Assembly: GCA_009760855.2 (NCBI GenBank)
Contig: WPIO01000016.1
Location: forward strand, 6,366,001 to 6,430,000
DNA from: Cristatella mucedo
Lineage: Eukaryota; Bryozoa; Phylactolaemata; Cristatellidae
DNA: 64,000 nt
Direction: 5' to 3'
Below, piece by piece: positions 1 through 64,000 of the stretch; the first letter of the stretch is position 1, and each line of letters starts with the position of its first letter. A program made the position numbers and the translations under genes. Below the pieces are notes generated by a model. It searched no databases. It was not told the DNA's origin and worked only from the letters and a program-made list of their open reading frames with translations.

Positions 1-1696
<1,696 letters not shown>

Positions 1697-1886
1697 TGCT
1701 AATCAGTTGAAAATACTAGCATCTTTTGTATAGCGGCACTGGTGTTGCCTTTTCGGCGATCACTACCGCTTGCCTTGGCAATAAAGTATCGCCCACCGCA
1801 GGATTCGAACACACAACCTCAGGACCGAGGTCAAGAAAAGCAACCGCCTTACCCAGTGGGCCATCACGGCTCACCAGTTGCACTTT
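1697..1886 (-). mobile_element. tRNA-derived SINE (family 1)
   Basis: On the minus strand it begins GGTGAGCCGTGATGGCCCAC (A-box-like TGGCCCACTGGGTAAGG) and has a B box GTTCGAATCC, then GGCGATACTTTATTGCC and a tail with GCTATACAAAAGATG. Other copies at 11.1, 25.0, 52.4 and 56.8 kb share this layout. It is not a functional tRNA, because the stems do not close. Confidence 0.85.
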
Positions 1887-3103
1887 GTGCATCTGTTCTT
1901 GTACGTATGCTTTTTTTCTTTTAAGTGTTTGAAGCTGCCACTTACACACCTCGGCAACAACCCCGGCTGCAGGTGAGTTGGTAGCAGCGAGTGGGTGTGG
2001 AGGCCATATACTGCAACCGTGTACGTAATACTAAAGCTTAGTGGCCACACCATTTACAAATCAAAGGCTTGTGGAACTCGGCTTGCAGAAGCAAACCATA
2101 CAAAAGATAACAAACTGATCTTGACCAGAACTTATTTTTAGCACCCATGTACAACGTAGCATATTCCCAAGCAATCTCTGCTGTTGATAATTAATAAGTG
2201 TAACTTGCATATTTGCAGCACTTGTTTTTAATCCTTAGCATACTATAATGATTTATGGCATTGCATTCAGCAATTTTATTCGGTTATTGAATGCAGTTTT
2301 GAATCTGGTGATCATGCTAAGGTTTATGAATTCCACCAAGTAAAGGGTCTGCTGAAGTAGAACGAAACGATACTCCGAAATAGAAAGCTGTGTGAGAGCC
2401 ATTGATGTCAGGAGCGAAAACGTGGACAGTTATAGTCCGACGTCTGCGTGAAGTCCGACTACAAGTAAGTCTTTTATTTTTACGCGTTGGCTAAACATTA
2501 AATAGTAAATACTTAAGTTTGGCTGAATCAACAACCTCATAAATATAGCGCCAAAAGAGACCAAGGACTTGCGTACTATGCAAATATCTATATTCGAATG
2601 CACAAAAACTAACGAATAGCAATAATCGCCCGAGTGCCGATACTTTCAAGCAGCGTGTGGACTGACAATTAAAGCTACAGTCAAATACGCATATTTAATC
2701 TTAATTAGTGATAGTTTTTGAGCTTCCCTTCGAGCTTATTTCTTAGATATATTTAGAGATATTTCTTCGTTGAGGATGCTTCATTCTGGTGGTAGGCCGT
2801 TTGCCGCCAATTCTGTTGTTCGGCCTGAGACGATGGCGACGCCATAGTTGGTTGCAAATCGACTGGGTAGGTGAGTTGTTTAATTTAATTTCGGCAGATG
2901 GACCGCAGTAATGCAGATGTGCTCAGCCTGTTGGCCCTGACATTCCCTCAACTGAAGATGGTGAGATCGACTGTGCTATCAGCCAGTCTGCCGATCGGCC
3001 ATCGGCTCCGACCGTTGCCGAACTGATAGCTACTTATAGCGCAGGAAAGGCAAAGTCGCTGTGAATTCCATTTTCAGCAATTTGCAGAGCTCTTACTGAA
3101 GTC
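1887..3103. other. Intergenic, AT-rich, nothing recognised
   Basis: No coding signature or known repeat is seen. Sequence is AT-rich around 2100-2760. Confidence 0.5.
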
Positions 3104-3180
3104 TAGGCGTCCCAGTTGTCCCACTGGTTGGCATCAAGGTTTCGGAGTTTTGGAGGTTCAAATCTCGCTGGTGGTAGAAT
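3104..3180 (+). mobile_element. Decayed tRNA-derived SINE head
   Basis: TGTCCCACTGGTTGGCATCAAGG resembles the SINE A-box region and GAGGTTCAAATCTCGCTGG a B box. Diverged from the other copies and without an obvious tail. Confidence 0.55.
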
Positions 3181-3479
3181 TGTTCGCCGATAGGTCACGT
3201 TCATGATTATAAGGTGTGCCTCCAAGCCTAATGTGAGACTTGTGGCAAGATTACCAACCAAAGGGCGAACTTGGAGTTTTGACACTAGGCCACTTCGGGT
3301 TGCGAAATGCAGAGCTCGCCTGTGCGTGGAGCCACAGGAATTACGGTTTTCAGAATTATAAGAAAAGACGTACCTACCCGTTGAGCCTTTTGGTAGGGAT
3401 GTGTGTACGTACTCGATCGAATCTGCAGTAGAGACCGCGAGGCCAACTGTTTCCTGTTGCGGTGCCTCCTGCGGAGCCC

Positions 3480-4145
3480 CTCTTCATCTGGGTCTGCAAT
3501 AGCGTTAGACTTGGACAGGCGAGGGACCTAAAAGTGAGCGACACAATCTTGGAAGTCGATACGACGCTGCTCGATGGGGATCCCGTGCAGGTCAAACGAG
3601 AAGTTGTGTATTGTGGTAACTGCTGCTACGTTCGCAACGCAGAAGCCCTAGCAGCAAAGTTTTTCGCGAATTGTAAGCCTCATATTTGTAGTCCAGGTTC
3701 CTTCGAGTATCGAGTTCTGAAGTCGAGACGGGACATCGCATTCCGTGTGCCAGCTTAGCAGCTGTATCCTGGTCCCAGCAGGCCAGAGTTTTTGCAATAT
3801 TAAGCAAGCTGGAAGTATGCAGACTTGACTACGGAGCTGATCCGGTCGGTTAGTGAAAAGTCATTTCGGAATAAGATGCCCATATTGCGTGCAGATCCTG
3901 CAGGAAATAACTGGCCGAGTCTATTTCTAATGCTAAGTGAGTAGAGAGCGCCCCGAGAGCAGGCGCCAAGGGCTTTCTTATCTAGAAGTTCTCGCCATCT
4001 CATCTGGCTTGGTATCGCAGTTCCGGTTGTGCTTTTAACTGGTGGTGACTTCTGCGAAATAAATACCCCAAGCGGAAGTAACAGAGCTAGGCGGGTTGTA
4101 TTCATGTCCAGAAAGGTTGCATAAGCACGTAGCTTGGGCAAGTGG
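3480..4145 (-). mobile_element. Ancient LINE-A reverse-transcriptase relic
   Basis: Antisense, strongly diverged match to the C-terminal part of LINE-A ORF2: the segments corresponding to LSLTFRSL, LPV..RIDFKVLSL, CHI.PLLADLHW and SSTVKSAYFQL are still traceable, with the frame broken. It ends about 340 bp before the receptor gene start. Confidence 0.65.
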
Positions 4146-4487
4146 ATTAAGGTTCGTATTCCCCCTCACGCTCCAGGTACAGTGAATTAAAACATACTCG
4201 AGCAATGAGGAAGCTGCAAATACTGTTGTGCAATCGCGACTCGTTGGTCAGGAGGTGGGCATAAGCAATTTAGGTTAGAGTAACCGGATAGCAGCCATCC
4301 TAGCTCTTGGATGACGTCAGACCGGAAAGGGCTTGCCGGCCTTCAACCGCAAGCTGTAACCTTTCACCCAGACGCGGTGGATCCGGTCGACGAGTGCATC
4401 TAGCGGTGTAACGAGCGTATTTACCGGTGAACCTCCGAGGCCAGAGGAGCCCAACTTCGCGAAGGGGCCCGCCTGCAGTTAGCAGCC

Positions 4488-5266
4488 ATGTTCGGTCCTA
4501 CTCTAATCGTCTGCTTGTTGTGCGGCTGCTTGTGGCTGGCAGACTCGTTCGAAGTACCCACGCCACAGATCAGCGTTCTGAGACCTCGTGGAATACGCTT
4601 CCAGATTGGTGAGTATCGCCGCTTTGCCTCGGATCCTCCGCGGGTCATTGGACGTCCTGGCTAGCAGCCGCCTCTGCTGCGGCAACACCTTGAATGGATA
4701 ACTCGGGCCGAACGCTCAGCCTTAAAATGTCGAAAGTCGCGAAGCAAGTTGAGCATATGACCTTAAATGCTGACACACATGCACAACGATCGTGCACGAC
4801 CGACGAAGCCCTACATTGAAAGCGAGCTGAGTCTACCGGAAACTCGCTCCCGCCGAGCCTCAAGAGTCGGCCACTGGCGCCAAATCTGCCCAATCTCTCA
4901 CAGCCATCGTGATTAAAGAAATGAGGCCAGGCGCGTCGATCGTGCTGCAGCTTGCACCTTTTAGACTGCGCCTGTGTAGGCATCCTGGCTTGTCCAGGAT
5001 GCTCGGGACGTGCACCTGGCTTGAGTGCGAAACTGGAGCTCGAGGAACAGGAGGTAGCAAACGAAGGTCCACTTCTTCGTACGATCTCCGCATAGTAGCA
5101 TAAGCACTGGCCTGGCGTAGCGATTCCAGGTGCTTGCACGATAAAAACCGGAAACGATCGGTTCCAAGGTCGTAGAAAGTAGCGAGAAACCGCCGGAGGC
5201 TCAAGAGAGCGAGTGAGACGTGGAGAGAGCAGAAGACGTGGAGAAAATGGGAGACGGGGAGGGAGC

Positions 5267-5319
<53 letters not shown>

Positions 5320-8300
5320 AGGAGGGAGAGAGAGAAATCAGAATGAAAAAGAGAGCAAGATGGCGAAGGGAAAGAAGGCAGAGTAAGAGCATAGTTGCAG
5401 TAAGCCCTAATACCCTCCTGAAGTGGGCCGACTCGATCTTTCCTGTGTCGATCGATGTAGATAAGAGACTCGGTGATAATGAGGCACACGATAGCTCGAA
5501 AATCGCCAGTTGGTCTTTTGGAGAACGAGCCTCCAGCTTTGTTTTGTGTTTTCTAAGCTTCTAGAGACAATTCGCAGTCTACACTACCCTAGCCCCGGAT
5601 GTTCTGTTACCTCATCGCAGACGCCAGGCACACGAGCCCAGCGGGTAACTGCAGGAGGCCGTATGTTCCAAGGCCTATCAGGGTGCTGCTCAAGGGCATT
5701 TGTCTCAAAAGACCTCGAGATCTCAAAAGCTGATTTGTGGATATTTCAACGCATGTTTAAGGACGCATGTGTTCAAAAACACAATCTAAATACTGGTGTG
5801 GTACACCAAATCCAAACGCCAAATATGACGACAGCACGCAGCTAGAAAGTGTGTCAATCTATCGACACAGGTGTGGGTAGAGACTGTCGGGCAAGAAACG
5901 AGCGCTCTCGGCCAAACATCATAATACGCAGAGAGCAGAGAGCAGAGAAGCTGGCATGGAAGAGAAACGCTCACAAAGAGAGTAGAGAAGCAGGAGAAGA
6001 AGCGATGCGCTCACGAAGGGCAGAGAATGACGTTGGGTGCTCATTTGGCCTAGGGGTCAAGGTGCTCGCCTATAACGACCGACGTCAAGGTCAAGCTCAT
6101 CTTTACGACCGTCGTCGTGGGCTCGAGCCCTGTGGCTTATGTGAAGCACCTGGATAGAAATTCAGTCATTTTTACGACGCCATAAAAATGAATTATATGC
6201 TATTTATATTGCATTCTGGATGCCCGGTGAAGCCTGTTCCAACAAAAACTGAAATGAAAGCGAACGACAAATCGACAGAGGAAGACGGCGGCGCTTTCGT
6301 ATTTAGGATTCAACTGTGCTCGCTTCTTTCCTGCTTCAAAAATTCTTGTTTGGTTTTGATTTTATAATTTTATAATGTCGTGCTTCTGAGAGCGAGCGCT
6401 CGAGCTCGGCCGACGCTCGACGCGTTAGCGACGCACGACTGACTCGCGGTCCTTCCTGCTCTTATTGACTTCCGGTCTCGCCTGCACAAAGGCCAGAGCA
6501 AGGCTCGGACGCGGCAGCGGAGGAGAAGCTTCGCAGGTCACGTAGGATGCGCCGACTCCGTTCGTGCGCTCGGGCCAGTCGCACTGGCATTCTCATCGAT
6601 CGTCGCGAGACGGACTCGAAGAAGCCTGCTTCGCTTACTAACTGTCACTACAAAACTTTCCTTTCGCTGTAACCATATATTCATGTCGCCCTCTCTAGCG
6701 TACGAGTGTCGCTCAGGGCGCACTAGTCGAGCAGAGAATGAAAATATGCAGGCCGTTATCATCTTCAGTCAACCCTAGTTGTCTGCTGCTTCCGGTCAGT
6801 TCGTCAGAGTGAGGCAGAGAGCTTGGTACGGGCCACTGTGCTACGAACTGCCGCTCCTGCTACATGGAACCTGCACTTAGCGGCGAGAGTCTCGTGCCGG
6901 CTTTACAAGCTGAATGGAGTGCGTACGAATTCGCCGCGAAGAGTCCAGGCGCGAAGCTTCGGACTTTCCCCTACGAACGTTTGTGCCAAAGTTGCACTTC
7001 GCGCTCAAACCAGTTTGAGCGAGAAAGTCGCCGAGATTGTTTTCGCCACACTGGTAAAAGTCCGGAGATGCGAGCTAACAAAGGCTGTCGGAGAGTTCGT
7101 CCCCATCCGTCAACTACGTCAGCGTTCGCGGCGGGACGGCCTCAGCGAGGCCGTCCCGCGGCGGTGGCCTTCGTTTAAGACAAGGGCCTTCGAGCGAAAG
7201 ATCGCGTGTGGGAGCTCAGGCTAGTGAAAAGTCGGCGTCATAATTGAGCCAAATTAATAATAATAATAATAATAAAAATAATACCTTTGTTCTAGAGCCA
7301 TCCGAGAACTCAACCTGTTTCTAGGCACTTGAAAGCTCGGCGGAGTAAAGTGGCTTAACCTGCCGCTTACCTAGTGACGTAGCCTAGCGGCGTAGACTAG
7401 CGCCCAATGCCGTTCGGTGCGCGTCTACGCACAATAAGCAGGCCGCCACGAAACGAGCGCTTCAGGAGCTGACCTACTTATCATTACTCAAGGGGGTTGT
7501 GAGTCCGCGGCGTGAATTGGAAAGCGAGACACACACATTGGGGATCAATCGCCGGCGAACAGCGCCGCCCTCCTCCCTCGCTTTCAGAGAAATGAGTCCG
7601 GCAACTAGCGGCGACGGCGTCGAAGCGCGGAGCCTAAGATGAAGAAGAGGCGTCTAGCGAGCGTCGCCCTATCATTATATAAATAGCTGGGACAATGGGG
7701 TTGACAACCCAGCCAATATCGATCACCTCAGCGACCTCTGCGTCCCCTTGCTCATAGCTCGAGAACGATGCTCTTCAGCCACTTCTTTTGTTCCCACGGA
7801 AACCGTCCGGCAAATCTGGGATGGCTGGCGGTGACAGCGACCTTGGGCAAGCGTTGCCCTATTCTCAACGTGCAGGAGCTAAAGGTTGATACTCCAGGAA
7901 ATATCAATCACCTCATTGCCCTACTACGATGCATGCTGACCCTGTGCATGTCACCCCTAACCATATTATTCATTTCGTTTGTTTTTCAAGCATGATTTTA
8001 CTTACCATTCAATTGCATTTCACTTTACAGCAAATGTAAAGCGCCTAGAAAGAGATTAAGTTCTCTGAGGGCGCTTTATCAAGTGAATTATTATTATTAT
8101 TATCATTATGGCTGCGTCCTCTTGCTCTAGGACAGAAGTGTTTCCTGCTGAGCAATTCTCATGCGCTCTAAAATTGAGTCAGGCTGGCGCTATGCTACAG
8201 TAATGTATTTCCGTCTGTAACTCCACAAAGCCATAAAGACTATGTGGGTGTTACGCAAGAGAGTTTTGTATAGCGCACTCACAGACTGAGCGGCTTTCGG

Positions 8301-11300
8301 TACGCATTCGGTAGACAACAAACTTCGTCTCATGCAACAAAGAGAAAGGGGGAAGCATAGCATAGTCAGGAGAGCAGTTGAGGTAGTGAGTAGCATAGAA
8401 GTAGCAGCTCAGTACCGCTGAAAAGGATGAGCCATAGTCGGCAGCAGGAGAGTAGTTGTCGTTGCGTAAGAATTGTGGAAGCGAGTTCTGTAGTGTAGGA
8501 CCAGCAGAGCTAAAGCTTCTGTCGCCAACGGTCTTTAAGCGGAGGAATGGAGCAGCTAATTTATTATCCATACAGGACCCGAGGGCACGAGGAGGCTGAA
8601 ACTGGAGCAGCAGTTCAGCTAGGTACGAAGGAGCCAAGCCGTGGCGGGCCTTGTGGGTCAGCGTAAGAACTTTGGTCTGTATGCATTGATCAACCGCCAG
8701 CTATCCTAGCTCTTTTAGCACGGGTCGTGGGTTTGATAGCCGAGCTGTTGATAGGGCGAACGCAGGATGCAGGAAGGTTCTCACTGACCTGCCGAAGAAG
8801 GCCCGCCGGTAGGTATCGACTAATGGCGACACCGCACATTATGCTAAGCAGGTCCTGTTTTGTGTTAGAGGTTAATAATGGTTCCTGGGTTATGTAATCA
8901 TTAAGAGCCGAAAGCGTCATTATCCATGGTTTAGAGAGTGATGGGCGGTTGTAAGCTTTGGCCGATGCCGAGCACTCTCTAGCTGTAGAATATGCAGCTC
9001 CGCATTAGGGACGTGTACTTGTTAGCTATCAAGTTCAAGGGCGTTCTGGATAGCCGTAGTGGTTTGCTACTGTTGCCGAACCTGCGTGCATCGAGACGGC
9101 TTTCGCGGTTGGCTAGCCGTGCTTATAGAGGTCAGCTCTAGTGGAGGTCAAGGTCTAATGGAGGCCACCTGTCAAGCATCAACACGGATTGGCACTTGTT
9201 GCTTCTGCTCTGTTTACTGCAGAGGACGTGTTCAGCAGCTGCGGCAGCTTGTTCGTAACGCTAAATGCGACCGACGTCTGTTGCTGTAGGTCAAATTCCG
9301 GGCGTGAAGTTGATGGCGTACCATTACAGCGTCAACATCCCAGTGCCGGGGACGCAGGCCGGCCAACACAACTACGACGTTTCTCCTGTTGGTGAGCGTC
9401 TGCTGGCTCTGCTATCGGTAGCCGCTTCTTGGCTCCTGATATCCATCCCCTGTTCGTCTTTGACCGCTAACGCGATCGCTGCAGGTGGCAACTTCACTCA
9501 CGAGAATCGTCTCGTACCTGTGAACGACGGCGATACGGTGCACTACTGGGTGTATGCTATTTTTAATAATGGCCAGTCAGAACTCGGCTATCACTTACTC
9601 GACCAAGAGTGGACATACTCTCAGCCGCCGGCCAGTATTCCTACGCCTGCTACGCTGCTGCCACCCACTTACGGCACTCACAGACCTGTTTCATCACGTC
9701 CCACGGACGAGACCAACGCACGCCCTGGTAAGTCAAAGGGCCTTTTCAACCGTCAGGACTTGTTATTGTCGTCGTTATATTTATTAATATTCGCGCTTTT
9801 GCTCCTTGTTGCATCGTGCTATAAGAAATTGGCTGCTGCTGAACTCAGTGTCGCAGCCTCGGCTCTTACCGGTTACCCTGTAAGAAAGATCTACTCATTA
9901 AGTAGCCTCATTCAAACTAGCGAAAAGGAGTCTGGTCTGTGAACCACACTTTTATTATGCAAGGAACGCTCGGCTGCTGATGCTACATGCTTGCATGCGT
10001 GCGAATTTCGGAGCTACTAGCCAATTTTTCAATGACATTATTCGATAGACGTCACTGCAAACGGGTGTGCTGACGTAAAGAGTGCTTATTCAGCAAGCGT
10101 GTCGCAGATGCTACCGCCTTGCCGATCGAAAGTGAATACACAGCTTGCAATGAGCCAGAAGCGGATCTCTCCCAGAAACGAGGACGCGGGAGTAATTAGT
10201 CGAGCAAGACCGAGAGATGCAAGGGCTGGTTTGCAGATTATCGCTCTATCGCGTCTTTGCCAGCCCATCGAGACTTCGCGTGCGAGGCCTAGAGGTCAGT
10301 GCCATCGAGCGCATCCACTGGTGCGGCGGCGCCATCGACTGGCTCGGTGTCGATTTACTGATCGTCAGGGCAAGGAATTTAATGCAGCACGGCGTCGCTG
10401 CTCCAGTCCTTTTCGCAATGAGCCGCCTCGCACACGCAGGCATGTTCGCGAACGGCTTACTGAGAAAGCGACCGGGATGTGTGCTGCGGTAGTTTGATAT
10501 GTTGAAATCGCTCCTCTGCCAATGTAAACGAGCCGCCACAGCGAGCCCCGCATACAAGTCGAACTGCACCGGCTTTCGGCTCTTCTCTTTCGCTGACCCG
10601 CCAGTGACCTCCTGTGAGGGCGGCGATGTCTCTGGAAAGACTGCTGGGCCGGCAGAAGCTTCGGAGTGCCACATGTTTTCGAAAAGTTACAAATTCATGC
10701 TCTCGCCTTACTAGTTAGCTGGATTTACCGTGCGTGTAGTCCGAGCAACGCGGCGGCATGTCGTCAGCGTTGTTCTTGCTGGGCTACTGGGTTTAGTCTC
10801 TTTGTTGCCCTAAGGAGTCCGACGACCTCTCGTCCGACGACCTCTCGTCATCTCTCATCCTCTCGCTTGGTCGCTCTGGCTCGCGGCTAGTGTTGCTCAG
10901 AAATTGAAAAGTCACCTTCCAAACTGGCCCGAACAGCAAAACTCTTGCAATGTCTTCGATAATTGTTTGTGCGGCTGATTATAAAGTAACCTTTTACTAG
11001 ATGACCACACCAGCTCCAAGGTCAAGTATGCCTACTTTCAGTTACGCACAGTTGCAAAAAATCGGGCCTGCTCAGACAAGGACTCAGCAGTTTAGCAGGT
11101 CCAAGCGTTTGAGAATCCCATCTAAAAAAATACTAGCTGAGTTAACGGCCTCTTTTGTATAGCGACCGAAGAGCCTTTACGGCTATCACCACCGCTTTCA
11201 GCGACGCTAAAGAACCGACCACCATAGGATTCGAACCCACGCCGTTGGGACCGAGGTCGTGAAAAGCAACCGCCTTAACTAATGCGCCATCGCGGCCCAG

Positions 11301-13429
11301 ACTCTTGTTACACACTACTCCCCCCTCCCGTCTTCCGGCGCGTGCAATTAGACGCTTACGGTTTCTGCAAAACTCTGCAGCCAGGCAAGAACGCTCCGCG
11401 ATATTTTTGGTGGCTGGCAGCTGCTGCCGGCACAGGTGCAGCCATAAAGGCGAAGCTCGCTTGAGTCGCTTTGAGTCGCGTCTGGCCAGTCGCGGCGTCC
11501 TCTGAACCGCTCCTTGGCGAGACGTTCTGACGCGAGCTGATTTAAATCCGCTCAAGGGACGCACTTGCGGAGGCCGAAAGCTTGAAGAACTGTTGACAAT
11601 TTCTCTAGACTCTGCCTCTGGTGTCACCTCGACCGCTGCCGCCGATGGCGAAAATGTGTCGGCAGCTGCGCCAGCGCCTGACAGCGGTGGCCTGACGGCG
11701 ATACTACTATCGAGCATGACCGCGGTCTCCGTGGCCGCGCTTGTAGCCGTACTGGCCGTGTTCTTCGTACGGAGGTAAGCGCTTTACACCGAGGTCGATG
11801 ACCTCATGTCGATGCTCGCATTTTAAAATGCACGACAGATTCCAAGGCGACCCCCCCTTGGAGACTGGGAGCCACGTGATCGATTTTTAGCCCGAAACTT
11901 TCGCCGACGTGCTTGCGCGTTTCCAATACGCCTTTGGCTGGCTCGCGATTTCAAGCATTCTCTTTATTCCTGCGTTGGTGTCTCACGCGGAGGGGGGGAC
12001 TCGCTGCTGCTGTACGGCCATTTTGACCGTTGACCTCGACCTTTGAGCCAGAAGTCGTATCCGTCGGCTGAGAATACTCGCTGTAGCAGGTTTCTAATTA
12101 TTAATTAGCAAATAAATTAATAAATATTAAAACAATAGCTGCTCATAAATCTAGCGCTCCGAGTTTCAGTACCTGCAAGGATGAACACGTGGTAGCCGGA
12201 TTCGCAGGTTTGTGAAGCGGAGCCTAAGAAAGCTGTTTCCGTAGAATAGCTGTTGCTGCTAGTAACCACCGGTGGCTGTCATCCCGTGTGTGCTGTCTGC
12301 TGAGGAGAGATCAGCGTCGCCGAATGCGAGGGCGACAAGCGAGTTGATATCTAACCTGCGAAAGCTGGCAAAGCCAATTTGCAAGAGTCCTCTATCCACT
12401 CTAGCCAGTGGCCGACGACGCTCAGTTTAGCAGACCCGTCGGCTACAAGAGTCAGGTGTACAGCTGTACACGTGTTTTCAACACACGTGCCGCGGCTCGA
12501 AGCTTGCAGCCCGACGCTTATTACATAACTTGACTTCCTGCCTGAAATCCTCGCGCGAATTCACTGCGACTGAATTCTACGCGACTGAAGCAAGTATGCT
12601 GCCTTGACCTTGGACTCGAGCATAGCTGGTCCCTCCTTAGTCATTATTATTCTGGAGCCGCAAATACTGGCTATCTCGGCGGTCATAATCTGCCCGACGA
12701 AGCACGCCGAAGCACGCTGCAGCTGCCGAGGCCGCTCGGCGAGCTGCGATACGAGTGGGCGCTCTTCAAGCTATCGGCGGCGGCGGCGAGCCCGTCGTCG
12801 CTTTCTCGTCTTCTAGAGCGAAACGCTCGGCGAAGTCGAAGCATTCGCCGAGAGATCCGCCGAGGCCAAGGCCTTCTCTGCCCGAGCGGCCGACGGCGTT
12901 TGCGCAGCCCTGGTCAACGAGTCCGGTCTACGAGGATGGTTCGGGCTACGAGGATCCGGATAGTTTGTTCGTTTCGAGCGGCGCTCGCCGAGAGGCGGCT
13001 GACAGAGCGGCGGCTTGGCACCCATCCATTCACCCTCTACTGAAAGGGACGAGACCGAATGCTCCGACGCTGGCGCCTCACGAGTACCTAGGACTGGTGA
13101 TGTCAGGGAAGGTGGTCGACGGTGGCTACATCTCACCGATTTCGGAGGCGAGAGCGTCAGCGGAGGCGAGAGCGTCAGCGGAGGCGAGAGCGTCAGCGGC
13201 GCCCCACGAGTACCTAGGATTGGTGATGTCAGCGAAGGTAGTCGACGGTGGCTACATCTCACCGATTGCGGAGGTGAGAGAGAGCGCCGGAGGCGGCCTC
13301 GCGCGGCCCGACCCGATGCCTCTTTCCTTCGAAGCAGTGACCAACGGGCGAGCACGCGACCCGTACCCGTATTCGCACTTCTGGGCACAAGCTCCACTCC
13401 GGGGCCGTCCTATACGCTGTAACTGCTAA
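4488..13429 (+). CDS. Membrane-anchored CBM39 beta-1,3-glucan-recognition receptor with tyrosine-motif tail (5 exons)
   Basis: Exons are 4488-4608, 9290-9391, 9485-9727, 11609-11774 and 12817-13429. Junction phases are 1, 1, 1 and 2 on both sides, each with GT donor and AG acceptor; they sum to 414 codons plus TAA. Residues 1-20 are a signal peptide (hydrophobic core LIVCLLCGCLWLA). Residues 21-119 match the CBM39 domain at the N-terminus of GNBP/beta-GRP proteins: FEVPTPQI, a PGVKLMAYH strand, ENRLVPVNDGD, VHYWVY and a terminal GYHLLDQEWTY. Residues 120-183 are a Pro/Ser/Thr linker, 184-209 a transmembrane helix followed by RR, and 212-414 a cytoplasmic tail. The tail has PSLPER (PxxPxR, SH3 type) and tyrosines Y249, Y255 (YEDP), Y301 and Y343 (YLGL), Y315 and Y357 (YISP), Y394 and Y396. 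Known family members carry a GH16-like domain after CBM39; here it is absent. Inferred role: surface sensing of fungal or algal glucan with SH2-based signalling. The last exon could also splice at GAG|gtgaga (13273). No convincing poly(A) signal follows. Confidence 0.85.
5275..5337. repeat. Imperfect AG microsatellite
   Basis: AG run 5275-5311 followed by purine-rich GGAGAG variants; lies in intron 1 of the receptor gene. Confidence 0.95.
6040..6205 (+). mobile_element. tRNA-derived SINE (family 2)
   Basis: TTTGGCCTAGGGGTCAAGGTGC is A-box-like and GTGGGCTCGAGCCCTGTGG B-box-like. The tail ends with GCCATAAAAATGAATTATAT, similar to the tail at 46.9 kb. Lies in receptor intron 1. Confidence 0.7.
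7131..7159. repeat. Perfect 13-bp inverted repeat, 3-nt loop
   Basis: Arms GCGGGACGGCCTC and GAGGCCGTCCCGC around AGC; within receptor intron 1. Confidence 0.9.
7931..8110 (+). mobile_element. LINE-A 3' end fragment
   Basis: Starts at GCATGCTGACCCTGTGCATG and ends with GGGCGCTTTATCAAGTGAATTATTATT. Severely 5'-truncated insertion inside receptor intron 1. Confidence 0.9.
8196..8940 (-). mobile_element. LINE-B copy with large internal deletion
   Basis: The minus strand joins the LINE-B N-terminal ORF2 segment (8690-8920: ISRYLPAGLLRQVSENLPAS, NSSAIKPTTR) directly to the C-terminal segment (8251-8637: [28 protein letters not shown]). The endonuclease and RT cores are missing. The possible start codon context CCATGG lies near 8920. 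The 3' end reads CTTTGTGGAGTTACAGACGG. Lies in receptor intron 1. Confidence 0.85.
10995..11092 (+). mobile_element. Short LINE-A ORF2 fragment
   Basis: Translates with gaps to the LINE-A segment LDDHISSTVKSAYFQL...KIRACLDKD. Both ends are truncated. In receptor intron 3. Confidence 0.75.
11128..11302 (-). mobile_element. tRNA-derived SINE (family 1)
   Basis: Minus-strand head GGCCGCGATGGCGCATTAG, B box GGGTTCGAATCC, and tail GCTATACAAAAGAGGCCGTTAACTCAGC. In receptor intron 3. Confidence 0.85.
13145..13198 (+). repeat. 3 x 18-bp coding tandem repeat in the receptor tail
   Basis: Unit GAGGCGAGAGCGTCAGCG encodes EARASA three times and separates the two YLGL/YISP modules. Confidence 0.97.
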
Positions 13430-13611
13430 TCGTGCTTCCGTGGAAGTGATAAGCAGAAAGTGATAAGCTCGTTGTGTATTCGTTGCAGTAGCTTGAGACG
13501 CTCGAGAGAGAACGCTCGAGAGCTGCTCTGACGGTGACATCGTCGCTGGATTCGAACGATATTTTCGCATTGGCCGAAGTGCCGAAGGTACTTGCAGGCT
13601 TGCTCATCATT

Positions 13612-13634
13612 CGCCGCCGCCGCCGCCGCCGCCG
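13612..13634. repeat. Short CGC trinucleotide run
   Basis: About 7.5 CGC units, downstream of the receptor gene; possibly in its 3' UTR. Confidence 0.9.
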
Positions 13635-13749
13635 TGCTCTGCACGATCCGAAGCAGCGGCAGCGGCTGCGCTTCGTTGCCGCTTCTGAGGTGCTGCCCCT
13701 GATGACATTGACCTTCACGAATTTCGCGGAATCCGCCCGATCGACCGAG

Positions 13750-15390
13750 CTGTAACTCCACAAAGTCATAAAGACCACGTGGGTGTTACGCAGGAGAGTT
13801 TTGTATAGCGAACTCACAGCCTAAGCGGCTTTCGGTACGCATTCGGTAGCCAACAGACTTCGTCTCACGCAACAAAGAGAAAGTGGGAAGCATAGCAGAG
13901 TCAGGAGGGCAGTTGAGGTAGTGAGTAGCATGGAAGTAGCAGTTCAGTACCACAGAAAAGGATGATCAATAGTCGGCAGCAGGAAAGTAGCTGTCGTTGC
14001 GTAAGAATTGTGGAAGCGAGTTCCACAGTCTAGGACCTGCAGAGCTAAAGCTTCTGTCGCCAACGGTCTTTAAGCGGAGGAATGGGACAGCTAATTTATT
14101 GTCCACACAGGACCTGAGGGCACGAACAGGCTGAAACTGGTGCAGCAGTTCAGCTAGGTACAAAGGAGCCAAGCCGTGGCGGGCCTTGTGGGTCAGCGTA
14201 AGAACTTTGGTCTGTATCCTTTGCTCAACCGGCAACCATCCTAGCTCTTTCAGCAATGGAGACACGTGCTCCAACCGCTGGGACTTGAATACCAGCCTTG
14301 CAGCCATATTCACAGTCCGCTGTAGTGGCATAATAGCTTTCTTTGGTAGCCCAGCCAAAAGGGAATTACAATAATCAAGCCGAGACAGAACTAAAGAGCT
14401 ATTTAAATTTTTTACAAGCCTCTGTGGGAGACAGCTCCTAATCTTGGATAGGGATCGGATGTGATGGCTAGCTGTAGAGGCAGTCTTCTGAATGAAGCTT
14501 TTGAATTCGAGGCAGCTGTCGAACACGACACCTAAATTACGAGCACGTGGTAAAGGTCGCACAATAGCATCACCTATTAGAACAGCAAAGCCTTTTAATC
14601 CAGCCACACGTTTAGGGTGTCCTATGAGCAGCAGTTCGGTTTTATTGTCATTTAATTTCAGGAAGTTTTCCGACATCCAGGATCGAATATCGGCAAGGCA
14701 AGCATTCAATTTCTCAGTTGCTGCAGCAGATTCCGACGGTTTAAATGATAAATACAACTGGGTATCGTCAGCATAGAAGTGATATCCTATTCCATGGGCC
14801 GTAATCACTTTTCCCAGAGGTTGTGTATAAATGGAGAACAGCAAGGGACCGAGTATAGACCCTTGAGGGACTCCACAGGTGACCCTTCTCGTGTCTGAGA
14901 CCTGACCCCCACACGACACGGATTGAACTCGATCAGACTATTATGATTTAAACCATGCCAGTGCTTCGTCTGCCAGACCGATCGTTGTTCTCAATCGTTC
15001 AAGCATAACTTCGTGATCAATGGTGTCGAAGGCAGCAGACAGATCTAGCAGAGCTCGGGCAGTGACATTCCCGTCGTCGTTGCCACGTAGAATGTCATTG
15101 TTAACACGTAGGAGAGCAGTTTCAGTAGAGTGCTGCCTCTTGAACCCTGATTGAAATGTTTCTGACATTCCATTAATTTCAATATGTTCAACTAGCTGCT
15201 TAGCAACAATTTTTTCAAGAATCTTTGATAAGAACGGAAGAAGGGAAACTGGCCGATAGTTTGCAAGGACCTCTGTGTCTAATCCAGGCTTTTTAAGAGT
15301 AGGTCTAACGATTGCCGATTTGAAGGACTTGGGGACGACCCCTTTCCCCAAAGAAGCATTAAAAATCGAATGCAGAGCTCGCTGCTGCAC
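13750..15390 (-). mobile_element. LINE-B copy, 5'-truncated, RT region largely preserved
   Basis: Two adjacent minus-strand frames (13966-14919 and 14941 to about 15390) cover the RT from [18 protein letters not shown] through [26 protein letters not shown] and the catalytic [10 protein letters not shown] to the thumb/C-terminal part [20 protein letters not shown] stop separates the frames after AWFKS, so it is not intact. It is truncated at the start of the RT (about 15390). The 3' end at 13750 reads CTTTGTGGAGTTACAG. It lies 0.3 kb after the receptor stop on the opposite strand. Confidence 0.92.
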
Positions 15391-16972
15391 AAACTCGTCC
15401 AACAGCCCGTCCGAGCAATGGGTCTGACGCATCGACCCGTGCAGGCGGTCGGTCGTTGAGCGCATTCGCGCGAGCGTCTTCCTGATCCTTCTGGGAAATT
15501 CTCGACGTTTTTCGGTGCCTAGTCTGTACTCAGAGGGCGCCGAGGCTCGAGAATTATATCCGATTTCAAGAGATCTCACAGCTCCAGCTCCAGCCACTTC
15601 GCTCGCTTCCCTTCGAATGCTGCTCGCGCCTTGTGCTCTGCTGGCGGGAATGTCGTCGAAGGCTTCGTGTGTCGTTTACGAAGCGAACATGCACCGGATG
15701 GACTCCGATTTAGTCCATGCGAATATAAATAATTCACCGGACAGATTTTTTGTATCTCTTGTGAAGCGGAGCGCATGTCTTACGGCGTCACTTCTGATAG
15801 TGTTAACGCTAAACGAACTTGTGCTAAACAAACTTGTGCTACACAAACTTGTGCTAAGCAAACATGTGCTACTGCACTAGGATTCGCCGGACGAACAGCC
15901 GGTACAGCTCAACTTGTGAGGTCACTGCTTTTTACGTGTCCGGCTATGCAAGCGGATGGCTAAACCCTCAGAAGCTGGTCGGCAGTTGAACCACAAACAG
16001 AAGGTAGCTCCCTAAGACACAATTCTTTGAGGTTGCCGGAGTAACTTAATCTTCAGCTCGGACCGGATGCGAACCGCAAGCTCAGGTCAGGCTTTGAGTT
16101 CGCTATAGGGATCCTGTGGTCCGACCCATTTAGTCCTTGTGGCTTCGTCGTTTGACTCTTTTTTTAATCTAGTTAATGGCTTAGCTAGAGAAATTTGTGG
16201 CACTGTATTTTGAGCTCTAAAATTCAGTAAAAATAATGATGAAAGCGCGAACTATTGTAAAGAGAACTAATCTTGCTTCAAAAACCGTATAAGAGCACTC
16301 GCACAGGTATGTGTACATACATGCATCCCTTCCTACATACATACACTGCTTATACAATATATGCACATGTACATACACATACATTCAGTATATAAACACA
16401 AGTTGACATTCGTAAATTGCATATATGTTATAAATATGTACACATGTTAGCCATAATTATAATGAGATCGGCCTAGCAGCGCATGCAGCCCACGGTAGCG
16501 TTCCATGTCTTGTTCTGCATCGATGCTACTTCCTGGTTGCAAAGGAGGGCTTTCTCCTTGCTTCTATTCCTAGTAAGCCAAAATGATCAAATAATAATAC
16601 TATAATCAACACGCATTTCAAAAATACAAAAAAAATCGTCGCAATGCACTTACAGATGAAGCAATCGATGACAAAATACGATTTTGCTTGACTTTGCCGT
16701 TATAGTGCTACCGAAAGAGGCAGAGACAGCTCGACCCGTCGAGCCACGAAAGTGGCATAATTCAAGGTCATGATACCACGAAAGGTCAAGGCGTCGAGTA
16801 CTGAGGGGTAGGGCTGCTACAGATAACGAACGTAACACGAATGATTCGGAGGATATCGAGGAAAAATGTTTCGTCGCACGAAAGTTTAGCGGACGCTAAA
16901 GCATTGTGGGATGTGCTCCTGCTTGTGCTCTGGCTTGAGCAGCTCCACGAGGGATTCCTGTAGGAACGTGCA
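15391..16972. other. Intergenic; short tandem repeat and low-complexity patch, no gene
   Basis: A four-unit 15-bp repeat (AAACTTGTGCTAAAC type) lies at 15817-15872. CATACA-rich low-complexity sequence lies at 16300-16450. No gene is recognised. Confidence 0.7.
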
Positions 16973-17048
16973 CAATAATAATAAATTTAATATAGTGCCC
17001 TCGGAGAACTTGATATCTTTCTAGGCACTTTACATTTGCAGCAAATGA
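16973..17048 (-). mobile_element. LINE-A 3' end fragment
   Basis: Reverse complement has TTTGCTGCAAATGTAAAGTGCC, AAGATATCAAGTTCTCCGAGGGC and an ATTTATTATTATTG tail. Confidence 0.8.
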
Positions 17049-17257
17049 ATATACTAAGGAGCTCGAGTGAGAGACAATGATAAGCCACAGGGAAGTCATC
17101 CAGAATGTCATGAAGCCATAGATACACGATCCGAAAATGAAGCTGTCGACCATCAACCATCTCCCTAACCACTCTGTCAGGTCAGCGGCCAACATAGCGA
17201 TTCATTTGGCGATTGTTCTTCTAGTTTCTTTGCAGACGAGAACAGCGAGTCTATATT

Positions 17258-17406
17258 CCCCTAACCATGTTATTCATTTTGTTTGTTTATCAAGCATGAT
17301 ATTACTCACCATTCAATTGCATTTCCCTTTGCAGCAAATGTAAAGCGCCTAGAGAGAGATTGAGTTCTCTGAGGGCGCTTTATCAAGTGCATTATTATTA
17401 TTATAC
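17258..17406 (+). mobile_element. LINE-A 3' end fragment
   Basis: CCCCTAACCATGTTATTCATTTTG through GCAGCAAATGTAAAGCGCC to GGGCGCTTTATCAAGTGC(ATT)n. About 150 bp only. Confidence 0.9.
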
Positions 17407-18529
17407 CTACGGTACGTATACCCGGTGGACTCTTTCCACCGAAATATCCTGCTTTAGCTTAATGTCCACCTGCAAGACTGGTCTAAGATGACTACTACAC
17501 ATCTAGGTCCCATACTTAATACCTTCCCGAGATACCCGTATTTTCTACCATTCACAACTAACGTAATACATACGCCTTAAGGCTCAGGTCTTGTCTCTGC
17601 ATCCGTCGAAGAGGCTTTGTCAGGCTACTAAGTAAGACTAGATCAGCAAGACTAGCATAGACTAAGACTAGCACTTGATCAGGAGAACGTCACGCTGGGA
17701 CTTCACATTCCGGCTTCCCTATTCGGCCGCTCAAATCAGACACTGGACCGAGCGAGTGATGGTACACCAGCGAAACTACTAAATCCAAACTACGAACCGT
17801 GCAAGAAAATTACAGTATGGTTTTATAGCTAATAAGTCCACGGAGTCAGCACAGTTGTTCGCGTATATAGCGACCTTCTCAGGACTGGCGACTTCCGGCG
17901 TACAATTTCCCTGCTAGCTAGATTTTCTTGATCTCACAGCAGCAGCGTTCTCCTCGAGAGCTCCTCCATTATCTCTTCTGCGTGTCACTGATTCTGGACG
18001 CACACTAGTTTAGCTCCTATATCTGTGTAGGCGTGGCCGAACGTAGAAGCAAAAGGCACAAGGTCGGCATTTGAAGTACACTGTATAGGGTAATCCCCAA
18101 TGATCCATGTTGGGTCCACACTTCGCTTTATAATTATTTATGCTCTCATTCTTGCAGATGAAATTGCCAACAAGGAAAATCGTATTGTGGCTTGTCGTTT
18201 TTTGCAAAGGACACACAAGAGATAGGACGCACACAAGGACACAACTGTCTGTACACGTGCGTCTCCCTCTGCCAGCCAGCAGGTTTAATTCTATCAACGT
18301 CCCTTGCAGCATCCATTGCTGATATTGGCACTTAAATCGCAGCATACTTCTCAAATTAAGTTGCGATACAGACCAGATTTCTGATAATATTCTGAAGTAG
18401 GGAATCTTAACCCTCAAAATGGGCTCAGCCAGCATGTATGCTAGGGAATCGGCAGGAATGTGTCCTACTCTAATGTGACCTATCGCTGGCTGGGCGTATC
18501 AGCTCCGCTGCCATGTGTGGCGACGTAAA
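17407..18529. other. Intergenic; unrecognised 141-codon minus-strand frame
   Basis: The only long frame (18010-18435, minus) resembles no family I know and has no splice or start context that supports it. Confidence 0.4.
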
Positions 18530-18797
18530 GCTACGTAAAATTGCACAAAATCTGGGATTGCTTAGACATGGACATGAAAGCCATGCTGTTCCATGTATTT
18601 TTATGCACTCAGTCAAGATTTCTATAATTTCCTGCGTAACTATGCAGCACTAGTGGACGAATAAACTGTCACTGGTAGCAGGCAGAGCGTAGTGTGTTTC
18701 GCAACATCAGTACACGTTTAATTAGTAAATATAATGCGTCTAGAAAAAAGATTTGAGTTCTCTGAGAGCGCTTTATCAGATTTATTATTATTATTTA
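18530..18797 (+). mobile_element. Old LINE-A relic with 3' end
   Basis: Diverged match to KIRACLDKD...LVHAFV (here KIWDCLDMDMKAMLFHVF), then, after a deletion, the 3' hairpin GTCTAGAAAAAAGATTTGAGTTCTCTGAG and a TTATTATTATT tail. Confidence 0.65.
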
Positions 18798-19449
18798 ATT
18801 GCAGAGGAGCGCTTTCTCCGTACTTTGCATTGTAAGGAAATGCCCTTGCCCGACGTCTTGAAATTTTGCGTGTATTCTACACACACATTTTTGGGTAGCA
18901 TGCAATCAATATTATAGTTACTCGCCAAGAATCTCTGGTCATTCTGCGGCCGATTGGGAAAGATTTTGCCATAGGCCGGAGCAACAGCAGAGCAAGGCCA
19001 GAGAATGTGTGTCCAATTTTTTGAAATTTTATTGGTCGCGTGGCAAGAATGATTAGAAGGATCTCAGTTACGCCGAAAGAAAATCTGGCTTCCGGATGTG
19101 GATGAACTTACGTGCGCGAGCCGGCTCGCGCTGAGAGCAGCTCTGACAGAGAAAAAGGTGAAAAAGAATTCGAAGGAGCGAGTGCGGAGGCGACACTAGA
19201 CGCGCTAACAATGATTAGATGGGATACCCGAGCTTTCTGACGTAAAATTATGCCCTTACGTTCTTCACCTCGCTGTTCCTTTGTCTAAGAAAGGATGTGT
19301 TCATTCGTCTATAGAGGTAAACACAGGATTCAGGGTACAAAGGCAGTTGTCGCTAGAAACCGCTATTTATCGATGTGTGCCTCAGGGATAATCTTATACT
19401 AATAATGATCAGAGCAATAGTAAAATAGCTGTCTCATACTCTAAGAAAA
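18798..19449. other. Intergenic, nothing recognised
   Basis: No gene or repeat family recognised. Confidence 0.5.
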
Positions 19450-20885
19450 AATAATTTATTTGTATAGGCACTTTACACGTTTCCTACGACGAATGAATGG
19501 TATCTTGTGGCAGTTACAAGAGTGCGATTATCTTTGCTTTTATTTATATTCTTTATCGTGACGCGATTCCACCCATGTTCATGGTGGGCCCTGAATATTG
19601 ACTGCACCTAGAAATGTCAGCCGTTCCCAGCGGAGCCAAGGATTGCTCCTTCAAAGAAGCATTTTGACAAGCGAGTTCGTTCCAGGCTTTGGGAGCAAAC
19701 GAACTAAAGGCACGGTCTCCAAAGGGTTTGATATTTGTACGAGTTATAGGTAAACCATTAGATTCCAAAAAAAAGGTGATACGATGCTTAGCGTGGTGGG
19801 GGAGTAGATCTGATAGGTAGACTGGAGCCAAATAATGAAGTGACCTAAAAGTGAGTGACAGAACCTTGAAGTCAATGCGTTGCCTGACTGGGAGCCAGTG
19901 CAGGTCAGCGAGAAGAGTTGAGATGTGGCAAGTGCAACACTCACGACAGACAAGCCTAGCTGCAAAGTTTTGCACCAGCTGCAAGTACCTGATTGCACAT
20001 GCCGGTAGACCAGCAAGCAGTGAATTACATAAGTCAAGACTGGATGTCAGAAATGCATGGACCAACTTGAATGTGACATCCCTATCTAAACGAACCCGAA
20101 TTTATTTTAGCAACGTTATGTGGCTAAAAGTAAGCTGCCTTGACTGTGGAGCTGATGTAATCGTCTAATGAGAGGTCACTTTGGAACAGGACGCCTAGAT
20201 ATCATGCAGATTCAACAGAAGATATGCTGGCAGAGCCGGTTGTGAGAGTTAACCTTTCCAATTTCTGAGTCGCGTTTGGTTTGACCATAGCCAGTAAGTT
20301 AGTTTTATCATCATTCAATTCAAGAACGTTTGCTGCCATTCATGTACAGATTTCATCAATAATGCGGAAAGGGAGTCGAGAGAGAATTTTACGTGCTGAA
20401 GAGCTGGGAAGGATCAAAGCAAAGGGACAACGGACTGTTATCTGCATAGAAGTGAAAGCCTAGATTGTGTCTGACAATCACATCGGCAAAAGGGTGAGTA
20501 TACACCATGAAAAGAACGGGACCTAGCACAGACCCTTGCGGTACCCCATATTTCAGAGGTTCCTCGGGTTATCTTTGTCAATTCACATCAATACTCTGGA
20601 GTATCTCACGGAGACAGGACCTGAACCATTGCAATGCAGTGTCAGTGATGCCCAGGCGAAATGAGAGGCGCTCAAGAAGGATTTGGTGATCGATAGTATC
20701 GAAAGATCTAGCATGACATTACTCACCATTCAGTTACATTTTTCTTTGCAGCAAATGTAAAGCGCCTAGAAAGAGATTAAGTTCTCCGAGGGTGCCTTAT
20801 CAAGTGCATTATTATTATTATTATTATTATTAAAGCTGCCGAAAGATCGAGTGAATCCAGCAGAGATAATCTACTTAATCCGAGG
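19450..20885 (-). mobile_element. LINE-A copy, decayed, interrupted by another LINE-A 3' fragment
   Basis: Minus-strand similarity runs from the [13 protein letters not shown] region (about 20880) to the C-terminus. The longest open part is 19553-20065 with LPVRQRIDFKVLSLTFRSLHYLAP. Several frameshifts are present. A plus-strand LINE-A 3' fragment at 20706-20832 splits it between the sequences for AFDTIDH and SLLDLSAA. Confidence 0.85.
20706..20832 (+). mobile_element. LINE-A 3' fragment nested in antisense LINE-A
   Basis: GCATGACATTACTCACC, GCAGCAAATGTAAAGCGCC, GGGTGCCTTATCAAGTGC and (ATT)n. Flanking antisense RT sequence continues on both sides, proving insertion. Confidence 0.9.
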
Positions 20886-22096
20886 TACCTCTGAAATATG
20901 GAGTACCTCTGGGCTCCGTGCTCGGTCCGGTTATTTTAACGGATTTATTGCCGATTAGATTGCCGATTAGATTGCCAAGCACAATCTAGGCTTTCACTTC
21001 TATGCGGATGACAACTCAGATGTACCTTTCTTTTATCCCTCCCAGTCCTCCAGCACCTCAAATTCTCTCAACTCCCTTGCTGCGTGTATTGATGATAACC
21101 GCACATGGATTGCAGCAAATTTTCTAAAATTAAATGATGATAAAGCTAACTTACTAGTTAAGGGCAAATCAAGCGTGGTTCAGAAATGGGAAAGGTTAAC
21201 GCTAAAAATCGGCTCTGCCAGCATTTCTTCTTTCGAATTTGCACGAAATCTAGGTGTCCTGTTCCAGAGTGACCTTCCATTAGACGACCTCATTAGCTCT
21301 ACAATCAAGTCTGCCTGCTTTCAGCGGCATAACATTGCTGAAATTCGGGCTTGTTTAGATAGGAAACCACATCTAAGTTGGTCCCTGCATTGCTGATATC
21401 CCGTCTTGACTTCTGTAACTCACTTCTTGCTGGTCTACCGGCAAGTGCAATCAGGTGATGACAGCTGTTGCAAAACTTTGCAGCTAGGCTTGTCTGTTGT
21501 CAGCATTGCACTTGCCACATCACATCACCTCTCGCTGACCTGAACTGGCTCCCAGTCAGGCAACGCATTGACTTCAAGGTTCTGTCACTCACTTATAGGT
21601 CACTTCATTATTTGGCTCCAGTCTACCTATCAGATCTACTCCACCGCCAGGTGAATAATCGTACAACCCGCTGTTCTGACTCAAATCCTTTAGCCATAGC
21701 TCGTCCGATCCTCAAATCCTTTGGAGACCGGACATTGAGTTCGTATTCTCCCAAAGCCTGGAACTCACTCCCAACTTGCGCCATAACATCCCTGACTTTA
21801 CCACATTTAAAAAGAAATTAATAACGCACCTATTTATGACAGCATATAGTGGTTCTATGTGATTTTTCTTTTATATGCTTATGCGTGCTGACACTGCATG
21901 CTGCCACTATCCATACTTGCATGCTGACCCTGTGCATGTCACCCATAACCGTGTTATTAATATTGTTTATTGAGCATGCTGCCACTAATCATTCGATCGT
22001 GCTTTCTTTGTAACAAATGTAAAGTGCCTAGAGAAAGATCGAGTTCTCTAAGGGCTCTGCATCAAATGTATTATTATTATTACTACTATTATTACT
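20886..22096 (+). mobile_element. LINE-A copy, 5'-truncated pseudogene with full 3' end
   Basis: Starts at EVPLKYG, continues through GSVLGPV, FHFYADD (frameshifted straight after) and frames 21175-21396 and 21468-21821, to the 3' UTR and (ATT)n tail at about 22096. It abuts the previous copy head to head. Confidence 0.9.
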
Positions 22097-22329
22097 CCAG
22101 TCTTTGGGAGCGTACAAACCAAGGGCACGGTCTACTGAAGCTCCTTCCAGATAGAAGCACATGAATCACTCTAAAAATTAGAACCAATTGGTGTACATAT
22201 TTTTTTCCAGCCTGAATCTTCGCTCAGATGAATCGACTCTCTCGCTGCCCAGACAGAGCTCGTCTGGAAATAAAAGCCCTCCAGCACTACGCCATTGGTT
22301 GACATCGAGTGCAAAGTTCGGCGAATGTA

Positions 22330-24875
22330 ACGTAATGAATCTCCATCTGTAACTCCACAAAGTCATAAAGACCATGTGGGTGTTACGCAGGAGAGTTTTT
22401 TATAATACACTCACAGCCTAAGCGGCTTTCGGTACGCATTCGGTAGCCAACAGACTTCGTCTCACGCAACAAAGAGAAAGTGGGAAGCATAGCACAGTTA
22501 GGAGAGCAGTTGAGGTAGTGAGTAGCATAGAAGTAGCAGTTCAGGACCGCTGAAAAAGATGTGCCATAGTCGGCAGCAGGAAAGTAGTTGTCGTTGCGTA
22601 AGAATTGTGGAAGCGAGTTCTGTAGTGTAGGACCAGCAGAGCTAAAGCTTCTGTCGCCAACGGTCTTTAAGCGGAGGAATGGAGCAGCTAATTTATTATC
22701 CATACAGGACCTGAGGGCACGAGGAGGCTGAAACTGGTGCAGCAGTTCAGCTAGGTACGAAGGAGCCAAGCCGTGGCGGGCCTTGTGGGTCAGCGTAAGA
22801 ACTTTGCTCTGTATCCGTTGCTCAACCGGCATCCATCTTAGCTCTTTTAGCAAAGGAGACACGTGATCAAACCTTTGGGACTCGAAGACTAGCCTTGCAG
22901 CCATACTCATAGTCAGCTGCAGTGGCCTAGTGTGCAGTGGCCTATAGTGGCCTATAGCTTTCTTTGGTAGCCCAGCCAAAAGGGAATTACAATAATCAAG
23001 GTGAGACAGAACTAAGGAGCTAGTTAAATTTTTTACAAGCAACTGTGAGAGACAGCTCCTGATCTTGGATAGGGATCGGATGTGATGGCTAGCTGCAGAA
23101 GCATTCTTCTGAATGAAGCTTTTAAAATTGAGGCAGCTGTCGAAAACGACACCTAAATTTTGAGCACGTGGTGATGCTCGCACAACAGCATCACCTATTA
23201 GAAGAGCCAAGCCTTTTAATCCAGCCACACGCTTAGGGTGTCCTATGAGTAGCAGTTCGGTTTTATCATCATTTAATTTCAGGAAGTTTTCCGACATCCA
23301 GGATCGAATGTCGGCAAGGCAAGTATTCAGCTTCTCAGCTCAGCTGCAGCAGATTCCGACGGTTTGAATGACAAATGCAACTGAGTATCACCAGCATAAA
23401 AGTGATATCCCATTCCTTGGGCCGTAATCACTTTGACCAGAGGTTGTGTATAAATGGAGAACAGCAAGGGACCGAGTACAGAGCGTTGAGGGGCTCCACA
23501 GGTGACCCTTCTCGTGTCTGAGACCTGACCCACACACGACACGGATTGAACCCGGTCAGACAAGTACGATTTAAACCACGCCAGTGCTTCGTCTGCCAGA
23601 CCGATCGTTGTTCAATCAGAACATCGTGATCAATGGTGTTGTAGGCAGCAGACAGATCTAGCAGAGCTCGGGCAGTGACATTCCCGTCGTCGCTGCCACG
23701 TAGAATGTCATTGTTTACACGGAGGAGAGCAGTTTCAATGGAGTACTGCCTCTTGAACCCTGATTGAAATGTTTCTTGACAAATTTATTATTTTCAATAT
23801 GCTCAACTAGCTGCTTAGCAAAAATTTTTCAAGAGTTTTTGACAAGAAAGGAAGAAGGGAAACTGGGCGATAGTTTACAAGAACCTCTGTATCTAATCCA
23901 GGTTTTTAAGTATGGGTCGAAGGATTGCCTATTTGAAGGACTTGGGGATGACCCCTTTTTCATGAGAAGCATTAAAAATAAAACCTTGGTTATTGCAGGA
24001 CTAAGTTGGTCTGCCAGTGAAGACCACAGAGATGAAGGTATAGGGTCTTCAGGAGACGAGCTCTTTTTGCTAGACCTTATTAAGGTAGCCACATCGCATG
24101 TAGAAACCTCCGAGAACCTTTTAAGGAAAGTCACAGGTTGCGGAACCGCGATTGCTTAAGTCGGAGGGGTTTAATGGAGGCACGAATGTGCACAATTTTT
24201 TCAGTAAAGAAGGCTGACAACTTTTCAGCTGAGCCCTTAATATCTGGGGAGTCAGACCTGACAGCATTGGCCAGTAAATGGTTTACTGTCTTATAAATCT
24301 GTTTAGGGTCCGACTTGCAGGAATTCAGCTTTCGGATGAAAAAAGAAGCCCTGGTTTTTATAAGCTTTCGGGTGTAAATTCAAAGGAAGTCTTTGAAATT
24401 GACTAGATCTGCATCAGACCCCGATTTATTGAAACGCTGTTCAAGCCTGCGCTTAACCGGCGCATCTTGAGGAGTTTTTTTGTAAATTGAAAGGAATCTC
24501 CCCGACTTTGAACACTATAAATATAATGAACGGGATAAAATGATAAAATGAACGGGAGCGTGCTTATCAAGAGCACTCCTGAGTGTCATGTTCATCGCAT
24601 CAGTGAGGTTATCGAGGCTGCCGGTCGAGTTTGAATGCAGATCAAGAAAACCTGCGTCACAAACAGATTTCAAAAACTTGTCTATGTCAATGCTTTGTAA
24701 GTTACGTCGTTTGACAAGTTCGACGTTACTCTGTACGTACAAGGGAGCAGGAACAGTAAACGAGACCGAACAATGATCTGAGAGGGTCAGTGGGCACACC
24801 ACAAGGTCAGTGGGGAGGACAACCTTAGTGATCACGAGATCTAAAATGTGGCCACCGACGTGGATGGTATGATTG
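22330..24875 (-). mobile_element. LINE-B copy, 3' part (C-terminus, RT, end of endonuclease)
   Basis: Minus frames 22383-23297, 23327-23563, 23829-24134 and 24515-24835 read back to front from the C-terminus to the endonuclease end (HVGGHILDLVITKVVLP, TLSDHCSVSF). The catalytic box is FYAGDTQLHL instead of [10 protein letters not shown], so the RT is inactive. It continues at 26566-27405 on the far side of a LINE-A insertion. Confidence 0.92.
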
Positions 24876-26565
24876 ATGATAATAATAATAATAATGCACT
24901 TGATAAAACGCCCTCAGAGAACCTAATCTCTCTCTAGGCGCTTTAAATTTGCTGCAAAGGGAAATGCAATTGAATGGCGAGTAATATCATGCTTGATAAA
25001 CAAACAAAATGAAATGTGTGCTTGCTGATTAAACAGCCTCTTTTTGTATAGCGACAGAAGAGCCTTTACGGCTATCACCACCGCTAGCAGTGGCGATAAA
25101 GAATCGCCCACCGCAGGAATCGAACCCACGACCTCGGGAGCGAGGTCATGAAAGCAACCACCTTACCTAGTGTGACATCACGGCTGGTTAGGGGTGACAT
25201 GCACAGGGTCAGCATGCAAATGTGGTTAGAGGCAGCATGCACAGTGTCAGCCGCGTAAGTACATGAAGGACGAATCACAGGGACCTACTAAATGCTGTCC
25301 TAAATAGGTCTGTTTTTAAGTTCTTTTTAAATGTGGTCAAGTCAGGGGATGTTCTGACGCAAGTCGGGAGCGAGTTCCAGGCTTTGGGAGCATACGAATT
25401 AAATGCACGGTGTCCAGAGGATTTGAAGTTTGTAAGAGATATTTATAGACTGTTTGATTCCGAAAAGCGGGTGGTACGATGCTTGGCCTGATGGGGGAGT
25501 ATATCTGAGAGATAGGCTGGAGCCATAGAATAAAGTGACCTAAAAGTGAGTGACAAAACTTTGAAGTGAATCCGATGCTTGACTGGTAGCCAGTGCAGGT
25601 CGGCCAGAAGTGGTGTAATGTGGCAACTGCGACGCTCACGACAGACAAGCCTAGCTGCGGAGCTTTGCACCAGCCTCAATCGCCTGATCGCACATGTTGG
25701 TAGGACAGTAAGCAGTGAGTTGCAGAAGTCGAGACGGGATGTCACGAATGCATGGACCAACTTGGACGTGGTATCCTTATCTAAACAAGCCCGAATTTTA
25801 GCAATGCTATGAAGCTGAAAATAGGCAGATTTGACTGTGGAGCTGATATGGTCGTCTAACGAGAGGTCGCTTGGGAATATGACACCAAGATTCCGAGCTG
25901 ATTCGACAGGAGATATGCTGGCAGAGGCAATTTTGAGCGTCAGCCTTTCCAATTTGTGAATTACACTGGGTTTGCCCATAACTAGTAAGTTGGTTTTATC
26001 ATCGTTTAGTTTTAGAAAATTCGCTGCCATCCATGTGCGGATGTCATCAATATACGCAGCAAGGGAGATGAGAGAATTCGAGGTGCTCGAAGGCTGGGAG
26101 GGATCAAAGCAAAGGTACAACTGAGTGTCATCCGCATAGAAGTGAAAGCCTAGATTGTGCATGGCAATCACATCAGCAAGAGGGAGAGTATAAACCGTGA
26201 AAAGAACCGGACCTAGCACTGAGCCCTGAGGTAAGCCATATTTCAGAGGTACCTCAGATGATTTTTGTCCATTCACGTCAATACTCTGGAGTCTCCCACT
26301 GAGATAGGACCTGAACCACTGCTCTCAGTGATGCCCTGGCGAGATGAGAGGCGCTCTAGAAGAACTCTGTGATCGATGGTATCAAAAGCTGCCGAAATAT
26401 TGAGCAAACCAAGCAGAGACACTCTACCCATGTCTGAATTCCTAAGTAGGTCGTTGTATACCCTAAGCAATGCTGACTCTGTGGAGTGATTAGCTCGGAA
26501 GCCAGACTGGAACTTACTAGCAAGGTGTGAGGTTTCAATATATGAGTTCAGCTGGTTTCCCAACG
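24876..26565 (-). mobile_element. LINE-A copy inserted within the LINE-B
   Basis: Minus strand: from SYIETSHLASKFQSGFRANH (26565) through [26 protein letters not shown], the intact catalytic [14 protein letters not shown] and the C-terminus (25443-26276) to the 3' UTR and the (ATT)n tail at 24876. One frameshift between frames 26273-26593 and 25443-26276. A SINE interrupts its 3' UTR at 25014-25183. Confidence 0.92.
25014..25183 (-). mobile_element. tRNA-derived SINE (family 1) nested in the LINE-A 3' UTR
   Basis: Minus-strand head CAGCCGTGATGTCACACTAG, B box GGGTTCGATTCC, tail GCTATACAAAAAGAGGCTGTTTAATCAGC. LINE-A sequence ends at CAAAATGAA and resumes at GGTTAGGGGTGACATG. Confidence 0.9.
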
Positions 26566-27405
26566 ACCCGTTTAACGTGTCGGACCAAACCAAAATTCTC
26601 TAGACGGTCAAGAAATGAGCGGACCTGGCTGGTTTGTTAGGTTTGTCAACGTGAATATTGAAGTCTCCTACAATCAGTAACAGCCTGTCACACACAAACA
26701 TTTTAGCGAGGAACTCTGAAAATTCCTCTATAAACAAATTTAGACAGCCAGAAGAAGGCCGGTATATCACAACAGTGAGAGACATTGTCTTTGATGAGGA
26801 CCTGATTGTAACCGTGTCAAACGATGGCCCATACGAGAAACTGCACATTTTATAGCCAAACGATTCGCGAACAACAATTGCAACCCCGCCACCAACCTTG
26901 TCAGGACGCATGGACTGATAGAATGAGAACCCGGGTGGGGTGGTCTCAGAAATACATCTACTTGAACAAGGCGTAATCCAAGTTTCGGTTAGCAGAAATG
27001 CATCTAGCTTCTTCTGGACCACCTGATCACGGATAAGTAACCCCTTGGATTTTAGCGAGCGGACATGTAGTAGGCGGAATTTAAGAGGCTGTCCAACAAC
27101 TGGGCAACGGCGATGAAGTGGCTTGTATTCACGTCGGCGTGTATCCGGCCTGGCGAACGCGGGCTCTTCGAATTTGAATTGGACCTTAGTAACGGCCGCC
27201 GGTCGACGTTTCACGACGTGCTGGGCTACGGCGGGTGGGCTACCGCCGCAACAAGTACTATTCAGTGCTTTAAGCTTACGAGTCGTAGGCTTGATAGCCG
27301 AGCTGTTGATAGGGTGAACGCAGGATGCAGGAAGGTTCTCACTGACCCGTTCGAAGAAGGCCCGCCGGTAGGTATCGACTAATGGCGACATCGCACCTCA
27401 TGAGT
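26566..27405 (-). mobile_element. LINE-B copy, 5' part with APE-type endonuclease
   Basis: Minus frame 26600-27391 carries SENLPASCVHPINSSAIKP, then the endonuclease: LLTETWITP, GGGVAIVVRESFG and GDFNIHVDKP. In the next frame the sequence continues FLDRLENFGLVRHV and stops at the LINE-A junction; the missing continuation is found at 24875. The N-terminal segment matches the LINE-B copy at 8.7-8.9 kb. Confidence 0.9.
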
Positions 27406-27944
27406 GCCGGTTGGCCGCTCGAGGCCGTTATCGGCGTGCTTGTCACATGTCGCGTGCTTCCTCATGGCGATGTCCGCCAATGAATGAGCGAGCAAAATAG
27501 AGCGCCTAGGAAGAGATTGAGAAGAAGTGAGAGGAAGAGATTGAGCTCTCTGGAGGCGCTTCATCAAGTGTTTTATTCCTATTATTATATTGTTATTCTT
27601 ATGTATTATATGTTATGTTATATGTAATGTTATATGTTATGTTACATGTTATATATTATATGTTATATTGTTATTGTTATATATATATATATATATATTA
27701 TTATATTATATTATTCTATTATAACTGTAATGAACGTTGAGATCCCATGAAGTTGAATGCTGACGCAGAGCCGCTCACGCGCTGCGCTAGCTTTCCTTTA
27801 CAGCTGCACCACGGGAACGAATCCCGGGTTTTTCGTCTCTCCCGAGACGCTCGCGTCGAGTCTGAGCGTGAGCCGCTAACATGCGCCACCCGACACGCCC
27901 GAGTGTTGATTGCTCCGCCCCTGGGTGTTAGTTAGCCCAGCAGG
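27406..27944. other. Intergenic; LINE-A 3' end scrap and AT-rich tract
   Basis: 27496-27590 (+) has GAGCGCCTAGGAAGAGATTGAG with an internal duplication, GGAGGCGCTTCATCAAGTG and an ATT tail. 27590-27725 is a TATGTTATAT-type low-complexity tract with an (AT) run at 27679-27697. No gene. Confidence 0.75.
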
Positions 27945-28035
27945 GCGGGCGGGCGGGGGTGGTGCAAGGTGCTGGCACTTCAAGACCATAGCCCTTTCCG
28001 GTTCGAACCCTGCGGGCGGCGGACGATCATTCTTT
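27945..28035 (+). mobile_element. tRNA-derived SINE head (probable)
   Basis: GGTGGTGCAAGGTGCTGGCAC resembles an A-box region and CCGGTTCGAACCCTGCGGG is a good B box, about 35 bp apart. No tail identified. Confidence 0.5.
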
Positions 28036-28084
28036 GCCCACTGCACGCAGGAGTGATGGCCGCCGAGAATCTTCTGCCTCTACG

Positions 28085-28560
28085 AGTACAAGGCTGTTCA
28101 ATCAGCCTCGACACTCAAATCCTTTGGAGATAACCAATACCTCGTACAAACCTCAAATCCTTTGGAGACCGTGCATTTAGTTCGTTTGCTCCCAATGCCT
28201 GGAACTCGCTCCCGACCTGCGTCAGAACATTGCCTGACTTGACCACATTTAAAAAGAACGTAAAAACACCTATTTAGTTCAGCATTTAGTGGGTCTTTGT
28301 GATTCGTCCTTCACGTGCTTATGCGTGCTGACACTGTGCATGCTGCCACTAACCACATTTGCATGCTGACCCTGTGCATGTCACCCCTAATCATGTTATT
28401 CATGTTGTTTGTTTATCAAGCATGATGTTACTCACCATTCAATTGCATTTACCTTTTCAGGAAATGTAAAGCGCCTAGAGAAAGATTAGGTTCTCCGAGG
28501 GCGCTGTATAAAGTGCATTATTATTATTATTATTATTATTACAGACACTGGCTTTACTCT
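28085..28560 (+). mobile_element. LINE-A 3' terminal fragment
   Basis: Begins in the ORF2 C-terminus (nucleotides for LKSFGDRAF.....NSLPTCVRT), then the whole 3' UTR to GGGCGCTGTATAAAGTGC(ATT)n. A short stretch of the start is duplicated (CTCAAATCCTTTGGAGA twice). Confidence 0.9.
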
Positions 28561-28604
28561 GGGGCAGCTCTATAGTGGGCCTGGTGGCTGCTTCATGGAA
28601 GTCC

Positions 28605-28690
28605 TTTGCAGCAAATGCAAAGCGCCTCGACAGAGATTGCGTTCTCTGAGATCGCTTTATCAAGTGTTTTATTACCAGTATTAGTCTTAT
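28605..28690 (+). mobile_element. LINE-A 3' end scrap
   Basis: TTTGCAGCAAATGCAAAGCGCC, GAGATTGCGTTCTCTGAG, GCTTTATCAAGTG. Confidence 0.8.
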
Positions 28691-29987
28691 TCTTGTTACG
28701 AGTTCGGTAGCCACTGTCGTGTGCGCCTGCTGCTTCTGCCTTCGAAAGTAGGGCAGCGCCCGGCTGCTAATATATGCCTCATCTGCGGCCAATGGTTTCG
28801 CCATTGACGCAGCGAAGCCTGCTCTCCGCACCTGTGGCCAATAGTTAAGTCATCGCCGCAGCGAAGGGTCAGGCCTAATGTACGTTACATTCGCCGAAGT
28901 AGCGGCTGCGATTCGTCGAGCTCTCATGCATGTACGCGTTGAGAGAAATAAAGAGAGAGAGAGTGTCTCGCTTACCGCCCACGTCCGCTCTCCGCGTCTA
29001 CGTGAGACTCTCCACTGGAGCCGCCGCCGCCGCAGCCGGAGCCGCTGTAATACAGCACCGCCCGGAAAAGGGCTTTCGAGCCTTGTAGTGGGCGTGGCCG
29101 AAGGGCAATGGCGGAGCCAAGATGGAGGGAAGGGAGGGAGCATTCCCCCTAAAGATGGGGAACGACCCACGCCCTGCACCCTTTTCCCACGCCCCCGACA
29201 GTAACCGAGAACAAAACTAGGCTCTGCTTCCACTCGACGAGCAAACGCCGAGTTCGTGACGATTAAGCACTGCGAGTGCGCCCAACAACGCAGCCTCATT
29301 ACTTGCGGGCCTTGCCGCCGCCGCCCCACCCACATGAAAATGCAGCAGACCTCAGTATTTCTCACCTTCCCGCAGATGAAAATCCTCCGGGCTCTACCTC
29401 TGGGCCCAGGGATAGGTTTTGGCCACGAGTGGGCGGCCTTGGTTTAGGTTTGGGGAGGGACAGCCCAGACTCGCTCCTTAAATGCCCGGACGTAGCACGC
29501 TACTATCGAGAGAAACTGTCGAGATGTCGAGCAGTTAGTAGTGAGCAGCAAAAGTCATGGAGGGCTGAACCTCTAGCTCACCGTCCCGCTCGTCCGTTCA
29601 GCTGAACCCGGGGACGGACGCGGAGGTGAATCATTTATTATTCACCCACTACCTTAGCGGATGTATCGTCTTGGCTGTTCAAACGCACCCGTATCGCGTG
29701 CGTCGCCTAATTGCCGGTTTTTATTGTCCAACGGAGTCCAGCGGAGTCCAGTGGATCGTCTGCAAAGCTTGGCAGCAGCGAAACGTGGGCCTGAGCTTGC
29801 GCCAGCTACTCTCGCTCGCGTTTCCCCGCTCGCACTGCTGAGACAGTGCGTGCGTGAGGCCGCGTGGCTTGTCTCAGTTTAAGGCGTCGCTTGAAGCGCA
29901 AGGAAATTCCCGCAAAGCACCCTGGGATTGGAGCAAGCTGGCGCTTCCACGATGGCGAGATGGTCGGTTCAATTCAGCCTCATTTAC
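28691..29987. other. GC-rich intergenic, no gene recognised
   Basis: Several overlapping open frames are explained by GC-rich composition. A GTGGGCGTGGCC stretch near 29085 could be a dispersed repeat, but no second copy is clear here. Confidence 0.4.
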
Positions 29988-30064
29988 GTGTGCAGCGGCA
30001 GAAGAGCCTCTACGGCTATCGCTACCGCTTGCAGCGAGTAATAAAGGATCGCTCATTGCAGCAC
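29988..30064 (-). mobile_element. SINE family 1 body fragment
   Basis: GCAGAAGAGCCTCTACGGCTATCGCTACCGCTTGCAGCG...ATAAAGGATCGC matches the middle part of the family-1 SINE; the tRNA head is lost. Confidence 0.7.
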
Positions 30065-31774
30065 TCAAAACCGCGCCGCCTAGCGGCTGCGACGCGCGAG
30101 CGCCTCGCTCTTCACCCAGGAACTGTTAGCTTACCGCACACGCGTCAGAGGTCGTTTCCGCAGTTGAATGCACGCGCGAAGGCGCGGTAACTTTGCGGTC
30201 AAGATACTCTGGACGCTATCTAATATTTATTTTACTATTTATTAAATATTTAAATAATATTAATTTCAATAATAAAAAAAATTATGTAGCGCGCTAAGAG
30301 AACCGAATCTCTAACTAGTTTTTACACAACCTGAAAAGGAAGCGTGCTAATGGGTCAGTAGGCTAATTAAGGAAGAGGCGGATGTGGGGGGGCGATGGGT
30401 GGGTGGGGGAGCGTCATCACTCGAGTCAGTCGGAGCGGCCGTTGAAGTGGCCATTGAGACCCTGAGCGTGTAGAAAGAGATTCAGTTCTCTCAGGTTGTC
30501 ATTCAAATGTCTTATTATTCTTATTACAAACAAACTGATAATTATCAATATAGTTATTACGATGAATTATTATAACCAATAGTAAGCCCTTCCGTGAAAT
30601 TCTTGCACTTCGTCAATGCACGTTCTCCGAGCACGCTACGTTCTGTCGGTGGATCGGAGCCCTCAATTGTCAGTTGGGCGAATACCCACGAGAAGACCCT
30701 GCCCAACCACGCCCACCCATCGCCCAGGCATTCGGTCGCCGAACCACCCACACTCACACCCATATCCGCACCCTCTCACCCGCACCCATACCCACCCGCA
30801 TGCGCAGATCGCCTTGTCCTCGCCAGAGACGCTGTCTCGGATCTCACACGCAGGCAGACGCCTCTCGCCATCAGCCGCCGCCGCCGCCGGCTTCTTCCTC
30901 AGCTCACGTCGTTTAATCTCGTGGTGGCGTCGACGTTCGTCGCGACCCGGAGGCATTTGGCTATTTTGATTTGAACTTTGAACGCCCGTCGTCCGGATCC
31001 CGATTTCTGACGCCCAAATCTGGCGGACCCGCCGACAGACGAATCTCGGCCGACAACAGCGCCGTTGACTTATCGAGATGACTGCGGGGGTATACTGCGG
31101 GCGTTCGAACTCCTAAAGGCATCGTTCAGTGGGACTTTTATAAGGCAGGCCAATTCTCACCCACGCCCACCCATAAGATCGCAGTCGCCACCCACGCCCA
31201 CTCAGTACCCATGGGTCTGGGTGGGTGCAGGCGTGGGTGGGAGTGTGAGCGAGTACGCAGTTAAGGGCGAGTGCTGTGGATATTAGCTACGTTAGAGCAA
31301 AGATTTGCGCGAGCACTGCTCAATCGCGTCTCTCGCAGTCGGAATCTGCGCTCGCTGTGTCTGACTCTCAGCAGCAGCTCGCTCGGCAGCCACTGACCTG
31401 CTGACCTCTGAATGACCTGTCGGCGTTGGGTGAACTTCGCCGCACTGAGAGGCGAACGTACCGCGGAGGTCATTCGCTGAGGTCATTCGCTGAGGTCATT
31501 CGCGCGTCCGCGGACTGCATTCCGCGCGTCGGGATAGATTCTCGGCCTATCGTAGACGTCTCTCGTATAAGAAAAAGTATCGTAGTCGCCGAGCTGTGAC
31601 CTCGTGCAAGGACACCGCGCCAGCCACGACGGGAAGCACGTGACCGAAACGCAAATGTGGCCGACCGCGAATGCAATATGTAGATACGCGGCGCTGCAAA
31701 AGCGACACGAACTATATGAGGACTGAGCCAAGTTGACTAAGCGTTACAAACCTGCTTCATTAAAGTACTCATAA
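30065..31774. other. Intergenic; CCCACC-rich tracts and LINE scraps
   Basis: 30460-30530 (+) is a decayed LINE-A 3' end (GAAAGAGATTCAGTTCTCTCAGG, ATTATT). 30690-30800 and 31155-31250 are rich in CCCACCC and its complement. 31468-31503 has about three 13-bp units (GAGGTCATTCGCT). No gene. Confidence 0.5.
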
Positions 31775-31862
31775 TGTAATAATAATGAAAAAAATAATGC
31801 ACTTGATAAAGCGCCCTCAGAGAACTCAATCTCTTTCCAGGCGCTTTACATTTGCTGGTCAT
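31775..31862 (-). mobile_element. LINE-A 3' end scrap
   Basis: Reverse complement has AGCAAATGTAAAGCGCC, GAAAGAGATTGAGTTCTCTGAGG, GCGCTTTATCAAGTGCATTATT. Confidence 0.88.
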
Positions 31863-33086
31863 TAGAAACTTACTTCGCGCCGCAGTTACTTCTCGCTAGA
31901 AGCCTGGCACGCTTATCAGCTCACAGCTTAGCTTTCCATTGACGCTGAAAAAGAACTGCTCGCGGCAGACATGTTCCCGCTTGCGATCCTACTCCGTGTC
32001 AGAGTCCCCAGGTCAGTCAGTCCTCACTGCACGCGCTCGAGCCTTCTGCTTGGTGCTATGATCCGTGCCTGCCCTGATTCGCTCGGACCGATCTGACGGA
32101 CGATTGTTGCTCAACAATCGCCTCTCCATCTTCCTCCTCCTCCTCCTCCTCCTCCCAAGTGTTGCCTCAGCGCTGCCTGATGCGGCGAGCTCTCGATCAG
32201 ATATAAGAGGCTCGCTGTGCCATACGCTGCCGCGCTTCAACTCGAGCGTGCCGGCAGCGGAAGTCCAGAGGGCGGAAGTCGCTCCTACCTCCCGCAGCCG
32301 CTCCCCCTCGTCCTCTTCCTTCCGCATGCGCGCGGCTCGCGAGTCCGGAGACGCCGCCGCCACCGCCGTCGTCGCTCGTGCAGCGCTCGCGCCCGAGCGA
32401 ATTAATGGCGCACAACGCGAGTCGCCAGCAGTCGAACGAACGTGGTGCTAAGCGCACCGGAAGGACGCCGCCGAGGCGCGCCGCGAACTCGTTGTAGCTT
32501 GTACCGCGGACTTTAGCGCATTGTCAACTCGCCATCGCGCGGATCGCGGCTTTTTTCGCCGTGGCGAGCGCGGTACGACGGGAAGCAGCTGCCGGTGGTC
32601 GTACAAGAGACGCGGGATTCGAGAGGCTCTGCTGTCCGCCTGCCGCTGGCGTTCCTGTCACTAAGCGCGGCGGTAGCGGCTGCCGATTCGCTGCTGAGCG
32701 CATCGCTCCGCGGGCGCGAAATTCACCAACGCTGCCACCACGAGGAATGGCGTTCGTGCGATTGAATGCACGCTCGCAGCGAACAGCGAGAGAGGACGGC
32801 TCAAGGCTCACTCGCTCGAGAGAGAGAGATGACGCTAGGAAGTGGGCGGATCTTTAAATGGCGCCGGCTCCGAAGCGAGGCGGAAGTGTGCTAGTCGTCG
32901 TCATCGCTTGCGCTCGTGCCCGCGCAGGCTTTCGTTGTATCACCTTGCTATAAGTGGGCCTCTAAAGCCTTTCGGCAAATGTTTGCGCCGCCATAAAAGC
33001 CACTTTAATCGCTAAGCTTATCGATGTCTGCAGCGAGCGCTATCTTCGGTCGGTCGCCGTTCCTGCATCCGCCTCTGCCTCCACCT
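31863..33086. other. GC-rich, no gene recognised
   Basis: A leucine run at about 32130-32155 comes from a CTC trinucleotide repeat and lacks an in-frame ATG. Nothing else nameable. Confidence 0.4.
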
Positions 33087-33092
33087 CCGCCT

Positions 33093-33132
<40 letters not shown>

Positions 33133-33133
33133 T
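33087..33133. repeat. (CCG)n array
   Basis: About 14 CCG units. Confidence 0.95.
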
Positions 33134-34044
33134 GCCGCTCGCTGTCACTCGAGTGCGTGGCAGGCACGCTTTTAGCTCTATTTAGCCCGAGTGCGGGCTT
33201 TGAACGAGCTACTCTTTTGATGTTTACTTTCCACGGCGCCCAGACAATTCCCCGAACAATGGTCTCATTATTATTCATGACCTCGCCCTGAGCAAACGCT
33301 GTAATAAAAGAGACGACAGCGGTGGGCAATCTGCCGCGTCGCACTCGCTCGTCCGCCACCTACGCGTCGCCTTCACGGCTGTCGCCATCTCAGCAGATAA
33401 GGACGCAAAAGGTAAACACTAGCGGATAGACGCCGCAAAATTGGAGGTCGAACGCCAAACGAGCCGTCGCCCGCCCCCTTTTTCCGCAGCAGCGAAGCAG
33501 GCGCGATCGCGGTAGGCCGTCGATCTACGGACGAGTTTAGGTAGCATTCAGGGTCGCAGCCCGTCAGTCGTCGTGGTCGCCGTCTGCCAGAGCGCTTCGC
33601 AGCCAGGTAAGGAAGGTCGCAGGAAGGTCGCGCCTTCTCTCGAGCGTCTGCCTCGAGAGAAGGCGGCGAGGGCAGCGCACGCTTCCACCCCGCCGTGGCA
33701 GCGGCGAGTCTCAGAGGATTGCGGCCGTGCGCCGTTTAGCGCACCGCGACGAATCGAGTTCGGCGGCGGAGGCGCACTTCCGCTCTTGCGGCGCGAGGGC
33801 AGAGCGGAAGTGCTCGGCGCGCTCCTCGTTGCGACGATCGCTGGCGAGAGAATCGGCGCCGCACCGCCGCGCGGCGGCGCAGGCTGCACGGCGCCGGCGG
33901 TCAGCGAAAGCGCATCCAGTAGAAGGCGACTAGGTAGCTAGGCGACCGGTGGGCTCCTAACGCCGGTCGCTGTCACTGCTCGCTCGCGGTGCTCTGCGAA
34001 GCCCGTGGCCGGCCAGTGCGCGCCGCCGCCACCGCTCGCATTTT

Positions 34045-34046
<2 letters not shown>
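33134..34046. other. GC-rich, no gene; one hairpin
   Basis: A perfect 13-bp inverted repeat lies at 33632-33664 (GCCTTCTCTCGAG, 7-nt loop, CTCGAGAGAAGGC). No gene recognised. Confidence 0.5.
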
Positions 34047-34106
<60 letters not shown>

Positions 34107-34107
34107 A
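34047..34107. repeat. (GGC)n array
   Basis: About 20 GGC units. Confidence 0.97.
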
Positions 34108-34732
34108 CCGAGCTGGCTCGAGACCGCAATGGTGGCCGTGGTGATCGCTTCCGCAGGACGCAGCGTCGCTGCTGCCGCCTTCGCTGAATGGCGCAGCTGC
34201 CGTCTTCGAGAGCGGTAGAGCTTCGAAAATTCTCTCTCTCTCATTCTCTCTTTTTCTGATTTGAACAGTGCAGCAAGCGGCGCTCGAACGCCTTTCTTCT
34301 AGCCGCGCTGAGGCCTGTGGCTGTCGTCTGCTGCTGTCGTCTGCTGCTGCTGTGACCCTCATTTTACTCGCCGTCCTCGGCGCCTCGAAGCCTAGACAGC
34401 CAAGCCACGATTTAGCCTGCTCTCACGGCCTTTCTCGGTCCATCGCGCTCGTGCTGCTACGAGCGTTTTGCATACGCAAACGGGTGGTTGCGAAGTGCAA
34501 TGAGTGACGTACACGAGCGAAGCCGCGCCCACCCACGATGCTGTCTGCCGCGCAGGTCGCTGTTAAAAGATTGCGGCGGCGATTTGATCGTCGCTCAAAA
34601 TGTAAAAAAAACGTCCGCCTTATCGCTCGGGCGCGCTCAGGCGGCGCACTCCGAATTCGCGGGGTCCCCGTTGGTGCCGGCCAAGCGTGGAGTCACGAGG
34701 CCACTTTTAAAACCTTTTTTTCCGCCCCTGTT

Positions 34733-34852
34733 CAGACGTAACAGCTTCAGACGTAACAGCTTCAGACGTAACAGCTTCAGACGTAACAGCTTCAGACGTA
34801 ACAGCTTCAGACGTAACAGCTTCAGACGTAACAGCTTCAGACGCAACGGAGC
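34733..34852. repeat. 8 x 15-bp tandem repeat
   Basis: Unit CAGACGTAACAGCTT starts at 34733 and recurs every 15 bp; the eighth unit is altered (CAGACGCAACGG). The period keeps frames open on both strands, but flanking frames look random. Confidence 0.97.
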
Positions 34853-35900
34853 AGCTCGATAGCGCTGGCACCGCAGCGGTGCCGCCGCTGCCGCCGTCGA
34901 ACAGTCTAGGGGCAGGAGTGCTGTCTGTCTGTGGGGCGGGCGAGAATCCTTTCGCGTCATATCCGTCTGGAGCTTCCGGCTTCCGCTCTGGCTTCCGTAG
35001 CAGCTCTTCTGCTAGACTTCCCAGGGGCCTGCACGCAACAGTTTGTTATCGAGTGATGAAAAAAATCGTCCTCGATCCTCGTCCCCGTAAAACGCTACTA
35101 ATAGTCGAATTTATCGTCGGCTGCTGCCAAGCCTGTCCTTGACCCCGTTGGTAAAGGCGAGCGTCTGCTGAGCTTGACGCTCTGGCGTCCCGTGAAACAA
35201 AGCGTTTCTCGGAACGCGTCGCAGACACCTCTGCTTAGAGACGCAACGATTGCCCTTTACCTTTGCGGCGACTCAGCTGACGTCGCTGCCCGTTCTACGC
35301 GGTCTTCGTTGCAACGGCAGCTTCGCGCCAGCAATCTGCAAACCTATTTACCAGAGTAGGCTGGACCAATCTTTTGAACGCGGTCCCTTGGCGGCAGTGA
35401 CTAATATGTGACAGCTTGCCTTGAAAATGCTCACGCTGCGTCCACGTTGCACAGTGCACTTGCTATGTAAAAACCACATCTATGCTTACAAATAAACCGA
35501 TCCGGAAGTTTCTGCAATGCAGAGCTTATTCCGTTTCTTATTCGTTGCTCGCGTTAGACGAATGGTAGGCGCATCGCGCATCCGGTTCTGCCGACGCATG
35601 AAGAAACTCCTCGATGAGAACCCGAAAGAAACTCGACATGCGCGCGAAGCTTCCCGGTGCGCAGGCAGCAGCGCGGGCGCCCTCAGCGAGCGCACCCGGC
35701 AAGACGCACGGATACCCTAGCGCCGGAGACGCCTGCTGTGACATGTACATCTTGAAGTGCGGTTTACTTTCGTTGGCAATGCAGAAGTGCGCGCTCGGAA
35801 ATGCACGCGCGAGAAACGCACGACCAATCTCAAGGCTCCGTACGTTTTCTTGCGCAGCCGTGTGAGCGAGAGCGATATATATAGATATATAGATAGATAA

Positions 35901-35902
<2 letters not shown>
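34853..35902. other. Intergenic, no gene recognised
   Basis: No supported gene. A short ATAG/TATA run leads into the AG array from about 35873. Confidence 0.45.

Positions 35903-35984
<82 letters not shown>
35903..35984. repeat. (AG)n microsatellite, 82 bp
   Basis: Pure AG run on the plus strand. Confidence 0.99.
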
Positions 35985-35986
<2 letters not shown>

Positions 35987-37311
35987 CCACTGGCACGCGT
36001 TCCATTTCTCTTCCTTCGCTGAATGCGCATCCAGGTGCGGCTGCCATCGACTCTATTCATTCAGGCGGTCTGCGCAGCTTCCTAATCGTCCCGATCGCTA
36101 AATGATACTTCGCGAGCTGCCAGGTCTCGCGCGCCGCAGAGCCGCCGCGAGGCGAGGCGAGGCGAGGGGCGCAGCAGATCGCCGTCTCTCAACGGAGGTG
36201 CGGTCGCCTCGCTCGGCTACACAAAAGTCCCGATGCCGGCGCGGGCAGCCGCGCGCGCTGGCCTCCACGACTGCCGCGCGCGCGGTCGGCCGCGCCGTAC
36301 CGCTCAGTACCGGGGCGTTCGGTGCGCGGTCAGCGACCGAGAGATCGCACGTCCGGCGCACAACGGTCAGCGCCAAACCGGAATTGAGATGCCAGTCGCT
36401 TTTTCGGTACACGCGGCCGCCAGAGGTCGCTGGGTCGCAGCGAACAGTCAGACGCAGCATCTGCTACAAAATTGCTACGTCTCGGTCCTCCGGACACGCA
36501 GGGAAGTTGGTTGAGTGGCTGCCGCAACAGCCCCGCCCCTCACAGAAAGACCCGGCGGACGAGGCGCGGCTCAGGTGCCGTCAGCAGCGCCCGAGCCGCG
36601 GTCCTGCGCCGTATGGATGGCCGGCCTCTGGCGGGTTGGAACTCGCCGCCTGCCCCGGCGGAAGCCGGCTTACGCCTCCGCATCTACGCCGAGCGGCAAA
36701 GGGCAGTGAGCGTCAAGCGAATGGCGCGAATAGTGATTTAATGCGGACTTAATGCGCGTTCTATTTCGAGTCGACTCGCGGAGCTGACGAATGGCCGGAC
36801 GACGTTGCGCCGCAGCCAGGCTACGCGTCGCGAACTGCGTGCGTGACAGATATCCGTCGTGGCGAGTCGCACCGCAGCTGCGGCGCGTTTTAGCGCATTT
36901 TCCAACTGACGTAAAGCTCGACCTTCACTTGCCAGCCGAGTTCGCACCCACGCCCGGGTCACCATTCTCCGTCGCGCTATCGAACCTCCAGGCACTTCGC
37001 CTCCGCATTGATGTGCAAAGCTTGGCTCCGGGCCTCTGACCGAGTGAGTAATTGATGCGGGAAGCAGTGAGCGGCGCACATACCTCAGGCAGGCCTTATC
37101 GCCGTTCGAGGAACTTGTGAGATCAATCTAGCCGGAAGATGGCGCTTCGGAGGCGGCTTATCTGTGCCCGCCCGCCCACGAGTATGCGCCGCGCTGGAAG
37201 ATGTACCAAGCCGCAAGATTGATATATCTATCTCACTAATTTATTTCGAGACTCTCGGCGTTTTACGACCGACGATTGGTCAAATAATAGACCGACGGCG
37301 GCGTTAGCTTT
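35985..37311. other. GC-rich, no gene recognised
   Basis: Long overlapping open frames on both strands reflect GC content; none shows a domain. Confidence 0.45.
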
Positions 37312-37450
37312 CCCCTAACCATGTTATTCATTTTGTTTGTTTTTCAAGCATGATTTTACTTACTTACTATTCTATTGCGTATCACTTTGCAGCAGATGTA
37401 AAGCGCCTAGAGAGAGATTGAGTTCTCTGAGGGCGCTTTATCAAGTGCAA

Positions 37451-37490
<40 letters not shown>

Positions 37491-37492
37491 GC
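37312..37492 (+). mobile_element. LINE-A 3' end with long (ATT)n tail
   Basis: CCCTAACCATGTTATTCATTTTG to GGGCGCTTTATCAAGTGC followed by about 40 bp of ATT repeats. Confidence 0.92.
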
Positions 37493-39561
37493 TCTTGGCA
37501 ATTGTCGCCTTCGCAACTTGGGCATTTGAACCGCGAGTGCCGCAGACGCCGCGCAGCCATGCAGCTTGTTCCGCCTTTTCACCGCTTGTCACTGCACGAT
37601 GGCGCCGGCGTAGCGCTCCGAGGCTGCAAAGCGAAAAGTTAGGTCAGCCGATCAAAGGTAGCCTGACTCAGTTTATATCGACTTTTAAGCGCCTCGACGA
37701 CTATGATCAGCGCTTGCTGTGGGCAATAAAGGATTTAGCCTGCTGCTGCTGCTGCCGCAGGACTCGAGCCCGCGATCGCGATCTGAAGCTCGCGAAACGC
37801 GCGCGCGCGGGCGGATATTCTTCGCAGGCATCTGCGACTGAGGCGTCCGCGAACTCTTTTAACGGCTCACGTGCAGCTCGCGCGACGCCCTACATGATTT
37901 GCAATGGGTGCCGACAGAGGCTTTTTGCAGAGCGACGAAACGCGAGCGATCCTTACACACGCTGGCGTTACATTGAAGAAAGCTGCTGGCGCTGCGCTTT
38001 TAGTGGATCGTTGCTAAATGCGCATAACTTGGCTGCTGCTGCGAATTAGTGGATACATTTTAAGGTTGCCCGATTTTAGTTAGCCAAGGTCGTTAACCAA
38101 AAGTGATTGAACACGGTATCGATCCTGATATTTTCAGCCAAGGTCAAGGTCAATGTTACTCACAAGTCAATTAATCGGTTAACCATTACGTCTGAGGTTT
38201 TCCCCGATTCTTCGTCACCATTTTTGGTGCGAACGCGTGTGCGGTCCGTAGAGCTTTGATGGATATGCAATTGCAAAGCCGTAGCACCGCACGTAAGCGC
38301 CGCGTCCTGGACGCTAGCCTGATAGGCTGAAGCTGGTTTGCCGCGTGACGTAGCCTCAGGGAACGTAAGCTACAGATCTCTCCGTGACAGTGGCTCCTGC
38401 CGATCGTACAGGACAGGCGGGAATTTCTAGAGAAATTATGAGCGCCGAATGTCATTAGTCGTTCAACGAGCCACGTTTCAAATGAAATAAGGATAGCAGC
38501 TACCCTGCGGGTAATACGTCGCACGCTGGCTGACCAAGTAAGCCGAGCTTCGAGGCAGCGCAGGCCGCACGATGTTGTCAATGTGCTTGTTGTCCACCGG
38601 AGACACGCTAACATTAATATATTAATATTAATAGTAATACTAATACAAATTTCTTTGCATCCTGAGAGAACTTCATCTATATTCAGGCTCATTATAACTC
38701 GCTGCAAGAGAAGCAATAGCCAATGGTTGATTAGATGCAAGGTATTGTGCTTAATCAGACGTGCAGAAGCACGCAATTATCATCTTAAAGCAAAGCGCAT
38801 GCAAAGCGCACAAAAGACTCGTTCATCCTGGTCGCTGGTTAGTGAGTCTCGCAGCTAGCAACTCTCACCATGCACATTTAAGGAAAGCGTAAAGGAAAAA
38901 TGCGGGTCCAGTGGGTTGCTATAAACAAGCGTGCTTCAAGAAAACGTCACTGCCCGCCGCTGCGATGGTGCGTTCGGGTGCCGCAGCGCGACTCTGCGAG
39001 CGCTCGCGCCAACCCAGCGCTTCCGCTTGACTTCCACCAGTGCCGCGGAAGCCAAGGCACGCTCATCAATCGGGCCGCTGTTGGTTAAGCGAGTGGAAAC
39101 CTCGGACGGGCGCTGCTGACAGCGAGCCGACTCTTCGGGTTTCGAAGAGCGAGCTGCCGGCGCGATCTGAGCTCGAGCCGGCGCCTTTACCGTTCCGTCT
39201 TCGCTCCGCTGCAGCGTGGCTTTCGGCCGCTCTTGCAGCGCAGCTTTCTCTCCTCCCCTCCTGGAGAGCATCTCCTGCGCTCTATCGGGCGATCGAATCG
39301 TCGCGCAGAGCAGACTGACCGCGTCTTGGCCACCCCTCTCTGCCTCATCTCGCAACGCACTGCCGGCTTTTCGTGCGGCCTCACTGAGAGTTTCTTCTTC
39401 AAATAAATGGAACGAAAGCGTCGACTGCTCGTCTACTTCGCGACCGCGGGCGTGCCGCGCGAGGCGTCGGATAGAGTGCGACTTACGATTGCGCGTCGCT
39501 ATTGGCGGCGAGCGAGAAAGATAGAGCGCGCGGCGACTAATACAATGCAGGAATCGTCGAG
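37493..39561. other. Intergenic before CAP gene A; SINE remnant only
   Basis: 37695-37775 resembles the minus-strand SINE family 1 (GGGCAATAAAGGAT, CTGCTGCTGCCGCAGGACTCGAGCCCGCG). Upstream of gene A I see no TATA box or clear promoter. Confidence 0.45.
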
Positions 39562-41198
39562 ATGGGCAAGGGAGACTTCGCCAAGGAGTGCCTAAAAGCG
39601 CACAATGGCTACCGGAAGCTGCACGGAGTGCCCAAGCTGAAGCTCTCGTCTGACCTGAGCAAGCACGCGCAGAAGTGGGCGGAACACCTGGTGGAGGTGG
39701 GGTCGCTGTCGCACAACGACTCGCTGTACAATGGCGACCGGTTGGGTGAGAATGTGGCCATGAAATGGTCCTCCGTGGAGCAGGATTACAAAGGTAGGCA
39801 CCGCCGCGCTGCGACGGACGCCTCCGCCCAGCTCAGGCGCGCGCCACGTCGCCGAATGGTACAGGCCTCTCGCAATGTGGCTAACGGCTTCTACGTTTAA
39901 GCCGAAGAATTTGTGCAGCAGTGGTACAGCGAGGTCAAGGACTACGATTTCTCATCGTCGAGTCAGACACTGAAGACTGGTAAGACATTCTGCACCTGAC
40001 ACTAAATGCTTTAACACATTACGCTTCCCTAAGTATTCCAGGTTTACTTTTTTTAATAGGATCGCGAAAATACAGTGCTACGTTAATTTGCTAAATCGCT
40101 TTTCCGCTTTTTATTCAATCAATACATTTAGGAATCAAGAGCTTTTCTTCAGCAATTTCCTTAAATGCAGCTAAAACTCCGATGCGTAGTAGCACCTAGA
40201 CACAGCTGCGCACTCGCGACATAATTTTGCTGAAGCTTCAGCCGGAAACGCAGCGAGGACTGTGAGGACTCGATAAGCACGCGTCCCCTCCCCCGTAAAT
40301 CGTGGTAAAACAGTCGCGAACGCGGCTGAGTTTTACGCAAGAAATCCCGAACGACCTCCATAATTCCCGATAGAAAGGGGACGGCCATTCTCGATAGCTG
40401 CTTCATCGTTTTTCCTTTGAAGTTCCGTGAAGCTTATTGGTCTCACAGAATAGTCGCAGTAGGCCGCCGAGATTACTTCAATTTAAGTGAGAACGAGAAA
40501 AAACGCACGCCGACTTAGGTAGAACTTAGGTCTTGGCGCAGCGGCGCGGCGCGGTGGCGCTCGCCCTCGCGCTCGATGACCCGAGGGTAGCCGGTTCGAG
40601 TTCCGCAGCGGGCACTTTCTGTATTGCTGCGCGCCGCCTGCAGCCGAGCGGGCGCGCAGAGGCTCTCCTTCCGCTTAATGAATGAGGCTTACGGATCAGC
40701 CGCCGACACGCGTGCTCGGATGTTGCTTCGCGGATTCTACTAAGCCGAGAATTTGGGCGAGGTGCGAGCGTTCTAGCGGAGACCCGCTAGAATGCGCTTT
40801 TCGGCAGTAGTGCTCAGGTTGAACCCCCGATAGGTCGATCCGCGAGAGCGGAGCGATATGCTTTGAATAGTGCGCTCCGCGCTCCGTCAAATTTCAATGC
40901 TTCGCAGGATAAGAGACGATTGCTCCGCCCGCGACTCCGAGTCTCGTAGGCGTTTCTTCGAATTTCTTCTCTTTAGGTCACTTTAGTCAGGTGGTCTGGA
41001 AGAGCAGCGCAGAGCTCGGCGTCGGCATGGCCAAGAAAGATGGCCGCTGGATCGTCGTCGCCAACTACAAGCCAGCTGGCAACTTTGTCGGTCACTACAA
41101 AGACAACGTCTTTCCCGCTTCTTCAAAGCCTGCAGGAGCAGCGCACAAGGACGGAAGCAGCAGCGACAGCGACAGTGACGACAATCGAGGCGCCAAAG
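39562..41198 (+). CDS. CAP gene A: GAPR-1-like CAP-domain protein, CAP exons 1-3
   Basis: Exons are 39562-39793, 39902-39979 and 40977-41198, all joining in phase 1. The start MGKGDFAKECLKAHN fits the N-terminus of Golgi-associated PR-1-like (GAPR-1) proteins, with no signal peptide, so a cytosolic or membrane-peripheral protein is expected. The four residues of the CAP cavity are present: H51, E63 (GENVA), E88 (WYSE) and H105. The CAP1 signature is GHFSQVVWKSSAELGVG and the CAP2-like strand is WIVVANYKPAGN. Mammalian GAPR-1 is N-myristoylated on Gly2; here Gly2 is kept but residue 6 is Phe rather than Ser/Thr, so myristoylation is doubtful. After the CAP domain come about 28 residues rich in Ser, Asp and Lys. 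The exon could end at the weak donor AAAG|gtcagc (41198), or read on to a stop at 41326. Unlike genes B and C there is no intron at the HN-Y-R position. Confidence 0.85.
40533..40640 (+). mobile_element. tRNA-derived SINE head in CAP gene A intron 2
   Basis: GGTGGCGCTCGCCCTCGCGC as A-box region and GCCGGTTCGAGTTCCGCAG as B box. GC-rich variant. Confidence 0.6.
40815..40910 (+). repeat. 96-bp dispersed repeat, copy 1
   Basis: Shares ATAGGTCGATCCGCGAGAGCG, GCGATAT and AATAGTGCGCTCCGCGCTCC with 43851-43946. In gene A intron 2. Confidence 0.9.
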
Positions 41199-41670
41199 GT
41201 CAGCGTCATCTGATCGCCTTTGTCAGCTTGCGCTTTCACCCCGAACCTCGCTCGACAGACGCCAAGCTAACCGCGGCGCTCGCACGGATCTCCGCACGCG
41301 CGCTCACCCTCGTCGACGCGGGCTGACGGGTAATCGACCCACTGCGGTCAGAGGTCAGCGGTCGCGCAAAAGTCAGCATAGCTGGCGCTCCGGTGAGCGC
41401 GAGAGCGGCGGTGGCGGCTGCGCGCTGTCGGCTCTCGTCGGTCAAACGTGCGGTCGTCTCATCGCGACGCGCGTCTCGCGCGTCGTGGCTGCGGCGCGGC
41501 GATAATTGCGCCGCCGGGTCCGTTAAAGCGCCGCCGTAGAAGCGCAGCTTTTTCTTAAATTAATTTCAGCGCTCACTCGCTTACGAATACAGCCGGCCGT
41601 AGAAAGAAGTCTCCATTGTCAATACTCAATCGCCGCCAGCAAAGGCCGAGCGCAGCGAGTCGCATTGCTG

Positions 41671-41715
41671 CGGAGCGCCTTCTCAGAGAGCGCAGCTCTC
41701 TGAGAAGGCGCTCCG
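41671..41715. repeat. Perfect 20-bp inverted repeat, 5-nt loop
   Basis: Arm CGGAGCGCCTTCTCAGAGAG, loop CGCAG, then its exact reverse complement. Confidence 0.97.
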
Positions 41716-43850
41716 CTGTGGACGCTCAACGCTTGCATCTCCAAGTCCAAAAGACCGCAATCAAAGTGTGCAAATCCGATTCCGCAGGCTTTCGCGAATT
41801 TCTATTGTTTATCTCGGCGGCCTGACAGCTCTGCAAATGCGCTGCAGTTACAAGCGTGGGGGTGTGGCCTCCACTTCCGGTCAGAACTAGACCGCAAGCG
41901 AAGCACTCGCGACGGCTCCGGCCTCAGCCGACGCTCGGCGAATGCTCGGCAACGCACGAACCTTATAGTAGCGACGACTAGCGACGTATGGCGTTCATAC
42001 CTAAACGTGACCAGTTCGTATCCACAACGTTGATAAGTCTATTTGACAGCAGCGGAGTGTTGCAGGCGTTCAACCGCGGCCACGACATACACCAACGGCT
42101 CCGCGGCCTAGAGCTCTAATCGGCTCAAATGCCGCGGCCAACTCCGGAAACACAACTCGCTGCTCGTCCCGTGGAATCGGGTTTTAAGGGGGCCTCGACG
42201 GCCATGAACAGTCGCACACTCCGCTCATGGCCGTCGCAACTCGGGGACGGCGAAGAAGGCGAGCGTCAGTAATATAAATAAATCATAATCTGGCTGGCAC
42301 GGCTCGCGCCGCCGTTTCGCCCCTACGCGCGCGCATCGCCCAGGTCGTGGAGGTCGCGGTAGTCGAGGAGGTCGCGCAACGTGTGGGCGCAGTGCGGTGC
42401 GGAGCTTTAGGCGAGAGAGCTTTAGGCGCGACCTTCTTGCTGCCTTGACCTCTCGTTCCGAGACCTTTCACTCTGAGCTCTGCTACTTCCGGCGATGACG
42501 GCGACGGCTGACTCCATCGCCTTGCAAATCCGACGCCATCGCCGGCCTCTGCTCGCTGAATAGAGCTTGCCGGTGTCACGAACGAAGCTTATAGCGGGCG
42601 GTCCAAGCCGAAGGTCAAGGTCGCTCACAGCTTCGGATCGGGCTCGCGTATTTTGCGCGTCTCTCCCAGCGACTCGCTGATTGGCCGCTCCAGAGTTTAG
42701 GCGGTTGTTGTACTTTTTTTACGACACTCGGTCGACGCCCGCGCACAGCTCGCGGAGAACGCCAGCTGCGTCGCTTCGGAAGGCGAGCCTGAACGTCCGC
42801 TTGCCGTCAGCTGGTGGGAGGCCGTCCTGCTGCTGCTGCTGCTGGAAATCTGGCTGCTCTTTCTTAACGTAGAAAAAGAGGGGTGAACGAGACGAGGCGG
42901 AATGTTATTATTATTATAAAATATATTATCATTACGAGATGCGAAAGGTGGAAGATAGACATTCGCGGGCGGCGGCGGCGGCGTCTCCTTTGATCTCCGC
43001 TCGCCGCTCGCTGCCGTCGGAGGCAGATGCAAATGCTTGTGTCCGTGTCTCGGCGCTGCGATGCTGAGCGGAGCGGTCATCTCACTCAGTTGTTTGTCTG
43101 TCTTTCGTTCTCTGCGATAGATTCGCGCGCTGTGAGCGCCGTCTACGCACGCTGCTCTCTATTTGATCCGTTCGCGATTCGGTCATGGCCGTGGCTCGTA
43201 TCACGATGTAACGAGGTTCTAGAAATTCTACCGCCATCTTTAGCTACTGCGAGCACCGACATTAAGATAAGCTACCGAGCCTTGCAAATCCACGGGGCAG
43301 TGAAAAGAAAAAAACCCGCTGTCTAATTGGCTGCGTGTCCTTCTTTCTTTCGCTTTGCAGGGGTGGCACTTCAGCTCAGTGCTGCAAATCAAAGCGCTTA
43401 GTTGAGAGAGTCCGCCACATTAAACTATGGCCCCTTATTTGCCCGAGGCAGCAGTTTTTGAAAAAAAAGTCAAGCTTCTTGGCAGTAATCGGGGAATTAT
43501 TTATTGACAGCGACAGGCGAGTGATGGCGAGTGGGTTCAACTTTCATGAGACATTGAGCGACCTTGCTTGAGATAAGTCACGAGAGAGGGCGGCAACCCC
43601 CCTGACCGACCTGTACAGCGGGTTTTCTTCGAACCACACCACTGGGTGGTCCTTCTGTCCAGGATAGCGTGCGGATTTCAAAACTGCCCACTCCCGCTAG
43701 TGAAAGCTTTCGAGCGAAAAAGTATTGAATGCCGGAATTGTGTACAGCCGCAGTGGCAAGAGCGTCAATGCCATAACTACTTGCCAACGTTTCCGCACTG
43801 TCGCGACCAAAAGCGTCGTCGTTCTTTTATTTTTCACTAGCAGCGGCGAT

Positions 43851-43946
43851 CAGGTCGAACCGCTGATAGGTCGATCCGCGAGAGCGAAGCGATATACTTC
43901 AAATAGTGCGCTCCGCGCTCCGTCCAGTCTCAACGCTGCGCAGGAT
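43851..43946 (+). repeat. 96-bp dispersed repeat, copy 2
   Basis: Same orientation as the copy at 40815-40910; similarity ends sharply after CGCAGGAT on one side and starts at CAGGT on the other. Confidence 0.9.
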
Positions 43947-45392
43947 GTGAGAGAGCCATAGCAGCAGGATCGCCGGCCGTCGCCCTGAATGTCGGTCGGT
44001 TGGTCGGTCGGTCGAAAGTTCTCAGCGACTGTGAGTGCTCGCGGTAGCTCGCCGGAGACAGGCCAGGGGGATGGACTCTTAGAAAAGCTGCGCGCGCTCA
44101 AGTTGAGGGGTACGACGGACGAACCACGAGGAGCTCTCAGAACCTCAAGTCGCGACTGCCGCGCTCAGCGCTGGAAAGCTACTAGTGAAGCCTCAACAGC
44201 GATTCCATTAATTAGACACCGTATTTGCATTCCGCCAGAGCGCAGGCGAGATTACGGAGAGCCAGCCAGTGGCGCTGTCCGGTGGCCCGTCTGACCTAGC
44301 AGACAACGGACAGCTGCTCCGAAGGAGCTGCGGTCCGTTGTCTTGGCCGCAAGGCTATTCTTTGAACGCGGCGAAAGTAACTTTCAGTTGCACCGAGAGT
44401 GCAAATGCAAATGCTCTGTGGCAAGAAATAATATCTTGGAACCCTCTATCCCGCTTTGCAGTGCTAAACCCTCTTCGCCTTTGTTTTCCAGCAGTTGCAG
44501 CCTCTCAATTTGCAACCTCTTAGCGCGCTCCGCAGCCGTTTGTCCGCAGCCCCTTCGGCCGCAGCTCCGTTTCATTGCTCCGATTTATTAATAATCGGAA
44601 GGCTAAAATATTGCTCATAATTTTATATCGCGAGTGAAACGGGAACATTTCAAAAGGCCGCCATTACCGAGCCTACAGCATCGTCGTCAATCGTTACTTT
44701 CTAGCTAGCTGCGCTGAAAAAGCAACCGGTTTTGCGAACGTCGGTACAGCTAGTGAATATAAGTACTCATAAAATATCTCAACAAGTACTTGCGCGTATC
44801 TACGTTTAGTGTTCATGCGCGCTTCGCGCGCTAGCGCTCAAGTGGCTACCGAAATGAAGGTGCGGGTACTGACCAACCGACGCGCGTTGAAAACATCAAG
44901 TGAATCCTTGGCAGGTTGTCTCCAGCGACCGGTATTTCCTCTGCCTTTTCTCTATTAGGTCAATTTTAACGCCAGGATAAGTTGTCTTCGGATGAAACGC
45001 TCCTCTTGAAGGGGAGAGCTGATTTATGTCCCGCATTCGGCGAAGCACCACGTGCCCGCCGTGTAGAATTCAGCAGCGCGCTCGGTCCACCGCCGTTGTT
45101 TCGCTAGCGAGCAGCGCAGCTAAGCCCGCAAGCACCGCCGTAGCGCTCAAGGGCTCGCGACGAGCCAAAACATCCTTGAACTCGCACAGCGCCAAACATG
45201 GCGCCGCTGTCGATGAGGGACCGTCGAGCTGCCGTCGCGCCGAACCGGCAAACGAAGCGACAGGCGAGGGCCGAGGACGCACAGCGTAGTCCACGAAAAG
45301 TGGAGACAACCCACACAGCCTCCGCGGCCGCCTCGAGTGGGACGCCGACGGGTGGCTAGAATATTCCGCAGGCCTCCGTACGACCAGCCGCG

Positions 45393-45520
45393 CCGCGAGA
45401 GCGCGTCTCGACGGCTTGGGACATTGAATCGGAGACCTATGTTCTAGGCGCGTGCCTCCTACCCGCTCAGCGAATTCCAGGGGCAGCTGTATAAAATCGA
45501 CGCCTCAACAGCGCTGACTC
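45393..45520 (+). repeat. Dispersed repeat, copy 1 (second copy 61146-61262)
   Basis: Shared blocks include CGACGGCTT, ATTGAA, CGCTCAGCG and GCCTCA.CAGCG in the same order; diverged. Confidence 0.6.
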
Positions 45521-46099
45521 GCGCCGACATAGGCGGTAGCAGCCCCCTTTTGAGCCGAGCGTATCGACGTACAATCTGCCTGGGTGCGGAGCGCCGCTTA
45601 AGCGTCGAATTGCGCGTTGCATTTCGCGACGTCATCGCGTACGCAGCAATGAACCACAGCGTAGGCAATTATGCCACGTCTGACGCTTGGCGGCGCGCCA
45701 GTACTTTCCCCGCGCCACCGCCGCCGGGTATCGGGGATTAGTCGTCGCGACCTTGGCAGGACGCGCGCAGCCAGCGTGACCGCGGCGCCGGCCCCCGCAA
45801 TTTTACACCGCGCGGCGTGAACGCGTTCGCCCGTTCGCTGGCTCATTACGCGGCATGGGTAAGCGGCTTCGGCGGCGCGGCGTGGCGATAGCGCCGTCCT
45901 GTCTGCGAGGTATCGAGGCCGCGGCACCGGTGGCTTCGATAGCGCGGGTGCGATTCTGCAGGCCGAGGGGGCGGCGGCGTCTGCTGCCAGTGCGGCGGCG
46001 GCAGCGGCGGCGGCAGCTGCGCGTGTCTCCGTTCGCTCGTCGCGCTGTGCGCCGCCGCCGAAGCCGGTGACGGAGCGCTCTTGCGCGCTCTGCTCGCAG

Positions 46100-48209
46100 G
46101 CGCACAGACCTCCAAGCCCAAGGATGGGGCGGGCTCGGCCGGGCCGCGGCAGCCGTCGGCGACCGTTGGCGGTCGGTCGGAGAGGGTGCAAACGTCGACC
46201 ACCACTACGACGAGCAGCACAGGTGCGTCGCCGCCGCCGCCTCCGGTCGGCGTTGCGGCGGCGCGTGCGTTCGCTGACGGCCTCTGCGCCAGCCAATTCG
46301 ACCGGCGCTCGTCCGTCGGCGGCAAGCGCGTCGCTCGGCGGGACTCGGAGTGCCGGGGGAGCGTCGTGGCGGCGGCGCACCGTACGAATGAAGCGCGCCG
46401 GCCGCCGCCGCCGCGCGGGAGAGGAATCTGCTGCTGCCGGGTGCGCGCGAGCCGAGCGTCTCGAGCGGCGCGAGGCGTCTCGAGACGCTGACGGGTGAGC
46501 GCGGAGCGACTCTTGCCCGTCGGCGAAAGCAGACGGGCTCGAAAGGAGCTGGAAATCGTCCTCTTCCCGGCAAAGAGCGGTCTGCGAGCGGGCGAGCCGG
46601 GCTGTGGGCGGTAGCCGCGCCTGGCGCTCCTGGCCGGAGCAAGCGAGGTGGCGGATGCACGCATGGCCGAGCGCGGCCGGCGCCGCCGCGCGCGTACGCG
46701 GGGCGCGGCGGTCGGGGCCAGCGCCGACGGGTCAGGCGCGCCAGCGGCGGGTCTAAACGGGCGAAGAGCTGCCTGAAAGTGAGAAGCTACGGCGGTCAAG
46801 ATGGCGGGCTTTGCTCGGGCTTCGCTCAAACGCCAAGCTGGCTTGGTCCAGCGGTTTAAAGTGCTCGCCCCGACCGAGGTCTGGCTGAGGTCGTGGGCTC
46901 AGCCCCGCGGTATACGTGAAGGGCCTGAAAAGAGATGGAATTCTCTTGTGGCGCTGTCTGCGCAAATGAATTATAATTATATAAAGACCACGGAAAAGGG
47001 CGATTCGGAGAGAGGTAGCCCAACACGCGCGCGCACACGCGCCAGCCCACGCCCAGAGAAGGAGTAAGAGAGACTGTGCGCGTGGTTCTTCGTCGGACCG
47101 CAGACACAGAAATAGCGTATATTGTGGCGCATTGGCCAAGGAGCTGCAAGTAAAAGCGGCTCGGACCAGTTTTGTGGCAGCGATTCGCGGCTCCATGGGA
47201 GATCGCACATCAGAAAACCCTGAGCAGCCAGTTCCGGCTGCTCATAAAGAGCTGTGCCAAAATAGGATGCACAGTGACCGGCATGCTCCCACATCCTCGG
47301 TGATTATCTTGAAAAAATTTAAGGAGACGATGGGAGGCTTACCCGGAGGAGCAAGGCACGCTCTCTCGTCAGGGTACGCTGGACTGTGAACGTCGTTACC
47401 GAGGGTTACAGCAAAATGAAAGCATGATGCGGACTATGTTAAGAGGACTTCTTCTTCGAGAAAGCGATTTGCAGTCGTGACACAGTCGTCGCTCGTTTAT
47501 CGCGTTTAATCCGTTCCAGACTCTACCGCGATAAGTACATTTACGAGAAGTAGGATTCTTTATTTATAAATCGAGTATTTTCGCAGTCAAGAGCATAGAC
47601 AACCTGTTCATGACCCTCTAAATATCGGTTGTAACATCATTAGAGCCCTCTAGATAGATATGAAATAAAACCACTTTGGTTACCACTACAATCATATTAC
47701 CCAATATATTAGACAAATTAAGAGAGAATAAGACATATTAGACGCTATAAATTATCATATTATTATTTTACACTAGGATAGTCAATTAGTGGACAGCGAG
47801 CTATGATTGGCTTGGTTTCACCTCACCCGATTTTTTGGAAATATGTTCTTGCCCACACGCACAAGAAGGGGTCAAGCGGCTGCGTGTGGCGTTGGAGAAT
47901 TTGCGGAGTTGCTCGAATACGCAGGCCTACAGTCCATACGTACAACAATTTTGATTGTAAATGTAATGCAGATGTGTGCCGCGGCCGCGGCCGCTGCTTG
48001 GGTTGATGGCTGGGCTCTCCAGCTGTGAGACCAGCGGCAGACCGGAAGTAGCACTGAACGCGCTCCGAACGCGCGCCCTTGCAGGAGTTGTCAAGAAGAC
48101 CACGGTCACGACCAAGACGATAACGTACCCGGATGGAACGGTCAAGACTGAGACTGAGGAGAAGACGGAGGAGATCCCTCCCGGTGCCGCTGACGTTAAG
48201 ACGACGCAG
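46100..48209 (+). CDS. Probable 3' exons of CAP gene A (Thr/Ser-rich and YPDG-containing tail)
   Basis: Two candidate exons are 46100-46222 (acceptor gctcgcag, donor ACAG|gtgcgt) and 48085-48209 (acceptor cccttgcag, donor CAG|gtcggt). Both enter in phase 1, matching the phase-1 end of gene A exon 3. The first encodes a polar stretch with SKPKDG and a TSTTTTTSST run. The second encodes VVKKTTVTTKTITYPDG followed by VKTETEEKTEE. Such Lys/Thr/Glu repeats with YPDG read as a disordered or extended tail, and I have a general memory of similar tails after CAP domains in invertebrate GAPR-1-like proteins. If all five exons are used the protein is at least 260 residues. The frame also stays open past 48209 into a poly-Gly (GGC) array, so the true end is uncertain. 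Linking to gene A is inferred from strand, order and phase. Confidence 0.55.
46845..46990 (+). mobile_element. tRNA-derived SINE (family 2) with LINE-like tail
   Basis: Head TTGGTCCAGCGGTTTAAAGTGC and GTGGGCTCAGCCCCGCGG; then AAAAGAGATGGAATTCTCTTGTGGCGC and AATGAATTATAATTAT, which mirrors the LINE-A terminal GAGATTGAGTTCTCTGAGGGCGC plus A/T tail. Confidence 0.75.
46991..48084. other. Presumed intron of CAP gene A; AT-rich patch
   Basis: 47560-47770 is AT-rich. Nothing recognised. Confidence 0.45.
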
Positions 48210-48398
48210 GTCGGTAGTGCAGCGCCCGCTCCATCGCCGACGTCTGCGCCGCCTCCTCCTCCGCAGCCCTGCCGCCGCCGCCTCACCGACGCGCCGCGTC
48301 GGAAAAGCCAAGAGAAAATGACCCGGAAAAAGTGCTCTCTCCCAGCGGCTCTGCCGCACGTCGACGCAGCAGCGCACTCCGACAGGGAAGGCTGTCGA

Positions 48399-48472
<74 letters not shown>
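48399..48472. repeat. (GGC)n array
   Basis: About 24 GGC units; in frame it would encode poly-Gly after the last gene A exon. Confidence 0.97.
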
Positions 48473-48594
48473 AAGCTGCCGCGAGCCAGAGACCGACAGC
48501 TTCCGCTGCCCATTCAGTCGTCGTGCATTCTTTCATTGATGCTGCATCGATGCCGAGGCCAAGGGAGCCCACTGAGCGAGCCAGCTAACTAGTT

Positions 48595-49500
48595 ATGGGC
48601 AAACCCAAAGGCGATGCAAGCATATCGAGTGCTGAATCTGCACGAAATCTAGCTGTCCTGTTCCAAAGTGACCTTTCATTAGACGACCACATCAGCTCCA
48701 CAGGCAAGTCTGCATACTTTCAGCTACACGACATTGTCATAGTTCGGGTTTACTTGACCTGTGATACTTACATCTAAATGGGTCCATGCAGTCGTGACAT
48801 TCTGTCTCGAATTCTGTAACTCACTGCTTGCTGGTCTACCGGCTTGCACAGTCAGGCGCTTGCAATTGGTGCAAAACTCTGCTGCTAGGCTTGTATGTCG
48901 TGAGCGTCGCAGTTGCCACATCTCACCACTTCTCGACGACCTGCACGGATTCCCAGCCAAGCAACGCATCAAATTCATAGTTCTGTCACTCACGTTTAGG
49001 TCCCTCCATTATTTAGCTCCAGCATATCTATCAGATCTACTCCCCCACCCCATCGTACCACCCTCTTTTCTTAATATAGCTGTTTAGCGACTCATCTTAA
49101 CAACTTCAAATCCTTTGGAGACCGTGCCTTTAGTTCGTATACTCCCAAAGCCGGAAACTCACTCCCGACTTGCGCCACGATATATCCTGACTTAACCACA
49201 TTAAAAAAGAAACTAAAAACGCACGTACTTATGACAGCATTTAGTGGTTCCCTGTGATTCGTCCTTTATTTCCTTATGCGTGCTGACATTGTGCATGCTG
49301 CCGATAACTACACTTGCATACTGACCCATACTAACCATGTTATTCCTGTTGTTTATTAAGCATGCTAATACAATCATGCTTCAATCATGCCATTCAATCA
49401 TGCTTCCTTTGCAGCAAATGTAAAGTACCTAGAAAGAGATTGAGTTTTCTGATGGCGCTATATCGTCGTATCATTATTATTTATATCGCCAGCAAATCAG
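48595..49500 (+). mobile_element. LINE-A copy, 5'-truncated pseudogene
   Basis: Starts near ASISSAESARNLAVLFQSDLSLDDH, continues with CRERRSCHISPLLDDLH and the C-terminus, then the 3' UTR and hairpin GTACCTAGAAAGAGATTGAG. Several frameshifts. Confidence 0.9.
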
Positions 49501-50360
49501 CTGCTCAGAGTCTTCAAGCAATCTTAAAAACATGCTATACAACAAACTTTATTTTCTATAATCATGGACATATTTAGTAAAAATACCCAACCGAAATCGG
49601 AAACTGTGCTGTTGCACTTCTTTACAAGCAGAGCTGATCTCGCATTTTCAATTTAATTAAACACTGATCCGTGAAGTACTGGCAGGGTTATGGAACTTAC
49701 GGTGCACGGAGCTACACTCAAAATGAAGCTGCGTACAAGTCACAAGCTTGCATCTCAACAAGCTGCACACATGTAGTGTGACCTACAAAGGTTCCACAAG
49801 TTGGAAAACTAGTCGCAAATCACGCAGAGATCAGTAAAATTATTATTTGTTGATATGCTGCTCGCGGTTTAAATCCAGCTTAGACTTGGTTTGCTCTATT
49901 AACATATTTCTTTTACGTGAAAACTGTCAGAACTTCTCTAACGCGTTTATCTTTTGAAAGGTACCATAAGCAAAAATTCCAATTTCATAAGGTATTTTTC
50001 AAAATTCCGCCTTTAAGAGCGAAATGTCAAGAGTTTATCTGTCCAATTTACGCAATGTGCTCAAGTGTTCTTGAATAATTGAATGGTAAAGTACTCTGTA
50101 GCGTCGTGGCGGGTTGCGGTACTGCTACGGCGAGCCTTCTTTTGCATAACAAGTAAAGTGCTTAATAGAGATTGAGTTCTCCTAGGGCGCTGAAGAGATG
50201 AATTATTGTCACTATTGTGATAAACCAATCGGGTGTACGAGGCTCAATCTAATAACGCTGGTATACCGTAGGCGCACGTTTCTAGAGTGCATTTACTCAA
50301 TCACCACGTCGTTCCGTTTGTGCGTTCTTTCGAGAGTCTTCTTTGTAGCAACACTTTCTC
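49501..50360. other. Intergenic, AT-rich, one LINE scrap
   Basis: 50145-50215 (+) is a LINE-A-like 3' end (AAAGTGCTTAATAGAGATTGAGTTCTCC). Otherwise nothing recognised. Confidence 0.6.
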
Positions 50361-50402
50361 CGCCGAATCCCAGCTGCGCAGCGGCGAAGCTGGGATTCGG
50401 CG
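50361..50402. repeat. Perfect 15-bp inverted repeat, 12-nt loop
   Basis: Arms CGCCGAATCCCAGCT and AGCTGGGATTCGGCG around GCGCAGCGGCGA, about 530 bp upstream of CAP gene B. Confidence 0.97.
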
Positions 50403-50594
50403 TTCCACCGTCTCGACAGCACTCGAGAAACTCACGGTCGACGCGTGCTCGAAAACAGCACCGCTTAATCTGCAGCCGTCGTTTGTTCGAGCTTTGGGCC
50501 GCAGTCCATCGTTCGGTGGATGGAATGTGTCAGAGCAACAAAGCACGTTTCTGTCCAGCGCAGTGACTCATCGGCGCCGGACTCCGGCGAGACT

Positions 50595-50890
50595 CCGGCG
50601 AGGGATGCGGCGCCGACGCCTGGGAGCTACGCTTGCACTTCGTGACTCGACGGCTCTGCCGCTTGACTTAGCGTCCCTGCGCCGCTGCGACGTCCGGCGA
50701 GGGATCTGGCGCCGACGCCTGGGAACTACGCTTGCACTTCGTGACTCGACGGCTCTGCCGCTTGACTTAGCGTCCCTGCGCCGCTGCGACTTCCGGCGAG
50801 GGATCTGGCGCCGACGCTTGGGAGCTACGCTTGCACTTCGTGACTCGACGGCTCTGCCGCTTGACTTAGCGTCCCTGCGCCGCTGCGACT
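50595..50890 (+). repeat. 3 x 99-bp tandem repeat upstream of CAP gene B
   Basis: Units begin CCGGCGAGGGAT at about 50595, 50694 and 50793 and differ at few positions. The 99-bp period keeps one frame open across 50287-50919, ending 16 bp before the gene B ATG. Probably promoter/5' UTR minisatellite. Confidence 0.95.
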
Positions 50891-50934
50891 TAGAGCCGCC
50901 GGCCTACTTCTCCTTGTAGTCTCGATTGGCCGAC

Positions 50935-53453
50935 ATGAAGCTGAGCGCCGCAGGTACCCGGCCGGACAGCGCCGGCAAGGCAGCAGCAGCGGCCGGGCAG
51001 AAGGCCCAAACGCCGCAGCAGTTCGCCGACGGCGCTCTGCTCGCGCACAACGCTTACAGGTAGCTTCCGCCGCCGAGCCGTGGTCGCAGCCGTCGCCGCC
51101 TTCCGAGCGGCTGCCGCCTGTTCGGCGGGTACGGGTGGGGAAGGGGTGAAGGGGCGACCCTAGGCGGCGGTGCTAGGAGCGGCGCTTTTCGGCGACGGAG
51201 ACACGGAGGCCACGGAGCGCTCTTTCGCTGCGCGGGCTGGTGGTGCGTCTCCGCTCGGTCGGTCGGTCGGTCGTCCGACGGCGCCTGCGGCCGCGCGCCT
51301 TTTAGGAAGAAGCACGGCGCTGCGCCGCTCGCCTTGGCCAAGGACCTGTCGGAGTACGCTCAGAAGTGGGCCGAGCACCTGGCCAAGATGGGAACCCTGC
51401 AGCACAGCGAGGCGAAGATCAAGGGCGAGAGCATCGGCGAGAACGTCGCCTCCAAGTGGAGCTCGGGCGCGGCCGACTACACGGGTGAATGAGCGCGCCT
51501 CGCTGTCGCTGCTGAGCCGCAGCGGAGGCGGCCTTTCGGCTTCGTCGTCGGTCGACGTGCCGGCGCTTGGATGGATGCGAAGAGCTGACGAAGCTCCGAC
51601 GAGCGAGACGTCCAGGCGAGAGCTTCGGCCTCAGCGCTTAGTGCGACGCCTCGGCCCTGCCGCAGCCCTGCCGCAGCCCTGCCGCAGCCCTGCCGCAGCC
51701 CTGCCGCAGCCCTGCCGCAGCCCTGCCGCAGCCCTGCCGCAGCCCTGCCGCAGCCCTGCCGCAGCCCTGCCGCAGCCCTGCCGCAGCCCTGCCGCAGCCC
51801 TGCCGCAGCCCTGCCGCAGCCCTGCCGCAGCCGCAGCCCTGCCGCAGCCCTGCCGCAGCCCTGCCGCAGCCCTGCCGCAGCCCTGCCGCAGCCCTGCCGC
51901 AGCCCTGCCGCAGCCCTGCCGCAGCCCTGCCGCAGCCCTGCCGCAGCCCTGCCGCAGCCCTGCCGCAGCCCTGCCGCAGCCCTGCCGCAGCCCTGCCGCA
52001 GCCCTGCCGCAGCCCTGCCGCAGCCCTGCCGCAGCCCTGCCGCAGCCCTGCCGCAGCCCTGCCGCAGCCCTGCCCCAGCAAAAGCCGGTCACGCTTCAGG
52101 CCAAGAGGTCACCGATCAGTGGTACAGTGAGGAAAGCCAGTACGACTACAGCGGAAGGAGCAACGCTGGAGCTAGCGGTAAGCTCGGCGTCGGCGGTGGC
52201 GGCGGCGGATGGATATGGATAATTTATGGGCGCTATATAAATGAATTATATATATATATTTTTAATTATATGGAAAAGCGCCGGCGGCGGCGGATGGCAT
52301 GCCCACCCTTCCCCCCCCCCCCGATAGCCGACCGCTGATCAGCCAAGTAAAAGTTAAACTAAAGTAGAGGCGGGCTGATTCAACAGCCTACGTAGCTGGA
52401 GAACAGCCTCAACGGCTATCGTCACTGCTGGCAGCGGGCGATGCAGAATTGTCTGCAGCAGCAGCAGCAGCAGCAGGACTCGAACCCATGACCCAAGACC
52501 CAGGGGTCGAGTGGGACGAGCGCTCCACGCGGGCTTGCTTGCAGTCTACCGTCTGTCTATTCTAACATCGGTAAATAACGTGTGCGTATGCGCTGTCTCG
52601 CCAGAGAAGCGTGCTTCCGCTGGCGAGGGCAACAGTCTGGGCTGGATGAGGTAATCTCACGTACTTCCCCGTCCAAGCTCCCCAGCACTAAATACCGACA
52701 CAGCAGCGAATACTGAAATAGGCCACGCTCACTAAGAGTGCGTCTTTATGGCTCCGAGGGTGAACACCTGACCTAATCGATCCCGCGTTCTCGTGGCGCG
52801 AGAATCGCTATTTAACCAGTCCTGAGCGTGCGAAGTGCGAAGTTTAGACACGGCGACTCCAGCTGGTGCTCTTAAAGGCACGGCGAAAAACCGCACCCGC
52901 GCATGCCGCGGCCGTCCGCACGCTACAGATACCCGCTGCCGCTGAGATCAGCTCAGCTCCTACAAACTACACGGGGCAGATCAGTTCGTAGCGATTGGCG
53001 GTGGCCTGTACTCGTATTGCTGGAGTCGCTGTGTGGCCTTCTCGCCATCGGCCTCAGCCAATAGGGTTCTCGCTATCTTTTTCGCTAGCTTTGGCGCTTG
53101 TTATCTGTTCAGTCTCGCTACTTTTTCTAAGCTTAGCCCGATCTTTTGCAGAATTCGTGATGCTTTAATAAGACTCAGTTTCGCCGCGTGTTCGTCGGTG
53201 GCACGCTCCCGAATCCTCTAACGCTGCGTGGCGCCGCTTCGCGACTGTGGCACCAGCGTTGCTCACTCACCGCGAGGTTTCCTCTTTCTCGTTTCCCTTG
53301 GCAGGTCACTTTACGCAGGTCGTCTGGAAAGGAAGTCGAGAGCTGGGCATTGGAAAAGCAGCCAATGCCAAGGGACAGGTGTTTGTCGTGGCCAATTATA
53401 GACCTGCCGGAAATTACCTGGGCCAGTTTAAGGACAACGTGAGTCGTAACTGA
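50935..53453 (+). CDS. CAP gene B: complete GAPR-1-like CAP-domain protein, 176 aa
   Basis: Exons are 50935-51059, 51306-51484, 52100-52177 and 53305-53453. Phases 2, 1, 1 agree and the total is 177 codons including TGA. Residues 1-26 are an Ala-rich polar extension without a hydrophobic signal; the CAP domain starts at TPQQFADGALLAHNAYR. The CAP cavity residues are H75, E87 (SIGENVA), E112 (WYSE) and H129 (GHFTQVVWKGSRELGIG), and the last core strand is FVVANYRPAGN. The length fits a single-domain GAPR-1-like protein, known to bind lipid membranes and form amyloid-like assemblies in mammals. The 78-nt third exon has the same length as gene A exon 2, and the 179-nt second exon the same as gene C. 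Intron 2 contains a long 11-bp minisatellite ending about 20 bp before the acceptor. The final exon contains GACAAC|gtgagt, a good donor, so an alternative longer C-terminus is possible. Confidence 0.88.
51654..52078. repeat. 11-bp minisatellite in CAP gene B intron 2
   Basis: Unit CAGCCCTGCCG is repeated about 38 times with one shortened unit near 51830. The array ends 21 bp before the exon 3 acceptor. Because 11 is not a multiple of 3, every frame is open through it. Confidence 0.98.
52205..52262 (+). mobile_element. SINE/LINE tail fragment
   Basis: GGGCGCTATATAAATGAATTATATATAT, the typical terminal motif of the family-2 SINE. Confidence 0.55.
52375..52545 (-). mobile_element. tRNA-derived SINE (family 1) with CAG expansion
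   Basis: Minus-strand GGGTTCGAGTCC B box preceded by CGACCCCTGGGTC, and tail ending AGGCTGTTGAATCAGCC. A (CTG)n run of about 7 units has grown next to the B box. In gene B intron 3. Confidence 0.8.
52842..52955 (+). repeat. 114-bp direct repeat, copy 1
   Basis: Near-identical to 53991-54104: TTTAGACACGGC, CTCCAGCTGGTGCTCTTAAAG, GCGAAAAACCGCACCCGCGC, CGCTGAGATCAGCTC. Confidence 0.95.
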
Positions 53454-53575
53454 CAGAGCGGAAGGTGGACAAATGGATGGCCTCCGTTGCCAGTGAGCCA
53501 CCAGCTGCGAGGCAAAACCGCAAGCAGTGGGACGGAGCCACCGCCGCCAGACGCGGCGTGACGCGCGCTGCGAGT

Positions 53576-53581
53576 ATTAAA
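53576..53581 (+). terminator. Possible poly(A) signal ATTAAA for CAP gene B
   Basis: ATTAAA 123 bp after the gene B stop; a common variant hexamer, but it is short and could be chance. Confidence 0.3.
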
Positions 53582-53990
53582 GCCGTCGGCAGTGTAAGCG
53601 GACCCACCAGTTTCGGTAGTCCGTCGGAAGCGTTTACTATAGCCCCCGCAAATATGCTAATTTGATAACGCCGACTAAAGACTGTACGCGCTAGCTGAGT
53701 GACTCGCTTGCTCATTAAACGTAGCGCACGTTTATTAATCTCGACGTTGATCGCTATCCAGGAGTGTCGTCTCTTTCTCTCTCACGGGATTCTCGGCGCT
53801 GCACGAGCTAATGCACGCGAAGCCCTCGCAGCCTCAGGGCGCCAGAAGCTAGTCGGCTCGACGAGCTTCTGGCGACTCGCTCTCGACGGACGCCGCGACC
53901 CGGCGTCTCGCGCTGAATGGCGACTAGTCGAGGACGCTGTGACGCCGCTATGGGGCTCGTGCTTTTGAATTGAGGTTATTTTCTAGTAAA

Positions 53991-54104
53991 TTTAGACACG
54001 GCAACTCCAGCTGGTGCTCTTAAAGGGTCGGCGAAAAACCGCACCCGCGCATGCCGCGGCCGTCCGCACGCTACAGCTACCCGCAGCCGCTGAGATCAGC
54101 TCCG
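53991..54104 (+). repeat. 114-bp direct repeat, copy 2
   Basis: Same orientation as copy 1, which lies 1.15 kb upstream; together they bracket exon 4 of CAP gene B. Confidence 0.95.
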
Positions 54105-54203
54105 TCAAATAATACGATAAAGCTAAGGTGACTCATTAAATGGCCAAATTTATATGTTGACAGAAGCTCCTTAGTCGCCCGAGCTTTCTTATCGGAGCTG
54201 GCC

Positions 54204-54207
<4 letters not shown>

Positions 54208-54239
<32 letters not shown>
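54208..54239. repeat. (TA)n run
   Basis: About 15 TA units. Confidence 0.95.
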
Positions 54240-54242
<3 letters not shown>

Positions 54243-54301
54243 TATACAGTCGAAGTCGTCGAATGTGCAAAAGTTGCACCGGAAAAAAGGAGAACTGCGA
54301 A

Positions 54302-54600
54302 GTTTTTGATGACATAAGCCGACCTGCACTGGCTACCAGTCAAGCAACGGATTGACTTCAAGGTTTTCTCGCTCACTTTTAGGTCCCTTCATTCTTTGGC
54401 TCCAGCCTATCTCTCAGATATACTACCCCCCCCCCAGGTCAAGCATCGTACCACCCGCTTTTCGGAATCCAAAAGTCTACCAATACCTCGTACAAACCTC
54501 AAATCCTTTGGCGACCGTGCATTTAGTTCGTACGCTCCCAAAGCCAGGAACTCCCTCCCGACTTGCGTCAGAACATTCTCTGACTTGACCACCCGGGGTC
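54302..54600 (+). mobile_element. LINE-A ORF2 C-terminal fragment
   Basis: CDLHWLPVKQRIDFKVFSLTF..., LAPAYLSDI, then LKSFGDRAFSSYAPKARNSLPTCVRTFSDLT; truncated at both ends, with a poly-C slip at 54426-54437. Confidence 0.9.
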
Positions 54601-54604
54601 AGAA

Positions 54605-55944
54605 TCTCCCTGTATCGTTTTGCGTGTTCCTATGTCACGTATACGGAAATTGCTGCTGATTGGCTAGACGGCGCTGACCGCAGGAGAAGTGAGCCGCGCC
54701 GCAAATTTTAGATGCAAGTGTGAGTGAAAATCTGCGCTACTTAAGGTGAAATTAAAAATTAAATTAAAGAAAATAATATGCACTTCAATTCAATCCAAAT
54801 ACAATGCATGTCAGCAGGGCGAGCGTAACTGCGAGGCGAGCGGACGCGCAGATTCCCCTTCGAGAGCAGTTACCGTTTTTTGGGATTTCTACGGGTGCAG
54901 GCTATTTATCGAGTACAATTGAACGTACTCATCCTGCTAAGCTCTCCGAGTATCCTCTGAAGCTCAACACGACATAAAACTGCCGGGTCATGTGAGAGCC
55001 CTATTAATGCAGTCACCAAGAGTTTTCTTAAATTACTTTGAGCGCTTAATCGCTTGCGAATATAGCCGCTCATGAAAACGAATTGAGGATTTTAATAATC
55101 CAACGTCACTAGCAAGGGCACAGAGGGAGTCGTATTTTTACGACAGAGCTTCTATTATAAGGCGCAGAGACCTTCCAGAAACTCTGACAGCTGACGCCGT
55201 TCTCGTGCGTCGGTCTAGCAGAACGCAGGCTCGCACGAGTAAATTCGTCTCATCCACCTTGGCGTCGCGGAAGCTCTGGCGAACACGCGCTGTCGCGCCA
55301 CCAAGGACCGGCACGCTGCGGTCAACCGACGGGCGGACATGGAGTGGTAAAAGCTAATGCGGCGTGACTTCTCGGGGCGCATGACGTCATCGCGCGATCT
55401 GCTTTGTAATGACGACCGGGCTCGCTCTATGCTCCATGCTCGAGCGCTAGTCAGAGCACTCGGCGGCTCGCTACTTGCTGCTCGGCACTCTGCGCTGAAA
55501 TGTGGAAATCAAGAGCAAAGTCTAGCAAATTAATTTAATGAAACGCAATAACAAATATCAATTCACTTGCAAGCCTATTCAATCTTTTGTTATAAATTAT
55601 TAACTCACCGAATGGCACCTCTGTTCATTTACGTGTCCGAAACCTTGCTGCTTCTGGCCGCTGAAGCGTGCGGTGCTCATAAATGGGTTTGGCTGCGAGT
55701 ACGACTAGTGTGTCGGTGGCCCCTAGGAATCAGACAAATATCTGTTATACCTACTCAGATGGCTATTGCATTGAGGCGGCGCCCAGGCTAGATTTGATTT
55801 GAGTATACACTGTACGCGGTCCGATATATGAACGCGCACATATATATCTAGCTTAAGCATTGATGCGTCGATTTAATCTGACGATGAAAATGTCAAGTCC
55901 ACCCCATTCGTGTAACGTAAAGTAAAATGGAGCTTCTACTTTTT
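54605..55944. other. Intergenic, no gene
   Basis: 55023-55120 shares diverged blocks with 41545-41650 (TTTTCTTAAATTA, AGCGCT, TCGCTT.CGAATA.AGCCG), suggesting an old dispersed repeat. No gene. Confidence 0.5.
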
Positions 55945-56375
55945 GACCTATGATGCACCAATTTCAGCCTCATCGTGCCCTCGGTTCCTGTGAGAACAAT
56001 AGATTAGCTGCTCCATTCGTCCGCTTAAAGACCGTTAGAGGCAGAAGCTTTAGCTCTGCAGGTCCTAGACTGTGGAACTCGCTTCCACAATTCTTACGCA
56101 ACGACAACTACTCTCCTGGTGCCGATTCATCCTTTTCAGCGATCCTGAGCTGCTACTTCCATGCTACTCACTACCTCAACTGCAATCCTGGCTGTGCTAT
56201 GCTTCCCACTTTCTCTTTGTTGCGTGAGACGAAGTCTGTTGGCTACCGAATGCATACCGAAAGCCTCTAAGGCTGTGAGTGCGCTATGCAAAACTCTCCT
56301 GCGTAACACCCACATGGTCTTTTTGGCTTTGTGGAGTTACCGACGGAGATACATTCATTACATTACGTAACACTA
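55945..56375 (+). mobile_element. LINE-B 3' terminal fragment
   Basis: [41 protein letters not shown] and the 3' UTR to CTTTGTGGAGTTACCGACGGAGATACATT. Severely 5'-truncated. Confidence 0.92.
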
Positions 56376-56787
56376 CTATACGTTAGCGACCAAGAATAAA
56401 GAAATATTTCCTCGCACCGCTGGCCTGGAAGTAACAATTGTATGCCAAGTTTCGTCATGCATTAATAATGCAATTGCCGTCATGCAGCAATAAATATAAA
56501 AATGCAATTAAAATTAAATTAGTAATAAATCTACATATCATGGTTGGCCAGAGTCTAAATATGTTTGCCTTAATCGACGCCTGGCGGCATTGATAACCAA
56601 CATATGGGACAGTCCTAGTGGGACATTGCCTTCAAAGAATCGCACACAACCCGAGCATCTAAATAAAAAATAGGCTAACATTATTAGGCTATATTAACTC
56701 TTCCTATATAGCTATACCATTTCGAAATATATTTAAAAGCTGGCATACATTATTATTAAGTGATTTGAGTTATACTATGTATTCAAT
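56376..56787. other. AT-rich intergenic
   Basis: Nothing recognised. Confidence 0.5.
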
Positions 56788-56956
56788 GTCGGTGAGCCGT
56801 GATGGCATACTAGGTAAGGCTGTTGCTTCCACGACGTCGTTACGAGGTCGTGGGTTCGAATCATGCGGCGGGCGATCCTATGTCGCGCCGCTGCAAGCGA
56901 TGGTGATAGCCGTAAAGTCTCTCCTGTCGCTATAAAAAGAGGCTTCTAAATCTGCT
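56788..56956 (+). mobile_element. tRNA-derived SINE (family 1)
   Basis: GGTGAGCCGTGATGGCATACTAGGTAAGG (A box), CGTGGGTTCGAATCATGCGG (B box), GGCGATCC...GATAGCCGTAAAG, and tail CTATAAAAAGAGGCTTCTAAATCTGC. The best preserved family-1 copy. Confidence 0.9.
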
Positions 56957-57146
56957 AGTACTTGTTATCCATTTTTTTATAAAAAAATACTCTGACTATG
57001 AATATATTTTTAAGCCCGCATTCCTTTAAATTAGTTTTTGCACCCATTCGTCGGTGCCCGCTTTTGACCTGCACGCTGATGTCTTTGAATGCTTTTGTCG
57101 TTCGGCGCGCCTTTTCATCCAGAGAACTTGCATCGGGTCACCCAAT

Positions 57147-57148
<2 letters not shown>

Positions 57149-57236
<88 letters not shown>
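57149..57236. repeat. (AG)n microsatellite, 88 bp
   Basis: Pure AG run on the plus strand. Confidence 0.99.
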
Positions 57237-57238
<2 letters not shown>

Positions 57239-57239
57239 A

Positions 57240-57600
57240 GACCTAAAAAGTTATTTGCAGCAGAGCCTCGAAGTCGATGTCGAGCCTTGAAGTCGATGCG
57301 CTGCTGCGTGGGTGGGAAGCGAGCGTAGCCGCAGTGACAAGTAGACGTCACGTGGCAGTTGCAACGCATTCTCGGCAGATGAAGATCCAACGCCGCGGAG
57401 TGGCGATCCAACTGTGGACAGCCAGGAAGAACTGCCGAGTAGCGAGGTACGGAAGTCAAGTAATGACGCCAGAAATACGTGGACCAGCTTGGAGCATCCT
57501 CGCGTGGGCCGATGTTCGATTTTATGCTACATTACTCGGCTGAAAGCTGGCAGACTTGACTGTCGAGCTCTGAAATTTTTGTTTGAGTGAAAGACCATTT
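57240..57600 (-). mobile_element. Old LINE-A relic
   Basis: Antisense remnants of the ORF2 C-terminal half: GAAGTCGATGCGCTG...GTGGGAAGCGAGCG, TGGACCAGCTTGGA and AGCTGGCAGACTTGACTGTCGAGCT match the better copy at 25.6-25.9 kb. Confidence 0.6.
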
Positions 57601-58405
57601 CGCGCTGAATTGAAACCTTTCGTTCCAACTCGTCACAGCTGATTAGAGAAAAAGTAGAGAATAGCGACTTGGCATAGAGCCGCGGGTGATCGCGAGCGTC
57701 GGTCTGCTAAGCGCGTTTCTGATGTCTCACAGCGCCGCGATTGACGGACGCGCGGGTGAAAAATCGCGTTGTCTTTCCTGCAAATCTTTTCGATGCCAAA
57801 CCACCGACAGAGAGCGAGTGCGAAATTAACCTATGCGCGACAATACTGCGCCGCGCGCGCGTGCGCCGCACCTTCAAATCTCAGCACTGGTGAGCCAGGT
57901 GAGCGTCAAAGCGTGCGATGCGCGATCGCGTGCTTCCCTTGCAGCGTCTGCAATGCAGCGCCCAGACCCAGAAATCAAGTTTTCTCCGAGGGCGCGATGC
58001 GCACGTATTATTATTATCATTGCCATGTTGCTGTTATTATCATTGAAGAAAAATGGCAGCGGCGTCGCTAGACGCCGCCCAGCTGAGCGGTAGTCAAGAC
58101 GTCAGCGACGACCGACGTGTCGCTGCGGCTGACGGGGCTGACGCGAGCCGGGCTTCGTCCAAGGAGGCTCGACTTGAGCGCAGGTCGAATGCGCAGCGAG
58201 AGTGCACGGCGCTCCGACGATTGAGGCACCGCTCGGATGAGCTCGCGGGATCGCCGCCGCGACTCTGCCGCCGGAGCGCCGCCGCTGCCGCCGCCGCCGT
58301 GGCAAGCGCCGGAAGCGCTGCCAGGAAGAGATTCCATCGCGATTCGTCAACGGAATGACTCGCATTGACGATTCGCGCTCGCACTTTTTCGCGCAGACAT
58401 CGCGA
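57601..58405. other. GC-rich, no gene recognised
   Basis: 57960-58030 resembles a decayed LINE-A 3' end (AGTTTTCTCCGAGGGCGC, ATTATTATTATCATT). No gene. Confidence 0.5.

Positions 58406-58456
<51 letters not shown>
58406..58456. repeat. (CCG)n array
   Basis: About 17 CCG units. Confidence 0.97.
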
Positions 58457-58675
58457 GAAATCAAACTAGCTGCGGGCTTGGCGCGGCGGCCCGCGTCTTG
58501 CTCCGGAAGTGCCGACGCGCGCGCAGCGAGGATGCGAGAGGAAGCGCGAGGCGGACGAAGTTGGCGGCGCGCGCTGCGGCTGCTTTCAGACCGGGCGTCC
58601 GGCAAAAGCGCGGCCACGGCAGACTCGGCAGCGTGACTTGCAGCAGCACGCGCGATCCGCGGTCGCAAACGATCA

Positions 58676-58728
58676 GCAGAGGGCGCTTTATCAAGTGCAT
58701 TATTATTATTATTATTATTTTTATTAAG
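58676..58728 (+). mobile_element. LINE-A extreme 3' end
   Basis: CAGAGGGCGCTTTATCAAGTGC(ATT)n; only about 50 bp of the element. Confidence 0.85.
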
Positions 58729-59039
58729 CCTCGTCCCCGGCCGAGCCGTAACAGCGCTCGTGGGCTCGCTATACATTACAACGTCCGAGCTTCGTTATAG
58801 TGCCAAGCAAACTTAGCGTCGCCAGCCGCAGGGCTCATCGAGCCACTGTCGCGCCGCATTCGTTTAGAGGAGCGGTAGACGAGCATCCGAGAAGGCGCAG
58901 CGAAACGACTCCCCAACGAGTGGAGACAATTGCTTTCCAGCAGTGCGTGGCGATTAGGCGACAAGAGGGAGTCCTACGAATAACTGGGCCGCACTGCGAA
59001 ACACTGCGATACAGCGGCCATTACCACAATAAACGTAAG

Positions 59040-60935
59040 AACACAGCGGTTCTGATTTCAAAGGATACAGATTGATGCTATCTGTTCACCCAATAAATTA
59101 CATGCAATTGCGCTCGCGCGTTCTCGAGATTTCACCTAAAATGGCCCCGGGCAAGCCAGCCTCTCTACGCAGTCGAACGGCGACGCAGCTGCCATTTGCA
59201 AAAGAAACTTTGCTCAACTAAGGATTTTGATTGAATATGATTGAAAACAGTATGCTAAGTTCACCCACTCAATCTCAAACATTCTAACCGCAATAAAGCT
59301 GGCGTTTCACAAAAGCTACGCAGACGACTGCGAGCATTTTGGTTAGCATTTCAGGAAACGGTGGCACGGGTTCGCCCTCAGTCTTTTGCGCAATTGTGCA
59401 TTCCCGCTCTACTGCAATGGCCTCCAATGGCCCGGGCCACCGTGCAAATTTGAGCTGCGATACAACTGCCATTTTCATAATAAGGTTCGTGCTAATCCAA
59501 TTTTGACTCCGCATTATTGAAAGCACTGTTCCGAGTTAATTAAGCCAATCTTAACTGCATAGCGCAAGGGCGTTCTCGGGCTTTGGCCTCGAATGGCCCG
59601 AACCGGCCCGCCTCCGTACGTAATCAAACTGCGGTACAGTTTCCATTTCCCTATTAAACGCTGAGAAACTTCAGTTTTGATTTCATTTATAGCAAACAGT
59701 CATTCGGGTCTACCAATCAAATTTCACGCTATATCCTATGACCATTCTATGCAATGGCCTCCAACGGGCTGCTTGCCCGCTCTGCATTTTGGAGCTGCGA
59801 GTGAGCTGCTATTCTAGCAATAGGCGTCGTGACACTTCGGTTTTGATTGCTTATCATGGAAAACGATGTTTCGCATTAACCCATCATTGTTCCTTCATAT
59901 CTGATGGCCTGGGTCATTGGTCGTGAGGCCATAGCATCAGCACACCCCCGCCCAATGTCGTGAACTTAGGTTGGCTAACTCGAAACACTATTTTCTATAA
60001 TGAGGAATCAAAACCACAGTTTTATTATGGCAATGGATGCGGTATAACAGCACTTAGGTTAAATAGGGAGGCTGGCAGGCCCAGACCACCGGAGAGGTCA
60101 TAGCGGCACGAGAGCGGCCACACGCTATGCCGTGAAATTAAATTTGATTTTTAAACCAGGAACACTGTTTTCTATAACGCGGCATCAAAATCGAAGTTGC
60201 ACGTCGTCTATTGCGGAAATGGCAGCTGCATCGCCGTTAGAATGTGCAGGGAGGCTGGCTGGCTGGCCCGTGCCATCGGAGGCCAGCGAATGAGAAAGCG
60301 CAAGTGCAATCGCATGCAACTTCACGGCTAAACTTGGCGTGCTGTTTTCTACCCTTTGAAATCAAAACCGCAGTTTCGCGAAGCATTTTTTGCGAAAACG
60401 ACAGCTTTATTTCCGTTCAAATTTGTCGGGCTGCCTTTTGGGCCGGGCCATCGAAGGCCATAGTACGAACAAGCGACAGTGCAATCGCATGAAATCTGGT
60501 GGGTAAAAGTGGAACACTACGGTTTATAATGCGGTATCAAAGTAGCAGCTCTGCGAAGCGTTTTCGTGGAAACGGCAGCTCTCTGGCAGATGCAAGCTTT
60601 GGGCTGCTATTCGAGCCGGGCCAGCGAAGGCCTCAGCTTGAAAAAATGCGACAGCACGATCCCGCGAACTTTGCTAGGTACTCTTGGCATACTGTTCTTT
60701 ACAATCTGATATCAAAACCGAATTTTCAATAAGTCTCCTTTGGAGACGGAAGCTGCATCGGAGTTCAGATGCGTAAATAGGCTGGCTTGCGGCCCGGGCG
60801 GTGGCGCGAGAGAGCGCTAGAGCGAAGCTGCATGCAAGTTCGTCGGCGAACTTGGCAAACCGTTCTGTGTAAGCTGTACTCAAAGTCGCAGTTTCGTGAC
60901 GTTTACTGCGAAAATGGCCAGCTGTCTCGCAGTCA
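59040..60935. repeat. Inverted (head-to-head) tandem array of about 175-bp units
   Basis: On the plus strand, units recur with a motif like ACTGTTTTCTATAA..CGG.ATCAAAACCGCAG at about 59982, 60157, 60334, 60510, 60683 and 60853 (spacing 170-177). In the left half the same motif is on the minus strand at about 59050, 59228, 59505, 59680 and 59858. Each unit also has GCGAAAACGGCAGCTG, GGCTGGCTTGCGGCCCGGGCCATCG and GCAATCGCATG blocks. Units are diverged. The orientation switches near 59930-59980. Confidence 0.85.
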
Positions 60936-61994
<1,059 letters not shown>

Positions 61995-62117
61995 AATGAG
62001 CTCACCTGAGAAATTGCCGCCGCCGTTGGCCCAGGCAGCGGCAGCGAGTTCACGAACGCTAACGTCGCAGCGGGCAGCCGAAGCCCAGCGTAGCTAATGC
62101 TGGCGCTTCCCGTGCAG

Positions 62118-63710
<1,593 letters not shown>

Positions 63711-64000
63711 GTGCGTTGGCTCGCTCGCGCTCACGAAGCGCTCGGCTCGCGCTCACGCGAACTTTCCCGGCGTCAAGCAGCGGCGGTGGCGCCGCGCTGC
63801 GCCTCGAAGTCGTCGCCGGATCGGGCGGCCGCTTGCTGCGGCAGCAGCAGCGTCTCGCGACAGTATCCGGTCGGCAGGAAGTCACCGCTGTGACCTTTGA
63901 GCTGGCTGCTGCTGCTGCTGCTCGGCGACGCTTCGCGTGCGGCGCGACCTGCAGCAGCTGCGGCGCGTCAGAGAGAGACGGCGACGGCGACGGGCCGCTC

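Follow-up and report, generated by a model that had tools for sequence, protein, structure and literature searches.

A predicted gene of five exons occupies positions 4488-13429 of the + strand of the 64-kb window (the whole stretch of DNA that was analyzed), and its joined exons amount to 1245 nt that encode 414 amino acids and a stop codon in an intact frame. Exon 1 (4488-4608, +) contains the start codon, a hydrophobic leader (approximately residues 1-20) and the first part of a CBM39 domain; exon 2 (9290-9391, +) continues this domain and includes Asp70, which corresponds to the Asp49 position of insect beta-GRP; exon 3 (9485-9727, +) encodes the end of CBM39 (to about position 9624) and the start of a Pro/Ser/Thr-containing stalk; exon 4 (11609-11774, +) encodes stalk, the transmembrane (TM) helix and the first basic residues behind it; and exon 5 (12817-13429, +) supplies a basic juxtamembrane stretch, the cytoplasmic tail (residues 211-414) and the stop codon. 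All four introns are of the GT-AG type, with consensus-like donors (GTGAGT, GTGAGC, GTAAGT, and GTAAGC) and with acceptors that end, for introns 1-4, in CTGTAG, CTGCAG, CTCTAG, and TTCTAG. The start phases of exons 2-5 are 1, 1, 1, and 2, so that the junctions are phase-compatible. The 414-residue frame and the GT-AG junctions bear out the five phase-compatible exons proposed in an earlier, sequence-only reading of this DNA, and the gene structure given there is confirmed. The protein comprises, in this order, the hydrophobic leader, CBM39, the stalk, one further hydrophobic helix, the basic segment RRAKRSAKSK and the long tail; two N-glycosylation-type sites (residues 77 and 171) are located in the ectodomain.

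In a scan from the stop codon to position 15358, neither AATAAA nor ATTAAA was found, so that the nearby 3' region lacks a canonical poly(A) signal; only variant signals follow, the first being CATAAA at 13767. When extra copies of the gene were sought in the window by tblastn with both the 414-residue protein and its relative P0001 (see below), the strong matches were the five exons, all others being at E 0.16 or worse, and neither Rfam at gathering thresholds nor tRNA scans reported anything. Intron 1 includes a GA dinucleotide array (5271-5335) and, at 8254-8700 (-), a fragment that by eye resembles LINE-like open reading frames (ORFs). Such ORFs with a reverse transcriptase match (RVT_1) are present at 13969-14937, 14944-15675, and 25446-26324 (-), and another LINE-like ORF, at 26603-27397 (-), has an endonuclease-type match just under the cutoff. 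Farther along the + strand, three of the ten ORFs scanned (39541-39897, 51064-51489, and 63308-63997) match the beginning of a CAP domain (PF00188; E = 1.7e-08, 1.9e-04, and 7.6e-07, respectively), which suggests a cluster of CAP-type genes downstream of the putative receptor gene. Two overlapping ORFs, 51164-52219 and 51589-52335 (+; together spanning 51164-52335), encode a long array of a roughly repeated PAAALPQPCRS and lie close to a CAP-type exon.

An HMM search against CBM39 had been suggested as a check; run in Pfam on residues 1-155, it matched CBM39 (PF15886) at residues 23-121 with E = 5.7e-20 and 71.5 bits, far above the cutoff of 25, and the full-length query gave E = 4.9e-19. Eight PDB sequences matched at E<=1; the five significant ones, at 2.3e-11 to 5.8e-08, are all chains of GNBP3/beta-1,3-glucan-binding protein, and the other three are an epimerase matched by the tail (E>0.3). 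A chance match to CBM39 is rejected on the strength of the Pfam result together with these structure matches. A weak match to CBM_56 (E = 0.02), under the Pfam cutoff, is no evidence in itself; a passage of a review describes CBM56 as similar to the GNBP3 N-domain (PMC7915573).

Asp49 of Bombyx beta-GRP is given as a glucan-interacting residue in a figure legend of that review (PMC7915573). For the mapping of positions, the 3AQX chain was numbered, by choice, from its mature Tyr; the Bombyx chain is either 3AQX or 3AQY, both of which have Asp in the column concerned. Two beta-GRP positions are kept in the 414-residue protein (Asp49 as Asp70 and Trp76 as Trp96) and four are changed (W46 to H, W58 to F, R61 to E, and R87 to H). 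Of these, Trp76 and Arg87 are presumably glucan contacts in beta-GRP. A glucan-type binding site thus defined by homology appears plausible, and because several beta-GRP positions differ, a shift or even a loss of glucan specificity is possible.

The TM helix (11695-11769, +; approximately residues 185-209) is delineated by hydropathy, and a helix is confidently predicted at the matching place in P0001. Its best 19-residue window, residues 191-209, has a Kyte-Doolittle mean of 2.47; a hydropathy of at least 2.0 is reached in 71 of the 5792 reading frames sampled from the window, so hydrophobic stretches as such are not uncommon. In the predicted protein the helix is followed by the basic stretch and then by about 204 residues, and the same order is found in P0001. 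Another hydrophobic segment is encoded directly behind exon 3, which raises the alternative that the main product is a different isoform, in which the exon-3 donor is read through to yield CBM39, this other segment and a short tail that ends at 9942. The frame stays open there for 71 codons (9728-9942, +), as it does for at least as long at 709 of 7604 intron starts, and the hydrophobic stretch has a mean of 2.60, a value reached by 20 of the 7604 intron starts (this one included) and by 13 of 5792 window samples. However, the exon-3 donor, GTAAGT, is strong, the first signal past 9942 among those scanned is a weak variant at 10135, and P0001 possesses a TM helix and tail of the type encoded by exons 4 and 5. 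It is accordingly quite improbable that the read-through form is the main product; as a second membrane isoform produced beside it by intron retention, such a form is possible.

Only one relative was found. P0001, a 415-residue protein encoded on a 2029-nt contig with the source label lgn, was the sole match among 13 candidates in a search with the CBM39 region (E = 9.4e-34). The CBM39 regions of the two proteins are 62% identical across 121 residues (BLASTP), and exon 1 aligns with P0001 from residue 1. In P0001, a leader precedes CBM39 (Pfam, 6.3e-17), after which a long stalk rich in Pro and Thr leads to one more hydrophobic helix and then to a tail; since a 415-codon open frame is accommodated on a 2-kb contig, the contig seems to derive from a spliced transcript. 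Modeled with AlphaFold2 from its sequence alone, P0001 came out poorly overall (mean pLDDT 45.3), with CBM39 not confident and the confident part being mainly the TM helix (residues 241-278, where 10-residue blocks score 70-92). When the tails were cut after the TM helix (203 residues in the 414-residue protein and 141 in P0001) and aligned, the score was 89, which was reached by none of 2000 shuffles (mean 41, maximum 75). Besides the overall layout, the two proteins share the motifs YEDPD and GY(I/F)(S/T)P(I/V); they differ in that P0001 has a longer Pro-rich stalk, a shorter tail and other repeated units, among them a TAWA...EDPDK unit recognized by eye. The full-length search with the 414-residue protein scored 7996 candidates, with none at E<=10, P0001 included, and our guess is that low-complexity words of the tail crowded P0001 out. 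The reciprocal search, with CBM39 of P0001, returned only P0001 itself among 38 candidates.

CBM39 is the only domain above the Pfam cutoff in either protein, and the same search found GH16 in neither. At the locus itself, no GH16 was found in 30 of 85 + strand ORFs; in these, even the strongest matches were weak (E 0.044 or worse) and unrelated. The list of 85 covers + strand ORFs from 9.3 to 38.9 kb with 60 aa or more and without low complexity, and the 30 scanned all lie within 9.5-24.3 kb; the other 55 are 7 ORFs within that interval, including 2 that correspond to exons of the gene itself, and 48 beyond it. Low-complexity ORFs and those under 60 aa stood outside the scan. Split exons are hard to see in an ORF scan, and a distant set of GH16 exons could have escaped it. 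These results and the layout of P0001 speak to the alternative that the gene model is an artefact, whereby the CBM39 exons would belong to an ordinary GNBP with GH16 exons elsewhere and the TM and tail exons would be fortuitous. Introns 1 and 3 are long, intron 1 contains repeats, and the gene model of this locus is predicted from sequence, all of which leaves room for such an error; yet a single open frame of P0001 contains CBM39, a TM helix and a tail that can be aligned, and GH16 did not turn up among the ORFs scanned, so that an artefact of this kind is highly improbable. A purely accidental origin of the TM and tail exons is rejected given the P0001 layout and the tail alignment (0 of 2000 shuffles). 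Because the parts of P0001 follow one another in the same order and its tail can be aligned, the TM and tail exons are unlikely to have been joined by chance and are very probably part of the CBM39 gene. The signal peptide, CBM39, single TM helix and 204-residue tail of the sequence-only reading are thus upheld by hydropathy, Pfam and a second protein. The same can be said of its view that a membrane anchor and tail replace the GH16-like part, given that CBM39, one TM helix and a long tail without GH16 occur in two proteins; P0001 also has the combination of CBM39 and a TM helix without GH16 for which a search of related genomes had been proposed.

The tail of 204 residues (211-414), encoded entirely by exon 5, contains two PxxPx[RK], two YxxL and three YxxP motifs, so that all three motif types previously noted there were recovered by the motif scan. 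In both proteins, PxxPx[RK] is located near the membrane; PSLPER (12872-12889, +; residue 230), which we take to be a class II SH3-ligand-like motif, lies opposite PSRPSR of P0001 when the full-length proteins are aligned. A 17-nt direct repeat in two copies (88%; 12921-12955, +) encodes YEDG and YEDP (Y249 and Y255), with YEDPD aligned to P0001. Farther along, two 83-nt units (13072-13154 and 13198-13280, both +), which are 93% identical, each encode EYLGL and YISP (Y301 and Y315 in the first, Y343 and Y357 in the second), and between them lies an 18-nt repeat of 3.2 copies (13143-13199, +). The units differ by three synonymous and three replacement changes, with no replacement inside EYLGL or GGYISPI, and these are too few to show selection. 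The YxxP motifs (YEDP, YISP, and YISP) account for three of the eight tail tyrosines, a borderline excess (shuffle p = 0.06) that is inflated because two of the three sit in the duplicated unit; in the P0001 tail, all three tyrosines belong to YxxP motifs (YEDP, YQTP, and YFTP; shuffle p = 0.0029), and the ectodomains have no YxxP excess (shuffle p of 0.61 and 1.0). In the alignment, YEDP lies opposite YEDP, the first YISP (Y315) opposite YFTP, and the first EYLGL tyrosine (Y301) opposite EYQTP of P0001.

The shared PxxPxR and YxxP motifs point to a tail that would be phosphorylated by Src-family/Abl kinases and dock CRK-type SH2 domains, rather than one that signals through Syk. A Dectin-1-type membrane glucan receptor, with Syk signaling via YxxL/hemITAM, would be in keeping with the two YLGL motifs and with the same expected class of ligand. 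The ITAM consensus is YxxL/I-x6-12-YxxL/I, and the hemITAM consensus is acidic; a motif scan with consensus patterns matched neither of these, nor NPxY, in either the 414-residue protein or P0001. Moreover, YxxL is not conserved, because the first YLGL tyrosine (301) aligns with YQTP in P0001. An ITAM or hemITAM in the tail is rejected by the lack of a pattern match in both proteins, and a Dectin-1-type receptor signaling via Syk is improbable. The sequence-only interpretation of the protein as a convergent analogue of Dectin-1 with a hemITAM is therefore partly supported: the expected ligand and the general layout stand, the likeness to a glucan receptor being fairly drawn because the Asp49 position is kept as Asp70, and the hemITAM does not. 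The YLGL motifs also match the generic Yxx-hydrophobic pattern, which is an endocytic sorting consensus, and the protein could be a membrane-tethered glucan binder, the tail of which serves trafficking, adhesion or feeding (for example, sorting of dietary glucan in gut cells) and not immune signaling. Nevertheless, it is YxxP and PxxPxR that are conserved in P0001, and YLGL is not, which makes a role of this kind unlikely, if still worth serious consideration.

The best explanation, which we hold with about as much belief as doubt, is a receptor that is clustered by glucan, phosphorylated by Src-family/Abl kinases and coupled through Crk to uptake; the receptor layout is well supported, and the signaling is what we infer. 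The product would be a type I membrane pattern-recognition receptor, the extracellular CBM39 of which, judging by its family, would bind structured beta-1,3-glucan, such as that of fungal walls, with the flexible stalk keeping the domain away from the membrane. Polymeric ligand would then cluster the receptors, a step proposed because the N-domains of soluble beta-GRP oligomerize on laminarin, as stated in part of the review cited above (PMC7915573). Src-family/Abl kinases, possibly held by the juxtamembrane PxxPxR, would phosphorylate the YxxP motifs of the tail, and the duplicated tyrosine-bearing units would raise the docking valency. The phosphorylated YxxP would dock a CRK-type adaptor, after which the cytoskeleton would change in a Rac-dependent manner and the glucan-bearing particle would be taken up. 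Precedents for these steps are described in several sources: the TM scaffolding receptors DCBLD1/2 bind the CRKL SH2 domain via intracellular YxxP after phosphorylation by Src-family kinases (Fyn) or Abl (PMC6029619), recognition of pYxxP by CRK SH2 is pre-metazoan, with choanoflagellates possessing TM proteins with cytosolic YxxP repeats (PMC5043372), and Crk acts in phagocytosis (PMC2689226). The final uptake step is debated even in known systems, because direct Crk II-DOCK1 contact is dispensable for engulfment in one cell system, according to a passage of the latter source (PMC2689226).

More tentatively, the two proteins might represent an undescribed family of invertebrate beta-glucan phagocytic receptors, in which CBM39 has moved from the secreted GNBP context to a membrane chain, the tail has grown by duplication of tyrosine-bearing units, and signaling proceeds through Crk and not Syk; the task that Dectin-1 performs in vertebrates would then have been solved independently. 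The sequence-only reading was aware of no receptor described with such a layout, and we likewise found no earlier CBM39-TM receptor among the matches listed in the open-licence PMC literature. A CBM39 receptor with a signaling tail of its own would be an immune receptor of a kind not familiar from invertebrates. It would link the fungal wall directly and cell-autonomously to the cytoskeleton, and with its YxxP docking it would parallel Dectin-1 independently.

According to part of a review, insect beta-GRP/GNBP3 acts as a soluble sensor and sets off the Toll pathway and the prophenoloxidase cascade (PMC7915573). The 414-residue protein resembles these proteins in its N-terminal CBM39, which has 28 of 101 aligned columns identical to PDB 3AQX and keeps the Asp49 and Trp76 positions, but differs from them in several residues and in that no GH16-like domain was detected, a TM helix and a 204-residue tail being present instead. 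A domain that senses fungal sugar, normally part of a secreted protein, thus appears joined to a membrane anchor and an inner tail in which signaling-type motifs recur. GNBP/beta-GRP proteins are soluble or GPI-anchored and tail-less, in contrast to the predicted TM helix and cytoplasmic tail found here. The nearest described form is Drosophila GNBP1, which, in a passage of one study, is soluble or GPI-anchored at the membrane and binds beta-glucan (PMC4309185); its anchored form has a lipid anchor and no cytoplasmic tail, compared with the TM helix and tyrosine-motif tail of the 414-residue protein. Dectin-1 (CLEC7A), which part of the above review outlines as a type II protein that combines a C-type lectin domain with an ITAM-type motif (PMC7915573), is similar in the proposed layout of a glucan receptor with one TM helix and tyrosines in its cytoplasmic part. 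Unlike Dectin-1, the protein described here is of type I and carries CBM39, with no C-type lectin domain above the Pfam cutoff and no ITAM or hemITAM. The several intracellular YxxP motifs are shared with DCBLD1/DCBLD2 and with p130Cas-type scaffolds, whereas the DCBLD and Cas domains are missing (only CBM39 exceeds the Pfam cutoff) and the CRK docking is here predicted; the duplicated YxxP units recall the repeated YxxP of p130Cas, where the repetition is discussed as a means of signal amplification.
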